43,849 nucleotides of DNA from Verrucomicrobiota bacterium. GTDB taxonomy: Bacteria > Verrucomicrobiota > Kiritimatiellia > SS1-B-03-39 > UBA6053. The translations under genes and the position numbers were made by a program. The stretch covers positions 1-43,849 of the forward strand of contig JAFIGD010000043.1 in assembly GCA_020831625.1 (NCBI GenBank). Reading direction: 5' to 3'. Each line of letters begins with the position of its first letter. The stretch's first letter is position 1. Under the pieces are notes generated by a model, which ran no database searches, was not told the DNA's origin, and worked only from the letters and a program-made list of their open reading frames with translations. Positions 1 to 43,849 of this stretch are shown here, piece by piece.

Positions 1-192
1 ATGCTGCGTCAGCGGGTGAAGACGTTTTCGCGCGGGGTGGCGATTGGCGGGGATGTGTTTTTGGGTCGGTTGATGACGGAGTATCGTGGAAGTTTCGGCA
101 AGGACCGGAAGGCTGCGGGGCGGAAGCTGCCGGGGAAGGAGTGGCTGGGGATGGAAGCCATGCGAGTGACGAATGGGGGGAATGACGAGTGA
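1..192 (+). CDS. C-terminal part of a RAYT/Y1-type (REP-associated) transposase, 5' end outside window
   Basis: The 63 residues resemble the conserved tail of the REP-associated tyrosine transposase (IS200-like) family. The visible pattern is RQRVKTFSRGVAIG, then a short helix, then FGKDRKAAGRKLPGKEW and a terminal MEAMRV. In this family the HUH and catalytic Tyr motifs lie further N-terminal, so they are outside the window, and the first ATG here is very likely internal. The last residues (VTNGGNDE) are encoded by the tandem repeat that starts at 164, so the reading frame runs into the repeat before it stops. RAYT proteins act on short palindromic repeats near their own genes; whether this one uses the adjacent repeat is inference. 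Confidence 0.6.
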   Translation: MLRQRVKTFSRGVAIGGDVFLGRLMTEYRGSFGKDRKAAGRKLPGKEWLGMEAMRVTNGGNDE

Positions 193-281
193 CGAATGGG
201 GGGAATGACGAGTAACGAGTGACGAGTGACGAATGGGGGGAATGACGAGTGATTCGATTGACGAGTGACGATTGTTTCGAG
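164..281. repeat. Tandem GAGTGAC-type repeats downstream of RAYT tail
   Basis: Three copies of a GAGTGACGAATGGGGGGAAT-type unit (about 23 bp) are interleaved with extra GAGTGAC/GAGTAAC heptamers and decay into GATTCGATTGACGAGTGACG. The 18-mer AGTGACGAGTGACGAATG at 218-235 recurs exactly at 27506-27523 and, inverted, at 39009-39026. Positions 282-469 contain no gene that I recognise. Confidence 0.85.
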
Positions 282-469
282 GGCGGAATACGGACTGCAA
301 CGCCACCAAAGCGATGCTGGAATTTACGGGAAGGAGACTTAGCTTCTTAAACGGAATCGGGTTCGGGGTCGCTTAGGTTTACAATAAAGATAAAGTGGTC
401 ATCGGGCAGGTTTCACATAAGAGGTCGGAGGTCGGCTGTTACTGGGGGTTGATTCGGAAAGGTGGTTCG

Positions 470-3400
470 TTAACTGTTTTCGCCATGCTCCCGGGCGAGG
501 TCTTTGAGGCCCTTGAGGTCAAGCTTGCCGGTGCCGAGGACGGGGAGGCTGTCCACGGGGAGCCAGGCGTTGTTGTCGGGTTTCCAGAGGTTGGGGATGT
601 TGGACTTGCGGACCGCTTCGCGGAAATCCTCCGGATTGCCGAGGTCGCGCTGGTACACGACGATGAGGCGCTCGCCTTTTTTCTCGTCGGAGACACCGGT
701 GACGGCGAGGTCGTCGGTCGCGCAGCCGAGGGCCTCCTGCAGGGCGGCCTCCACGGCGGAGTGGGAGACCATTTCGCCCGCGAGTTTGCTGAAGCGGGTG
801 AGGCGATCGGTGATGGTGATGAAGCCGTCGGTGTCCATTTTGACAATGTCGCCGGTATTGTACCAGCCGTCCTGAAGCACCTCGGCGGTTTTATCGGGGT
901 TGTTGAGATAGCCGTGCATGACACTGGGGCCTTTCACCCAGAGCAGGCCGGGGGTGTCGGGCGGGAGGATCTCTCCGGTATCGGGATCGGTGATACGGGT
1001 GAGCAGATTGGGCAGCACCCGGCCGACGCCGCCTTCTTTGCATCCGGTTTGGCGGAGGCCGTCGGCGTCCACGTCGGGTACGTTCACGGCGATCACGGGC
1101 GAGCATTCGGTGGCTCCGTAGCCTTCGAGGGGGCGGATGCCGTAACGCTTTTCGAACATGTCGCTGAGTTTGGGACGGAGTTTTTCGGCGCCCACGCAGA
1201 CCCAGCGGAGATGGGCGAAGCTTTTAGGGTCGATTTTCCGAACCCAGGCCATGAGGAAGGTGGGGGTGCCCACGAGGATGGTGGCCTTGTAGTCTCCGGC
1301 GATGCGGCTGATGGCGTCGGTTTCGAGGGGGTGATGATGATAGGCGACACCGATGCCGCGCAGGAGGGGGAACCAGAGGGTGGTGGTGTAGCCCATGGAA
1401 TGGAAGAAGGGCAGCACCGCGCAGATGCGGTCGTCAGTCTGGGGTCGGGCGACCACGCTGAAGCCGTCGATGTTGGAGAGGATATTGTGATGGCTGAGTT
1501 TGACGCCTTTGGGTTCGGCGGTGGAGCCGCTGCTGAAGAGGATGGTTAGCGGATCGGAGGGATCCCAGAAGCGGTCCCGGACCAGCAGATTGGTCGGGAT
1601 GAGTTTGGCTTGGAGCAGGGCGGTGATTTTTTCGGTTTTACCGATGGCGGCGCTGAGATCCTCGGCATAGATCACGTTTTCGGGCAGGGGGAAGTCGGGG
1701 AATTTCTCCATGACCTTGCGGGAGGTGATCAGGGTTTTCATTCCGGTTTGGCTGATGGCGGAGCGGATCGCGCTTTCGGAGGCGGTGTAGTTGAGGTTGA
1801 CCGCCACGCGGAAGTCCATGGCCAGGGCCAGATTCACCAGGGCACCGCCGGCGGAGGGCGGAATGAGAACCCCGACGGCCTCGGGGTCTCCGGCGAGGAG
1901 CGGGCGCAGTTTTTTCCGCAGCAGCAGGGAGGCGATGAGGGTGCGTCCATAGGTGAGTTCTTTTCCGGCGGAATCGGCGACCGCCAGGCGTTTCCAGTGT
2001 TTTTTGGCGCATCGGACAAAGCCTCTTCCGGCCGAGCCGCGGATGGGGGCGTAGGCGTCGGTTGCGGTGGCGGCCTGATGCATCACGGCGTTGCGCAGGT
2101 CCTCCACCGTGGAGGAGGACGGCAGCGCGTCGCCAATGGAGACGGTGATCTGGGTTTGGAAATCGCCGGGCTGCAGCAGCCGGGGTTCGCCGGCGGCGAA
2201 GCTGGCGCGGGTGCCGTAGCCGCCTTCGATGTACACGGGAATCACGGGGATATCACTGTTTTTGACGATGCGTTCGAATCCCGGTTTGAAGGGCAGCATG
2301 TGTCCGGTGCGGGAGAGGTGGCCTTCGGGGAAAATCGCGACAATGAACCCTTCGTCCAGGGCCTGGCGCGCGGCCAGGAGGGATTTCAGGATGGCTTTGG
2401 GGTTGTCCCCTTCCTGAATGGGAATCACGCCGTTGAGTTTCAGGAGTTTGCTCATCCAGGCGGGGCAGGATTCCAGATAGTCCCGGGACATGAGAAAGCG
2501 GATCCGCCGCTGCTGGATGGCGGTCACCCAGATGGCGTCCATGAGACTGACGTGGTTGCAGACGAGCAGGGCGGGACCCTGGGCGGGAATGTTTTCCGCG
2601 CCGTTGGTGCGCAGGCGGTAAAAGCAGCGGGTGAGGAAGATGACCACGAAGCGCACAAAGAAGTCGGGCAGGATGGCGAAAGAGCCCAGAGCGAGAAGGG
2701 CGACCAGACCTCCGATGAGGAGAAAGCTTTGTGCGCCGGTCAGTTGCAGGATGGCGGAGCAGAGATAGAGCAGGCCGGCGGCGAGGAGAACCCCGAGCCA
2801 GCTCAGCCAGCCGGAGGCGGCGATGACTTCGCCCATTTTCTCCGGAGGGGAGCGGAATTGAAGAAAGGACTGGAGCGGCACCACAAAGAGGCCGGCGCCG
2901 AGGCCCATGATGAAGCTGAAGCCGTAGGCGGAGAGGATTGCCCCCTGCGGAATGCCCCAGAGGCCGACGCAACTGACCGCCAGCAGGGTGGAGCCGATGG
3001 GGACAATGCCGAATTCGATGCCGCGGCGGCTGACCTTGCCCGCGAACAGCGAGCCGATGCCGATACCGAAGGCCACCACCAGGAAGAGGGATGTGGCCTG
3101 TTGCTGATTCTCCATGCCCAGATGTTCCATTCCGTAGGTGAGCATGTTGAGCTGCACAAAGGCTGCGATCATGAGGAAATAGGCGGAGGACCAGACCGCG
3201 AGGGCCAGAAATCCGTCTTTATGCACCCACTTCATGGTCCGGTACACATCGCGGATGAAAAAGACGCTGGCCTTGGAGGATCCGCCGGCAACCGGGGTGG
3301 CGGGAATGCGGGTGGCGGCGTACAGGCCGAGGGCGGCGACGGCGATACTGGAGAGGCCGACCCCGCGTCCGAGCAGAATGTAAAAGAGCGGGGCCGCCGC

Positions 3401-3868
3401 CGTGCCGATAATCATGGCCAGATAACTCGCGGCCGACATGAAACTGTTGGCCCGGGAGATGTTTTCGCGGCCGACGAGTTCGGGAACAATGCTGAATTTG
3501 GTCGGCGAGAACAGCGCGCTCTGCACCGACATGGCGAACATGGCGAGCAGCATGATTTCCCGGCTGTGAAAATACACCCCGACCGCGCCCAGGGTCATGA
3601 CGCCAACCTCCATGATTTTGACACTCAGAACGATTTTATGTTTGGCCACCCGGTCGGCCAGCACGCCCGCCGCGCCGATGAAGATGAGAAAAGGGATGGC
3701 GAAAATCGCGCCGACAACGGCGTTGACCTCATTGGTGTTTTTTTCGGGCCAGGCGTAGACCATGGCGTAGATGACCGCGAGTTTGAACAGGTTGTCGTTC
3801 AGCGCGCCGCCGAACTGGGCGGCGTTGTGCCAATGAAAGGGTCCGAGGGAGGGGGCCTTGTTTTTCAT
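470..3868 (-). CDS. aas: MFS lysophospholipid transporter / PlsC acyltransferase / acyl-ACP synthetase fusion (LplT-Aas type)
   Basis: A 1,132-residue three-part protein. Residues 1 to about 410 form an MFS-like bundle of hydrophobic helices, like LplT, which flips lysophospholipids inward. Residues of about 430-610 form a PlsC acyltransferase with the HX4D box NHVSLMD and the IFPEGHLSRTG motif. The rest is an AMP-forming acyl-ACP/acyl-CoA synthetase with the phosphate loop FSSGSTAEPKGVKLSHHN, GYGATECSP and the TGD motif in GWYNTGDI. In E. coli the transporter (LplT) and Aas are separate proteins that together re-acylate lysophosphatidylethanolamine at the inner membrane; here they are one polypeptide, an architecture known from other bacteria. 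The start MKNKAPSLGPFHW fits an MFS N-terminus. The long plus-strand frame opposite is a shadow. Confidence 0.93.
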   Translation of the reverse strand: MKNKAPSLGPFHWHNAAQFGGALNDNLFKLAVIYAMVYAWPEKNTNEVNAVVGAIFAIPFLIFIGAAGVLADRVAKHKIVLSVKIMEVGVMTLGAVGVYFHSREIMLLAMFAMSVQSALFSPTKFSIVPELVGRENISRANSFMSAASYLAMIIGTAAAPLFYILLGRGVGLSSIAVAALGLYAATRIPATPVAGGSSKASVFFIRDVYRTMKWVHKDGFLALAVWSSAYFLMIAAFVQLNMLTYGMEHLGMENQQQATSLFLVVAFGIGIGSLFAGKVSRRGIEFGIVPIGSTLLAVSCVGLWGIPQGAILSAYGFSFIMGLGAGLFVVPLQSFLQFRSPPEKMGEVIAASGWLSWLGVLLAAGLLYLCSAILQLTGAQSFLLIGGLVALLALGSFAILPDFFVRFVVIFLTRCFYRLRTNGAENIPAQGPALLVCNHVSLMDAIWVTAIQQRRIRFLMSRDYLESCPAWMSKLLKLNGVIPIQEGDNPKAILKSLLAARQALDEGFIVAIFPEGHLSRTGHMLPFKPGFERIVKNSDIPVIPVYIEGGYGTRASFAAGEPRLLQPGDFQTQITVSIGDALPSSSTVEDLRNAVMHQAATATDAYAPIRGSAGRGFVRCAKKHWKRLAVADSAGKELTYGRTLIASLLLRKKLRPLLAGDPEAVGVLIPPSAGGALVNLALAMDFRVAVNLNYTASESAIRSAISQTGMKTLITSRKVMEKFPDFPLPENVIYAEDLSAAIGKTEKITALLQAKLIPTNLLVRDRFWDPSDPLTILFSSGSTAEPKGVKLSHHNILSNIDGFSVVARPQTDDRICAVLPFFHSMGYTTTLWFPLLRGIGVAYHHHPLETDAISRIAGDYKATILVGTPTFLMAWVRKIDPKSFAHLRWVCVGAEKLRPKLSDMFEKRYGIRPLEGYGATECSPVIAVNVPDVDADGLRQTGCKEGGVGRVLPNLLTRITDPDTGEILPPDTPGLLWVKGPSVMHGYLNNPDKTAEVLQDGWYNTGDIVKMDTDGFITITDRLTRFSKLAGEMVSHSAVEAALQEALGCATDDLAVTGVSDEKKGERLIVVYQRDLGNPEDFREAVRKSNIPNLWKPDNNAWLPVDSLPVLGTGKLDLKGLKDLAREHGENS

Positions 3869-3896
3869 GCGGATCTCCGGTTGTGTTTGCTGTCTG

Positions 3897-4850
3897 TCAG
3901 TCGTGTTGCTGTGAAGGGGAGTGAGTGGTGTTTTGCATCACGTTGCGTTGAATCCATAGGTGAATTCGATCCGCTTCGCGAGAGAAATTGATGTCCAGGG
4001 GGAGGACATGCCCGGCGGGCTCCTCGATGTGAAGGGTTTTCACGGGAGCGGTCAGGGCTTCAAACCAGGCTTTGGCGGTGTCGTTGCGCACCACCCGGTC
4101 CTCGCCGGGCAGGACCAGGTGCACCGGGAAGTCCATCCTGGCGTCGGCCTCCCTCAGCTCGTCCATGGTTTGATAGAGGAGGCGGTAAATATGATTCGGC
4201 ACAAACGGATCCCGGAGGGTGCGGGGGCGGGGCGGATGCACGCGGGCATGGTCGGGGAACAGGCTTTCCACGAGCATGCGCCGGGGGAGAATGCGGTCGC
4301 CGACCTCAAACCATTGACGGGTGGAGAGAACCGGACTGCGTTCGTCGGAAATATCGAACATCGGGGCATAGAGAACCAGCGCGTCCGTATCCAGCCGGTC
4401 ATGAACGGCAAGCCAGGAGGTCAGCGCCCCGCCCATGGAATGGGCCAGAACCACGACCTGTTCATGCTCTTCGCGAAGCGCTTCGATTTCGGATTCAATG
4501 GCCTCAAATCCTTGTTCCCGGCTGACCGTGCGTTTGACCGCTGGCGGTTCGCCCCAGCCGGGAAGGCGCATGGCCCGGACGGTGTAGCCGCGCTCGGCCA
4601 GTTCGGGGGCCAGTTTGGACCAGACCTGGGGGGAGTCTCCAAATCCGTGGACCAGCAGCAGCGCGGTGTCGCCTTCGCCGAGGGTGTAGGGCAGGGCGAA
4701 GAGCGCCACGCCGTCCCCGTCCCGCTCGATGTCCCGGTCCCAGCTCCGGTAGCGGACGTTGAATACGGCGCAGGCTCCCATGGGAAGCGTGAGGGCTGCC
4801 AGAAGTACCGGAAGCCAAGGGTTCTGTCGGATCACCATGTTTTGTTTCAT
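3897..4850 (-). CDS. Alpha/beta hydrolase, predicted lipoprotein
   Basis: 317 residues. The N-terminus is a lipoprotein signal: positive residues, a hydrophobic stretch and the lipobox LPMGAC, so the mature protein should be lipid-anchored at Cys27. An alpha/beta-hydrolase fold follows, with the oxyanion segment LLVHGFGDSPQVW, the nucleophile elbow HSMGG (GxSxG), an acidic residue in LPGEDRVV and the catalytic His in EPAGHVLP. It resembles monoacylglycerol lipase or carboxylesterase-type enzymes; the substrate cannot be read from sequence. It begins 28 bp downstream of the Aas fusion's start, on the same strand, so the two may be co-transcribed and both act on lipids, which is inference. A second in-frame ATG lies four codons in, and the Shine-Dalgarno GTGGAG is very close to the first ATG, so either start is possible. 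Confidence 0.85.
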   Translation of the reverse strand: MKQNMVIRQNPWLPVLLAALTLPMGACAVFNVRYRSWDRDIERDGDGVALFALPYTLGEGDTALLLVHGFGDSPQVWSKLAPELAERGYTVRAMRLPGWGEPPAVKRTVSREQGFEAIESEIEALREEHEQVVVLAHSMGGALTSWLAVHDRLDTDALVLYAPMFDISDERSPVLSTRQWFEVGDRILPRRMLVESLFPDHARVHPPRPRTLRDPFVPNHIYRLLYQTMDELREADARMDFPVHLVLPGEDRVVRNDTAKAWFEALTAPVKTLHIEEPAGHVLPLDINFSREADRIHLWIQRNVMQNTTHSPSQQHD

Positions 4851-4866
4851 GGCTCCACTTTAAACA

Positions 4867-4883
4867 TGACAATAATATTGTCA
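4867..4883. promoter_or_regulatory. Perfect inverted repeat upstream of the lipoprotein hydrolase
   Basis: TGACAAT-AAT-ATTGTCA: 7-bp perfect arms around a 3-bp centre, 17-33 bp upstream of the hydrolase start and inside its likely promoter. On the minus strand a TTGACA -35-like hexamer overlaps the palindrome. It has the size and symmetry of an operator for a dimeric repressor; no regulator gene is adjacent. Confidence 0.45.
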
Positions 4884-4901
4884 ATATGTTTTTTGAACTT
4901 T

Positions 4902-7067
4902 TCAGCGTTCGTGGGTGAACGTGACGTTTCCGGAAGGATCCACGGTTTGGCGGAAGAAGGCGTCACCGGCATCAATTGTGAGGGTTCCGTCCTCCCAGGC
5001 CGCGGAAACGGGGGCGTTGTCATCCATGGGGCGGAAGAGGTCGAAATGGGTGTCCCAGTCGCAATGCTCTCCGTCCCGTTCGATATGCGGGCGGTTGTCG
5101 TCGCTTTGCCATTGAAGGGTCAGGGTGTGGCCCTCGACGGCCTGAAGACGCACGCGGCCCTCCTTGAGCCCGGAGAGATCGAACTCCGCGCTGGCTAAAA
5201 CCGCCTCGCGGAATGCGGCCGCGTCCTTGAAATCCTCCGCGTCCGCGGCCAGGAGGGCGAAGCCCGCATAGGCGCCTTCATTCTGACGGGTCCGGACCGT
5301 GACGGTTCCCCCGGAGGCTTCGCGCACCGGACGGACGGCGTCGCCCGGAAGATTTAAGGGATGGATGGCCAGGTAGGTTTTGTCATGTTCCAGGAACCAG
5401 ATTCCCGATTCGGTTTCCACTTTGACTTCTCCGGGAACATTAAAAATGAAGTCCGCCCGGTCATCCCGCCGCAGCCAGATCAGCGCGTTCCGGAACTGAC
5501 CGATCTGATCGCCCGGGCGGAGTCCGTTGATGCGGTTTCCGCTGTTCGCCTGAAAGAGCCGGGCTCCGCCGCCGGAGCGGTCCATGGCGAGGTCAAAGGC
5601 CCGCACATCGCCCTGCGGGCTTCGGCTCACGGCGCTGCCCATGTAATAGGATTTTCCGTAGAACACGGTTTCCCAGGTTTCGGGGCGATCGCCCTGCCCG
5701 GGGAGCCAGAAGGAGTAGGTGGGTTTGGTGTTGATCATTTCGGCCGGACGCGGGAAGCGTCCCTGACCGATGCGCAGGGTGGCCAGCGGGGGGCGGTATC
5801 CGCTGGTGATTGGATGAAAGAGATCATAATAGGGACGGGAGACCGGATCAGGTCTGTCTCCGAAGCGGAGCCACACATAGCTGTTCAGTCCGCCGCCGGT
5901 CCGTTTGGTGGGGGCCACGGCCTCACCCCGGTAGTATTTGATCGCGGCCGAGGTGTAGAGATAATCGAGCGCGGCTTTGGCCAATGCGACGACCTCTTCG
6001 TCCCGGGCGAAATCGTACAGGTTATGAAAGGGGGCCATTGTGTGGTGTAAATAATTCTCGCTGTCCCACTCTCCGTGATGATTTCGGTAGAGGGCGACCA
6101 CAAAATTTTTGAGTTTGTTTTTGTAGAGGCGGCGCACGGTGTCGTTGCCGGTTTCCTCGGCCATCAGGTAAACGGAGATGTCGCGCATGGCGCGCAGATT
6201 GTCGGTGTTCCGGGCGTCGGCCCGCGTGCCGCGCACCTCCGGATCCCATCGTCCGCCCACGGGGCCGGTTCCGACGCCGTGGAGCGGATGGGGGTGGGGA
6301 TTGGCCAGGCGCTCCAGATCTTCATAAATTTGCCAGCCCTGATCCGAATACTGCCGCCACCAGGCGGTCCATTTCTCCGGGTCATCCCCCAAATCCTCTC
6401 CGTCGAATTCATCTCTGACGACCCCGTCAATCGCATCATCGGGAAGCTGGGCGATGTTTTCACGGAACTGCTCCAGCATCCTCAGTGCCGTTTCACGGAC
6501 GACGGGATCCCCGCCGGTGAGAGACCGGACCAGTTCAAAGCTGGGGCGCGGATCTTCGGCGGTCCAACGTTTCGCGCCGTCGAACATGGTTTGGCGGTAT
6601 TCCGGATCCAGTGCGGGTCCGAAAAAGAAATATTTCCGCATCTGACCTTTCAGCGTGAAGCTCCAGTAGTAATCGATACCTTTCGTCCAGCGGTGATCCG
6701 TTCCGCCCTGGCGGTCGGGGGTTTGCAGCGCCTCAATCACCGCGTCGTGGCTGCCGAGCAGGTAATTGTACATGGTCCGGGGAAAGGTGTCTTTTTCCCG
6801 CTCCTGGGTGGTGTTAACGCCGATTTGACCCTCAAAGTGGCGAATGACATGGTTGGCCCGTTCCCAGTAAGCCGCCTCTTCCGCTTCCGGCAGGGGCGGA
6901 TTCCGCAGGGCCTCCGGCACGCCGGGGGGGAGAACCCGAATGAGTCCGTTATCGGTTTGGACGCGGTCGCGCGGATGGATTTCGGCTTGCAGTGTAACCA
7001 ACGGGGCGGCTGAAAGGATAAAACAAAGGGCGGATGCTAAGGTAGTGCGTGTGCGATATGACTTCAT
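4902..7067 (-). CDS. Secreted protein of probable alpha-toroid plus beta-sandwich fold (polysaccharide-lyase-like), function unknown
   Basis: 721 residues with a classic Sec signal peptide (MKSYRTRTTLASALCFILSA, with an LQA cleavage region near residue 28). The first ~430 residues are helical with aromatic and His-rich surface motifs (RNHHGEWDSENYLHHTMAPF). The second half is rich in beta strands and Gly/Asn turns. This layout resembles heparinase II/III, alginate-lyase and related (alpha/alpha)n-toroid lyases, but I cannot assign a family from memory, so the lyase reading is inference. YLHHT and a Tyr/Arg-rich segment near residues 390-420 are candidate active-site positions. A Shine-Dalgarno (CACGGAG) lies about 8 nt before the ATG and a promoter-like pair lies further upstream. 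It stands alone, not in an obvious polysaccharide-utilisation locus. Confidence 0.6.
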   Translation of the reverse strand: MKSYRTRTTLASALCFILSAAPLVTLQAEIHPRDRVQTDNGLIRVLPPGVPEALRNPPLPEAEEAAYWERANHVIRHFEGQIGVNTTQEREKDTFPRTMYNYLLGSHDAVIEALQTPDRQGGTDHRWTKGIDYYWSFTLKGQMRKYFFFGPALDPEYRQTMFDGAKRWTAEDPRPSFELVRSLTGGDPVVRETALRMLEQFRENIAQLPDDAIDGVVRDEFDGEDLGDDPEKWTAWWRQYSDQGWQIYEDLERLANPHPHPLHGVGTGPVGGRWDPEVRGTRADARNTDNLRAMRDISVYLMAEETGNDTVRRLYKNKLKNFVVALYRNHHGEWDSENYLHHTMAPFHNLYDFARDEEVVALAKAALDYLYTSAAIKYYRGEAVAPTKRTGGGLNSYVWLRFGDRPDPVSRPYYDLFHPITSGYRPPLATLRIGQGRFPRPAEMINTKPTYSFWLPGQGDRPETWETVFYGKSYYMGSAVSRSPQGDVRAFDLAMDRSGGGARLFQANSGNRINGLRPGDQIGQFRNALIWLRRDDRADFIFNVPGEVKVETESGIWFLEHDKTYLAIHPLNLPGDAVRPVREASGGTVTVRTRQNEGAYAGFALLAADAEDFKDAAAFREAVLASAEFDLSGLKEGRVRLQAVEGHTLTLQWQSDDNRPHIERDGEHCDWDTHFDLFRPMDDNAPVSAAWEDGTLTIDAGDAFFRQTVDPSGNVTFTHER

Positions 7068-7104
7068 AAGTACAACTCCGTGTGAATACTAAAATTACGC
7101 TTCA

Positions 7105-7133
7105 AGTATGTCAGATCATTCGGGAAAGATCAA
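7105..7133 (-). promoter_or_regulatory. Candidate sigma70-type promoter of the secreted toroid protein gene
   Basis: On the minus strand TTGATC and CATACT are separated by exactly 17 nt, with about 30 nt from the expected transcription start to the ATG at 7067. Four or more of six positions match consensus in each hexamer. Prediction by eye only. Confidence 0.4.
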
Positions 7134-7158
7134 GGCGTCTGCCGGAATAAGGCGCGGT

Positions 7159-8799
7159 TCAGGATACCGGTTCGAAGGTCACCGGAACAAGTCCGCGCAC
7201 CGCGTTGAGCAGATAGAGGGCGTCTGACGGATCGATGTCGGTCGGAGTGAGAACGGCTTCGCGCAGTTCGCCGGCATCCAGCAGGGCCTGGCGGGCGGTG
7301 CCGGGGAGGAGGCCGCTGGAGAGGGGCGGGGTTAAGCGTTCGCCGTTGCGCTCCAGCACCAGATTTCCGATGGTGAACTCCATGAGTTCCCCGTCTTCAT
7401 TGATGAGCAGGGTGTCGTCCGCTTCAGGACACCGTTCCCGCGCGGCGGTGTACACGGAGCGCCGGGTGGTTTTGTGGCGGAGTTCCGGGTGATTTCGCGG
7501 AGTGGCGGCGGTGTCGAGTGCCACCCGCAGGTTGCTCTTTTCCGGGGGAAGCGGCGAGGCGGTCCATTCCAAGCCGCCGTCCATGTCCGCCAGCAGCCGA
7601 AATTTTTGCGGGCTTTGGAGGGTTTCCAGCCGCGCAGTGAATTCCGCGTCGAGGTCTTCAGCGCGGACGGCGAAGCCGAGTTCCCGACACGAGCGCAGCA
7701 GGCGTTCCCGGTGACAGGGCCACAGGGCGCAGCCTTCGCCGGGGACGGCCTTGAGGGTTTCGATGAGGTGAAAGGGTTTGGCCGGGTTGCGGATGATGTT
7801 GGCTTTAAGCCGGCTTTCACGGTATTCGTCTTCGGGGTCGCTGTCCCACACGATGCCGCAGCCGGTGTCGTAGCGGAGGGCTTGTGCGGCGCGATTGATG
7901 ACCGCGGTGCGGATGGCGACATTGAATTCTGCGGCGCCGTCGGCGAACAGTCCGCCGACGGCTCCGGTGTACACGCCGCGGGGTTCGGGTTCCAGGTCTT
8001 GAATCCACCGCATGGTTTGCCGCTTGGGGGCTCCGGTGATGGAGGCGCAGGGGAAGAGGGCGCGGAGAAGGTCCCAGACCCCGGCCCGGGTTTGCGCCTG
8101 AACGGTGGAGGTCATTTGCACAAGACTGGGATAGGGTTCGATCGCGAAGAGCGACTCAACCCCGACGGTTCCGGGTACCGCGCATTTTCCGAGATCGTTG
8201 CGGATCATATCGACGATCATCACGTTTTCGGCGCGGTCTTTGGGGGAGCTTCGCAGCGCCTGTTCGCCTCCGGGCGGCGCGGTGCCTTTCATGGGGCGGC
8301 AGCGGACGTGTCCGTCTTTCAGATGAAAAAACAGTTCGGGGGAGGCGCTGAGGATGATCCGGTCTCCCTCATCGAGGTAGGCCTGATGCCGGGCGGACTG
8401 CCCGGCGCGCAGGGCGCGGAACAGACTCCAGGGATCTCCGGTGAAGCGGGCGTAGGCGGGGGAGGTGAAGTTGACCTGATAGGTTTCGCCGTCGGCGATG
8501 GCTCCGCGGATTCGGTTGATTCGTTCGGCAAATTCCCCGGCGGTGAGGCTTTCGCGCCAGGCGTCGCAGGTGAAAGGGCCGGGATGGCGGTTCCGGGGCA
8601 GTCCGGGATTCTCGGTTTCATAGACCGAAAAGCGGGCGTAAGGGGTGCCTTCGGGCGGGCGGCGGCGGGGCAGGGAGGCGTCAAACGCGGCGGCGGCCTC
8701 GTAGGCGATCCAGCCGACGGCGTGCAGGCCCCGGGTCTGTGCCTCCCGCGCTTTGCGGATGACAGACTCCACCTCTTCCGGGCGGTTGGCTTCAAGCAC
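7159..8799 (-). CDS. pabB: Aminodeoxychorismate synthase component I fused to 4-amino-4-deoxychorismate lyase (PabB-PabC)
   Basis: This bifunctional enzyme of folate synthesis makes p-aminobenzoate from chorismate. The first ~330 residues are the chorismate-binding domain, with the PabB-specific lysine in RPMKGTAPPG, DMIRNDLGK, and PEPRGVYTGAVGG near its end. The last ~200 residues are a PLP-dependent PabC-like lyase with the Schiff-base lysine in RHKTTRRSVY and FTIGNLVLERNG. No glutamine amidotransferase (PabA) gene is in the window. The start given is the first canonical one, GTG at 8799. The same frame stays open to 8961 and encodes family-like sequence immediately upstream (SVRWVHFRNPLRVLEANRP), but has no ATG, GTG, TTG or CTG there; only an ATA at 8896-8898 is available. 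The real N-terminus is therefore probably longer and overlaps the ilvD 3' end. Confidence 0.93.
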   Translation of the reverse strand: MLEANRPEEVESVIRKAREAQTRGLHAVGWIAYEAAAAFDASLPRRRPPEGTPYARFSVYETENPGLPRNRHPGPFTCDAWRESLTAGEFAERINRIRGAIADGETYQVNFTSPAYARFTGDPWSLFRALRAGQSARHQAYLDEGDRIILSASPELFFHLKDGHVRCRPMKGTAPPGGEQALRSSPKDRAENVMIVDMIRNDLGKCAVPGTVGVESLFAIEPYPSLVQMTSTVQAQTRAGVWDLLRALFPCASITGAPKRQTMRWIQDLEPEPRGVYTGAVGGLFADGAAEFNVAIRTAVINRAAQALRYDTGCGIVWDSDPEDEYRESRLKANIIRNPAKPFHLIETLKAVPGEGCALWPCHRERLLRSCRELGFAVRAEDLDAEFTARLETLQSPQKFRLLADMDGGLEWTASPLPPEKSNLRVALDTAATPRNHPELRHKTTRRSVYTAARERCPEADDTLLINEDGELMEFTIGNLVLERNGERLTPPLSSGLLPGTARQALLDAGELREAVLTPTDIDPSDALYLLNAVRGLVPVTFEPVS

Positions 8800-8881
8800 C
8801 CGGAGCGGATTGCGGAAGTGAACCCAGCGGACGGAACCGTCGCGGTCCGTCCGCTGGAGCGCGGAAAATCCGGGCTCGGAC

Positions 8882-10600
8882 TCAGGGAAGGTATTTATCG
8901 GTGAGGGCCCCTTCGCTGGCGGAGGCGACGGTGGCCGCGTATTTGGCCAGAACTCCGCGGTTCACTTTGGATTTGGGCAGTTTCACCTTGGCCAGACGCT
9001 CTTTCATTTCCTTCTTGGAAATGTGCAGGTTCAGTTCCTGCTTTTCGGCGTCAATGCTGATGGTGTCGCCATTCTTGACGATCGCCAACGGACCGCCCAC
9101 GGCGGCTTCGGGGGTGATGTGACCGACCACAAAGCCGTGGCTGCCGCCGGAGAAGCGTCCGTCGGTGATGAGGGCCACATCCTTGCCGAGGCCTTTGCCC
9201 ATGACGGCGCTGGTGGGGGAGAGCATTTCCCTCATGCCGGGACCGCCTTTGGGTCCTTCGAAGCGGATGACGATCACATGGCCTTTTTTGATGGTGCCGT
9301 CGAGAATGGCTTTGAGCGCGGATTCTTCTGAAGAAAACACTTTGGCTTTGCCTTCAAAGAACAGGCCCTCTTTGCCGCTGATTTTGGCGACGGCGCCTTC
9401 CGGGGCGAGGTTGCCGCGCAGGATGACCAGATGGCTTTCGGGTTTAATGGGATTGCTGAAGGGGCGGATCACATCCTGACCCTTGGGATAGGGTTTCACG
9501 GATTTCAGGTTTTCGGCCAGGGTTTTGCCTGTGCAGGTCAGACAGTCGCCGTGCAGAAGGCCTTTTTTCAGGAGCATTTTCATGAGGGGCTGGGCACCGC
9601 CGATTTTGACGAGTTCGGCCATCACGTATTTGCCGCTGGGCTTGAGGTCGGCGAGCACGGGCACGTTTTTGCCGATGCGGGTGAAATCGTCGAGATCCAG
9701 TTTCACGCCGGTGGTCCAGGCCATGGCGAGGAGGTGGAGCACCGCGTTGGTGGAGCCGCCGAGGGCGCAGACCACGGTGATGGCGTTTTCGAAGGCCTTT
9801 TTGGTCATGATCTGTTTCGGAGTGATTCCGGCTTCGATCAGTTTGAGCACGGCCTCACCGGCGGCGCGGCAGTCGGCGGCTTTTTCGGGTGAAATGGCGG
9901 CCTGGGAGGAACTGCCGGGAAGGCTCATGCCGAGCGCCTCGATGGCGGAGGCCATGGTGTTGGCGGTGTACATGCCGCCGCAGGAGCCGGCTCCGGGTAT
10001 GGAGACCCGCTCGATTTGCTCCAGTTCGGCGTCGTCGATGTCGCCGCGGGCGTGGGCACCGACGGCTTCGAAGACGGAGACGATGTCCACGTCTTTGTCT
10101 TTGTGGCGTCCGGGGAGAATGGTGCCGCCGTAGACGAACACGGCCGGCCGGTTGAGGCGGGCGATGGCCAGCATGCAGCCGGGCATGTTTTTGTCGCAGC
10201 CGCCGATGGCGACAACGCCGTCGAACATCTGACAGCCGACCACGGTTTCGATGGAGTCGGCGATGACCTCGCGGGAGACCAGGGAATAGTGCATGCCGTC
10301 GGTTCCCATGGAGATGCCGTCGGAAATGGTAATGGTGTTGAAGATCACGCCCTTGCCTCCGGCGGTGTCCACGGCGGCGCAGGTTTCGCGGGCGAGCTGG
10401 TCAATGTGCATGTTGCAGGGGGTGACCATGCTCCAGGTGGAGGCGACACCGACCTGCGGTTTTTTGAAATCGTCGCGGTCAAAGCCCACCGCGTGCAGCA
10501 TGGCGCGGGAGGCGGCGCGTTCCGGTCCTTCGGTGATTTGGGATGAATACGGACGGCAGGAGCAGCAGTCGGAACAGGCGGCGTTTTTTTTGGATGACAT
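8882..10600 (-). CDS. ilvD: Dihydroxy-acid dehydratase
   Basis: 572 residues. IlvD dehydrates 2,3-dihydroxy acids to 2-keto acids in valine, leucine and isoleucine synthesis, using an Fe-S cluster and Mg2+. Diagnostic segments are [20 protein letters not shown] (cluster cysteines), [20 protein letters not shown] and [20 protein letters not shown], in the usual order. The frame is open for 40 codons further upstream, but the start [15 protein letters not shown] at 10600 is chosen because it has a good Shine-Dalgarno (CAGGAACCC) and the longer N-terminus is proline-rich junk. The N-terminal cluster of cysteines is unusual but probably tolerated. It lies upstream of pabB on the same strand with no gap, so the two are likely co-transcribed. 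Confidence 0.97.
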
Positions 10601-10738
10601 TTTTGGGTTCCTGGGTTTTGGGATTCGCACCGCCGTCGACGGGAATCGGAATTCAAAAGGACAGGGTCCGGCGACGGGGTGTGACGGGGCAACGGGTTGA
10701 TGCGGTCCTGGGGCTTCCAAAATCCCATCATATCACAA

Positions 10739-10754
10739 CCCCGTCACAACGGGG
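10739..10754. promoter_or_regulatory. Perfect inverted repeat in the ilvD / histidine kinase divergent region
   Basis: CCCCGT-CACA-ACGGGG, 6-bp perfect arms, between two divergent genes. The core CCCCGTCACA recurs in inverse orientation at 10680-10689 (TGTGACGGGG) within the ilvD leader. A TATGAT -10-like hexamer for ilvD lies between the two. It could be a shared operator or a hairpin in either leader. No leucine/valine-rich leader peptide was found, so classical attenuation is not supported. Confidence 0.35.
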
Positions 10755-10785
10755 CTCATAAAGGAGATTAATTCAATACAGAAAA

Positions 10786-12747
10786 TTGAAGTTGGTCGAG
10801 TCAAAACCAAGGCGATTTCACTTGGAATTCTCTTTGGAACGATGCAAAGTTCAGGGCGTGAAAGGTTTTTCGCATATTCGATGGACGGGCCGCATCGCGG
10901 TGTCCCGGTACTCCATGGCATTGATTACGCTCTGGCTTGTGGTCAGTGCGATGATCGCGCTTACGGCGCACAGGGTATATCCGGCTGAGAGCCCATGGAT
11001 TCCGCTGGCGTTTCTGGGGGTGTTCCTGGCGCTGGGGGTCACGACCTACAGCGCCTTCCGCTGGATGCTGCAGGATGTTGAAAACGGGTTCGGAATGGAG
11101 TGGGGCAAGCGGGAGCACGCGGTGCATCTGGAGCGGGACTCGTTGCGGCTGGATTTGGAACAGGAGCGGATCCGGGTCCGGGATGTGACGGAAAAACTGA
11201 AAAACGCCTCGCTGCAAACCCGTCGGTTGCATTCTGTTTTTTCTCAGCTGTCCCATCCGGTCGCGTTTTTGGATCTGTTTGGGGAAATTCTGGACTTGAA
11301 CACCTCCGCCAGTGATCTTTTCGGGGAAAACACCCGCCGGTTGAGAGGGCAGTCTTTGTTTGCACTCCCGGCGTTCGCTCAGGCGGGCGATCTGCGGCCG
11401 CTGCTGGAGAAGGCCGCGCGGGGGGAGGCGGTTCAGTTTCAGCAGGAGCTTTTCAGGCAAAACGGCGAATCGCACACACTGGTTTTATCGCTGAAAGCGG
11501 TTTTCGGGGAGAAAGAGCGGGCGGAGTTGATTATTCTCGAGGGGCAGGATATCACCGAACGCCTGAAGGCCGAGGCGGCGCTGCAGGAGACGTTTCAACA
11601 GTTTCAGCAAAGCCAGAAAATGGAGGCGGTGGGGCGTCTGGCGGGCGGGATCGCCCATGATTTCAACAACCTGCTGACCTCGATTCTCGGATTCAGCCAT
11701 ATGGCCCTCGAGGAAATCCCGCAGGACCTTGACGCGGTCGACGACTTGAAGGAGGTCATTCTGGCCGCCACCCGGGCCCAGAATCTGACCCAGAAACTCC
11801 TGGCGATTTCGCGGAAAGAATTGTTTAACAGCCGTCCCGTCGACTTGAATCAACTGGTGCGGGATATGAACAAACTCATTCGGGTGACGATTCACGAGAA
11901 CATTGAAATCGTCAATGAGCTGAGTCCCGAATTCTGCACAATCATGGCGGACGTGACCTCGCTGGAGCAGGTGATATTGAATCTGGCGGTGAACGCGCGG
12001 GACGCCATGCCGCGCAGCGGCCGTTTGTATATCCGCACCGGCATCGAGGATATTCAGAACACCGCTGGTATTTTGCCCGAACCGGCGCCCGGCAAGTATG
12101 TGGTGTTTTCGATTCGCGACACCGGCTGCGGCATGGACGAGGAGGTGCTGGATCATATCTTCGAGCCGTTTTTCACCACCAAGGAGGCCGGGCAGGGAAC
12201 CGGTCTGGGATTGTCGACAGTCTATGCGATTATGAAGCAGTATCAGGGGGGGATTCAAATTTGGAGCGAACCCGGGGTGGGTACGGACTTTAAACTCTAT
12301 TTTCCTTATCATGAATACGCCGAACAAATGCTTTTGGATTTGCCGAAAGATGTGCGGCGTCCTCCTGAAAAAGGCAAGGAGACGATTCTGCTGGTGGAGG
12401 ACGAGGACGGCGTGCGCCGGATGGCCTCCAAGATGATTGAATCGCTGGGCTACACCCTTTTGGCCGCAAGTGACGGCGAAGAGGGAGTCCGGGTGGCCGA
12501 GGCGCATGACGGGAAAATCGATTTAATCATCACCGATGTGGTCATGCCGAATCTGAGCGGCCCCGAGATGATCGACCGGCTGCGCATTTCCCTCGGCCAT
12601 ATTCCCCATCTCTACGTCTCAGGATTCACCATGGACAAGCTCGTGGAGCACGGCGCGGATGATTCCATGGAGAATTTGATCCGCAAGCCCTACAGCCGTG
12701 AGGATCTGGCCCGCCGCATTCGGCAAACGCTTGACGGAAACGCTTAA
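10786..12747 (+). CDS. Membrane-bound hybrid sensor histidine kinase (PAS, HisKA, HATPase, receiver)
   Basis: About 653 residues. Two hydrophobic helices near residues 45-65 and 70-90 form an N-terminal hairpin with almost no periplasmic loop, so the signal is probably sensed in the membrane or cytoplasm. A coiled segment and a PAS domain follow (about 145-255). The dimerisation helix carries the phospho-acceptor His291 in GGIAHDFNNLL. The ATPase domain has the N-box NLAVNARDAMP and G-boxes DTGCGMDEE and GQGTGLGLSTVYAIM. The C-terminal receiver has VEDEDG and the acceptor Asp584 in IITDVVMP, with Lys in IRKPYSRED. No separate response regulator is adjacent, so output probably goes through a phosphorelay. 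The start is uncertain: TTG 10786 is listed, the AAGGAG at 10761-10766 is too distant for it, and GTG 10858 is an alternative. It converges with the next gene, overlapping by 4 bp. Confidence 0.92.
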   Translation: MKLVESKPRRFHLEFSLERCKVQGVKGFSHIRWTGRIAVSRYSMALITLWLVVSAMIALTAHRVYPAESPWIPLAFLGVFLALGVTTYSAFRWMLQDVENGFGMEWGKREHAVHLERDSLRLDLEQERIRVRDVTEKLKNASLQTRRLHSVFSQLSHPVAFLDLFGEILDLNTSASDLFGENTRRLRGQSLFALPAFAQAGDLRPLLEKAARGEAVQFQQELFRQNGESHTLVLSLKAVFGEKERAELIILEGQDITERLKAEAALQETFQQFQQSQKMEAVGRLAGGIAHDFNNLLTSILGFSHMALEEIPQDLDAVDDLKEVILAATRAQNLTQKLLAISRKELFNSRPVDLNQLVRDMNKLIRVTIHENIEIVNELSPEFCTIMADVTSLEQVILNLAVNARDAMPRSGRLYIRTGIEDIQNTAGILPEPAPGKYVVFSIRDTGCGMDEEVLDHIFEPFFTTKEAGQGTGLGLSTVYAIMKQYQGGIQIWSEPGVGTDFKLYFPYHEYAEQMLLDLPKDVRRPPEKGKETILLVEDEDGVRRMASKMIESLGYTLLAASDGEEGVRVAEAHDGKIDLIITDVVMPNLSGPEMIDRLRISLGHIPHLYVSGFTMDKLVEHGADDSMENLIRKPYSREDLARRIRQTLDGNA

Positions 12748-14018
12748 GGCCGCAGAATCAAAAAGCGGTTCCAGACGTCATCCCCGGCGTCATGCGGGGT
12801 GAGAATTTCCACACTGTCATACCGGTCGCGGGGCTGCACGACGACCACCGCGTCACCGGGCCGGGCCTGGCGAAAGGCCAGGGCGGCGCTGTCGCGGTTG
12901 TGCACATGCCGTCCGAGATGAAAGTCGAACCGGGCGGAATTGATGCCGACCACAAAGAGGGTCGGGGCCTCCTCCGTGAGAGGCCGGATGGAGCGGAGAA
13001 AGCGGCTGTGGAGCGCGTCCTCGTGGGTCCGGCTCCGCCAAAGATCCGCGCCGATGCCGATGCACAGGATCAGAGCGATTCGAAGCGTCAGTCCTTTGCG
13101 GGGCGCAAAATCCGAAAGCAGCCACACGGCCGGCGGCAGGAGCATCAGGGTATAATGATTCTGCTTGCTGGCGGTCATGCTGAGCAGCAGGAAGGTGACG
13201 CCGAACCAGACCCATGGCAGGGTGAGGGCGAATTTCGGGCGGGCGCGGGGAAAGGCGAGGAAGAGCGCGGGGCCCAGCATCGCGGGCAGGGTGTAGAAAT
13301 AAAAGAGGACGCCGCGGTGGTTCGGGGAATCGAGGAAGGTGTCGCGGATTTCGTCCTGAAACGCGGCGCGGGCCACCGGATCGTTGAGCAGAAAGCCCGT
13401 CCAGCCGCCGCCGACCAGCAGGGGCGGCAGCAGGGCCGTCAGCCACCAGCGGACATCGCGCGGTTCGGCGCGGATCATGCATAGAAAGGTGATGAAGGGA
13501 ATTACCAGTCCGGCGGGGCCCTTGCTGAGAATCGACAGGCACATGCCCAGGGCTGTCAACAGGCCGGTTTTCCGCTGAAAGCCCAGCATGGCCAGGATCA
13601 TGCCGAAGGTGTTGACCATGTCGGTTTCGGCGAGAGGGGCAAAGCGCCAGAACCCGAAGGAGGCCAAAAGCAACAAGGGCGGGGTTCGGGAGCCGCTGAG
13701 GGTGTAGAGACTGAAGAGCGCTCCCAGGGCAACGAGGGCGAAGGGGAGCCTTGCGCGGGCGGCGGAATCCGTCAGACCGTCCGGCAGCATTGCGGCGGCG
13801 GCGAGCCAGTAGGGCAGGGGCGGCTTGCGGTAGCGGGGCTGATTCTGAAACTCCGGCCGGAGCCAGTCACCGGAATCCGCCATATTGCGGGCGCTGATGA
13901 GAACGCGAAGCTCCTGCTGTCGGGCCGGGGGACGCAAAAAGCCCGCCGGGATCAGCAAGAGGAGAGCCAGTCCGGTGATGAGCAGGAGGTCGCGGACCTT
14001 AGTTGTGCCCGTAGACAT
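12744..14018 (-). CDS. Family-39-type (ArnT/PMT-like) membrane glycosyltransferase
   Basis: 424 residues with many hydrophobic helices. The first periplasmic loop carries the family signature (RQQELRVLISARNMADSG, then a NQPRYRKPPLPYW segment), typical of dolichyl/undecaprenyl-phosphate-sugar transferases such as ArnT, where an acidic residue in this loop is catalytic. Such enzymes move a sugar from a polyprenyl-phosphate donor to lipid A, protein or glycan at the outer face of the inner membrane. The acceptor cannot be read here. The C-terminal ~90 residues form a small soluble domain (VVGINSARFDFHLGRH). Its start overlaps the stop of the upstream YdjY-like gene by 20 bp, so translation is probably coupled. 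Confidence 0.82.
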   Translation of the reverse strand: MSTGTTKVRDLLLITGLALLLLIPAGFLRPPARQQELRVLISARNMADSGDWLRPEFQNQPRYRKPPLPYWLAAAAMLPDGLTDSAARARLPFALVALGALFSLYTLSGSRTPPLLLLASFGFWRFAPLAETDMVNTFGMILAMLGFQRKTGLLTALGMCLSILSKGPAGLVIPFITFLCMIRAEPRDVRWWLTALLPPLLVGGGWTGFLLNDPVARAAFQDEIRDTFLDSPNHRGVLFYFYTLPAMLGPALFLAFPRARPKFALTLPWVWFGVTFLLLSMTASKQNHYTLMLLPPAVWLLSDFAPRKGLTLRIALILCIGIGADLWRSRTHEDALHSRFLRSIRPLTEEAPTLFVVGINSARFDFHLGRHVHNRDSAALAFRQARPGDAVVVVQPRDRYDSVEILTPHDAGDDVWNRFLILRP

Positions 14019-15339
14019 AAATCACCGGGAAAAGCGAATAGACCTCCGAGAGCCATTCGTTGAGGTCCTCATGCCGGATGTCGTCCGGAGCGAACACAAA
14101 CAGCACCCGGATCAGCGGATCATTCGCCTCAAGATACGCCAGCCATTCCGCCGGGGTGTCGAGGGGGCGGCGCTCCTCCACCAGTGTGGGGGTGCGGGTT
14201 TCGTCCCAGAGTTCCTGAATTTCAAACAGCGTGGCCCGGAACCCCTCCTCTTCGCGGTGCAAATGAATCTCCAGCGGCTGGGAGGGGCGCCGGCTCCGCT
14301 CGCGGAACCTTTCCGGCGGCGCGAAGGCCTGATAGTAGAGCTGTCCCGCCACCGGCGGCTCAATGCGGATGCGCTCCTCCTCCTGTTCGAGCACATTCAG
14401 CTTGTTCGCGAAAAGCCGCAGATCGGCCAGGGTCAGTTCCGGACCGAAGTCGGGCGTGACCCAAAACAGCGTGGAGCCGGCCTCCTGTACCGATTCCATG
14501 AGTGATTCAATCGGCGCGGGGTCCGCGGAGGGGAGGGTCAGGGTGTGGTCCCGCTCGGGGCGGCGGCGGTCCTCCGGAGTGGGGCGCAGGCGTAAAATCA
14601 CCGGCTGACCGTGTCGCGTTTCCAGGGCTTTGTTGCGGTTGTACAGACCGTAGACGGCGGTCTTGGCGCCCTGAACCGGCAGGTCGAACATGGTGTTGTG
14701 CAGATTAAAGGTCGAGGCAATGCTGTGGGGACTGAACTGATCGGCTCCGTAGACCTCTTTGTCTTCAATTTGCGGATGGGGCAGCATGGGCGCGCCGGTG
14801 AAAACCCAGGGCATATATTCCATGATTTCGCCGTCGGGGCGGGTGATCCATTCGTGGGCCGGGATTTCGCGGGGTTCCTCGTTTTCGTCCATCTGCACAA
14901 TCAGCGAGGCGTCCACACTGTCGCCGCGGGGCCAGAGGCGGTGGGTGTTGGTGTTCACGGCGCCGCCCGGTTCGAGGCCGATGAATTCGAGGGCCGCGTG
15001 GAGTTCGCTGGGGGTCACCCAGGTGATCATAAGTGCCTCGTAATCCTGACCGCTCATGTCGGTGATCACAAAAAACTCGACCGGATCCCCCAAAATCATG
15101 CCGGTCATTTCCCCGAAGACGAGCACCTCCCGGGCTTCGCGGTCGGCAACTAAAAAGGGCGCGGTCATGATATGCTCTTTCCCGGCGTCCTCGATCGAAT
15201 CAACAATGGCCGCGTGGGCTTCGACGGCGGCGGCCCGGGAGGTCGGGTCAAAACCGGCCTCCGGCTCGGGAATTTCCGATTGCAAAAAGATCAGAAGCGC
15301 CTGGGTGAAAAGTTTAAAGAGGTCGGGAATAAAGGTCAT
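13999..15339 (-). CDS. YdjY-domain-like protein of unknown function
   Basis: 446 residues from the ATG at 15339 (Shine-Dalgarno GAGGAA 5 nt upstream); the frame is open further, but upstream sequence overlaps the preceding gene. The N-terminus is hydrophobic (FKLFTQALLIFLQSE), a possible uncleaved signal. Residues of about 65-190 resemble YdjY domains, in the pattern of PVEFFVITD, YEALMITWVTPSELHAALEF and IGLEPGGAVNTN; this is family recognition from memory and is moderate. The C-terminal half contains charged strands (PLEIHLHREEEGF) and a tail EWLSEVYSLFPVIYVYGHN that resembles the end of ExbD/TolR-like periplasmic domains, a weaker impression. It is the middle gene of a three-gene minus-strand operon. 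Confidence 0.6.
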   Translation of the reverse strand: MTFIPDLFKLFTQALLIFLQSEIPEPEAGFDPTSRAAAVEAHAAIVDSIEDAGKEHIMTAPFLVADREAREVLVFGEMTGMILGDPVEFFVITDMSGQDYEALMITWVTPSELHAALEFIGLEPGGAVNTNTHRLWPRGDSVDASLIVQMDENEEPREIPAHEWITRPDGEIMEYMPWVFTGAPMLPHPQIEDKEVYGADQFSPHSIASTFNLHNTMFDLPVQGAKTAVYGLYNRNKALETRHGQPVILRLRPTPEDRRRPERDHTLTLPSADPAPIESLMESVQEAGSTLFWVTPDFGPELTLADLRLFANKLNVLEQEEERIRIEPPVAGQLYYQAFAPPERFRERSRRPSQPLEIHLHREEEGFRATLFEIQELWDETRTPTLVEERRPLDTPAEWLAYLEANDPLIRVLFVFAPDDIRHEDLNEWLSEVYSLFPVIYVYGHN

Positions 15340-15353
15340 GATGTTCCTCAGGG

Positions 15354-15998
15354 TCAGCGGATGGTTCCAATACGTTCGTCGAGATAGCCGAGCAGACGGT
15401 TGCCGTCCGCGTCGGGCCAGCGGCCTTCCAGCACCGGGGTTTCCGACCACAGTTCCTGCGGAGGCATTTCCCGCAGCAGCAGCCGGTAGCTGGGCATGTC
15501 CTTCAGACTGTCGCGGGGATCGTACATCTTCGCGTTGCGGATGTAGCCCTCCTGCACCAGTTCCTCAATCTGCACCGGCATGCGCCCGGTGTCGTTGTAA
15601 AAGCTTTTGGTTTGCCGGATGATAATGCGCATCTGCTTGCTGCTGGCGGCGATATCGGGATCGCCGGCGGTTTCCGACATCGCCGGAAGCAGAATCAGGA
15701 AGATCAGCGGGATTTTGACAATCCAGAAAACGAGGCTGAAGCCGCCCAGGAGGCTGCCGCCCATGGCGAAGCCGTAGGGGGCCCCCGCCGGTTTTCGGCT
15801 GATGGTCTGGAGGCCGAGGGTCAACGCGCCCACCGCGCAGAAGATCGCGGGCACGCTGAAACCGATCAGCAGGGGAAGAGAATAGTGACGGTTAATCGTC
15901 AGCACCACGAAAACAATGGCGAAGAGAATCGAAACCAGGGAAAGAACCAGAGGGAGGGCGGGGTAGCGGATGGATTTTGAAGCAGACATGCCGTACAT
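15354..15998 (-). CDS. Multi-pass membrane protein with a GspG-like C-terminal segment
   Basis: 214 residues. Three or four hydrophobic helices fill residues 10-115 (LPLVLSLVSILFAIVFVVL, a second near 35-58, and a longer stretch near 80-112). The remaining soluble part contains TKSFYNDTGRMPVQIEELV, matching the pattern of major-pseudopilin (GspG) and similar periplasmic modules (helix, DTGRxP, then EELVxxGY). I cannot name the family. It is 14 bp upstream of the YdjY-like gene and starts the operon that ends in the family-39 glycosyltransferase. Start ATG 15998 (weak AGG 4 nt upstream) is preferred over ATG 15989. The very long minus-strand frame that continues through uvrB is not coding. Confidence 0.65.
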   Translation of the reverse strand: MYGMSASKSIRYPALPLVLSLVSILFAIVFVVLTINRHYSLPLLIGFSVPAIFCAVGALTLGLQTISRKPAGAPYGFAMGGSLLGGFSLVFWIVKIPLIFLILLPAMSETAGDPDIAASSKQMRIIIRQTKSFYNDTGRMPVQIEELVQEGYIRNAKMYDPRDSLKDMPSYRLLLREMPPQELWSETPVLEGRWPDADGNRLLGYLDERIGTIR

Positions 15999-16042
15999 AT
16001 GGCCTGAAACCCTGCGGTTTGCAAGTTCAAGGGGTGCTTCCA

Positions 16043-16071
16043 TTGACAGAATCGGCAATCGCGTGCATAGA
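16043..16071 (+). promoter_or_regulatory. Candidate uvrB promoter giving a near-leaderless mRNA
   Basis: A perfect TTGACA (16043-16048) is followed after 17 nt by CATAGA (16066-16071, 3/6 match). Transcription would begin about 7-9 nt later, at or next to the ATG at 16080, so the mRNA would have little or no 5' leader. No inverted repeat resembling a LexA box was seen. Confidence 0.4.
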
Positions 16072-16079
16072 TGAGGGCC

Positions 16080-18143
16080 ATGCCGGAATCCCTTTATCAC
16101 ATCCAGTCCGACTTCAAACCCTCCGGAGATCAGCCGCAGGCGATCGACGCCCTTTGCCGGGGGCTGGACGCGGGACGTCGGTTTCAGGTGCTCGAAGGCG
16201 TCACCGGCAGCGGCAAAACGTTCACTATGGCCAACGTCATCGCCCACTGGGGCGGTCCGACGCTGATCATTTCCCACAACAAGACCCTCGCCGCCCAGCT
16301 CTACGCGGAAATGAAGCAGTTCCTGCCCGAAAACGCAGTCAGTTATTTTGTGAGCTACTTCGACTACTATCAGCCCGAAGCCTACATTCCCACCACCGAC
16401 ACCTTCATCGAAAAAGACTCCAGCATCAACGAGGATATCGAGCGGTTGCGGCTCGCGGCGACCGACGCGCTGCTGAACCGCCGGGATGTGGTCATCATCG
16501 CCTCGGTTTCCTGTATTTACGGGTTGGGATCGCCGGAGGACTACCAGGACATGCTCATCCACCTGCAGGTCGGCGGCACCCACGACCGGGATCAACTCCT
16601 CGAAAAGCTGGTCACCATTCAGTATACCCGCAACGAAATCGAGCGGTCCCCCGGCACCTTCCGCGTGCGCGGCGACACGGTGGAGCTGTACCCCAGCTAC
16701 AACCAGGAGGGCGTGCGGATCAGCTTCTGGGGCGATGAAATCGAACGCATTCAGCGCTTCGATCCGCTCACCGGCGACGCGCTGGAAAATTTCACCGAGA
16801 TTCACATCAGTCCCGCCCGGCATTTCGTGACCCCCTACCGCAAAATCGAAGAGGCGCTCAAAGACATTCAGGAGGAGATGGAGGCCCGGGTGCGCGAATT
16901 CGAGCAGGACGGACGCCTCATCGAAGCCCAGCGCATCCGCATGAGGACCGACTACGACCTGGAGATGCTTAAAGAGGTCGGATTCTGCAACGGCATCGAG
17001 AACTACTCCCGCTACCTCACCGGCCGCCGGCCCGGCGACCGGCCGTTCACCCTGCTCGATTACTTCCGCGAGGATTTTCTCACGATTATCGACGAATCCC
17101 ACGTCACCCTCCCGCAGATCCGCGGCATGTTCAACGGCGACCTCTCCCGCAAAAGCGTGCTGGTGGAGCACGGATTCCGGCTTCCCTCCGCCCTCGACAA
17201 CCGCCCGCTCGCTTTTGACGAATTTCTGACCTGCACCCAAAAGACTCTCTTCGTGTCCGCCACCCCCTCGGCCTACGAGGTTGATCTCTCCGGCGGGGAG
17301 GTGGTGCGGCAGATCATCCGCCCCACCGGCATTATCGACCCCGAAATCGAGATCCGTCCCCTTAAAGGACAGATCGACGACGTCATGCACGAAATCCGCG
17401 AGCGTGCCGAACGCGAGGAACGCGTGCTCGTCACCACTCTCACCAAACGCACCGCCGAGGATCTCGCCGCCTATCTCGACAGCCTGGACCTGCGCACCAA
17501 ATATCTGCACAGCGACATCGACGCCATCGAACGCGTGGAAATCCTCCGCGCCCTGCGAAAACGCGAATTCGACTGCCTCATCGGCATCAATCTTCTCCGC
17601 GAAGGCCTCGACATCCCCGAAGTGTCGCTTGTCGCCATTCTTGACGCCGACAAAGAAGGCTTTTTGCGGTCCACCACCTCCCTCATTCAGACCGCCGGCC
17701 GCGCGGCCCGGAATTTGAAAGGCAAAGTGATTCTCTACGCGGACAAAGTCACCGACTCGATGCAGGCGCTGCTCGACACCACCGAAGAGCGCCGCCGCCG
17801 CCAGTTGGCCTACAACGTCGAACACAACATCACCCCGCAGCAGATTGTCAAAGAAATCCAGGACAGCCTCGCGGTGATCCGCAAGTCAGCGGACGTGGAG
17901 GAATCCGTGCTCCGTGAAACCGGCGAAGCGTACGACGTGCACGAGGTGATCCGCGAGATGGAGGGAGAAATGATGGAGGCCGCCAAAGCGCTCGAATACG
18001 AACGGGCCGCCCTGCTGCGGGATCAGATCATGGAGCTCCGCGCCGTCCTCAAAACCGGCGACACCAGCACCTCCGGCAAGACCCCTTACCGCAAGAAGAA
18101 GGGTAAAAAGGCCGTTCCGAAGATCGGAAAACCCAAGCACTGA
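16080..18143 (+). CDS. uvrB: Excinuclease ABC subunit B
   Basis: 687 residues (690 if ATG 16071 is used). UvrB is the damage-verifying helicase-like subunit of nucleotide excision repair; it receives DNA from UvrA and recruits UvrC. The full family layout is present: SDFKPSGDQPQAI at the start, Walker A GVTGSGKTFTMANV, the beta-hairpin YFVSYFDYYQPEAYIP, DESHVTLPQ, the helicase motifs LLREGLDIPEVSLVAILDAD and QTAGRAARN, and a C-terminal UVR motif (EYERAALLRDQIMELR) that binds UvrC, followed by a basic tail. ATG 16080 is preferred because the family begins two or three residues before this conserved stretch and GAGG sits just upstream. It stands alone as a transcription unit. Confidence 0.98.
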   Translation: MPESLYHIQSDFKPSGDQPQAIDALCRGLDAGRRFQVLEGVTGSGKTFTMANVIAHWGGPTLIISHNKTLAAQLYAEMKQFLPENAVSYFVSYFDYYQPEAYIPTTDTFIEKDSSINEDIERLRLAATDALLNRRDVVIIASVSCIYGLGSPEDYQDMLIHLQVGGTHDRDQLLEKLVTIQYTRNEIERSPGTFRVRGDTVELYPSYNQEGVRISFWGDEIERIQRFDPLTGDALENFTEIHISPARHFVTPYRKIEEALKDIQEEMEARVREFEQDGRLIEAQRIRMRTDYDLEMLKEVGFCNGIENYSRYLTGRRPGDRPFTLLDYFREDFLTIIDESHVTLPQIRGMFNGDLSRKSVLVEHGFRLPSALDNRPLAFDEFLTCTQKTLFVSATPSAYEVDLSGGEVVRQIIRPTGIIDPEIEIRPLKGQIDDVMHEIRERAEREERVLVTTLTKRTAEDLAAYLDSLDLRTKYLHSDIDAIERVEILRALRKREFDCLIGINLLREGLDIPEVSLVAILDADKEGFLRSTTSLIQTAGRAARNLKGKVILYADKVTDSMQALLDTTEERRRRQLAYNVEHNITPQQIVKEIQDSLAVIRKSADVEESVLRETGEAYDVHEVIREMEGEMMEAAKALEYERAALLRDQIMELRAVLKTGDTSTSGKTPYRKKKGKKAVPKIGKPKH

Positions 18144-18144
18144 T

Positions 18145-18186
18145 TTTCCGGGACTCGGAAATGAAGGACCGGGACTTCACTTTTTT
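18145..18186 (+). terminator. Possible uvrB terminator
   Basis: Directly after the stop codon, TTTCCG-GGACT-CGGAAA forms a 6-bp hairpin. A second short hairpin, TGAAG (18162-18166) with CTTCA (18175-18179), is followed by six T at 18181-18186. Both stems are short, so intrinsic termination is only plausible. Confidence 0.35.
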
Positions 18187-18598
18187 GAAGAATCAAACCA
18201 CGGACCCGCCTGCAACGACTATGCCGCAGACATTGCGGGCAGGTGGACACGGATGAACACGGATGCTGAGAGGTAAGTTATTTTTGAACAGAAGGAAGCA
18301 AAGAGAGCGAAGGGCTGTGCGGCAGTGCGGGATTAACCACTGATGACACTGATTTTCACTGATCTTTGGGGCAGGGGGCTGTGAGGCAGGGGGGAGAAGT
18401 GAAAACCACGAATAAACAGGGATCTTGCCGGGTGAACATGAACTGCGGAACACACGACGATTTAGGGCCTGTTGTTTAAGATCCGTCTTGTACGAAGACT
18501 AATCTGTAACAGAAATCAATGTCAAAGCCATGTGGTGGATTTTTCTTGAAGTTGCTTCTGAATCAGGGCAAAAGTTCAGAAAGAAAAACATGAAATTC
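18186..18598 (+). repeat. Long direct repeat, copy 1
   Basis: About 413 bp that recur at 19826-20238 at a constant offset of 1,640 bp, ~93% identical by eye and essentially ungapped. Inside are the intergenic motif GGACACGGATGAACACGGAT, TTTTTGAACAGAAGGAAGCA, CCACTGATGACACTGATTTT and an imperfect hairpin formed by ACCCGCCTGCAA and TTGCGGGCAGGT near 18200-18243, whose two mismatches are G-U tolerant. The ends are sharp. It ends 20 bp before an orphan gene. Short frames within it are not coding. Confidence 0.9.
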
Positions 18599-18618
18599 AA
18601 TATAAGTGCAATTCTAAT

Positions 18619-19464
18619 ATGTATAAAGCTACCCTAATCCTTCTCGCAACGCTGCTCAAGACGGGGCTCCTGGCCCAAGTTTATTATCCAGACAGTATCG
18701 ACTACGGGAATCCGACTGATCAGGGGTTGTCGTATAAAGACGTTTTTTTTCAAAGTTCTGATGGCACAAATCTGCATGGATGGCTGATCAAAGGAAAGGA
18801 AAGTATAGGAACCATCATTCATTTTCACGGCAATGCCCAGAATATTTCATCCCATTTTCAGGGAATCTCATGGTTGGCAAATGAGGGATTTGATCTTTTT
18901 GTTTTCGATTACCGTGGTTACGGGCGCTCGGAAGGGAACCCAACCAGAGAAGGTGTGTTTCAAGACTGTGATGCGGCTGTTCGGAAAGCTATGGAGCTAC
19001 AAAATAACAAAGGTCCCTTCATTCTTTACGGGCAAAGTCTAGGAGCGGCGAATGCGTTAGCGCTTGCGGGAAATATGAAATATGAAAATATATCCGGAGT
19101 GATCGCAGAAGCTTCATTTTACTCTTACAAGATGATTGCATATGACATGGCCGGAATGCTGGGGTATCATGCTGTCAGTGACCTAAAAAGTCCCCACTTG
19201 GTCGTCGGTGAAATCAGTCCAGTTCCCGTTCTTTTTGTTCACGGGACTGCAGATCAGGTTATACCATACAAGCACAGCCAGGCTTTATTTGATATGGCTA
19301 AGGAACCAAAACAACTACTTACTTCGAATGGAGCTGGGCACCTTACTGTTTTTTCAAAAGACCGTGAAACTGAGCGTGAGCGCTTACTTGATGTAATAAT
19401 GAAGTGGCTTGAACCTGTTGGACGTATTGACCCAGAAGCGGTGCCTCTGGGCGATTCCCCATAA
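18619..19464 (+). CDS. Alpha/beta hydrolase (ABHD12/13- or YfhR-like), probably exported
   Basis: 281 residues. An N-terminal hydrophobic signal (MYKATLILLATLLKTGLLAQ) with cleavage near residue 20 is likely. The fold motifs are IIHFHGNAQN (oxyanion loop), FDYRGYGRSEG, the nucleophile elbow GQSLGAA, VLFVHGTADQVIP with the acidic residue, and the His in GAGHLTVF. This is the pattern of the serine-peptidase-like hydrolases related to BEM46/ABHD13; the substrate is unknown. Base composition is clearly AT-richer than in uvrB, there is no visible Shine-Dalgarno, and the gene sits between the two long direct repeats, all consistent with acquisition by transfer. The last ~10 residues run into low-complexity intergenic sequence. 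Confidence 0.85.
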   Translation: MYKATLILLATLLKTGLLAQVYYPDSIDYGNPTDQGLSYKDVFFQSSDGTNLHGWLIKGKESIGTIIHFHGNAQNISSHFQGISWLANEGFDLFVFDYRGYGRSEGNPTREGVFQDCDAAVRKAMELQNNKGPFILYGQSLGAANALALAGNMKYENISGVIAEASFYSYKMIAYDMAGMLGYHAVSDLKSPHLVVGEISPVPVLFVHGTADQVIPYKHSQALFDMAKEPKQLLTSNGAGHLTVFSKDRETERERLLDVIMKWLEPVGRIDPEAVPLGDSP

Positions 19465-19549
19465 TAAGGGGGCAAGGTGGAAAAATGAAACAATATAATG
19501 CCGGCGATGAATAAATGCTCGCGGAATAGGCTCTGATCTCCACGCTCTG

Positions 19550-19582
19550 ATTGGGCAAGGATTGGGCAAGGATTGGGGGAGG
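19550..19582 (+). repeat. Three tandem 11-mers
   Basis: ATTGGGCAAGG, ATTGGGCAAGG and a variant ATTGGGGGAGG follow each other directly. Just upstream GCTCTGAT occurs twice. They sit where the hydrolase cassette meets the toxin remnant and may mark a rearrangement joint. Confidence 0.8.
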
Positions 19583-19590
19583 TTTAGAGG

Positions 19591-19680
19591 TGTGTTTTCA
19601 CCAAACGATCCGAGCATGTACGGATCATTTCAGTCAGGAGATCACGGGATGGCGAAAAAGAAAAATACTATACCCGCTGA
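19591..19680 (+). pseudogene. 3' remnant of a BrnT-type toxin gene
   Basis: The frame ending at the TGA of 19678-19680 reads CVFTKRSEHVRIISVRRSRD then GEKEKYYTR. This matches the C-terminal end of BrnT (COG2929) ribonuclease toxins, whose tail has the pattern VFTxRG..xRIISARRAxxxExxxY. A stop codon at 19585-19587 and the tandem 11-mers replace everything upstream, so only about the last 30 residues remain. The downstream antitoxin ATG at 19649 overlaps this end, as in intact brnT-brnA operons. Confidence 0.65.
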
Positions 19681-19804
19681 GGAATTCGACCGCCGCTTTG
19701 ATGACGGTGAGGATGTCTCTGAGTTTTCTGGACAGACTGGGAGAAGGCCAAAAGCCCCGGCATCTCACTTTATAAAACGGATATCCCGTGTGAATGCTCA
19801 TTGA
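19649..19804 (+). pseudogene. Truncated BrnA/CopG-type antitoxin gene
   Basis: The 51-residue frame starts with a good Shine-Dalgarno (AGGAG, 8 nt upstream). It reads MAKKKNTIPAEEFDRRFDDG then EDVSEFSGQTGRRPK, the hallmark N-terminus of BrnA-like antitoxins (AEEFDRRFDEGEDxxEF...ARRP). The family normally continues with a ribbon-helix-helix DNA-binding part (KRVNVDFPxWM...). Here the sequence diverges after GRRPK, hits a stop, and 22 bp later direct-repeat copy 2 begins. The DNA-binding half is lost, so the product is probably non-functional. It might still be translated as a short peptide. Confidence 0.65.
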
Positions 19805-19825
19805 GACTGTTGGCAGGAAAGAAAT

Positions 19826-20238
19826 TGAAGAGTCAAACCACGGACCCGCCTGCAACGACTGTGTCGCAGACATTGCGGGCAGGTGGACACGGATGAACAC
19901 GGATGCTGAGAGGCAAGTTATTTTTGAACAGAAGGAAGCAAAGAGAGCGAAGGGCTGTGCGGCAGTGCGGGATTAACCACTGATGACACTGATTTCCACT
20001 GATCTTTGGGGCAGGGGGCTGTGAGGCAGGGGGAAGAAGTGGAAACCACGGATAAACACGGATCTTGCCGGGTGAACATGAACTGCGGAACACAGGGCGA
20101 TTTTGGGCCTGTTGTTTAAGATCCGTCTTGGACGAAGAAAACTCTGCAACAATAGTCAATGTCAAAGCCATGTGGTGGATTTTACTTGTCGTTGCTCCTG
20201 AATCAGGGCAAAAGTTCAGAAAGAACAACGAGAAATTG
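19826..20238 (+). repeat. Long direct repeat, copy 2
   Basis: Second copy of the 413-bp block at 18186-18598, same orientation, offset 1,640 bp. Differences are scattered substitutions, denser toward the 3' end. Its left end lies in the decayed antitoxin gene. As with copy 1, an orphan gene follows shortly after its right end. The gap 20239-20301 holds only a possible 7-codon frame with a Shine-Dalgarno (ATG 20256). Confidence 0.9.
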
Positions 20239-20301
20239 ATAAACAGGAGAAGATCTGGTGATATGTTCGGTGCAGTGGTGCTTTAAACGTTGACTGATGT
20301 T

Positions 20302-20610
20302 ATGAAAGAAGAACTTACAGAGTACGAAACGAAACTGCTGTTCCTGATGGAGAACTGCGGACGATGGGACGGGTTGTTCCAGAGTCTGACTACAGGAATC
20401 CCCTGTGTAATCATCATGGCTCTTGGTTATCACTTCCAATCATGGATGGCCATCATTGCGGGTGTGATCACTTACACGGGAATACGCCTTTGGACTGTAT
20501 TGCAACAGGATGCCATGACCCCGCACATCAGATCTGCCATTAATAAACTCCGCATGGAGCCTCAAGAATTCAGAAGCGCCGAACCAGAAGAACGCGGTCC
20601 GGTGGATTGA
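20302..20610 (+). CDS. Small membrane protein of unknown function
   Basis: 102 residues from ATG 20302 (TTG 20290 also in frame). Two hydrophobic helices, roughly residues 32-48 and 50-68 (GIPCVIIMALGYHF and WMAIIAGVITYTGI), lie between a charged N-terminus (KEELTEYETKLLF) and a charged C-terminus. This suggests a helical hairpin with both ends cytoplasmic. No family recognised. It lies 27 bp upstream of the DUF1963 gene, so the pair is probably co-transcribed. AT-rich composition as in the rest of the island. Confidence 0.55.
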   Translation: MKEELTEYETKLLFLMENCGRWDGLFQSLTTGIPCVIIMALGYHFQSWMAIIAGVITYTGIRLWTVLQQDAMTPHIRSAINKLRMEPQEFRSAEPEERGPVD

Positions 20611-20636
20611 TACGTTCAAAGGAAGGAGCACGTAAT

Positions 20637-21479
20637 ATGAAACTTGCAGACAAATTGATGACTCTTTTTAAGAGGAGTTCGGTTTCCGGAGCCGGCGGAA
20701 ACGGGCAGGCGTTTATGGATGAACTTTTGCGAAAGCTGGAGCCGCACAGGTTGCCTGTCTGCAAAATAAAGCCGGTAAAACAACAGCCTCAATATGTGTG
20801 GAGCGGAAAGTTTGGCGGAAAAGCTTTTCTCCCCAAAGGGTTTGAAGTTCCCAAGAGCGGAACCGGAAGTCCATTACGTCTATTGGCGCAAATTCATTTT
20901 GAGGAAATCCCCAAATTGCCCGGTTGTCCGGAGAATGGATTGCTTCAGTTTTTTGTGGCGGGGGACAATGTTTATGGCGCTGATTTTGAAAGGCCTTTGA
21001 ATGAGATTCTGCAGAATCCTGAAGGGTACCGGGTTTTGTTTCACCCTCAGGTCAGGAAGGATCCGAAGGAGTGGGAGGAGGTGGCTTATGAGGAGACAGA
21101 GGACAATGGGTTTCCGATCACAGGAGAATATGCGCTTGAGTTTGAGGCGGGCACAGAACTGCCGTCCCCAACAGATTACCGATTCCATTCAGCGGCAGGC
21201 CAGGATGAAGAAATATCCGATGATGTGTATGAGGCTCTGTTCGATCTTCTCGATTCGAGCGGGAGCAAGCTGGGAGGGTATGCAAATTTCACACAGGATG
21301 ACCCGCGGGATTATCAGACAGATGAAGAATGGCTGTTGTTACTGCAAATTGACTCAAGTTGGTCAGATGGAATTGAAATCATGTGGGGCGATGGGGGCGT
21401 TGCTAATTTTTTCATTGAGCCCACGGCTTTGCTTAAAAACGATTTTTCCCGTGTTTGGTATAACTGGGATTGTTGTTAG
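20637..21479 (+). CDS. DUF1963 (YwqG-like) protein
   Basis: 280 residues from ATG 20637, chosen for the strong GGAAGGAG 9 nt upstream; the frame is open ten codons earlier. Features of the DUF1963/YwqG family are visible: KFGGKAFLPKGFEVPKS near the start, RLLAQIHFEEIPKLPGCPEN, LLQFFVAGD, KLGGYANFTQDDPR, then LLLQIDSS and a C-terminal GDGGVANFFIEP with the paired acidic residues. The family is widespread, of unknown biochemical role and often found in polymorphic-toxin immunity contexts, but no toxin partner is seen here. The protein appears intact and cytoplasmic. Confidence 0.85.
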   Translation: MKLADKLMTLFKRSSVSGAGGNGQAFMDELLRKLEPHRLPVCKIKPVKQQPQYVWSGKFGGKAFLPKGFEVPKSGTGSPLRLLAQIHFEEIPKLPGCPENGLLQFFVAGDNVYGADFERPLNEILQNPEGYRVLFHPQVRKDPKEWEEVAYEETEDNGFPITGEYALEFEAGTELPSPTDYRFHSAAGQDEEISDDVYEALFDLLDSSGSKLGGYANFTQDDPRDYQTDEEWLLLLQIDSSWSDGIEIMWGDGGVANFFIEPTALLKNDFSRVWYNWDCC

Positions 21480-21519
21480 ACCAAAGGCCGGACAGGTGTC
21501 TAATTTGAATTTTTTTATG

Positions 21520-21650
21520 CCCTGAAACATTCACTTGCACCCCTTCCGGGGCGCGGGAACCTTATCAACGATCTCCCAAGGCTGCGGTCGTGCCTCCCTT
21601 GCCTTGGGCTATGCGCTTTGCCCCCATCCGGGGGCGTGAAGACATTCACC
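21520..21650. repeat. Hairpin-rich intergenic element
   Basis: CCCAAGGC (21575-21582) and GCCTTGGG (21601-21608) form a perfect 8-bp stem. CCCCC-ATCC-GGGGG (21621-21634) forms a second one. The word order resembles palindromic intergenic repeats that I recall from PVC and Bacteroidota genomes, but no second copy is visible in this window. It separates the DUF1963 gene from the convergent methyltransferase gene and could also serve as a terminator for both. The surrounding 21480-21724 carries nothing else recognisable. Confidence 0.5.
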
Positions 21651-21724
21651 ACCCTCTTTTGCAGTCTTAAGGCCGTGCCCCACACGATTAAGTCAGCCCT
21701 GTTTTAACCGTTCAGAAGGGGGGA

Positions 21725-23011
21725 TCAGGCTTCTTTTGCGAAGACGGCGATGAACATGCCGTCGCCGGGGCCCTGACCGGGAAGGATCTGCACGCGGCCG
21801 TCGGTGGGTTCGCCGGTGAGGGGGTGGGCGACGGGGGTGAGTTTGAAGCCGGGGCGGGTGATGAGGAAGGCCTCAACGACATCGGTGGTTTCAGAGCGGG
21901 TGAGGGCGCAGACGGAGTAGACGAGGCGTCCGCCGACCTTGAGGGCGGGCGAGACGGCTTCGAGCATTTTGAGCTGCCTGCGGGAGTATTGACGGATATC
22001 GCGCTCCTCGGTGCGCCAGGCGGCATCGGGATTGCGGGGCCAGGTGCCCTGACCGGAGCAGGGGGCGTCGACGAGGATGCCATCGAAGGGGATGTTGGGG
22101 AGTTCGGGATCTTTGAGGAGATCGAGAACGTAGCGGCGGGTGCGGGCGAGGCCGTGTTTGCGGCCGCGCCGGCTGATTTCGCGGAGGACGTGTTCGCGCC
22201 GGTCGGTGCAGGTGAGGTCGAGATCGCGTCCGCTTTCGTCGAGCAACTGGAGGCTTTTGCCGCCGGCGCCGCAACAGGCGTCCCACCAGGATTGTCCGGC
22301 GGCGGGGGCGCAGAGGCGCACGACCTGCTGACTGGCGATGTCCTGGACTTCGAGGACATCGGCGTGTTTGTGCAGCCAGGCGTGGACCTTGCCGGGGTCG
22401 TCGAAGGCGTAGGCGTTGGGGGCGGCTTCGCCGGCCCAGACGGCGCCGTCGGCGAGCAGGGCATCATGCAGTTCGGTCCGGGCTTCGCCGTCGACGCGCA
22501 GCCAGGTGGGGGGGCGGGAAATGAAGATGTTGAGGAGAGCCTCGGGCGTGGTCCAGGCTTTGGTTTCGTCGAAGACCCATTCCGGCAGCCAGGATTCCAC
22601 GGGGGAGAGGCTGAGTCCGAAGGCGGCTTCGGCGAGGGTTTTGCGTTCCGCGAGCGGGGTGTTTTCGGGGACGGGTTCGGGGCAGGGCAGGTCCAGGTCG
22701 TTGAGGATGGCCTGAAGGGCGGGCACCCAGGGGCGGGCATCGAGATACCAGGCCACGCAGAGGGCGCGGGCCATGGGGATTTCCCGGACGGCGCCGTACC
22801 AGCGGAACCAGGCGAAGAGGGCGTCGCCGAAGAGGCGGCGGTCGCGGCTGCCGTATTTTTTCTGATCGCCCATGACCGCGCGCAGGGCGCGGTCGGCGGG
22901 TTCGCCCTGCTGCACACGCTGTATGGCGCGTTCGAGGAGGCTCAGGCAGACGGCGGCCTGGCGGGAGGCCCAGGGGGGAAGATCGGGGGGAAGGGAGGCG
23001 GCGTCGGTCAT
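21725..23011 (-). CDS. RsmB/NOL1-Nop2-Sun family RNA (cytosine-C5) methyltransferase
   Basis: 428 residues. An N-terminal helical region resembles the NusB-like/RsmB N-domain, followed by the SAM-dependent Rossmann fold: motif I WWDACCGAGGKSLQLLD, motif IV VDAPCSGQGTW with the releasing cysteine, and motif VI VYSVCALTRSETTDVV with the nucleophilic cysteine. Both catalytic cysteines are present, so it should be active. RsmB methylates 16S rRNA C967; members of the family differ in target, so the gene symbol is left open. The ATG overlaps the stop of the upstream NDPK-like gene (ATGA, 23008-23011), indicating translational coupling. Confidence 0.92.
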   Translation of the reverse strand: MTDAASLPPDLPPWASRQAAVCLSLLERAIQRVQQGEPADRALRAVMGDQKKYGSRDRRLFGDALFAWFRWYGAVREIPMARALCVAWYLDARPWVPALQAILNDLDLPCPEPVPENTPLAERKTLAEAAFGLSLSPVESWLPEWVFDETKAWTTPEALLNIFISRPPTWLRVDGEARTELHDALLADGAVWAGEAAPNAYAFDDPGKVHAWLHKHADVLEVQDIASQQVVRLCAPAAGQSWWDACCGAGGKSLQLLDESGRDLDLTCTDRREHVLREISRRGRKHGLARTRRYVLDLLKDPELPNIPFDGILVDAPCSGQGTWPRNPDAAWRTEERDIRQYSRRQLKMLEAVSPALKVGGRLVYSVCALTRSETTDVVEAFLITRPGFKLTPVAHPLTGEPTDGRVQILPGQGPGDGMFIAVFAKEA

Positions 23012-24000
23012 GCCAGAAGCTCCAGCGCGTCGGAGGCGTTGCGCTCTTCGGTGAGATCGAAGGCGCTGACCGCTTTGCCGTCGCGTTCCAGATTGGGGTT
23101 TTGCGCGAGGGCTGCGGCGTCGAGGTGTTTGGCGGCGAGGGCCTGACCGAAGGCGAGGTCGGACCAGGCCAGGTCCTGACCGGCTTCAGGGTCGCTGAAG
23201 AAGCGTTTGAGTTCGACCATGCCTTCGAGGGGGCCGGCGGAGAGGTGGATGCCGTTCATGCCCTGATTCACATCTTTGAGACCGAGGGTGTCTTTGTTGG
23301 TCAGGAGCGCGGCGCGGATGCTGCCGGGCGCGGCTTTGGCGGGGTTGGTGGCTCCGGTGAGTTTGACGCGCAGATCGGCCCAGTCACGGGTGGAGCGGCC
23401 CTCGATGACGAGGATGGCGCGTCCGGGGGTGGTGTAGGGGACGAGCTGATAGGCGTGGAAGGGGTTGAGGAGGATGTAAATGTGACCGAGCAGATTGAGC
23501 CGCATGGCGTAGCTGCCGCCGCCGAGTTTGGTGGTGCCGACGTTGTCGTTGAGGGCGGAGAGGGCGAGGGAGCTGATCTCGGGTTGTTTGGCGAGGAACT
23601 GATGGCCGCCGAGGACTTCCGCGCCGGCGGCGAGGTCGTCGGCGAAGAGGGTTTCGAGTTTGGCGCGGGCGTCGTCGGTCAGGGCTTCCGCGCCCTGTTT
23701 GCTGATGCGGTTGATGACCCCGTAATGGTTGTCCATGATCGCGTGGGTGTCGAGGTAGGCGGCGGGGAGGGCGCGGGCGGCGTGAAGGGTGACGCCGAAG
23801 TCTTCCAGATGTCCGAGCACGAGGTCGAGGACCGCGTCGAGTTTGACGCCGTCATGCACGGCGGTGGCTTCGGGTTTGATAAAAAGGACAAACTGGTGGG
23901 TGTTGGCCGCGTCGGGCGCGGTGTAGGGGGTGATCCACGCCTGGGCGGGATTCTGCGGGTCGGTCGCTTTGGCGAACGCGTCGAGGTAAGCTGTGTACAT
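23008..24000 (-). CDS. Divergent nucleoside-diphosphate-kinase-like protein
   Basis: 330 residues, about twice a normal NDP kinase. Hallmarks remain: the opening strand HQFVLFIKPEA with Lys42, YGVIN, TTPGRAILVIEG, the nucleotide-binding segment GATNPAKAAPGSIRAALL (216-233) and NGIHLSAGPLEGMVELKRFF, where His252 lines up with the phosphorylated His of the family's NxxHGSDS box. The extra length is an insertion of about 80 residues between YGVIN and the GRAILVIEG strand, plus a C-terminal tail. The SDS part of the active-site box has become SAG. Whether it still moves phosphates between NTPs is open. Shine-Dalgarno AGGAGA precedes the ATG. Confidence 0.75.
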   Translation of the reverse strand: MYTAYLDAFAKATDPQNPAQAWITPYTAPDAANTHQFVLFIKPEATAVHDGVKLDAVLDLVLGHLEDFGVTLHAARALPAAYLDTHAIMDNHYGVINRISKQGAEALTDDARAKLETLFADDLAAGAEVLGGHQFLAKQPEISSLALSALNDNVGTTKLGGGSYAMRLNLLGHIYILLNPFHAYQLVPYTTPGRAILVIEGRSTRDWADLRVKLTGATNPAKAAPGSIRAALLTNKDTLGLKDVNQGMNGIHLSAGPLEGMVELKRFFSDPEAGQDLAWSDLAFGQALAAKHLDAAALAQNPNLERDGKAVSAFDLTEERNASDALELLA

Positions 24001-24029
24001 AAAGGGTCTCCTGAGATTGATTGCTTGGG

Positions 24030-24058
24030 AACATATCCGCTAAAGTCCCGATTGGCAA
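24030..24058 (-). promoter_or_regulatory. Candidate promoter of the NDPK-like/rsmB-like operon
   Basis: On the minus strand TTGCCA and TATGTT are spaced by exactly 17 nt, 4/6 consensus matches each, about 25-30 nt upstream of the ATG at 24000. Confidence 0.35.
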
Positions 24059-24063
24059 TGACA

Positions 24064-24084
24064 AAGGGGCGATGCTGTCCCCTT
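24064..24084 (-). terminator. Hairpin at the mfd 3' end
   Basis: AAGGGG and CCCCTT (6 bp) enclose a 9-nt loop; the hairpin overlaps the last bases of mfd. On the minus strand it is followed by TGTCATT, a weak T tract, so termination efficiency is doubtful. Confidence 0.3.
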
Positions 24085-27000
24085 CAATCCTGAAGGAGCC
24101 GGAGGAGTTCGTTGAGGAGATCGGGGGCGGATTTGCTGTTGAGGCGCGGGAGGCGGTGGTCGGGGGTGAGGAGATTTCCGTGGCGGGTGAGGTAGACTTT
24201 GCGGGCGCGGACCTCGACGTCCTGAATGTCGAGGGCGGAGGCGGCGACGCGGATGCGGGCGAGCTGGAGGAGGTTGTTGACGGCGGCGGGCATGCGGCCG
24301 AAGCGGTCGAGCAGTTCGTCCCGGATATGGTCCACGGCCTCGGGGGTGGCGAGGCCGGCGAGGCGGCGGTAGATTTCGACGCGGAGGGATTCGTCCTCGA
24401 TGTAGGTGACGGGCAGGCAGCAGGCGTTTTCGCCGTCGCCGGCGGCGGGGCGGAGGTCGAGGAAGTCGGCGCGGATTTTGACGTCGACGAGTTTTTGGGG
24501 CGGGAGTTTTTTGAGGCGGCGGATGCTTTGTTCGAGGAGCTGGCAGTAGAGGTCGAAGCCGATGTCGGCGATGTGCCCGCTTTGTTCGGAGCCGAGGAGG
24601 TTGCCGGCGCCGCGGATTTCGAGGTCGCGGAGGGCGATTTTGAAGCCGGCGCCGAGGGAGGAGTATTTGCGGAGGACGCGGACTCGTTCGCGGGCGACGC
24701 CGGAGATGCGGCCGTCGGGGGGCAGGAGCAGGAGGCAGTGGGCCTGGTGTTTGTAGCGGCCCACGCGGCCGCGGAGCTGGTAGAGTTCGGCAAGGCCGAA
24801 GCGGTCGGCGCGGTCGATGATGATGGTGTTGACATTGGGCATGTCCACGCCGCTTTCGATGATGGTGGTGCAGAGGAGCACGTCGGCTTCGCCGTCGGAG
24901 AATTTCCGCATGATGGTTTCGAGGCGGCGTTCGGGCATTTGGCCGTGGGCGGTGACGATGCGGGCTTCTGGAATGAGCTGTTCGAGTTTCTGCGCGAGGG
25001 TGTGGATGCTCTGCACGCGGTTGTGCAGAAAAAAGATTTGTCCGTCGCGGTTGAGTTCGCGGAGGATGGTGTTGCGGATGAGGTGGAGGTCGAAGGGTTT
25101 GACGTCGGTGTGGACGGGCAGGCGTTCGCGGGGGGCGGTCTGGATGCTGCTGACATCGCGGGCGCCGGTGAGGCTGAGGTAGAGGGTGCGGGGAATGGGG
25201 GTGGCGCTGAGGGTGAGCACGTCCACAAGCTGGCGCATCTCCTTGAGTTTTTCTTTGTGGCGGACGCCGAAGCGCTGTTCCTCGTCGATGATGACCAGTC
25301 CGAGATCCTGAAAGGCGACGTCTTTGGAGGTGATGCGGTGGGTGCCGATTAGGATGTCGATTTCGCCGCGGCGGGCGCGGGCGAGGATGTCTTTTTGTTC
25401 GGCGGGGGTGCGGAAGCGGCTGAGCATGTCGACGCGCACCGGAAAGGCGGCCATGCGTTCGGTGAAGGTCTGGAAATGCTGGAGGGCGAGCACGGTGGTG
25501 GGGACGAGCACGGCGACCTGTTTGCCGTCCATGACCGCTTTGAAGGCGGCGCGCATGGCGACTTCGGTTTTGCCGAAGCCGACATCCCCGCAGATGAGGC
25601 GGTCCATGGGTTTGCGGTTTTCCATGTCGCGTTTGACGGCGGCGATGGCGGTTTCCTGGTCGGCGGTTTCGGTGAAGGGGAAGGTGGCTTCGAATTCGGC
25701 CTGCCAGGGGGTGTCGGGGGCGAAGGCGTGGCCGGGCATGGCGGCGCGTTTGGCCTGGGTTTCGAGCATTTGCGCGGCGAGATCACGGACGGCGCGTTCG
25801 GCGATGACTTTTTGACGAGTCCAGCGGTCGCCGCCGAGGGTGTGGAGCTCGGGGGTGATGCCGCCGCCGAGTCCGGCGTAGCGGCTGAGCAGGTGGGCCT
25901 GGCCGACGGGGAGGTGGAGTTTCGCGCCCCGGGCGTATTCGATGGTGAGCACTTCGCGGGTGCTGTCGCCGAAGGTGATTTCGTAGAGGCCGAGGTATTT
26001 GCCGATGCCGTGGTCGATGTGAACGACCCAGTCGCCGGGCTGGATGTCGCTGAGTTCGGTGACGCGGGCTCCGGCGGCGTTGGCGCCTTTGCGGGTCGGG
26101 GAGTGACTGTCGTATTTGTTGCGGGTGTGTTTGCGGATGCCGTGGATGTCGCTTTCGGCGAGCACGGAGAGCTTGAGGGCGGGGAGCCGGAAGCCTTCGG
26201 CAATCATGCCGTGGACGATATGAATCCGTGGGCTTTGGGGGAGGCGCGGGCCGTAGGCTTCGAGAAAACGGGCGCGGGAGCCTTCGGTGTTGAAGGCGAG
26301 GATGACGGTCCATCCGTCTTCGGCGAGGCGGGTTTCGGTTTGGATCAGGTTGAGGCGGGCGGCCTCCAGGGCTTCGGGTTCGCCGGGGCCGTTGCGGGAG
26401 CCGACGAGGCCTTCGGCGGGATGGAGTTCGACGGGGAGGAGGGGGCCGTCGATTCCGTCGCCGGTGCGGAGGATGCCGCCGCCGGCGCGGGTGCGGAGGA
26501 GGGGGAGGAGTTCGTCGGGGTCGAGGACGGGGTCGGGATCGTCCTCTTCGGCGTTGAGGAGGGCGAAGCGTTCGGCGTGCTGGAGGAGGGCGTCGGCTTC
26601 AAAGAGCACCCAGCGGGTGGCGGGGGGCAGGTAGTCGGCGAGGGTGGCTTCCGGGGCGTGGGTGTCGTCGTGCTCACGGGCGGGGAGAATTTCGGCTTCG
26701 GTCACGCGGTCGAGGGATCGCTGGCGGGCGGGATCGAAGAAGCGGATGGAGTCGATTTCGTCGCCGAAGTAGTCGAGCCGCAGGGGGTAGGGGTGATGGG
26801 GGGACCAGAGATCGACGACGCCGCCGCGTTTGGCGGCTTCGGCCTTGTCCATGACTTCGGGTTGAAAGTCGTAGCCGAGGGACTGGAGGATTTCGCAGAG
26901 GGCGTCGGGGGGAAGGGTCTGGCCCGGACGGAGGGTGAGGCAGTCCCTGCGGAGTTGATCGGGGGAGGGCAGGCGCTGCATGAGGGCCTGAACGGTGGTG

Positions 27001-27389
27001 AGGATCAGGTGGGGGCCGGGATGGGCCGGATCGCTGGTTTGGAGGAGGGTTTGGAGGCGGTCGCCGAGCAGGTCGGGGGCGCCGCCGCGGGTGTCGGTTC
27101 CGGCGGGGCCCTCCCAGGCGGGGAAGTAGTGGATCCGGTCAAGATCGCCAGCGTTTAGACTGTGGAGATCCTGATAAAGCGCGTCGAGGGTGCCGGGGGA
27201 TTCGGTAATGACAACGGTGGCGGCGGGGGCGCGGGAGCGCCAGGCCAGCAGCAGGGCGGCGAGGGCGGTGGTGGACAGGGCGGGCAGGACGGTGTCGCTC
27301 TCGGCAGAGGGCGCGGGCAACGCCGGACCGCCGTCCGGAAAAAGGGGCGGAAAGGGTGCGGATTCAGTGGAGAGGGGCGGTGTTTGCAT
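24084..27389 (-). CDS. mfd: Transcription-repair coupling factor
   Basis: 1,101 residues. Mfd removes RNA polymerase stalled at lesions and recruits UvrA. Domains in order: a UvrB-homology N-terminal module ([37 protein letters not shown]); the RNA-polymerase interaction domain around [20 protein letters not shown]; and the translocase with Walker [17 protein letters not shown] near residue 600, [22 protein letters not shown], the TRG-type region after [18 protein letters not shown] and [18 protein letters not shown]. The C-terminal D7 domain follows ([10 protein letters not shown]-like [20 protein letters not shown], then [10 protein letters not shown]). Length and motifs fit an intact enzyme. 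ATG 27389 is preferred over the TTG one codon earlier. The long plus-strand frames opposite are shadows of its GC-rich codons. Confidence 0.97.
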
Positions 27390-27480
27390 CAACAGGGTGG
27401 GGAATCATTCAGGGAAAGCCCTGTTTTGCAAGCGGTTTGTTGAAATTATGAATCAGCGGATGAGCTCGCCGGGGAATGTA

Positions 27481-27720
27481 AAGACCACGGATGCAGGGAA
27501 TGACGAGTGACGAGTGACGAATGACGAGTGTTTCGAGTGCGGAATGCGGAGTGCTTTGGGGCAACGGAAGAAAAGACCACGGATCGAAGACCACGGATGC
27601 TGTGGTGTTTTGAATAGAAGGAAGACCACGGATGTTTACCCGCCGCAGGCGGGCTGTGGGGCAAGGGTGTTTTGAACAGAAGGACGCAAAGAAAACAAAG
27701 CATCTCCTCCGCATTTTCCC
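27481..27720. repeat. Cluster of dispersed intergenic repeats upstream of mfd
   Basis: The 503-bp gap between mfd and the next gene contains: four copies of AAGACCACGGAT or close variants (near 27481, 27574, 27587 and 27622); the tandem GAGTGAC block 27500-27535 with the 18-mer AGTGACGAGTGACGAATG; a perfect hairpin CCCGCC-GCA-GGCGGG near 27639-27653; and TTTTGAACAGAAGGACGCAAAG (variant of a 20-nt motif in the 413-bp repeat), which links this cluster to the duplicated block at 18.2/19.8 kb. No gene is evident. Confidence 0.85.
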
Positions 27721-27892
27721 TCTACTCTTTGTGTTCTTTCCGGCCCGATCTTTTCCGAACTTCGGAAACCCTTATGACCTGTTTTCCGATGTTCGGAAAG
27801 TTACAGGATGCAATGATTTTTGATGAATCCCGGGTGTTGGACGCGCTGTGTCCGATGCTGTGTGCTATTTTTGCTGAAAACGAAAGGTGAAA

Positions 27893-28417
27893 ATGAACGC
27901 ACACAACATAAATCAAATTGAAAAAACGGATGTTGATCGAATCAAAATTATTTCCGGCGGACAAACCGGGGCGGACCGGGGTGGACTGGACGCGGCGATT
28001 GCGTTGGGAATCCCGCACGGCGGGTATTGCCCCCGCGGTCGCAAAGCGGAGGATGGACCGATACCGGAATACTATCAACTCACGGAACTCCCTTCGCCCT
28101 CCTATCTGGTCCGCACCGAAAAAAACGTGAAAGAATCGGACTGCACCCTTCTGTTCACGATGGGACCGCCGACGGGCGGGAGCAAACGAACCCTCCAGTT
28201 CGCTCAAAAACACGGCAAACCGGCTTTTGCCATTGACTTAAGGAAACCCATCGGTGAATCTTTACATGGTATTCTGAAGTGGCTGAAAACCGGTCTGACG
28301 GCTTCCAATGTTCCTGTCATCCTGAATGTGGCCGGATCGCGTGAAAGCAAAAGTCCGGGTTTGTCTTTGATAACGTATAGAGTAATCATCATCATTCTAA
28401 AAGCTAGTACAGAATAA
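27893..28417 (+). CDS. Circularly permuted YpsA-related SLOG-fold protein (formerly 'putative molybdenum carrier')
   Basis: 174 residues from ATG 27893 (AAAGGTG just upstream). The N-terminal Rossmann nucleotide-binding loop IISGGQTGADRGGLDAAIAL (19-38), GYCPRGRKAEDGPIPEYY, and the later LLFTMGPPTGGSKRTLQFA, then NVAGSRESKSPGL are the signature of the cpYpsA-related SLOG family (Pfam PF12694). SLOG proteins bind nucleotides or nucleotide-derived ligands, and several branches serve as sensors or effectors in bacterial conflict systems; molybdenum-cofactor carrying is the old, weakly supported name. The last ~18 residues (TYRVIIIILKASTE) look slightly degenerate. It is the first gene of the second accessory island. 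Confidence 0.85.
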   Translation: MNAHNINQIEKTDVDRIKIISGGQTGADRGGLDAAIALGIPHGGYCPRGRKAEDGPIPEYYQLTELPSPSYLVRTEKNVKESDCTLLFTMGPPTGGSKRTLQFAQKHGKPAFAIDLRKPIGESLHGILKWLKTGLTASNVPVILNVAGSRESKSPGLSLITYRVIIIILKASTE

Positions 28418-28430
28418 AAAGACATTAAAA

Positions 28431-28547
28431 ATGAATGGATCAGAAGTTTGTGTAATTGATAAACCCTGGCTTGAGTCCATTTTGACCTCATCCATATTTT
28501 GGGATTCTTCAAAATATTTTACTCAAGTCGTAGAACATTTTAAATAA
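28431..28547 (+). CDS. Possible small ORF, 38 codons
   Basis: ATG 28431 to TAA 28547 reads MNGSEVCVIDKPWLESILTS and then SIFWDSSKYFTQVVEHFK. It has no clear Shine-Dalgarno and no family that I know. It fills the gap between the SLOG gene and the nuclease gene, in the same orientation, with the AT-rich composition of its neighbours. It may be a small protein, or the remnant of a longer gene. Confidence 0.2.
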   Translation: MNGSEVCVIDKPWLESILTSSIFWDSSKYFTQVVEHFK

Positions 28548-28569
28548 TTCTTAACGTGTATAAAGGAGA

Positions 28570-29823
28570 ATGAAATTGTTTGACTCACAGAACAAAGAAG
28601 TTGAATACAAGGCACTGAATGATTTTGTAGTGAACAGCACAGAACTGGATGCATTGGAGGCCAAACTTGGTGATTTTAATCTGTTTGATGTTCTCGGTGT
28701 AGCATATGCGGAGTTAAAGCACTCCAATACGTTGGCATGGCTTTTTAACCCAGAGGAATCGCATGGCCTTGGTTCAATTTTTTTGCAGCGGTGGCTAATG
28801 AGGGTTTTACATGCTTCTGAAAAAAGTCCACCTGCGGTGACACCAGTTGAAATTGACGCTTGGAACTTGATCCGGGTCGAAGTGAGGCGGGAGTGGCAGC
28901 ACATTGATTTGCTCCTTATTTTAACTTTGGAAGGAGGTGCGCAGTGGATTGTTAGCATTGAGAACAAGGTTCAGGCATTACAGTCTAAAGGTCAGCTCCA
29001 AAAATACCGTGAAGCGGTACAGAGTGAGTTCGCATTTGCTGAACGAAAAATTTATATTTTTCTAACGAAAAATGGTGAAATTCCAGAGGACGATACCTAT
29101 TTAACAGCTTCATATGAGGATATATATTATACCCTCAGTGAGACCAGACATATGCGACGTCATTCCATTGGACATGAGCCCAGTGTTCTAATTGAAAATT
29201 ACTTACGACTTTTGGAGGAAAGATTTATGAATGATTCAGACATTGCTAAGTTAGCTGTCACTATCTACAGAAAACATCAGCGAGCCATAGACTTAATTTT
29301 TGAATATATACCGAATAATGCAAAACAAATCCACCTGACGGAGCTTGCATGTCAACTGGAAGCGAAAAAAGGCTCTTTAGATATCAGTATGGGGCCAATC
29401 AACAAGGCCTATGTTAGATTTATACCCAAGAAATGGGATATCCCTGAAAACCGAATGGGGGTAGCATGGGGTGATTCAAATATTGGTGTGCTGTTTGAAG
29501 TTGAATGCACCCCACGTGGGGTTGCATTCATGATTGTGGCTGGAAAACCTCCTCAAAGTTGGATGGATTCTCTGCCGTCTGATTTTTCAAAGCCTCCTTT
29601 TAAATTAGATACAAAGTATCGAACTAAATCTTATCCCAGGCTTTATGGGGAATATATTAACAACTATGACCCCTCGAAAATTTATGATCCCGATGAAGCT
29701 GGCGTAATCCTTTATAACTGGATTAAAAAACGACTCAATGAAGACGATATGAAGGAAGTTATTCGATTAGTGCAACAACAGATTAAGCGGATTCCAGAAT
29801 ACATTGATGAGCTGATTCCTTGA
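28570..29823 (+). CDS. PD-(D/E)XK nuclease-superfamily protein
   Basis: 417 residues with a strong AAAGGAG upstream of ATG 28570. The N-terminal third matches the PDDEXK_4 type (Pfam PF14281): an early acidic residue in YAELKHSNTLAWLFNP (Glu48), SHGLGSIFLQRWL, then the core Asp113 in HIDLLLIL and Glu131-x-Lys133 in WIVSIENKV, followed by a QLQKYREAV helix. These residues form the metal site of restriction-type nucleases. The C-terminal ~230 residues (KLAVTIYRKHQRAIDLIFEY and beyond) are helical then beta-rich and not recognised. Such proteins are common orphans in defence islands. The 3' end overlaps the convergent WYL gene by 41 bp. AT-rich compared with the chromosome backbone. Confidence 0.82.
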   Translation: MKLFDSQNKEVEYKALNDFVVNSTELDALEAKLGDFNLFDVLGVAYAELKHSNTLAWLFNPEESHGLGSIFLQRWLMRVLHASEKSPPAVTPVEIDAWNLIRVEVRREWQHIDLLLILTLEGGAQWIVSIENKVQALQSKGQLQKYREAVQSEFAFAERKIYIFLTKNGEIPEDDTYLTASYEDIYYTLSETRHMRRHSIGHEPSVLIENYLRLLEERFMNDSDIAKLAVTIYRKHQRAIDLIFEYIPNNAKQIHLTELACQLEAKKGSLDISMGPINKAYVRFIPKKWDIPENRMGVAWGDSNIGVLFEVECTPRGVAFMIVAGKPPQSWMDSLPSDFSKPPFKLDTKYRTKSYPRLYGEYINNYDPSKIYDPDEAGVILYNWIKKRLNEDDMKEVIRLVQQQIKRIPEYIDELIP

Positions 29824-30751
29824 CGTTATCCTTCAGCCAAGATGGGGAAATCACTTTCACATGCCGTCCGAATGCCAGGATCCAGCGGGTTACTTCCAGA
29901 TCGCCTTTGGCTTCGAAGCGGATGCGGACGCGTCCGTCTTTGAGGAGGGTGGCGGTTTGCCGGGGGTGCCATTGGCGTGAGAGAATTTCGTCGGCGACCT
30001 CCTGATCGAACTCCAGATTTACTTCGAAGGATTCGTTTTCTCCGGCGAACTTGGAGAAGGTTGTGCGGAGTTCTTTCTCCACATCAAAGTCGCCCCGGAT
30101 CGAAACCGGCCGGCTCGAGACTGCGGCGGACTGGATGCGCGACATGGCGAGCTGTCGGAAATTGTCGTAGTCTTCGTACTGTGCAAAGAGATACCAGTCG
30201 CCTTGGAGGTTGGCGAGGTGGACGGGAGACACGTTTGCCTGTTTAACGCCTTTTGCGCTTTTGTATTCGATTTTGAGCATGTGGCGGGTTTGCAGGGCCC
30301 GCACCACGTCTCTCCAAATCTCCGGTTCGATGGGCATGGATGGCGGCGCCACAAAGGTGAACCGGGAAAACAAATCCTCGGGACGGATGTGGATGCTGTC
30401 CGGCAACAGATTAGAAAGTTTCTCGAAAATTCGGGTCAGGCTCTCGGCGACCGGGGTTCCCTGATAGGCTTTCAAGGCCCGGGCGGCGAGGAGCAATGAA
30501 ACCAGTTCGCCTTCTTTGAGCTGCAGGGCCGGGAGCATGAAGGTTTCTTCGCGGTAGTAGTACCCGTGTCGGTGCGGGTCATATTCGATGGGGGCTCCCA
30601 TACGGTCCCGAAGAAAATCGATATCCCGTTGTATGGTTTTGGAGGATACCTCCCATTTTTTTGCGAACTGTGCGCAGTTGGGATAGCGTCCGCTTTTGAG
30701 GAGATGGTCCAGGTCTATAAGGCGCTCGGCTTGAGATTTTGTTCGTTGCAT
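29783..30751 (-). CDS. HTH-WYL transcriptional regulator
   Basis: 322 residues. An N-terminal winged helix-turn-helix of DeoR/HTH_11 type (CAQFAKKWEVSSKTIQRDID, residues 26-45) is followed by a helical linker, then a WYL domain with the signature Trp186-Tyr187-Leu188 in GDWYLFAQYED and a downstream AMSRIQSAAV strand. A C-terminal WCX-like extension ends at FGRHVKVISPSWL. WYL proteins bind nucleic-acid-derived ligands and include repressors of phage-defence operons such as BrxR and CapW. The gene diverges from the AAA+ ATPase gene, with a 29-bp palindrome between them, so it most likely controls that operon and possibly itself. Start ATG 30751 gives the expected family length. Confidence 0.93.
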   Translation of the reverse strand: MQRTKSQAERLIDLDHLLKSGRYPNCAQFAKKWEVSSKTIQRDIDFLRDRMGAPIEYDPHRHGYYYREETFMLPALQLKEGELVSLLLAARALKAYQGTPVAESLTRIFEKLSNLLPDSIHIRPEDLFSRFTFVAPPSMPIEPEIWRDVVRALQTRHMLKIEYKSAKGVKQANVSPVHLANLQGDWYLFAQYEDYDNFRQLAMSRIQSAAVSSRPVSIRGDFDVEKELRTTFSKFAGENESFEVNLEFDQEVADEILSRQWHPRQTATLLKDGRVRIRFEAKGDLEVTRWILAFGRHVKVISPSWLKDNVKESAHQCILESA

Positions 30752-30801
30752 ATTGTTCCGCGGGTGTTTTGAGGTGTTCTTTAGGATTTTCCGGTAAAGT
30801 C

Positions 30802-30830
30802 AAGTCTAAGACACTGTATGTCTTATGCTT
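30802..30830. promoter_or_regulatory. 29-bp palindrome, probable operator of the WYL regulator
   Basis: TAAGACA-CTGTA-TGTCTTA has perfect 7-bp arms (30807-30813 and 30819-30825). Beyond two unpaired positions the symmetry continues with AAG (30802-30804) and CTT (30828-30830). The centre is 30816. It lies between the divergent starts at 30751 and 30869. On the minus strand a TTGACT -35-like hexamer overlaps its edge, so binding there should block the regulator's own promoter too. Confidence 0.65.
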
Positions 30831-30868
30831 CATGCTATTCTGTCTCCATTCAACCTATGGAGAACTTC

Positions 30869-33043
30869 ATGCCGAAAAATATCAGACGTCAAAGCCGTTT
30901 CCTGAACGAGGGGCGCCAAAGTTTCCCCGTTCCGGGCCATGCGGGATTTCCTTTGGATCTCCTGCTGATCCGGTACACCTCCCGACTTGTCAAAATCTCC
31001 CCGCTTCATGCCGATTTTTTTGATGTGATCATTCTTTGCCTCGGATTCGCGTCCTTCTCCGATACGGTTGAGGAACTCTTCGGGGATGACTGTCAGGACG
31101 ATGAACGAACGGAATTAATCCATGCCAGAAACACGACGGATCTGGCCTACCAAGTCATGTCGCTCCTGGTCAAATACGGGACCCGCACCAAAGAACGCCG
31201 TTTTCGAAACCTGTTGTCGGATAAACTGGTTCAAAAATGCCGCGCCTCTGAATTCCCCCCCGCCTACTCGGAACGCCGTCAACAGATCAGCGGGGTGCTC
31301 GCTCTGTCAGAAGTTGATGTGGCAATTCTCGAATTCTGTGTGTGCTACAAATTGGATCGAAGCTTTGAAAGCTATTGTGATTCATACCCGATTTCAGACT
31401 GGCCCGCAATGATGGCGTCGGCGTTGCAGGTGTCTTGCAAAGACGTCACCAATACCCTGCGGCCCGCGGGCGCGCTGAAAAGTAAAGGGTTGCTGGAAAT
31501 CGAAAGTCGCTTGATGACGCTGTCGAAGGAGGTGTTCGAGTACACGGCGGGAATTTCGGATCGATTTTTCGCTGATGAACTGGCCCGTGTGGACACGGGG
31601 GATCCCTATGAAGTGGACAGTTTTCCGATTCCGCCTGAATCGATCCGCGTTTTGCGTTGTTTGATCCGGAGCCCGCAGCCCTGTCATCTGTTTTTTCATG
31701 GGAAACCCGGCACCGGGAAAACTGAATTCGCTAAAGCACTTGCGGCGGAGGCCGGGATTCCGGTGTTTTGGGTGAACGACGGCGGTGAGGCCAATGAACG
31801 TTCGCGCAAAACCGCTCTGTGCGCCGCCGCCGGGCTGGCTCCGGCTCATGCGGTTCTGATTGTGGATGAAGCGGACAGTTTGTTGAACACCCGGGTGTTG
31901 TTCCGTGCCGGCAAGGTTGATAAAGGATGGATTAATCAATTCATGGACCAGAGTAAACACAAGGTCATTTGGATTGCCAATGAATCGGATGAGATCGAGA
32001 GGTCGGTGCTGCGCCGTTTCGCTTTCAGCCATGCGTTCCATTCCTTTTCACGGGAGCAGCGGATCCGGTTCTGGAAACGGCACGTGAAGGGCAGTTCACT
32101 TGAACGGCACGTAAGCCCCGCCATGATAGAGGGGTTCGCGGACCGGTATGAGCTGGACGCGGGCGGGATCAGCGCGGCATTGCACGCCGCTGGGAAAGTT
32201 TTTCGGCGCAAAAAGATGAAAAGCGGAGACCTTGAAAAAATTCTCAGTGCTTTTCTGGATCATCATGCGGAACTTTCCGGGATTTCCGTCAAGCGGGCGA
32301 AACTGAACCCGGTTAATGAGGCCTATGATATAAATGCGGTAAACTCGGATGTGCAACTGGGCGGTATTCTGAAGGCGTTGAAGACCCGTGAAAAGCGGAA
32401 CGCGACCTCCCGCGATCTCTATGCGGCCAATCTGCTGCTCTGGGGCGCACCGGGAACCGGAAAGACGGAATTTGCAAAATATCTCGCGAAGGTTCTGGGG
32501 AAAGAGTTGCTTGTAAAACGCATGTCAGACTTGCAAAGCATGTATGTCGGCCAGACGGAAAAACGGATTGCGGAGGCCTTTCGGCAAGCGTCCCAGGGGG
32601 ATGTGGTCCTGTTTCTGGATGAGGCGGATTCCCTTTTGATTGACCGCCGACACGCGACCCGGTCCTGGGAGACCAGTCAGACGAATGAAGTGCTCACGCA
32701 GATGGAAAACTTTTCCGGTATTTGCATTTGCTGCACAAATCTTGTGGAGGGTCTGGACGAGGCCGCGATGAGGCGGTTCACTTGGAAAATCAAGTTTCTG
32801 CCACTGTCCAAAGAGGGACGGATTCGGATGTACCGGCGGTATTTTCAGCCAACGGGCCGATTGTCCGCTTTTGTTGAGGAGGCTCTGGCCGGGTTGGATC
32901 CGTTGACACCGGGCGATTTTAAAACGGTTTGGCTGCGGCGGGAGCTTCAATCCGGTCCAATGTCTGACGCGCTTTTGCTTGATGAGCTTCGTTTGGAAAT
33001 GAGTTATAAGAACCGTTCAGGATCCGGGCAAATCGGATTTTGA
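30869..33043 (+). CDS. Tandem AAA+ ATPase of a WYL-regulated operon
   Basis: 724 residues from ATG 30869, chosen because GGAG lies 6 nt upstream; the frame is open to 30818. Residues 1 to about 250 hold no named domain but look helical (LALSEVDVAILEFCVCYKLD, a winged-helix-like segment). AAA module 1 has Walker A GKPGTGKTE (near 279), Walker B LIVDEADSLLN and an Arg pair in SVLRRFAFSHAF. AAA module 2 has Walker A GAPGTGKTEFAKYLA (near 526), VLFLDEADSLLIDR, a sensor-1 region ICICCTNLV and AAMRRFTWKIKF. Module 1 lacks the usual polar sensor and ring-pore motifs that I could recognise; module 2 looks catalytically complete (SMYVGQTEKRI). The role is unknown; remodelling of a protein or nucleic-acid target is inference. 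It is 30 bp upstream of the ADP-ribosylglycohydrolase gene. Confidence 0.9.
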   Translation: MPKNIRRQSRFLNEGRQSFPVPGHAGFPLDLLLIRYTSRLVKISPLHADFFDVIILCLGFASFSDTVEELFGDDCQDDERTELIHARNTTDLAYQVMSLLVKYGTRTKERRFRNLLSDKLVQKCRASEFPPAYSERRQQISGVLALSEVDVAILEFCVCYKLDRSFESYCDSYPISDWPAMMASALQVSCKDVTNTLRPAGALKSKGLLEIESRLMTLSKEVFEYTAGISDRFFADELARVDTGDPYEVDSFPIPPESIRVLRCLIRSPQPCHLFFHGKPGTGKTEFAKALAAEAGIPVFWVNDGGEANERSRKTALCAAAGLAPAHAVLIVDEADSLLNTRVLFRAGKVDKGWINQFMDQSKHKVIWIANESDEIERSVLRRFAFSHAFHSFSREQRIRFWKRHVKGSSLERHVSPAMIEGFADRYELDAGGISAALHAAGKVFRRKKMKSGDLEKILSAFLDHHAELSGISVKRAKLNPVNEAYDINAVNSDVQLGGILKALKTREKRNATSRDLYAANLLLWGAPGTGKTEFAKYLAKVLGKELLVKRMSDLQSMYVGQTEKRIAEAFRQASQGDVVLFLDEADSLLIDRRHATRSWETSQTNEVLTQMENFSGICICCTNLVEGLDEAAMRRFTWKIKFLPLSKEGRIRMYRRYFQPTGRLSAFVEEALAGLDPLTPGDFKTVWLRRELQSGPMSDALLLDELRLEMSYKNRSGSGQIGF

Positions 33044-33073
33044 AACCGCCCCTCAGCAGAAAGGAATGATGAT

Positions 33074-33925
33074 ATGTACGGTGCTGTCGCCGGTGATATG
33101 ATTGGCTCGGTGTACGAGAATGATCCCGTCAAAACCAAGGATTTCCCTTTGTTTTCTCCACAGTCCTGTTTTACGGATGATACGGTTTTGACGCTGGGTG
33201 TGGCGAAGGCGATTCTGGAGGGACTGCCGTATCGGGATGCCCTGTGGTCCCTGGGCCGCGCGTATCCGCTGGCTGGATACGGCCAATCCTTTTTTCAATG
33301 GCTGCATACCCGCGATCCGCAACCGTATCAAAGTTGGGGGAACGGGTCCGCCATGCGGGTGAGTCCGATCGGCTATGCGTTTGATACCGAAGAGGAGGTG
33401 CTTTGGCACGCGAAGGCCAGTGCCGCGGTTTCGCACGATCATCCTGAAGGGGTCAAGGGGGCTCAGGCTGTTGCGCTTGCGGTATACCTGGCCCGGAAAG
33501 GAGCGGATAAAGAAACCCTGCGTAATGAGATCGGGGGTCGTTTTGGTTATGACCTTAACCGGACCCTTGAAGAAATCAGACCCGGATATGCGTTTGATGT
33601 CTCCTGCCAAGGCAGTGTGCCTGAAGCCCTTATCGCGTTTCTGGATTCAGACTCGTTTGAAGATGCCGTGCGGAACGCCGTGTCACTGGGTGGCGACAGC
33701 GACACCCTCGCCTGCATGGCCGGGGCCGTGGCAGAAGCCTTTTATAGAAGGATTTCCCCGTCCATATGCGCACAGGTCAAAAAAAGGCTGCCTGCGGAAC
33801 TCCTCGGGATTCTTGAGGCATTTGTTAAGGCTCATGGGCCCGAACACAGAGGAACGACACTTCCTACTTGTGTATACCCGTCAGGGCGTTGCCCCTGGCT
33901 GACGGGTTGTATCCCGTTGGGATAA
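33074..33925 (+). CDS. ADP-ribosylglycohydrolase (ARH/DraG family)
   Basis: 283 residues, Shine-Dalgarno AAGGA 9 nt before the ATG. The family's two metal-binding acidic clusters are present: FTDDT (33-37, Asp35 and Asp36) and GGDSDT (205-210, Asp207 and Asp209), with GNGSAMRVSPIGY and SHDHPEGVKGAQA between them. ARH enzymes remove ADP-ribose from proteins, nucleic acids or small molecules using two Mg2+ ions. Being second in an operon with the AAA+ ATPase, under a WYL regulator, suggests that reversible ADP-ribosylation is part of the system; no ADP-ribosyltransferase gene is nearby. From about residue 258 the frame runs into a hairpin repeat, so the last ~25 residues (PSGRCPWLTGCIPLG) are probably repeat-derived and dispensable. 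Confidence 0.93.
   Translation: MYGAVAGDMIGSVYENDPVKTKDFPLFSPQSCFTDDTVLTLGVAKAILEGLPYRDALWSLGRAYPLAGYGQSFFQWLHTRDPQPYQSWGNGSAMRVSPIGYAFDTEEEVLWHAKASAAVSHDHPEGVKGAQAVALAVYLARKGADKETLRNEIGGRFGYDLNRTLEEIRPGYAFDVSCQGSVPEALIAFLDSDSFEDAVRNAVSLGGDSDTLACMAGAVAEAFYRRISPSICAQVKKRLPAELLGILEAFVKAHGPEHRGTTLPTCVYPSGRCPWLTGCIPLG
33876..33907. repeat. Hairpin repeat overlapping the ADP-ribosylglycohydrolase 3' end
   Basis: ACCCGTCAGGG (33876-33886) and CCCTG-GC-TGACGGGT (33893-33907) pair over 11 bp with a 2-nt bulge and a 6-nt loop. A second CCCG-type word follows at 33913. It lies in frame inside the coding sequence. Its look is that of a common intergenic palindrome rather than a terminator, as no T tract follows. 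Confidence 0.6.
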
Positions 33926-33971
33926 CAAAGGGCTAATGTAGGATAAGGTGTAGTTTATCAGCCTGGCGGGA

Positions 33972-34008
33972 TTTGTACATTTTCAAGTCTGACTTGAAAA
34001 TTTACAAA
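33972..34008. terminator. 37-bp near-perfect palindrome between convergent genes
   Basis: Centre at 33990: TTTTCAAGTC-T-GACTTGAAAA, extended outward by A/T and, after one mismatch, by six more pairs (TTTGTA/TACAAA-like), giving 18-bp arms with one mismatch and a one-base centre. It lies between the ADP-ribosylglycohydrolase gene (plus) and purN (minus), is AT-rich, and is followed by A5 (T5 on the other strand). A bidirectional terminator is the simplest reading; a protein-binding palindrome is the alternative. Confidence 0.55.
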
Positions 34009-34017
34009 AAAGGCAGC

Positions 34018-34581
34018 TCATGAACCCAACAGCCGGATCGCTTCGGGGTAGATGCGGTGTTCTTCGGCGAGGATGCGGGCACTGAGGGTGGCTTCGGTGT
34101 CGTCGGGGTGGACGGGGACGACGGCCTGGGTGAGGATGGGGCCGGCGTCGAGGTCCTGGGTGACGAGGTGCACGGTGCAACCGCTGAATTTGACCCCGGC
34201 CTCGAGGGCCTGGCGCTGGGGGTGCAGGCCTTTGAAGGCGGGGAGCAGGGAGGGGTGAATGTTGAGAATGCGCCCGGCAAAGCGGTCGATGAAGTAGGGG
34301 GTGAGGATGCGCATGAAGCCGGCGAGAACGATCCATTGGCATCCGGCGGCGTCGAGGGCGTCTCCAGCGGCGCGCTCAAAGGCTTCGCGGTCGGTTTTGT
34401 CGTAGGGCAGGGCGCGGGCGTCGATGCCGTGTTCGCGGGCGATGGCGAGCGCCGGGGCCTGTTGGCGGTCGCTGAGGAGGAGGTGGATGCGGGCGTCCAG
34501 GGTTCCGGCTTCGATTTCGCGCTGAATGGCCTGAAAATTCGAGCCCCGTCCGGAGGCGAGGACGCCGAGGCGGACGGTCAT
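34018..34581 (-). CDS. purN: Phosphoribosylglycinamide formyltransferase
   Basis: 187 residues. PurN transfers a formyl group from 10-formyl-THF to GAR, the third step of IMP synthesis. Visible motifs: the N-terminal Rossmann start LGVLASGRGSNFQAI, LAGFMRILTPYFIDRF, the active-site NIHPSLLPAF with Asn and His, and HLVTQDLDAGPIL with the catalytic Asp. The start MTVRLGVLASG at 34581 is chosen: it shares ATGA with the purM stop (34578-34581), so translation is coupled. Frames starting further upstream belong to the purM shadow. Confidence 0.97.
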   Translation of the reverse strand: MTVRLGVLASGRGSNFQAIQREIEAGTLDARIHLLLSDRQQAPALAIAREHGIDARALPYDKTDREAFERAAGDALDAAGCQWIVLAGFMRILTPYFIDRFAGRILNIHPSLLPAFKGLHPQRQALEAGVKFSGCTVHLVTQDLDAGPILTQAVVPVHPDDTEATLSARILAEEHRIYPEAIRLLGS

Positions 34582-35579
34582 GCCCAGGGCACCTGGATGT
34601 CGATGGTTCCGGTGCTTGTCACGGCGCCGAGCAGTTCGGCTTCCGGCAGGGCGGCCCGGGCGGCCTGGAGATCCTCCGGTTTGAGGACAATCATCCAGCC
34701 GATGCCCATGTTGAAGGCGTGGAGGGCGTCTTCGAGCTGAATGGCGTCGACAATGCGGCGGGCGGCGGGGTTTTTCCATTCGGGCAGGGTGAGGTCGGCT
34801 CCGAGGCCTTCGCCGAGGATGCGGCAGAAGTTGCCGCGAATGCCGCCGCCGGTGATGTGGGCCATACCGCGGGGGCGGATGCCGGCGTTGCGCAGGGCCA
34901 TGACTTCGGGATAGTAGATCCGGGTGGGGGCGAGCAGGTCGGGGATCAATTCTTCGGGAATCAGATCCGGATCGTTGGCCATGAGTTTGCGGACGAGGCT
35001 GAAGCCGTTGGCGTGCACACCGTTGGAGGGAATGCCGAGAATGATGTCTCCGGCGGCAATGTCGGCGGGGTCGAGAATTTCCTCTTTTTCGGCCACGCCG
35101 ACGACGAAGCCGCTGAGTTCGAGGATGTTTTCATGGACGAGTCCGGGCATTTCCGCGGTTTCACCGCCGGCGAGAATGCAGTCGCAGTCGGCCAGAGCGC
35201 GGGTCAGTCCGTCGATCATGCGGGCGATGGGGGCCTCGCTGACGTTGTGGATGCCGACGTAATCGAGAAAGAGGACCGGGAGGGCGTTGGAGGTGAGGAC
35301 GTCATTGACGTTCATGCCGACGAGGTCGACTCCGGCGGTTTCCGGCATGTCGTGCTTCATCAGCAGTTCGATTTTGGTGCCGACGCCGTCGCAGGCGACC
35401 TGAATGACCGGGCGTTTCCAGGGGCTGAGGTCAAAACTGGCCGCAAAGAGGCCGAAGGACTGCATGAGTTTGTGTTTGGTCTCGGTGCGGGAGCGGAGGA
35501 TGCCGATGCCTTCGACAATTTCATCGGCTTTTTCGGTGTCCACACCGGCGTCTTTGTAGGAAAGATTTTGTTTTTTCAT
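34578..35579 (-). CDS. purM: Phosphoribosylformylglycinamidine cyclo-ligase
   Basis: 333 residues. PurM makes AIR from FGAM with ATP, the fifth step of purine synthesis. It begins MKKQNLSYKDAGVD (family consensus YKDAGVDxxxG), and contains ACDGVGTKIELL, VGMNVNDVLTSNALPVLFLDY, CILAGGETAEMPGL, GIPSNGVHANGFSLVRK and AHITGGGIRGNFCRIL, all diagnostic. An upstream in-frame extension to 35720 lies within purF and is not used. The gap to purF is 4 bp. Confidence 0.97.
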   Translation of the reverse strand: MKKQNLSYKDAGVDTEKADEIVEGIGILRSRTETKHKLMQSFGLFAASFDLSPWKRPVIQVACDGVGTKIELLMKHDMPETAGVDLVGMNVNDVLTSNALPVLFLDYVGIHNVSEAPIARMIDGLTRALADCDCILAGGETAEMPGLVHENILELSGFVVGVAEKEEILDPADIAAGDIILGIPSNGVHANGFSLVRKLMANDPDLIPEELIPDLLAPTRIYYPEVMALRNAGIRPRGMAHITGGGIRGNFCRILGEGLGADLTLPEWKNPAARRIVDAIQLEDALHAFNMGIGWMIVLKPEDLQAARAALPEAELLGAVTSTGTIDIQVPWA

Positions 35580-35583
35580 AGGC

Positions 35584-37092
35584 TTAGGCCCGTCGGGGCA
35601 TGGGGAGGGGAAGCTGTTGCTGGGATTTGGCGGTGTCGTTGCGCTGGCCCTCGATATCGCGCAGGTATTGCGGGGTGACATCGCCGGTGAGGTAGACCCC
35701 GTCGAAACAGGAGGATTCACATTTGCCGATGGCGTCGTTTCCGGCGCGGACGGAGGATTCGAGGGCGTCGAGATCCTGATAGATCACGCCGTCGGCTCCG
35801 ATTTCTTTGGCAATCTGGCTTTCGTCGCGACCGTGGGCGATCAGTTCGTAGGAGGCGGGCATGTCGATGCCGTAGACGTTGGGAAAGCGGACCGGCGGAG
35901 CGGCGGAGGCCATGTAGACGGCTTTGGCGCCGGCTTCGCGGGCCATTTGCACGATCTGCTGGGAGGTGTTGCCGCGGACAATGCTGTCATCCACGAGGAG
36001 GACGGTTTTGCCGTCGAATTCCAGGGGAATGGGGCTGAGTTTTTTGCGGATGCTGCTGCGGCGCTCTTTTTGGCCGGGCATGATAAAGGTGCGGCCGATA
36101 TAGCGGTTTTTAATGAAGCCTTCGCGGTATTTGACCCCGAGATGGAAGGAGATGGGCAGGGCGCTGGTGCGGCTGGTGTCGGGGATGGGGATGACGACAT
36201 CGAAATCGACATCGGCCCAGACGCGGGCGATTTTTTCGGCGAGGCTTTCGCCCATGCGCAGCCGGGCCTTGTAGACCGAAACGCCGTCGATAATGCTGTC
36301 GGGACGGGCGAGGTAGACGAATTCGAAGACGCAGGGGTGCAGGCTCGGGTTTTCGGCGCACTGCTCGCTGTAGAGGTTGCCGGCCATGTCGATGAGAATA
36401 CATTCGCCGGGGGCGACATCCCGGACCAGGGTGTAGCCGTTGGCGTGGAGGGCGACGCTTTCGCTGGCGACCATGTGGCTGATAAAGCCGCCCGGATCCT
36501 GGCGGCGGCCGATGACCAGCGGGCGGATGCCGTTCGGGTCGCGGAAGGCGACGATGCCGTAGCCGAGGATCATGCCGATGGCGGCGTAGGCACCGTGACA
36601 GCGTTTATGCACCGCGCGGACCGCGTCGAACACGTCCTCCTGCACCAGGCGCAGGCGGCCGCGCTCCGCGAGTTCGTGGGCGAAGACGTTGAGGAGGACT
36701 TCGGAGTCACTGTTGGTGTTCAGGTGGCGCAGATCGTTGGTGAACAGCTCTTCGGTCAGTTGGCGGGTGTTGGTGAGGTTGCCGTTGTGGGCGAGGACCA
36801 GGCCGTAGGGGGAATTGACGTAGAAGGGCTGGGCTTCGGTGCAGGAGGCCCCGCCGGCGGTGGGGTAGCGGCAGTGGGCCACGCCCATGCTCCCCTTTAA
36901 TTCCAGCATTTCGGCGTCGTTGAAGACGTCGCGCACCAGACCGTTTTCTTTTTGCAGGTAGAGGCGGCTGCCGTCGCAGGTGGCGATGCCGGCGGCGTCC
37001 TGACCGCGGTGCTGAATCATCAGCAGCGCGTCATAGAGGTTCAGCGCGGCGCGCTCCTCGGGGCGATTGACGACTCCAACGATACCGCACAT
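35584..37092 (-). CDS. purF: Amidophosphoribosyltransferase
   Basis: 502 residues. PurF catalyses the first committed step of purine synthesis, PRPP plus glutamine to phosphoribosylamine. After loss of Met1, Cys2 (MCGIVGVVN) is the N-terminal nucleophile of the glutaminase half; GMGVAHCRYPTAG-like and LAHNGNLTNTRQL segments follow. The C-terminal transferase half has the PRPP loop VLLVDDSIVRGNTSQQIVQ. No propeptide precedes Cys2, as in the E. coli type. First gene of the purF-purM-purN operon. Confidence 0.98.
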   Translation of the reverse strand: MCGIVGVVNRPEERAALNLYDALLMIQHRGQDAAGIATCDGSRLYLQKENGLVRDVFNDAEMLELKGSMGVAHCRYPTAGGASCTEAQPFYVNSPYGLVLAHNGNLTNTRQLTEELFTNDLRHLNTNSDSEVLLNVFAHELAERGRLRLVQEDVFDAVRAVHKRCHGAYAAIGMILGYGIVAFRDPNGIRPLVIGRRQDPGGFISHMVASESVALHANGYTLVRDVAPGECILIDMAGNLYSEQCAENPSLHPCVFEFVYLARPDSIIDGVSVYKARLRMGESLAEKIARVWADVDFDVVIPIPDTSRTSALPISFHLGVKYREGFIKNRYIGRTFIMPGQKERRSSIRKKLSPIPLEFDGKTVLLVDDSIVRGNTSQQIVQMAREAGAKAVYMASAAPPVRFPNVYGIDMPASYELIAHGRDESQIAKEIGADGVIYQDLDALESSVRAGNDAIGKCESSCFDGVYLTGDVTPQYLRDIEGQRNDTAKSQQQLPLPMPRRA

Positions 37093-37534
37093 GGATCAGA
37101 AACAAGGGTGCGGGTTGCGGGAGGGGCTCGTGAGAGAGACGGAAGGGACGGGTTCAGCGGGCGGGAGATCGGGTCGCATCAGGGCCTTCGGGTTGGTGTT
37201 GCGTGAAACGGAGGGCGACTTATATCGTCTGGTGTGTCTCAATCAAGTTTAAACCTGATTTCAGCGGATGAGATTGTGGCACACAAGCTCAAGAGCCTGA
37301 CCTCAATGGACAGCAAAGTCATCAAGGAACGGGCTTTCACCTCGATTAAGTGTTGCATTAATCCTCTTTATGACGATACGGCTTCGATTACAGGGTGTTC
37401 CCGCTTTTTGTCCAGTGATTGAGGGTGAGAACCTTCAGGAGCGGTTTCGCGGCGGGCAAGATGCCGGGATTTGCTTCAACGGTTTGAAGGGTTTGGAACT
37501 GGTTATTTTCCGGGCGTTTTTCTAGTAGAGCGGT
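37093..37534. other. Intergenic region between purF and the sulfatase cluster
   Basis: 442 bp. Its left third is the GC-rich purF leader with the candidate promoter at 37219-37246. The right two thirds are AT-richer and carry a 62-codon open frame (GTG 37234 to 37422) that matches nothing I know and has no Shine-Dalgarno. No repeats of the families seen elsewhere in the window were found. The promoter of the plus-strand sulfatase operon must lie here, but no convincing hexamer pair was found. Confidence 0.5.
37219..37246 (-). promoter_or_regulatory. Candidate promoter of the purFMN operon
   Basis: On the minus strand TTGATT (37241-37246) and TATAAG (37219-37224) are 16 nt apart. The leader to the purF ATG would be about 120 nt long. 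I see no purine riboswitch or PUR-box pattern in it. Confidence 0.45.
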
Positions 37535-38797
37535 ATGTCGAATTTCAATTTTGTGTATATCGTTTGTCATGATCTCGGGCGGGCCATGGGGTGCTACGGC
37601 GCGTCGGTGCCCACGCCGAATCTGGACCGTTTTGCAGCGGAGTCGGTCCGCTTCACGCGTGCGCACTGCGCCTCGCCGGCCTGCTCGCCGTCACGGGCCT
37701 GCGCGATGAGCGGACTGCATGCGCACCGCAGCGGTGCGGTCGGCCTCTCCCACATGGGCTGGCCGCTGGATTTGAAATGGACCACCACGGTGGATGATTT
37801 CAATGCGGCGGGCTATCAGACGATTCTCTCCGGGATCAATCACGAGCGCCACCCGCGCACGGACCGTTATGAGACCGATCTGACAAAAGACTGGGCGGAC
37901 TGGAACAGCGACCGCGCCGTGGACAACGCGCTGCGCGCGCTGGCGGAGCGGGGCAGGTCGAGACCTTTCTATTTGAACATCGCCACCCAGGAGCCGCACG
38001 CCTGCACCTGGCCCGCCGTGGGCGGACGTATTCCGGCTTTGCCGGAGGATACGCCGGTCTGGGATCCGCCGGGGATGCCGGATTATCCGGGAAAGGAGGA
38101 TGATTTCAGACGGTTCGCCGCCTCCATTGCGTTTATGGATCATCATATCGGCCGTTTTTTGAGGGGACTGGACGAACTCGGACTGCGCGACAGCACGGTG
38201 GTGGTGTTCACGACCGATCACGGAATCTCCGGTCCGCGCGCCAAAGGCACACTCTACGGACTCGGCACCGAGATCGCCCTGCTGCTGCGGCTGCCCGACG
38301 GACGGCATGCGGGCGAAACCCGGAACACCCTCCTCAGCAACCTGGATTTTCGACCCGCCTGGTGCGAGGCGTGCGGGCTTCCGCAGCCGGAGGGGATCGA
38401 CGGCAAATCGTTCTGGCCCGCAATTGATGCTCCGGATGCGCCTCACCGCGACCACCTCTATTTGGAGCGGAATTATCACGGGGAAAAACTGCGTCCGGAG
38501 GATGAGGGCTGGGTGGACCTTTACGACCCGATTCGCGCCATCCGCACGCCGGAACACCTGTACCTCCGGTTCTACCGTCCCGATGCCTGGCCGGAGGTGA
38601 CGCGTCCGGAGGAAGAACTATACGATGTGGCCGCGGACCCCGCGGAAACCCTGCCGCTGCGGGATGAAGCCCTTGCAAAAGGATTCCGCAGACGGTTGGA
38701 GGCGGAGGCTGAACTTCTCGGGGACTTTGTGCCCGGTCCGCCGCCGGAACGCCCGGAAGAACCCGGATGGGGGCCGAACTGGCACAGGGTTTCCTAA
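37535..38797 (+). CDS. Formylglycine-dependent sulfatase
   Basis: 420 residues. Type-I sulfatase fold: metal-binding region FVYIVCHDLG near the start, PTPNLDRFAAESVRFTRAHC, and the maturation motif Cys50-Ser-Pro-Ser-Arg54, where Cys50 is oxidised to formylglycine; FTTDHGISG holds the second metal-ligand pair. The C-terminal part carries the usual EELYDVAADPAET. There is no signal peptide, so it is probably cytoplasmic and acts on imported oligosaccharide or small sulfated substrates. It is shorter than most secreted sulfatases. The anaerobic maturase that converts Cys is not in the window. First gene of the plus-strand cluster, 85 bp before the next. Confidence 0.93.
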   Translation: MSNFNFVYIVCHDLGRAMGCYGASVPTPNLDRFAAESVRFTRAHCASPACSPSRACAMSGLHAHRSGAVGLSHMGWPLDLKWTTTVDDFNAAGYQTILSGINHERHPRTDRYETDLTKDWADWNSDRAVDNALRALAERGRSRPFYLNIATQEPHACTWPAVGGRIPALPEDTPVWDPPGMPDYPGKEDDFRRFAASIAFMDHHIGRFLRGLDELGLRDSTVVVFTTDHGISGPRAKGTLYGLGTEIALLLRLPDGRHAGETRNTLLSNLDFRPAWCEACGLPQPEGIDGKSFWPAIDAPDAPHRDHLYLERNYHGEKLRPEDEGWVDLYDPIRAIRTPEHLYLRFYRPDAWPEVTRPEEELYDVAADPAETLPLRDEALAKGFRRRLEAEAELLGDFVPGPPPERPEEPGWGPNWHRVS

Positions 38798-38834
38798 TGC
38801 GGACTCCCGTCCGCAAGCGGAAATCACAGATATT

Positions 38835-38864
38835 CGATTACGATTACGATCACGATTACGATTA
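38835..38864 (+). repeat. CGATTA hexamer array
   Basis: Five tandem CGATTA hexamers, the third being CGATCA, directly upstream of the AMP-ligase gene. The AGGAAAAGAAAGA that follows may act as its Shine-Dalgarno region. Hexamer count could vary between strains by slippage. Confidence 0.9.
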
Positions 38865-38882
38865 GGAAAAGAAAGAACGCAG

Positions 38883-40922
38883 ATGACCCTGTCATTTCCA
38901 AAACGATTGACTCAACTCGACCCCGCCCGCACCGCTCTGCGCGACGCCACCGGGTCCCATACTTACGGCGAACTGCTGGAGGCCTCCGCACGTTTCGCGG
39001 GGATTCTTCATTCGTCACTCGTCACTCAACACTCGAACTTCCCTGCGCCACGCATAGCCTTCCTGGTGACGCCGGGTTTCGAATATGTGCTGGTGCAGTG
39101 GGCGGTCTGGCGGGCGGGCGGCATCGCGGTGCCGCTTTGCATTCAGCATCCGGAGCCGGAACTGCGGCATGTCGTCGAGGATTCGGGGGCGGAGATTCTG
39201 GTGGCCTCAAGGGAATACGCTGACCGATTAACCCCTTTGCTGAAGCACGGACAGAAGCTGATTCTCTCATCGGAGTGGCGGAACGGAGCGTTGGTGGAGG
39301 TTTCGCCGCCGAGTCCCGGGGACGGCGCGATGATGATCTACACCAGCGGCACCACCGGGAAGCCCAAGGGGGCGCTGACCACGCACGCGGGCCTCGCGGC
39401 GCAGATTCGCAGTCTGTCGGAGGCCTGGGAATGGACACCGGAGGACCGCATCCTGCTCTTTTTGCCCCTGCACCATGTGCACGGGGTGGTGAACGTGCTG
39501 GGATGCGCCCTGTGGAACGGCGCGTTTTGCGATATTCTGTCCGCGTTCGACGCGGAAACGGTCTGGCGGAGGGTTTGCGACGGCGATTTGACGGTGTTTA
39601 TGGCGGTGCCGACGATCTATGCTCGGTTGCTGGCAGCGTGGGATGCGTCCGACGAGGCGGAGCGCAAGGCTTTCCGGGCGGGGTGCGGAAACATGCGGCT
39701 GATGGTCAGCGGTTCGGCCGCCCTTCCGGCGCCGATGTTTCACCGCTGGCGGGAGATCAGCGGGCATACGCTGCTGGAGCGTTACGGGATGACCGAGATC
39801 GGCATGGCGCTTTCCAATCCCCTGCATGGGGAGCGTCTGCCCGGCACGGTGGGAACGCCGCTGCCCGGTGTGGAGGCGCGGCTGGACCGCCGGGAGGGGG
39901 AAGAAGCCGGCGAGATTCAGGTGCGCGGTCCCGCCGTCTTTGCGGGGTATTGGAACCGTCCGGAGGCGACGGCGGAAAGTTTCACGGCGGACGGCTGGTT
40001 CAAAACCGGAGACATCGCGGTTTGTGAAAACGGCGTGTACCGTATCCTCGGCCGAAACTCCGTGGACATCATTAAAAGCGGCGGGTTTAAAATTTCGGCG
40101 CTGGAGATTGAGACGGAGCTGCTGGGGTATCCGGAAATTGAGCAGGCCGCGGTGGTGGGGGTGCCCGACCCGGAATGGGGCGAACGGGTGGCCGCCGCCG
40201 TGGTGCTGAAAGCCGGGTGCGCACTCACGCTGTCCGAGCTCCGTGCAAGAGGAAAATCCCGCTTGGCCGTTTACAAACTGCCTTCCCGTTTAAAGGTGGT
40301 GGAGGGGCTGCCCCGCAACGCCATGGGAAAGGTGGTCAAGCCGGAGGTGAAAAAACTCTTCCGCAAAACGTTGCTGCTGATTGGAAGCTCCATCATGGAG
40401 CAGTGGGGGCAGCCGGATGAGCTGGCTCCGGATCTGCGGGTGCTGAACCGGGCCGTCGGGGGGAGCATCACCACCGACTGGATTGACCGCATCGCTCCGC
40501 TGCTTCGTGAGGTGACCCCGGATTTTCTTCTGTGTTACGTCGGCAGCAACGATGTCGGGCGCGGACGGAAACGGGAGGAAATTGTCAGGGATCTGTTGCG
40601 GGTGCGGGAACAAATCACCTGCCCGTTCGGGTATCTCTCGATCATCAAATGTCCGCAGCGAGACGGAAGGCATGACGAAATCGCGGAGGTCTGCGCCGCC
40701 ATTCGCGGTGCCCTGCCGCCGGAGGATCTCTGGATCGACACCGACCCGGTGTTCCTTCCCGGCGGCCAGCCGGTGCCCGAATACTACGTTGAGGACCAAC
40801 TCCACCTGACCTCCGGGGCGTATACGGCTCTCCTGGCATACGCAAAGCCCCGGGTGGCGGTCTGGGTGCAAAGCGGCTGCGCATCGGAAAAACGCCTCCC
40901 CGGCGGAACCGCAACCGGATGA
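38883..40922 (+). CDS. Acyl-CoA synthetase (AMP-forming) fused to a C-terminal SGNH/GDSL hydrolase
   Basis: 679 residues from ATG 38883; the open frame reaches 38625, but that part overlaps the sulfatase in another frame. Residues 1 to about 490 are an ANL-family ligase: phosphate loop IYTSGTTGKPKGAL (near 151-164), LERYGMTEIGMAL, GWFKTGD, the hinge ILGRNSVDIIKSGGFKIS and the catalytic Lys in PRNAMGKVVK. It most resembles malonyl-CoA or short-chain acyl-CoA synthetases. From about residue 497 follows a complete SGNH esterase: block I LLIGSSIMEQW (Ser503 nucleophile), block II NRAVGGSITTDW (Gly), block III YVGSNDVG (Asn), block V EDQLHLT with Asp638 and His641. No signal peptide. The fusion suggests that the esterase frees an acid which the ligase activates, an inference. 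An 11-residue in-frame insertion from a repeat lies at residues 43-53. Confidence 0.9.
   Translation: MTLSFPKRLTQLDPARTALRDATGSHTYGELLEASARFAGILHSSLVTQHSNFPAPRIAFLVTPGFEYVLVQWAVWRAGGIAVPLCIQHPEPELRHVVEDSGAEILVASREYADRLTPLLKHGQKLILSSEWRNGALVEVSPPSPGDGAMMIYTSGTTGKPKGALTTHAGLAAQIRSLSEAWEWTPEDRILLFLPLHHVHGVVNVLGCALWNGAFCDILSAFDAETVWRRVCDGDLTVFMAVPTIYARLLAAWDASDEAERKAFRAGCGNMRLMVSGSAALPAPMFHRWREISGHTLLERYGMTEIGMALSNPLHGERLPGTVGTPLPGVEARLDRREGEEAGEIQVRGPAVFAGYWNRPEATAESFTADGWFKTGDIAVCENGVYRILGRNSVDIIKSGGFKISALEIETELLGYPEIEQAAVVGVPDPEWGERVAAAVVLKAGCALTLSELRARGKSRLAVYKLPSRLKVVEGLPRNAMGKVVKPEVKKLFRKTLLLIGSSIMEQWGQPDELAPDLRVLNRAVGGSITTDWIDRIAPLLREVTPDFLLCYVGSNDVGRGRKREEIVRDLLRVREQITCPFGYLSIIKCPQRDGRHDEIAEVCAAIRGALPPEDLWIDTDPVFLPGGQPVPEYYVEDQLHLTSGAYTALLAYAKPRVAVWVQSGCASEKRLPGGTATG
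39009..39037 (-). repeat. Dispersed GAGTGAC-type repeat embedded in frame in the AMP-ligase gene
   Basis: On the minus strand, 18 nt (AGTGACGAGTGACGAATG, 39009-39026) are identical to 218-235 and 27506-27523, followed by TTCGAGTGTTG-like sequence as in the 27.5-kb copy. It encodes His-Ser-Ser-Leu-Val-Thr-Gln-His-Ser-Asn-Phe on the plus strand, in a surface loop between the first helix and the RIAFLV strand of the ligase, without disturbing the frame. Confidence 0.8.
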
Positions 40923-40929
40923 CATCATC

Positions 40930-42597
40930 ATGCGCCCTAATGTTCTCCTGATTCAATGTGACGACCTGGGACCCGACGATCTCGGACTGGACGGCCCGCA
41001 CACGCCCAACCTGCTCACGCTTGAGGAGGAAGCCTTCTCCGCAAAAGATTTCAGCGTGCAGCCGGTCTGTTCTCCCTCGCGCGCGGCGCTGATGACCGGC
41101 CGGCATCCGCTGCGCGCGGGCGTGAGTCATGTTCACGGAGGCAAAGATTTTCTTCATCCCGGAGAGCGCACGCTCGCCGGGCGGTTTCAGGCCGCGGGCT
41201 ATGCGACCGGCATGTGGGGAAAGTGGCATTTGGGCCATACCGAAGGGTATTTTCCCTGGCAGCGCGGGTTCGATGAGGCTTACATGGCGGATCTGTACAA
41301 ACACCGTCAAACGAAAGGGAGCTTGAACGGCGCGCCCAGGGCCTCTGAAAAGTGGGCGGACGAGGAAATCGTCGGTTTGGCACTGGATTTTATCCATCGA
41401 CACCGGGATCAGCGCTGGTTCGCCTATTTGCCCACCCTGACACCGCACACGCCCCACGACGCACCGGAACACTGGGTGCGGTTTCATGTGGAGCGCGGCT
41501 GTCCCCCCGGACTGGCGGTGAACCGGGCCATGATTTCGTTTCTGGACGAGCAGATTGGGCGTCTTCTGGAGGGACTGCGCGCGGAGGGGCTTGCCGACGA
41601 CACCCTGGTGGTGTTTATGAGCGATCACGGCCCCGCGATCGCGGCCAATGAACTTGATGACACCGACCGCCGCCTGCGGAACCGTTCCGGCCGCCGGGGA
41701 TGGAAAGGGGATTTGTATGAGAACGGGGTGCAGTCTCCGCTGATGATCCGGCTGCCCGGCCGCATTGCGCCGCGTGTTTGTCGGGAACCGCTGCAACTGC
41801 TGGATGTCCCCCCCACACTCCTGGCACTGTGCGGTCTTCCCGCAGAGGATCTGGAGGAGGGACGTTCGTTTGCAGACAGTTTGCTGGAGGGAATTCCGCA
41901 TGAGACTGGGGACATCTTCACCTACGCCCACCGCGGCTGGCTCACCACGGGGCCGCCGTATTCCCTTTCCGGCATTCCCGGCGAGTACGATCCCGGCCCG
42001 CCCGGATCCTTTGAAGAGCAGTCCCTGTCGCTTCGCAGGGGCCGCATGAAGCTCATTTTCAATCCGGAGTTCACTTCAAACGGAAAAAGCGTCCTGTATA
42101 ATTTGTCCGCGGATCCCTGCGAACGTGACGATCTTTCAGATGCCCTGCCGGAACTTTGTGAGCAAATGACGGAGGATCTGCGCCGCTGGTGGGCGTCGGT
42201 TCTCCGCGAACCGCACGCGTTCCAACCGCCGGTGCTGCGGATGCGTTCCGGAGAGAACCGTTTTCCCGCCAATCTGCCGTCCGCCGTGTGCGGAGGCACG
42301 GTGAATTGTGTGAACGGGGTGCAGGGCTGGGACAAGGAAGGCAGCTGCATCACGTATCAGATACACGCCAGCGTCACCGGAACCGCCACGCTCAGCCTTC
42401 TGGATCCGAAAGGCCGTGCCGTGGAGGGTGCCTGGGAATGTAGACTCCCCGATACGGAAATCCAAGGGCAAAGCGTCAACGGCACTCTCGCGGATATTCC
42501 TCTGCACGCGGGCCTGCAGCGGCTGGAATTCCGCGCGGTGCGTGTGCCCGCCCATACACGCCTGGCCAGCTTGAGGTCCTATATTTCAAGAGTTTGA
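40930..42597 (+). CDS. Formylglycine-dependent sulfatase with C-terminal extension
   Basis: 555 residues. Metal site and maturation motifs: NVLLIQCDDLGPDDLG, Cys47-Ser-Pro-Ser-Arg51 in VCSPSRAALMTGRHP (formylglycine signature), GMWGKWHLGH with the catalytic Lys/His, and VFMSDHGPAIAA with Asp-His. From about residue 430 a beta-rich C-terminal part (SAVCGGTVNCVNGVQGWDKE, ATLSLLDPKGRAVEG) looks like a carbohydrate-binding or accessory sandwich. No signal peptide is seen, as in the sulfatase upstream, so cytoplasmic action is inferred. It begins 7 bp after the AMP-ligase stop, so it is in the same operon. Substrate unknown. Confidence 0.93.
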   Translation: MRPNVLLIQCDDLGPDDLGLDGPHTPNLLTLEEEAFSAKDFSVQPVCSPSRAALMTGRHPLRAGVSHVHGGKDFLHPGERTLAGRFQAAGYATGMWGKWHLGHTEGYFPWQRGFDEAYMADLYKHRQTKGSLNGAPRASEKWADEEIVGLALDFIHRHRDQRWFAYLPTLTPHTPHDAPEHWVRFHVERGCPPGLAVNRAMISFLDEQIGRLLEGLRAEGLADDTLVVFMSDHGPAIAANELDDTDRRLRNRSGRRGWKGDLYENGVQSPLMIRLPGRIAPRVCREPLQLLDVPPTLLALCGLPAEDLEEGRSFADSLLEGIPHETGDIFTYAHRGWLTTGPPYSLSGIPGEYDPGPPGSFEEQSLSLRRGRMKLIFNPEFTSNGKSVLYNLSADPCERDDLSDALPELCEQMTEDLRRWWASVLREPHAFQPPVLRMRSGENRFPANLPSAVCGGTVNCVNGVQGWDKEGSCITYQIHASVTGTATLSLLDPKGRAVEGAWECRLPDTEIQGQSVNGTLADIPLHAGLQRLEFRAVRVPAHTRLASLRSYISRV

Positions 42598-42644
42598 ATT
42601 TTCCGGGAATCGAAAATGCGGACGGTGCAGTATATGGATAGGGC

Positions 42645-43849
42645 ATGCTTGATTCCTCCACCTCCCGCCTTCGCGAATATGCCCTTGCCCACGCCCCCCG
42701 CATGTACAGGGAGCCGGCGGGTCGGCTGCGGTACCCCTACCTGGTGCCGGGCAGTGCCCAGTACAACGAACATTTGTGGGACTGGGACTCCTGGCTCACG
42801 AATGTGGCCCTGCGGGAGCTGTACGCCGGCGATGAGGACGCGCTGGAGACGCTGCGTCCGCACGAGCGCGGCTGCATCCTGAACTGGCTGGACATCGCCA
42901 AAGCCAACGGCTGCACCGGATGGATTCCCTATGTGGTCGGTCCGGGCGGCGCCGACCTTCCCGCCGATCCCTGGGCCCGCAACATGCACAAGCCCTGCCT
43001 CGCCCAGCACGCCGCGTTTCTGGTGCGGGAGGACAATGACATCGCCTGGCTGCGCGAAGACCTCATGTATATCGGTTATTTTCTCAACAACTATCTCGAC
43101 CATCACCGTCATCCCTGCGGGCTGCTTTTCTGGCAGAGCGATGACGGCATCGGGGTGGACAACGACCCCTGCACCTTCGACCGTCCGCCCCGTTCCAGCG
43201 GGTCGGTGTATCTGAACTGCATGATGGTGATGGAACTGAAGGCGCAGGTGGAGCTGCTGGAGCGGGCAGGACTGGACGCCACCGAATTCCGCCGGGAGGC
43301 GGAGAAACTGACCACCGCCATTCAGACCCACTGCTGGGACGAGCGCGACGGCTTTTTCTACAATGCCGATTTTTGTTTTAACGAACGGCAGCCGCGCCGG
43401 ACCGGACTGCACGCGGGCCGCCTGCGCGCGTGGGAGAGTCTGCCCATGCGCATCGGGATCTGGTCCGGGTTTCTGGCGATGTGGAGCGGGGTGGCCACCG
43501 GGGCGCAGGCGGAGCGAATGGTGCGGGAGCACCTCCGCAATCCCGACAGCTTTTGCGCCGCGTTCGGGGTGCGCACCCTCGACAAGCGCGAGCGCATGTA
43601 CAGCCTGCGGGCCTCCGGAAATCCCTCTCCCTGGACCGGGCCGGTCTGGGGCGTGTCCAATTATTTGGTCTGGGAGGGCCTGCGCCGCTGCGGATACGAA
43701 GATGACGCCCGCGAACTCGCGGAAAAAACGCTCGCTCTCTTTGGACGCGATCTTGAACGGCACGGCGAACTGCACGAATGCTACGAACCCGACAGCGGCG
43801 AGCCCATCACCTGTCCCGGATTTCAGAACTGGAATCTGCTGGCCTTGAG
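42645..43849 (+). CDS. GH63/GH37-like (alpha/alpha)6 glycosidase, 3' end outside window
   Basis: 401 codons visible, continuing past the window edge. The open frame begins with ATG 42645 (MLDSSTSRLREYALAHAP). Family-like blocks: YNEHLWDWDSWLTNVAL (as in the trehalase WDSYW motif), NGCTGWIPYVV, WQSDDGIGVDNDPC, which aligns with the SGMDNSPR box of GH63 and mannosylglycerate hydrolases (Asp is the acid), and GNPSPWTGPVWGVSNYLVWE. A late acidic patch HECYEPDSGEP corresponds to the base Glu region. This indicates an inverting alpha-glucosidase, mannosylglycerate hydrolase or trehalase-like enzyme. No signal peptide. It lies 47 bp after the second sulfatase and probably belongs to the same operon. 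Confidence 0.85.
   Translation, partial: MLDSSTSRLREYALAHAPRMYREPAGRLRYPYLVPGSAQYNEHLWDWDSWLTNVALRELYAGDEDALETLRPHERGCILNWLDIAKANGCTGWIPYVVGPGGADLPADPWARNMHKPCLAQHAAFLVREDNDIAWLREDLMYIGYFLNNYLDHHRHPCGLLFWQSDDGIGVDNDPCTFDRPPRSSGSVYLNCMMVMELKAQVELLERAGLDATEFRREAEKLTTAIQTHCWDERDGFFYNADFCFNERQPRRTGLHAGRLRAWESLPMRIGIWSGFLAMWSGVATGAQAERMVREHLRNPDSFCAAFGVRTLDKRERMYSLRASGNPSPWTGPVWGVSNYLVWEGLRRCGYEDDARELAEKTLALFGRDLERHGELHECYEPDSGEPITCPGFQNWNLLAL

Follow-up and report, generated by a model that had tools for sequence, protein, structure and literature searches.

Fusions that bring ANL activation and ester chemistry together in one chain are known in kind. The Aas-like acyltransferase-ANL fusions, for example, act in the repair of membrane phospholipids. 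OleB, another partner of an ANL enzyme, has an alpha/beta-hydrolase fold, unlike an SGNH hydrolase. In OleBC this hydrolase is placed N-terminal to the ANL enzyme OleC and the polypeptide serves the beta-lactone/olefin pathway (PMC7064751). The protein analysed here resembles OleBC in having a hydrolase and an ANL enzyme in one polypeptide, but the ligase comes first and the SGNH hydrolase second, and the predicted chemistry is CoA-ester formation; from the Aas-like fusions it differs in carrying an SGNH hydrolase instead of an acyltransferase. A literature search for SGNH and AMP-binding fusions gave nothing relevant, and nothing in the literature searched contradicts the statement in the preliminary description that no enzyme with this pairing is known to be characterised. 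The window, that is, the whole stretch of 43,849 nucleotides that was analysed, also encodes an LplT-Aas-like triple fusion of 1132 aa with MFS, PlsC acyltransferase and AMP-binding domains (470-3868, reverse strand).

The fusion gene (38883..40922, forward strand) is an uninterrupted frame from ATG to TGA that encodes 679 aa; an alternative earlier opening of the frame exists at ATG 38625, and 38883 is the sensible start. Residues 1-493 (38883..40361) form a malonyl-CoA-synthetase-like ANL ligase and residues 495-663 (40365..40871) an SGNH/GDSL hydrolase. Three Pfam domains were found in the protein, all above their curated cut-offs: AMP-binding (8e-68, residues 13-357), AMP-binding_C (3e-16, residues 408-483) and Lipase_GDSL_2 (1.6e-9, residues 500-647, with 39.0 bits where 32.9 is the cut-off). 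The ligase ends with KPEVKKLF, which is the end point of its stand-alone relatives, and KTLLLIG, the first strand of the esterase, comes immediately after it, so that there is no linker between the halves. The same fusion is present in a second species, Verrucomicrobia bacterium BM_Day0_Bin.15 (contig JAFIGC010000110.1, our locus L007, with the same length and match as G001:C215), where a single frame matches residues 6-663 at 79% identity. The fusion is therefore neither a chance event nor a local sequencing error, which the preliminary description had named as a way in which two separate genes could appear joined, and a frameshift artefact was ruled out. Comparison of the two fusions gave dN/dS values of 0.14 (ligase half) and 0.11 (SGNH half), indicating that both are kept by purifying selection. 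This ruled out a pseudogene or one degenerate half, and a catalytic set degenerate in all homologues, the other refuter named beforehand, was not the case. When the esterase was compared with the copy in a third genome of the genus (G002), dN/dS was 0.07-0.08, with a high dS. The gene thus joins members of two known enzyme families in a true fusion that is both rare and conserved.

The ligase half has the features of an ANL acyl-CoA synthetase, namely the P-loop YTSGTTGKPKG (residues 153-163, 39339..39371), the hinge GRNSVD (390-395, 40050..40067) and the motif PRNAMGK with the catalytic Lys483 (477-483, 40311..40331), in addition to Pfam matches above the cut-offs. Its nearest solved protein by sequence is MatB 3nyq (E 5e-86), and the predicted fold superimposes on the same structure with a TM score of 0.90 by target and an rmsd of 3.0; MatB 4fuq is close in both respects. 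Identity to these MatB/ACSF3-type enzymes is 33-39% in structural alignments. Eleven residues distinguish the (methyl)malonyl-CoA synthetases within the superfamily (PMC6122825, Table 9; R. palustris numbering). Six of them, MatB H209, M247, R255, S277, R299 and M486, are present as H200, M240, R248, S278, R300 and M481, and these six comprise every one of the eleven that touches substrate or CoA or lines the pocket. His200 (39480..39482) is the pocket residue His209 of R. palustris MatB, Arg248 (39624..39626) is Arg236 of S. coelicolor MatB, a CoA phosphate contact (PMC6122825), and Arg300, within ERYGMTE (299-305, 39777..39797), corresponds to S. coelicolor Arg283, a residue in salt bridges with the methylmalonyl-CoA bound in the crystal (PMC6122825). 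In ordinary FadD-like paralogues of the same bacterial family none of the six is present, the positions being occupied by F, P, V/A, G, G and N/A. The other five group residues (MatB M240, F273, H285, E351 and M364) are V, M, F, Q and R in the fusion, and the widespread stand-alone relatives are mostly non-MatB there too. Against NCBIfam PRK07514, malonyl-CoA synthase, the ligase scores 380.9 bits where the cut-off is 558, and we predict that it works like this curated family although it is not filed in it.

The MatB-type pocket, the closeness to MatB in sequence and fold, and the setting of a stand-alone relative together lead us to predict malonate or methylmalonate as the substrate, with oxalate and simple fatty acids less likely; that the acid is malonate or a close relative is held with fair confidence. 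The relative in question, the 60% identical ligase of G021, lies near methylmalonyl-CoA mutase and MeaB. At the same locus (L119, G021:C99) there are also AllG, a subunit of oxamate carbamoyltransferase, a cyclase-family protein and a permease-like protein, which makes a malonate-yielding catabolic cluster possible there. A search of the window genome for malonyl-CoA decarboxylase found no match, and its control search likewise found no match anywhere.

The SGNH half resembles the small hydrolases of PF13472 in its size of about 170 aa, in its score above the Pfam cut-off and in its GxS, Gly, Asn and DxxH blocks: Ser503 as the block I nucleophile in GSSIME (40389..40391), Gly527, Asn556 in the block III motif GSND (40548..40550), and Asp638 and His641 in the block V motif DQLH (40794..40805). 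All five are invariant among seven homologues. The ligase motifs and esterase blocks named in the preliminary description were found where it had placed them. It is unlike those hydrolases in lying directly behind an ANL ligase, in having GSS for GDS, and in having no close characterised relative; its matches to the PDB are weak, and the best solved proteins include the sialate O-acetylesterase 6njc (E 1e-4). Its sole NCBIfam match is to TesA-type thioesterase I/lysophospholipase (E 3e-6), which scores 27 bits where the cut-off is 270; the SGNH fold family includes acetylesterases, thioesterases and lysophospholipases as well. The predicted model of this half is poor, with pLDDT mostly 50-75 and below 50 from residue 618.

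Our main reading, to which we give a probability of roughly 55%, is that the protein works in the cytoplasm as a bifunctional salvage enzyme, releasing a malonyl-type group from an ester and activating it anew to malonyl-CoA. A malonylated sugar compound would be imported into the cell, and the SGNH half would cleave its ester of malonate, methylmalonate or another small malonate-like acid by means of Ser503-His641-Asp638, with Gly527 and Asn556 in the oxyanion hole. The ligase half would then convert the freed acid with ATP to the adenylate and pass it to CoA, and the resulting malonyl-CoA may enter fatty-acid synthesis or degradation, while the rest of the glycoside would be processed by the glycosidase and, in some species, by the sulfatases. 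A cytoplasmic location is indicated by the dependence on ATP and CoA and by the missing signal peptides; the coupling of the two halves and the sulfation of the compound are presumed. The strongest alternative is the same salvage with another acid, the ligase having shifted to a different short acid (acetate, propionate or succinate) that the SGNH half would release from an acylated sugar. The appearance of a sialate O-acetylesterase among the best solved matches of the SGNH half and the ligase score below the curated malonyl-CoA synthase cut-off agree with it, but all six MatB-type pocket residues are kept, including Arg300, and we consider it unlikely.

As had been described, the fusion lies between two sulfatases without signal peptides and is followed by a glycosidase. 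Sulfatase 1 (37535..38797) and sulfatase 2 (40930..42597), the latter only 7 bp after the fusion gene, are both on the forward strand, both carry CSPSR, which fits the formylglycine motif C/S-x-P-S-R, and both exceed the Pfam cut-off, with 121 and 156 bits. There is no room for a signal peptide in either, since each begins at the first strand of the fold and has no upstream in-frame start; both look active and cytoplasmic. The MGH1-like/GH63-clan glycosidase (42645..43847, forward strand) is incomplete since the window is the whole of its contig (C70) and the gene is cut by the contig end. The window genome has 46 sulfatase matches, so a sulfatase is cheaply come by as a neighbour. The gene content also varies within the genus. 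In the window genome (G000) the order is sulfatase 1, fusion, sulfatase 2 and glycosidase. In G001 the fusion directly adjoins the glycosidase, which is 86% identical to that of the window and is followed by a short remnant of sulfatase 1; the other side of the fusion is the contig end, and sulfatase 2 is absent. In G002, sulfatase 2 and a truncated, 86% identical sulfatase 1 are followed by about 200 bp of unrelated sequence and a lone esterase with its own ATG, and the ligase was not found anywhere in this 90%-complete genome; there may be a MAG assembly error at this junction. G003 has neither half. The case for a sulfatase operon is thereby weaker than had been proposed. Within the genus, the esterase, glycosidase and sulfatases recur together in shuffled order, and the ligase is the part that is gained or lost; as the esterase survives without it in G002, the coupling is not essential there. 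At a further locus of G002 (L149, G002:C127, 5853-9870) a sulfatase and an MGH1-like glycosidase again lie close together, the glycosidase being 28% identical to that of the window, which suggests a recurrent sulfatase-MGH1 pairing.

The same gene setting bears on a biosynthetic alternative, in which the ligase would make malonyl-CoA and the SGNH half would transfer the malonyl group to a sugar or other acceptor. SGNH domains do share in acyl transfer in some systems, such as the OafB-type acetyltransferases, and a fusion would put donor synthesis beside the transferase. The neighbours, however, are breakdown enzymes, and in G002 and G182 the SGNH half stands alone without the ligase; we regard this alternative as improbable. 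As for the cytoplasmic breakdown of an acylated, sulfated sugar proposed in the preliminary description, its esterase-then-ligase logic and the cytoplasmic neighbours stand, the acid can now be named with fair confidence as malonate-type, and the sulfatase link is weaker than was thought: sulfation is the weakest part of that model.

The fusion is very rare. When 84,980 species genomes (GTDB) were scanned for close relatives, L007 was the only one of the best 80 loci with both halves; the remaining loci were stand-alone ligases, 52-60% identical, from cyanobacteria, acidobacteria, planctomycetes, myxococci and others. Longer open reading frames at five of these 80 loci (L008, L021, L049, L053 and L067) contained no SGNH half. 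Of the 288 genomes searched from the same class, 6 contained a ligase of this type and 14 a recognisable esterase relative, and no fusion was found there beyond G000 and G001. When 388 genomes of the phylum were searched with a profile, 131 proved to have an SGNH protein of this type; inspection of 14 matches with long open frames revealed no further fusion and brought to light the separate ligase and secreted-looking SGNH protein of G408 described below. No relative was found in the viral contigs searched, and the plasmids gave one weak match. The fused ligases of G000 and G001 pair in the ligase tree with full support, which fits a single fusion event.

Ligase and esterase are also associated in other genomes. 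In G075 a BD-FAE-type alpha/beta-hydrolase follows the stand-alone ligase by about 65 bp, and in G010 one lies downstream with one gene between; these two are 54% identical and come from two different families of the class. G010 has GH31 and GH39 glycosidases adjoining its ligase. In G021 a BD-FAE-type esterase is present elsewhere from the ligase. Overall, such an esterase occurs in 3 of 4 stand-alone-ligase genomes compared with 11 of 288 (hypergeometric P 1.6e-4, a post hoc value that ignores relatedness). G408 belongs to another class; here two secreted-looking proteins come after the malonyl-CoA-synthetase-like ligase, the second of them (1042 aa) with an SGNH domain, and an FCD/GntR-type regulator is divergent upstream (L186, 7148-12683). 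The common theme is a ligase with an esterase, often with sugar breakdown, from unrelated esterase families and in one case fused. The tree places the fused ligases apart from those of G010 and G075, which makes the esterase link one of analogy and not of direct descent.

This recurrence weighs against a loose fusion of operon neighbours, in which the two active sites would share co-expression and no common intermediate. A linkerless junction is what simple stop-codon loss would give, the esterase is alone in G002, and SGNH and ligase genes do not generally co-occur; yet the ligase is repeatedly associated with other esterases, and we judge a loose fusion to have little chance of being correct. 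Still less probable is an editing role in which the SGNH half is a thioesterase clearing wrong acyl-CoA products of the ligase half, since the TesA-type match that suggests it is far below its cut-off, the esterase is kept in G002 without the ligase, and the genes around it serve glycan breakdown.

Plant glycosides commonly carry malonyl groups, and microbial recovery of the group is little described in the literature we searched. If the salvage reading is true, a fused esterase-malonyl-CoA synthetase is direct genetic evidence of a malonyl salvage step, and ligase and esterase gene pairs become a testable marker of it. Seagrasses are reported to contain flavone glucosides with malonyl groups and also flavone glycosides with sulfate (PMC11478234), so that, as a suggestion only, one substrate class with malonyl and sulfate decorations is conceivable. 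Between the half-reactions of ANL enzymes the C-terminal lobe turns through about 140 degrees, according to a reference given in PMC6122825, and the directly attached esterase should move with it. Only tentatively, as a version with the odds against it, do we suggest an undescribed bifunctional de-malonylase/malonyl-CoA synthetase whose SGNH domain is carried on the mobile lobe and whose swing helps to pass malonate to the adenylation site, giving a dedicated route for malonylated, possibly sulfated glycosides whose steps are encoded by separate genes in relatives. A fused esterase-malonyl-CoA synthetase would, in any case, be an attractive example of how an additional catalytic domain can be attached to the moving lobe of an ANL enzyme.

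Some other features of the window were observed. A 7-bp repeat, ATTCGTC/ACTCGTC, occurs genome-wide (96 exact 16-mers, compared with 0 for the reversed control), with arrays at 180-274 and 27498-27530 and an in-frame stretch in the N-terminal region of the ligase at 39002..39034 (forward strand); the last falls in a loop predicted with low confidence, and the insert of the homologue at this place is longer and different but likewise repeat-like. Five copies of the 6-bp unit CGATTA lie a short way upstream of the fusion gene, at 38835-38864, and similar short repeats are present in the G001 contig. Further upstream, a PDDEXK_4 nuclease-superfamily protein (28570-29823, forward strand) is encoded 1 kb before an AAA ATPase-domain protein (30818-33043, forward strand) that has a sub-cut-off match to the anti-phage ATPase IteA (7e-29).
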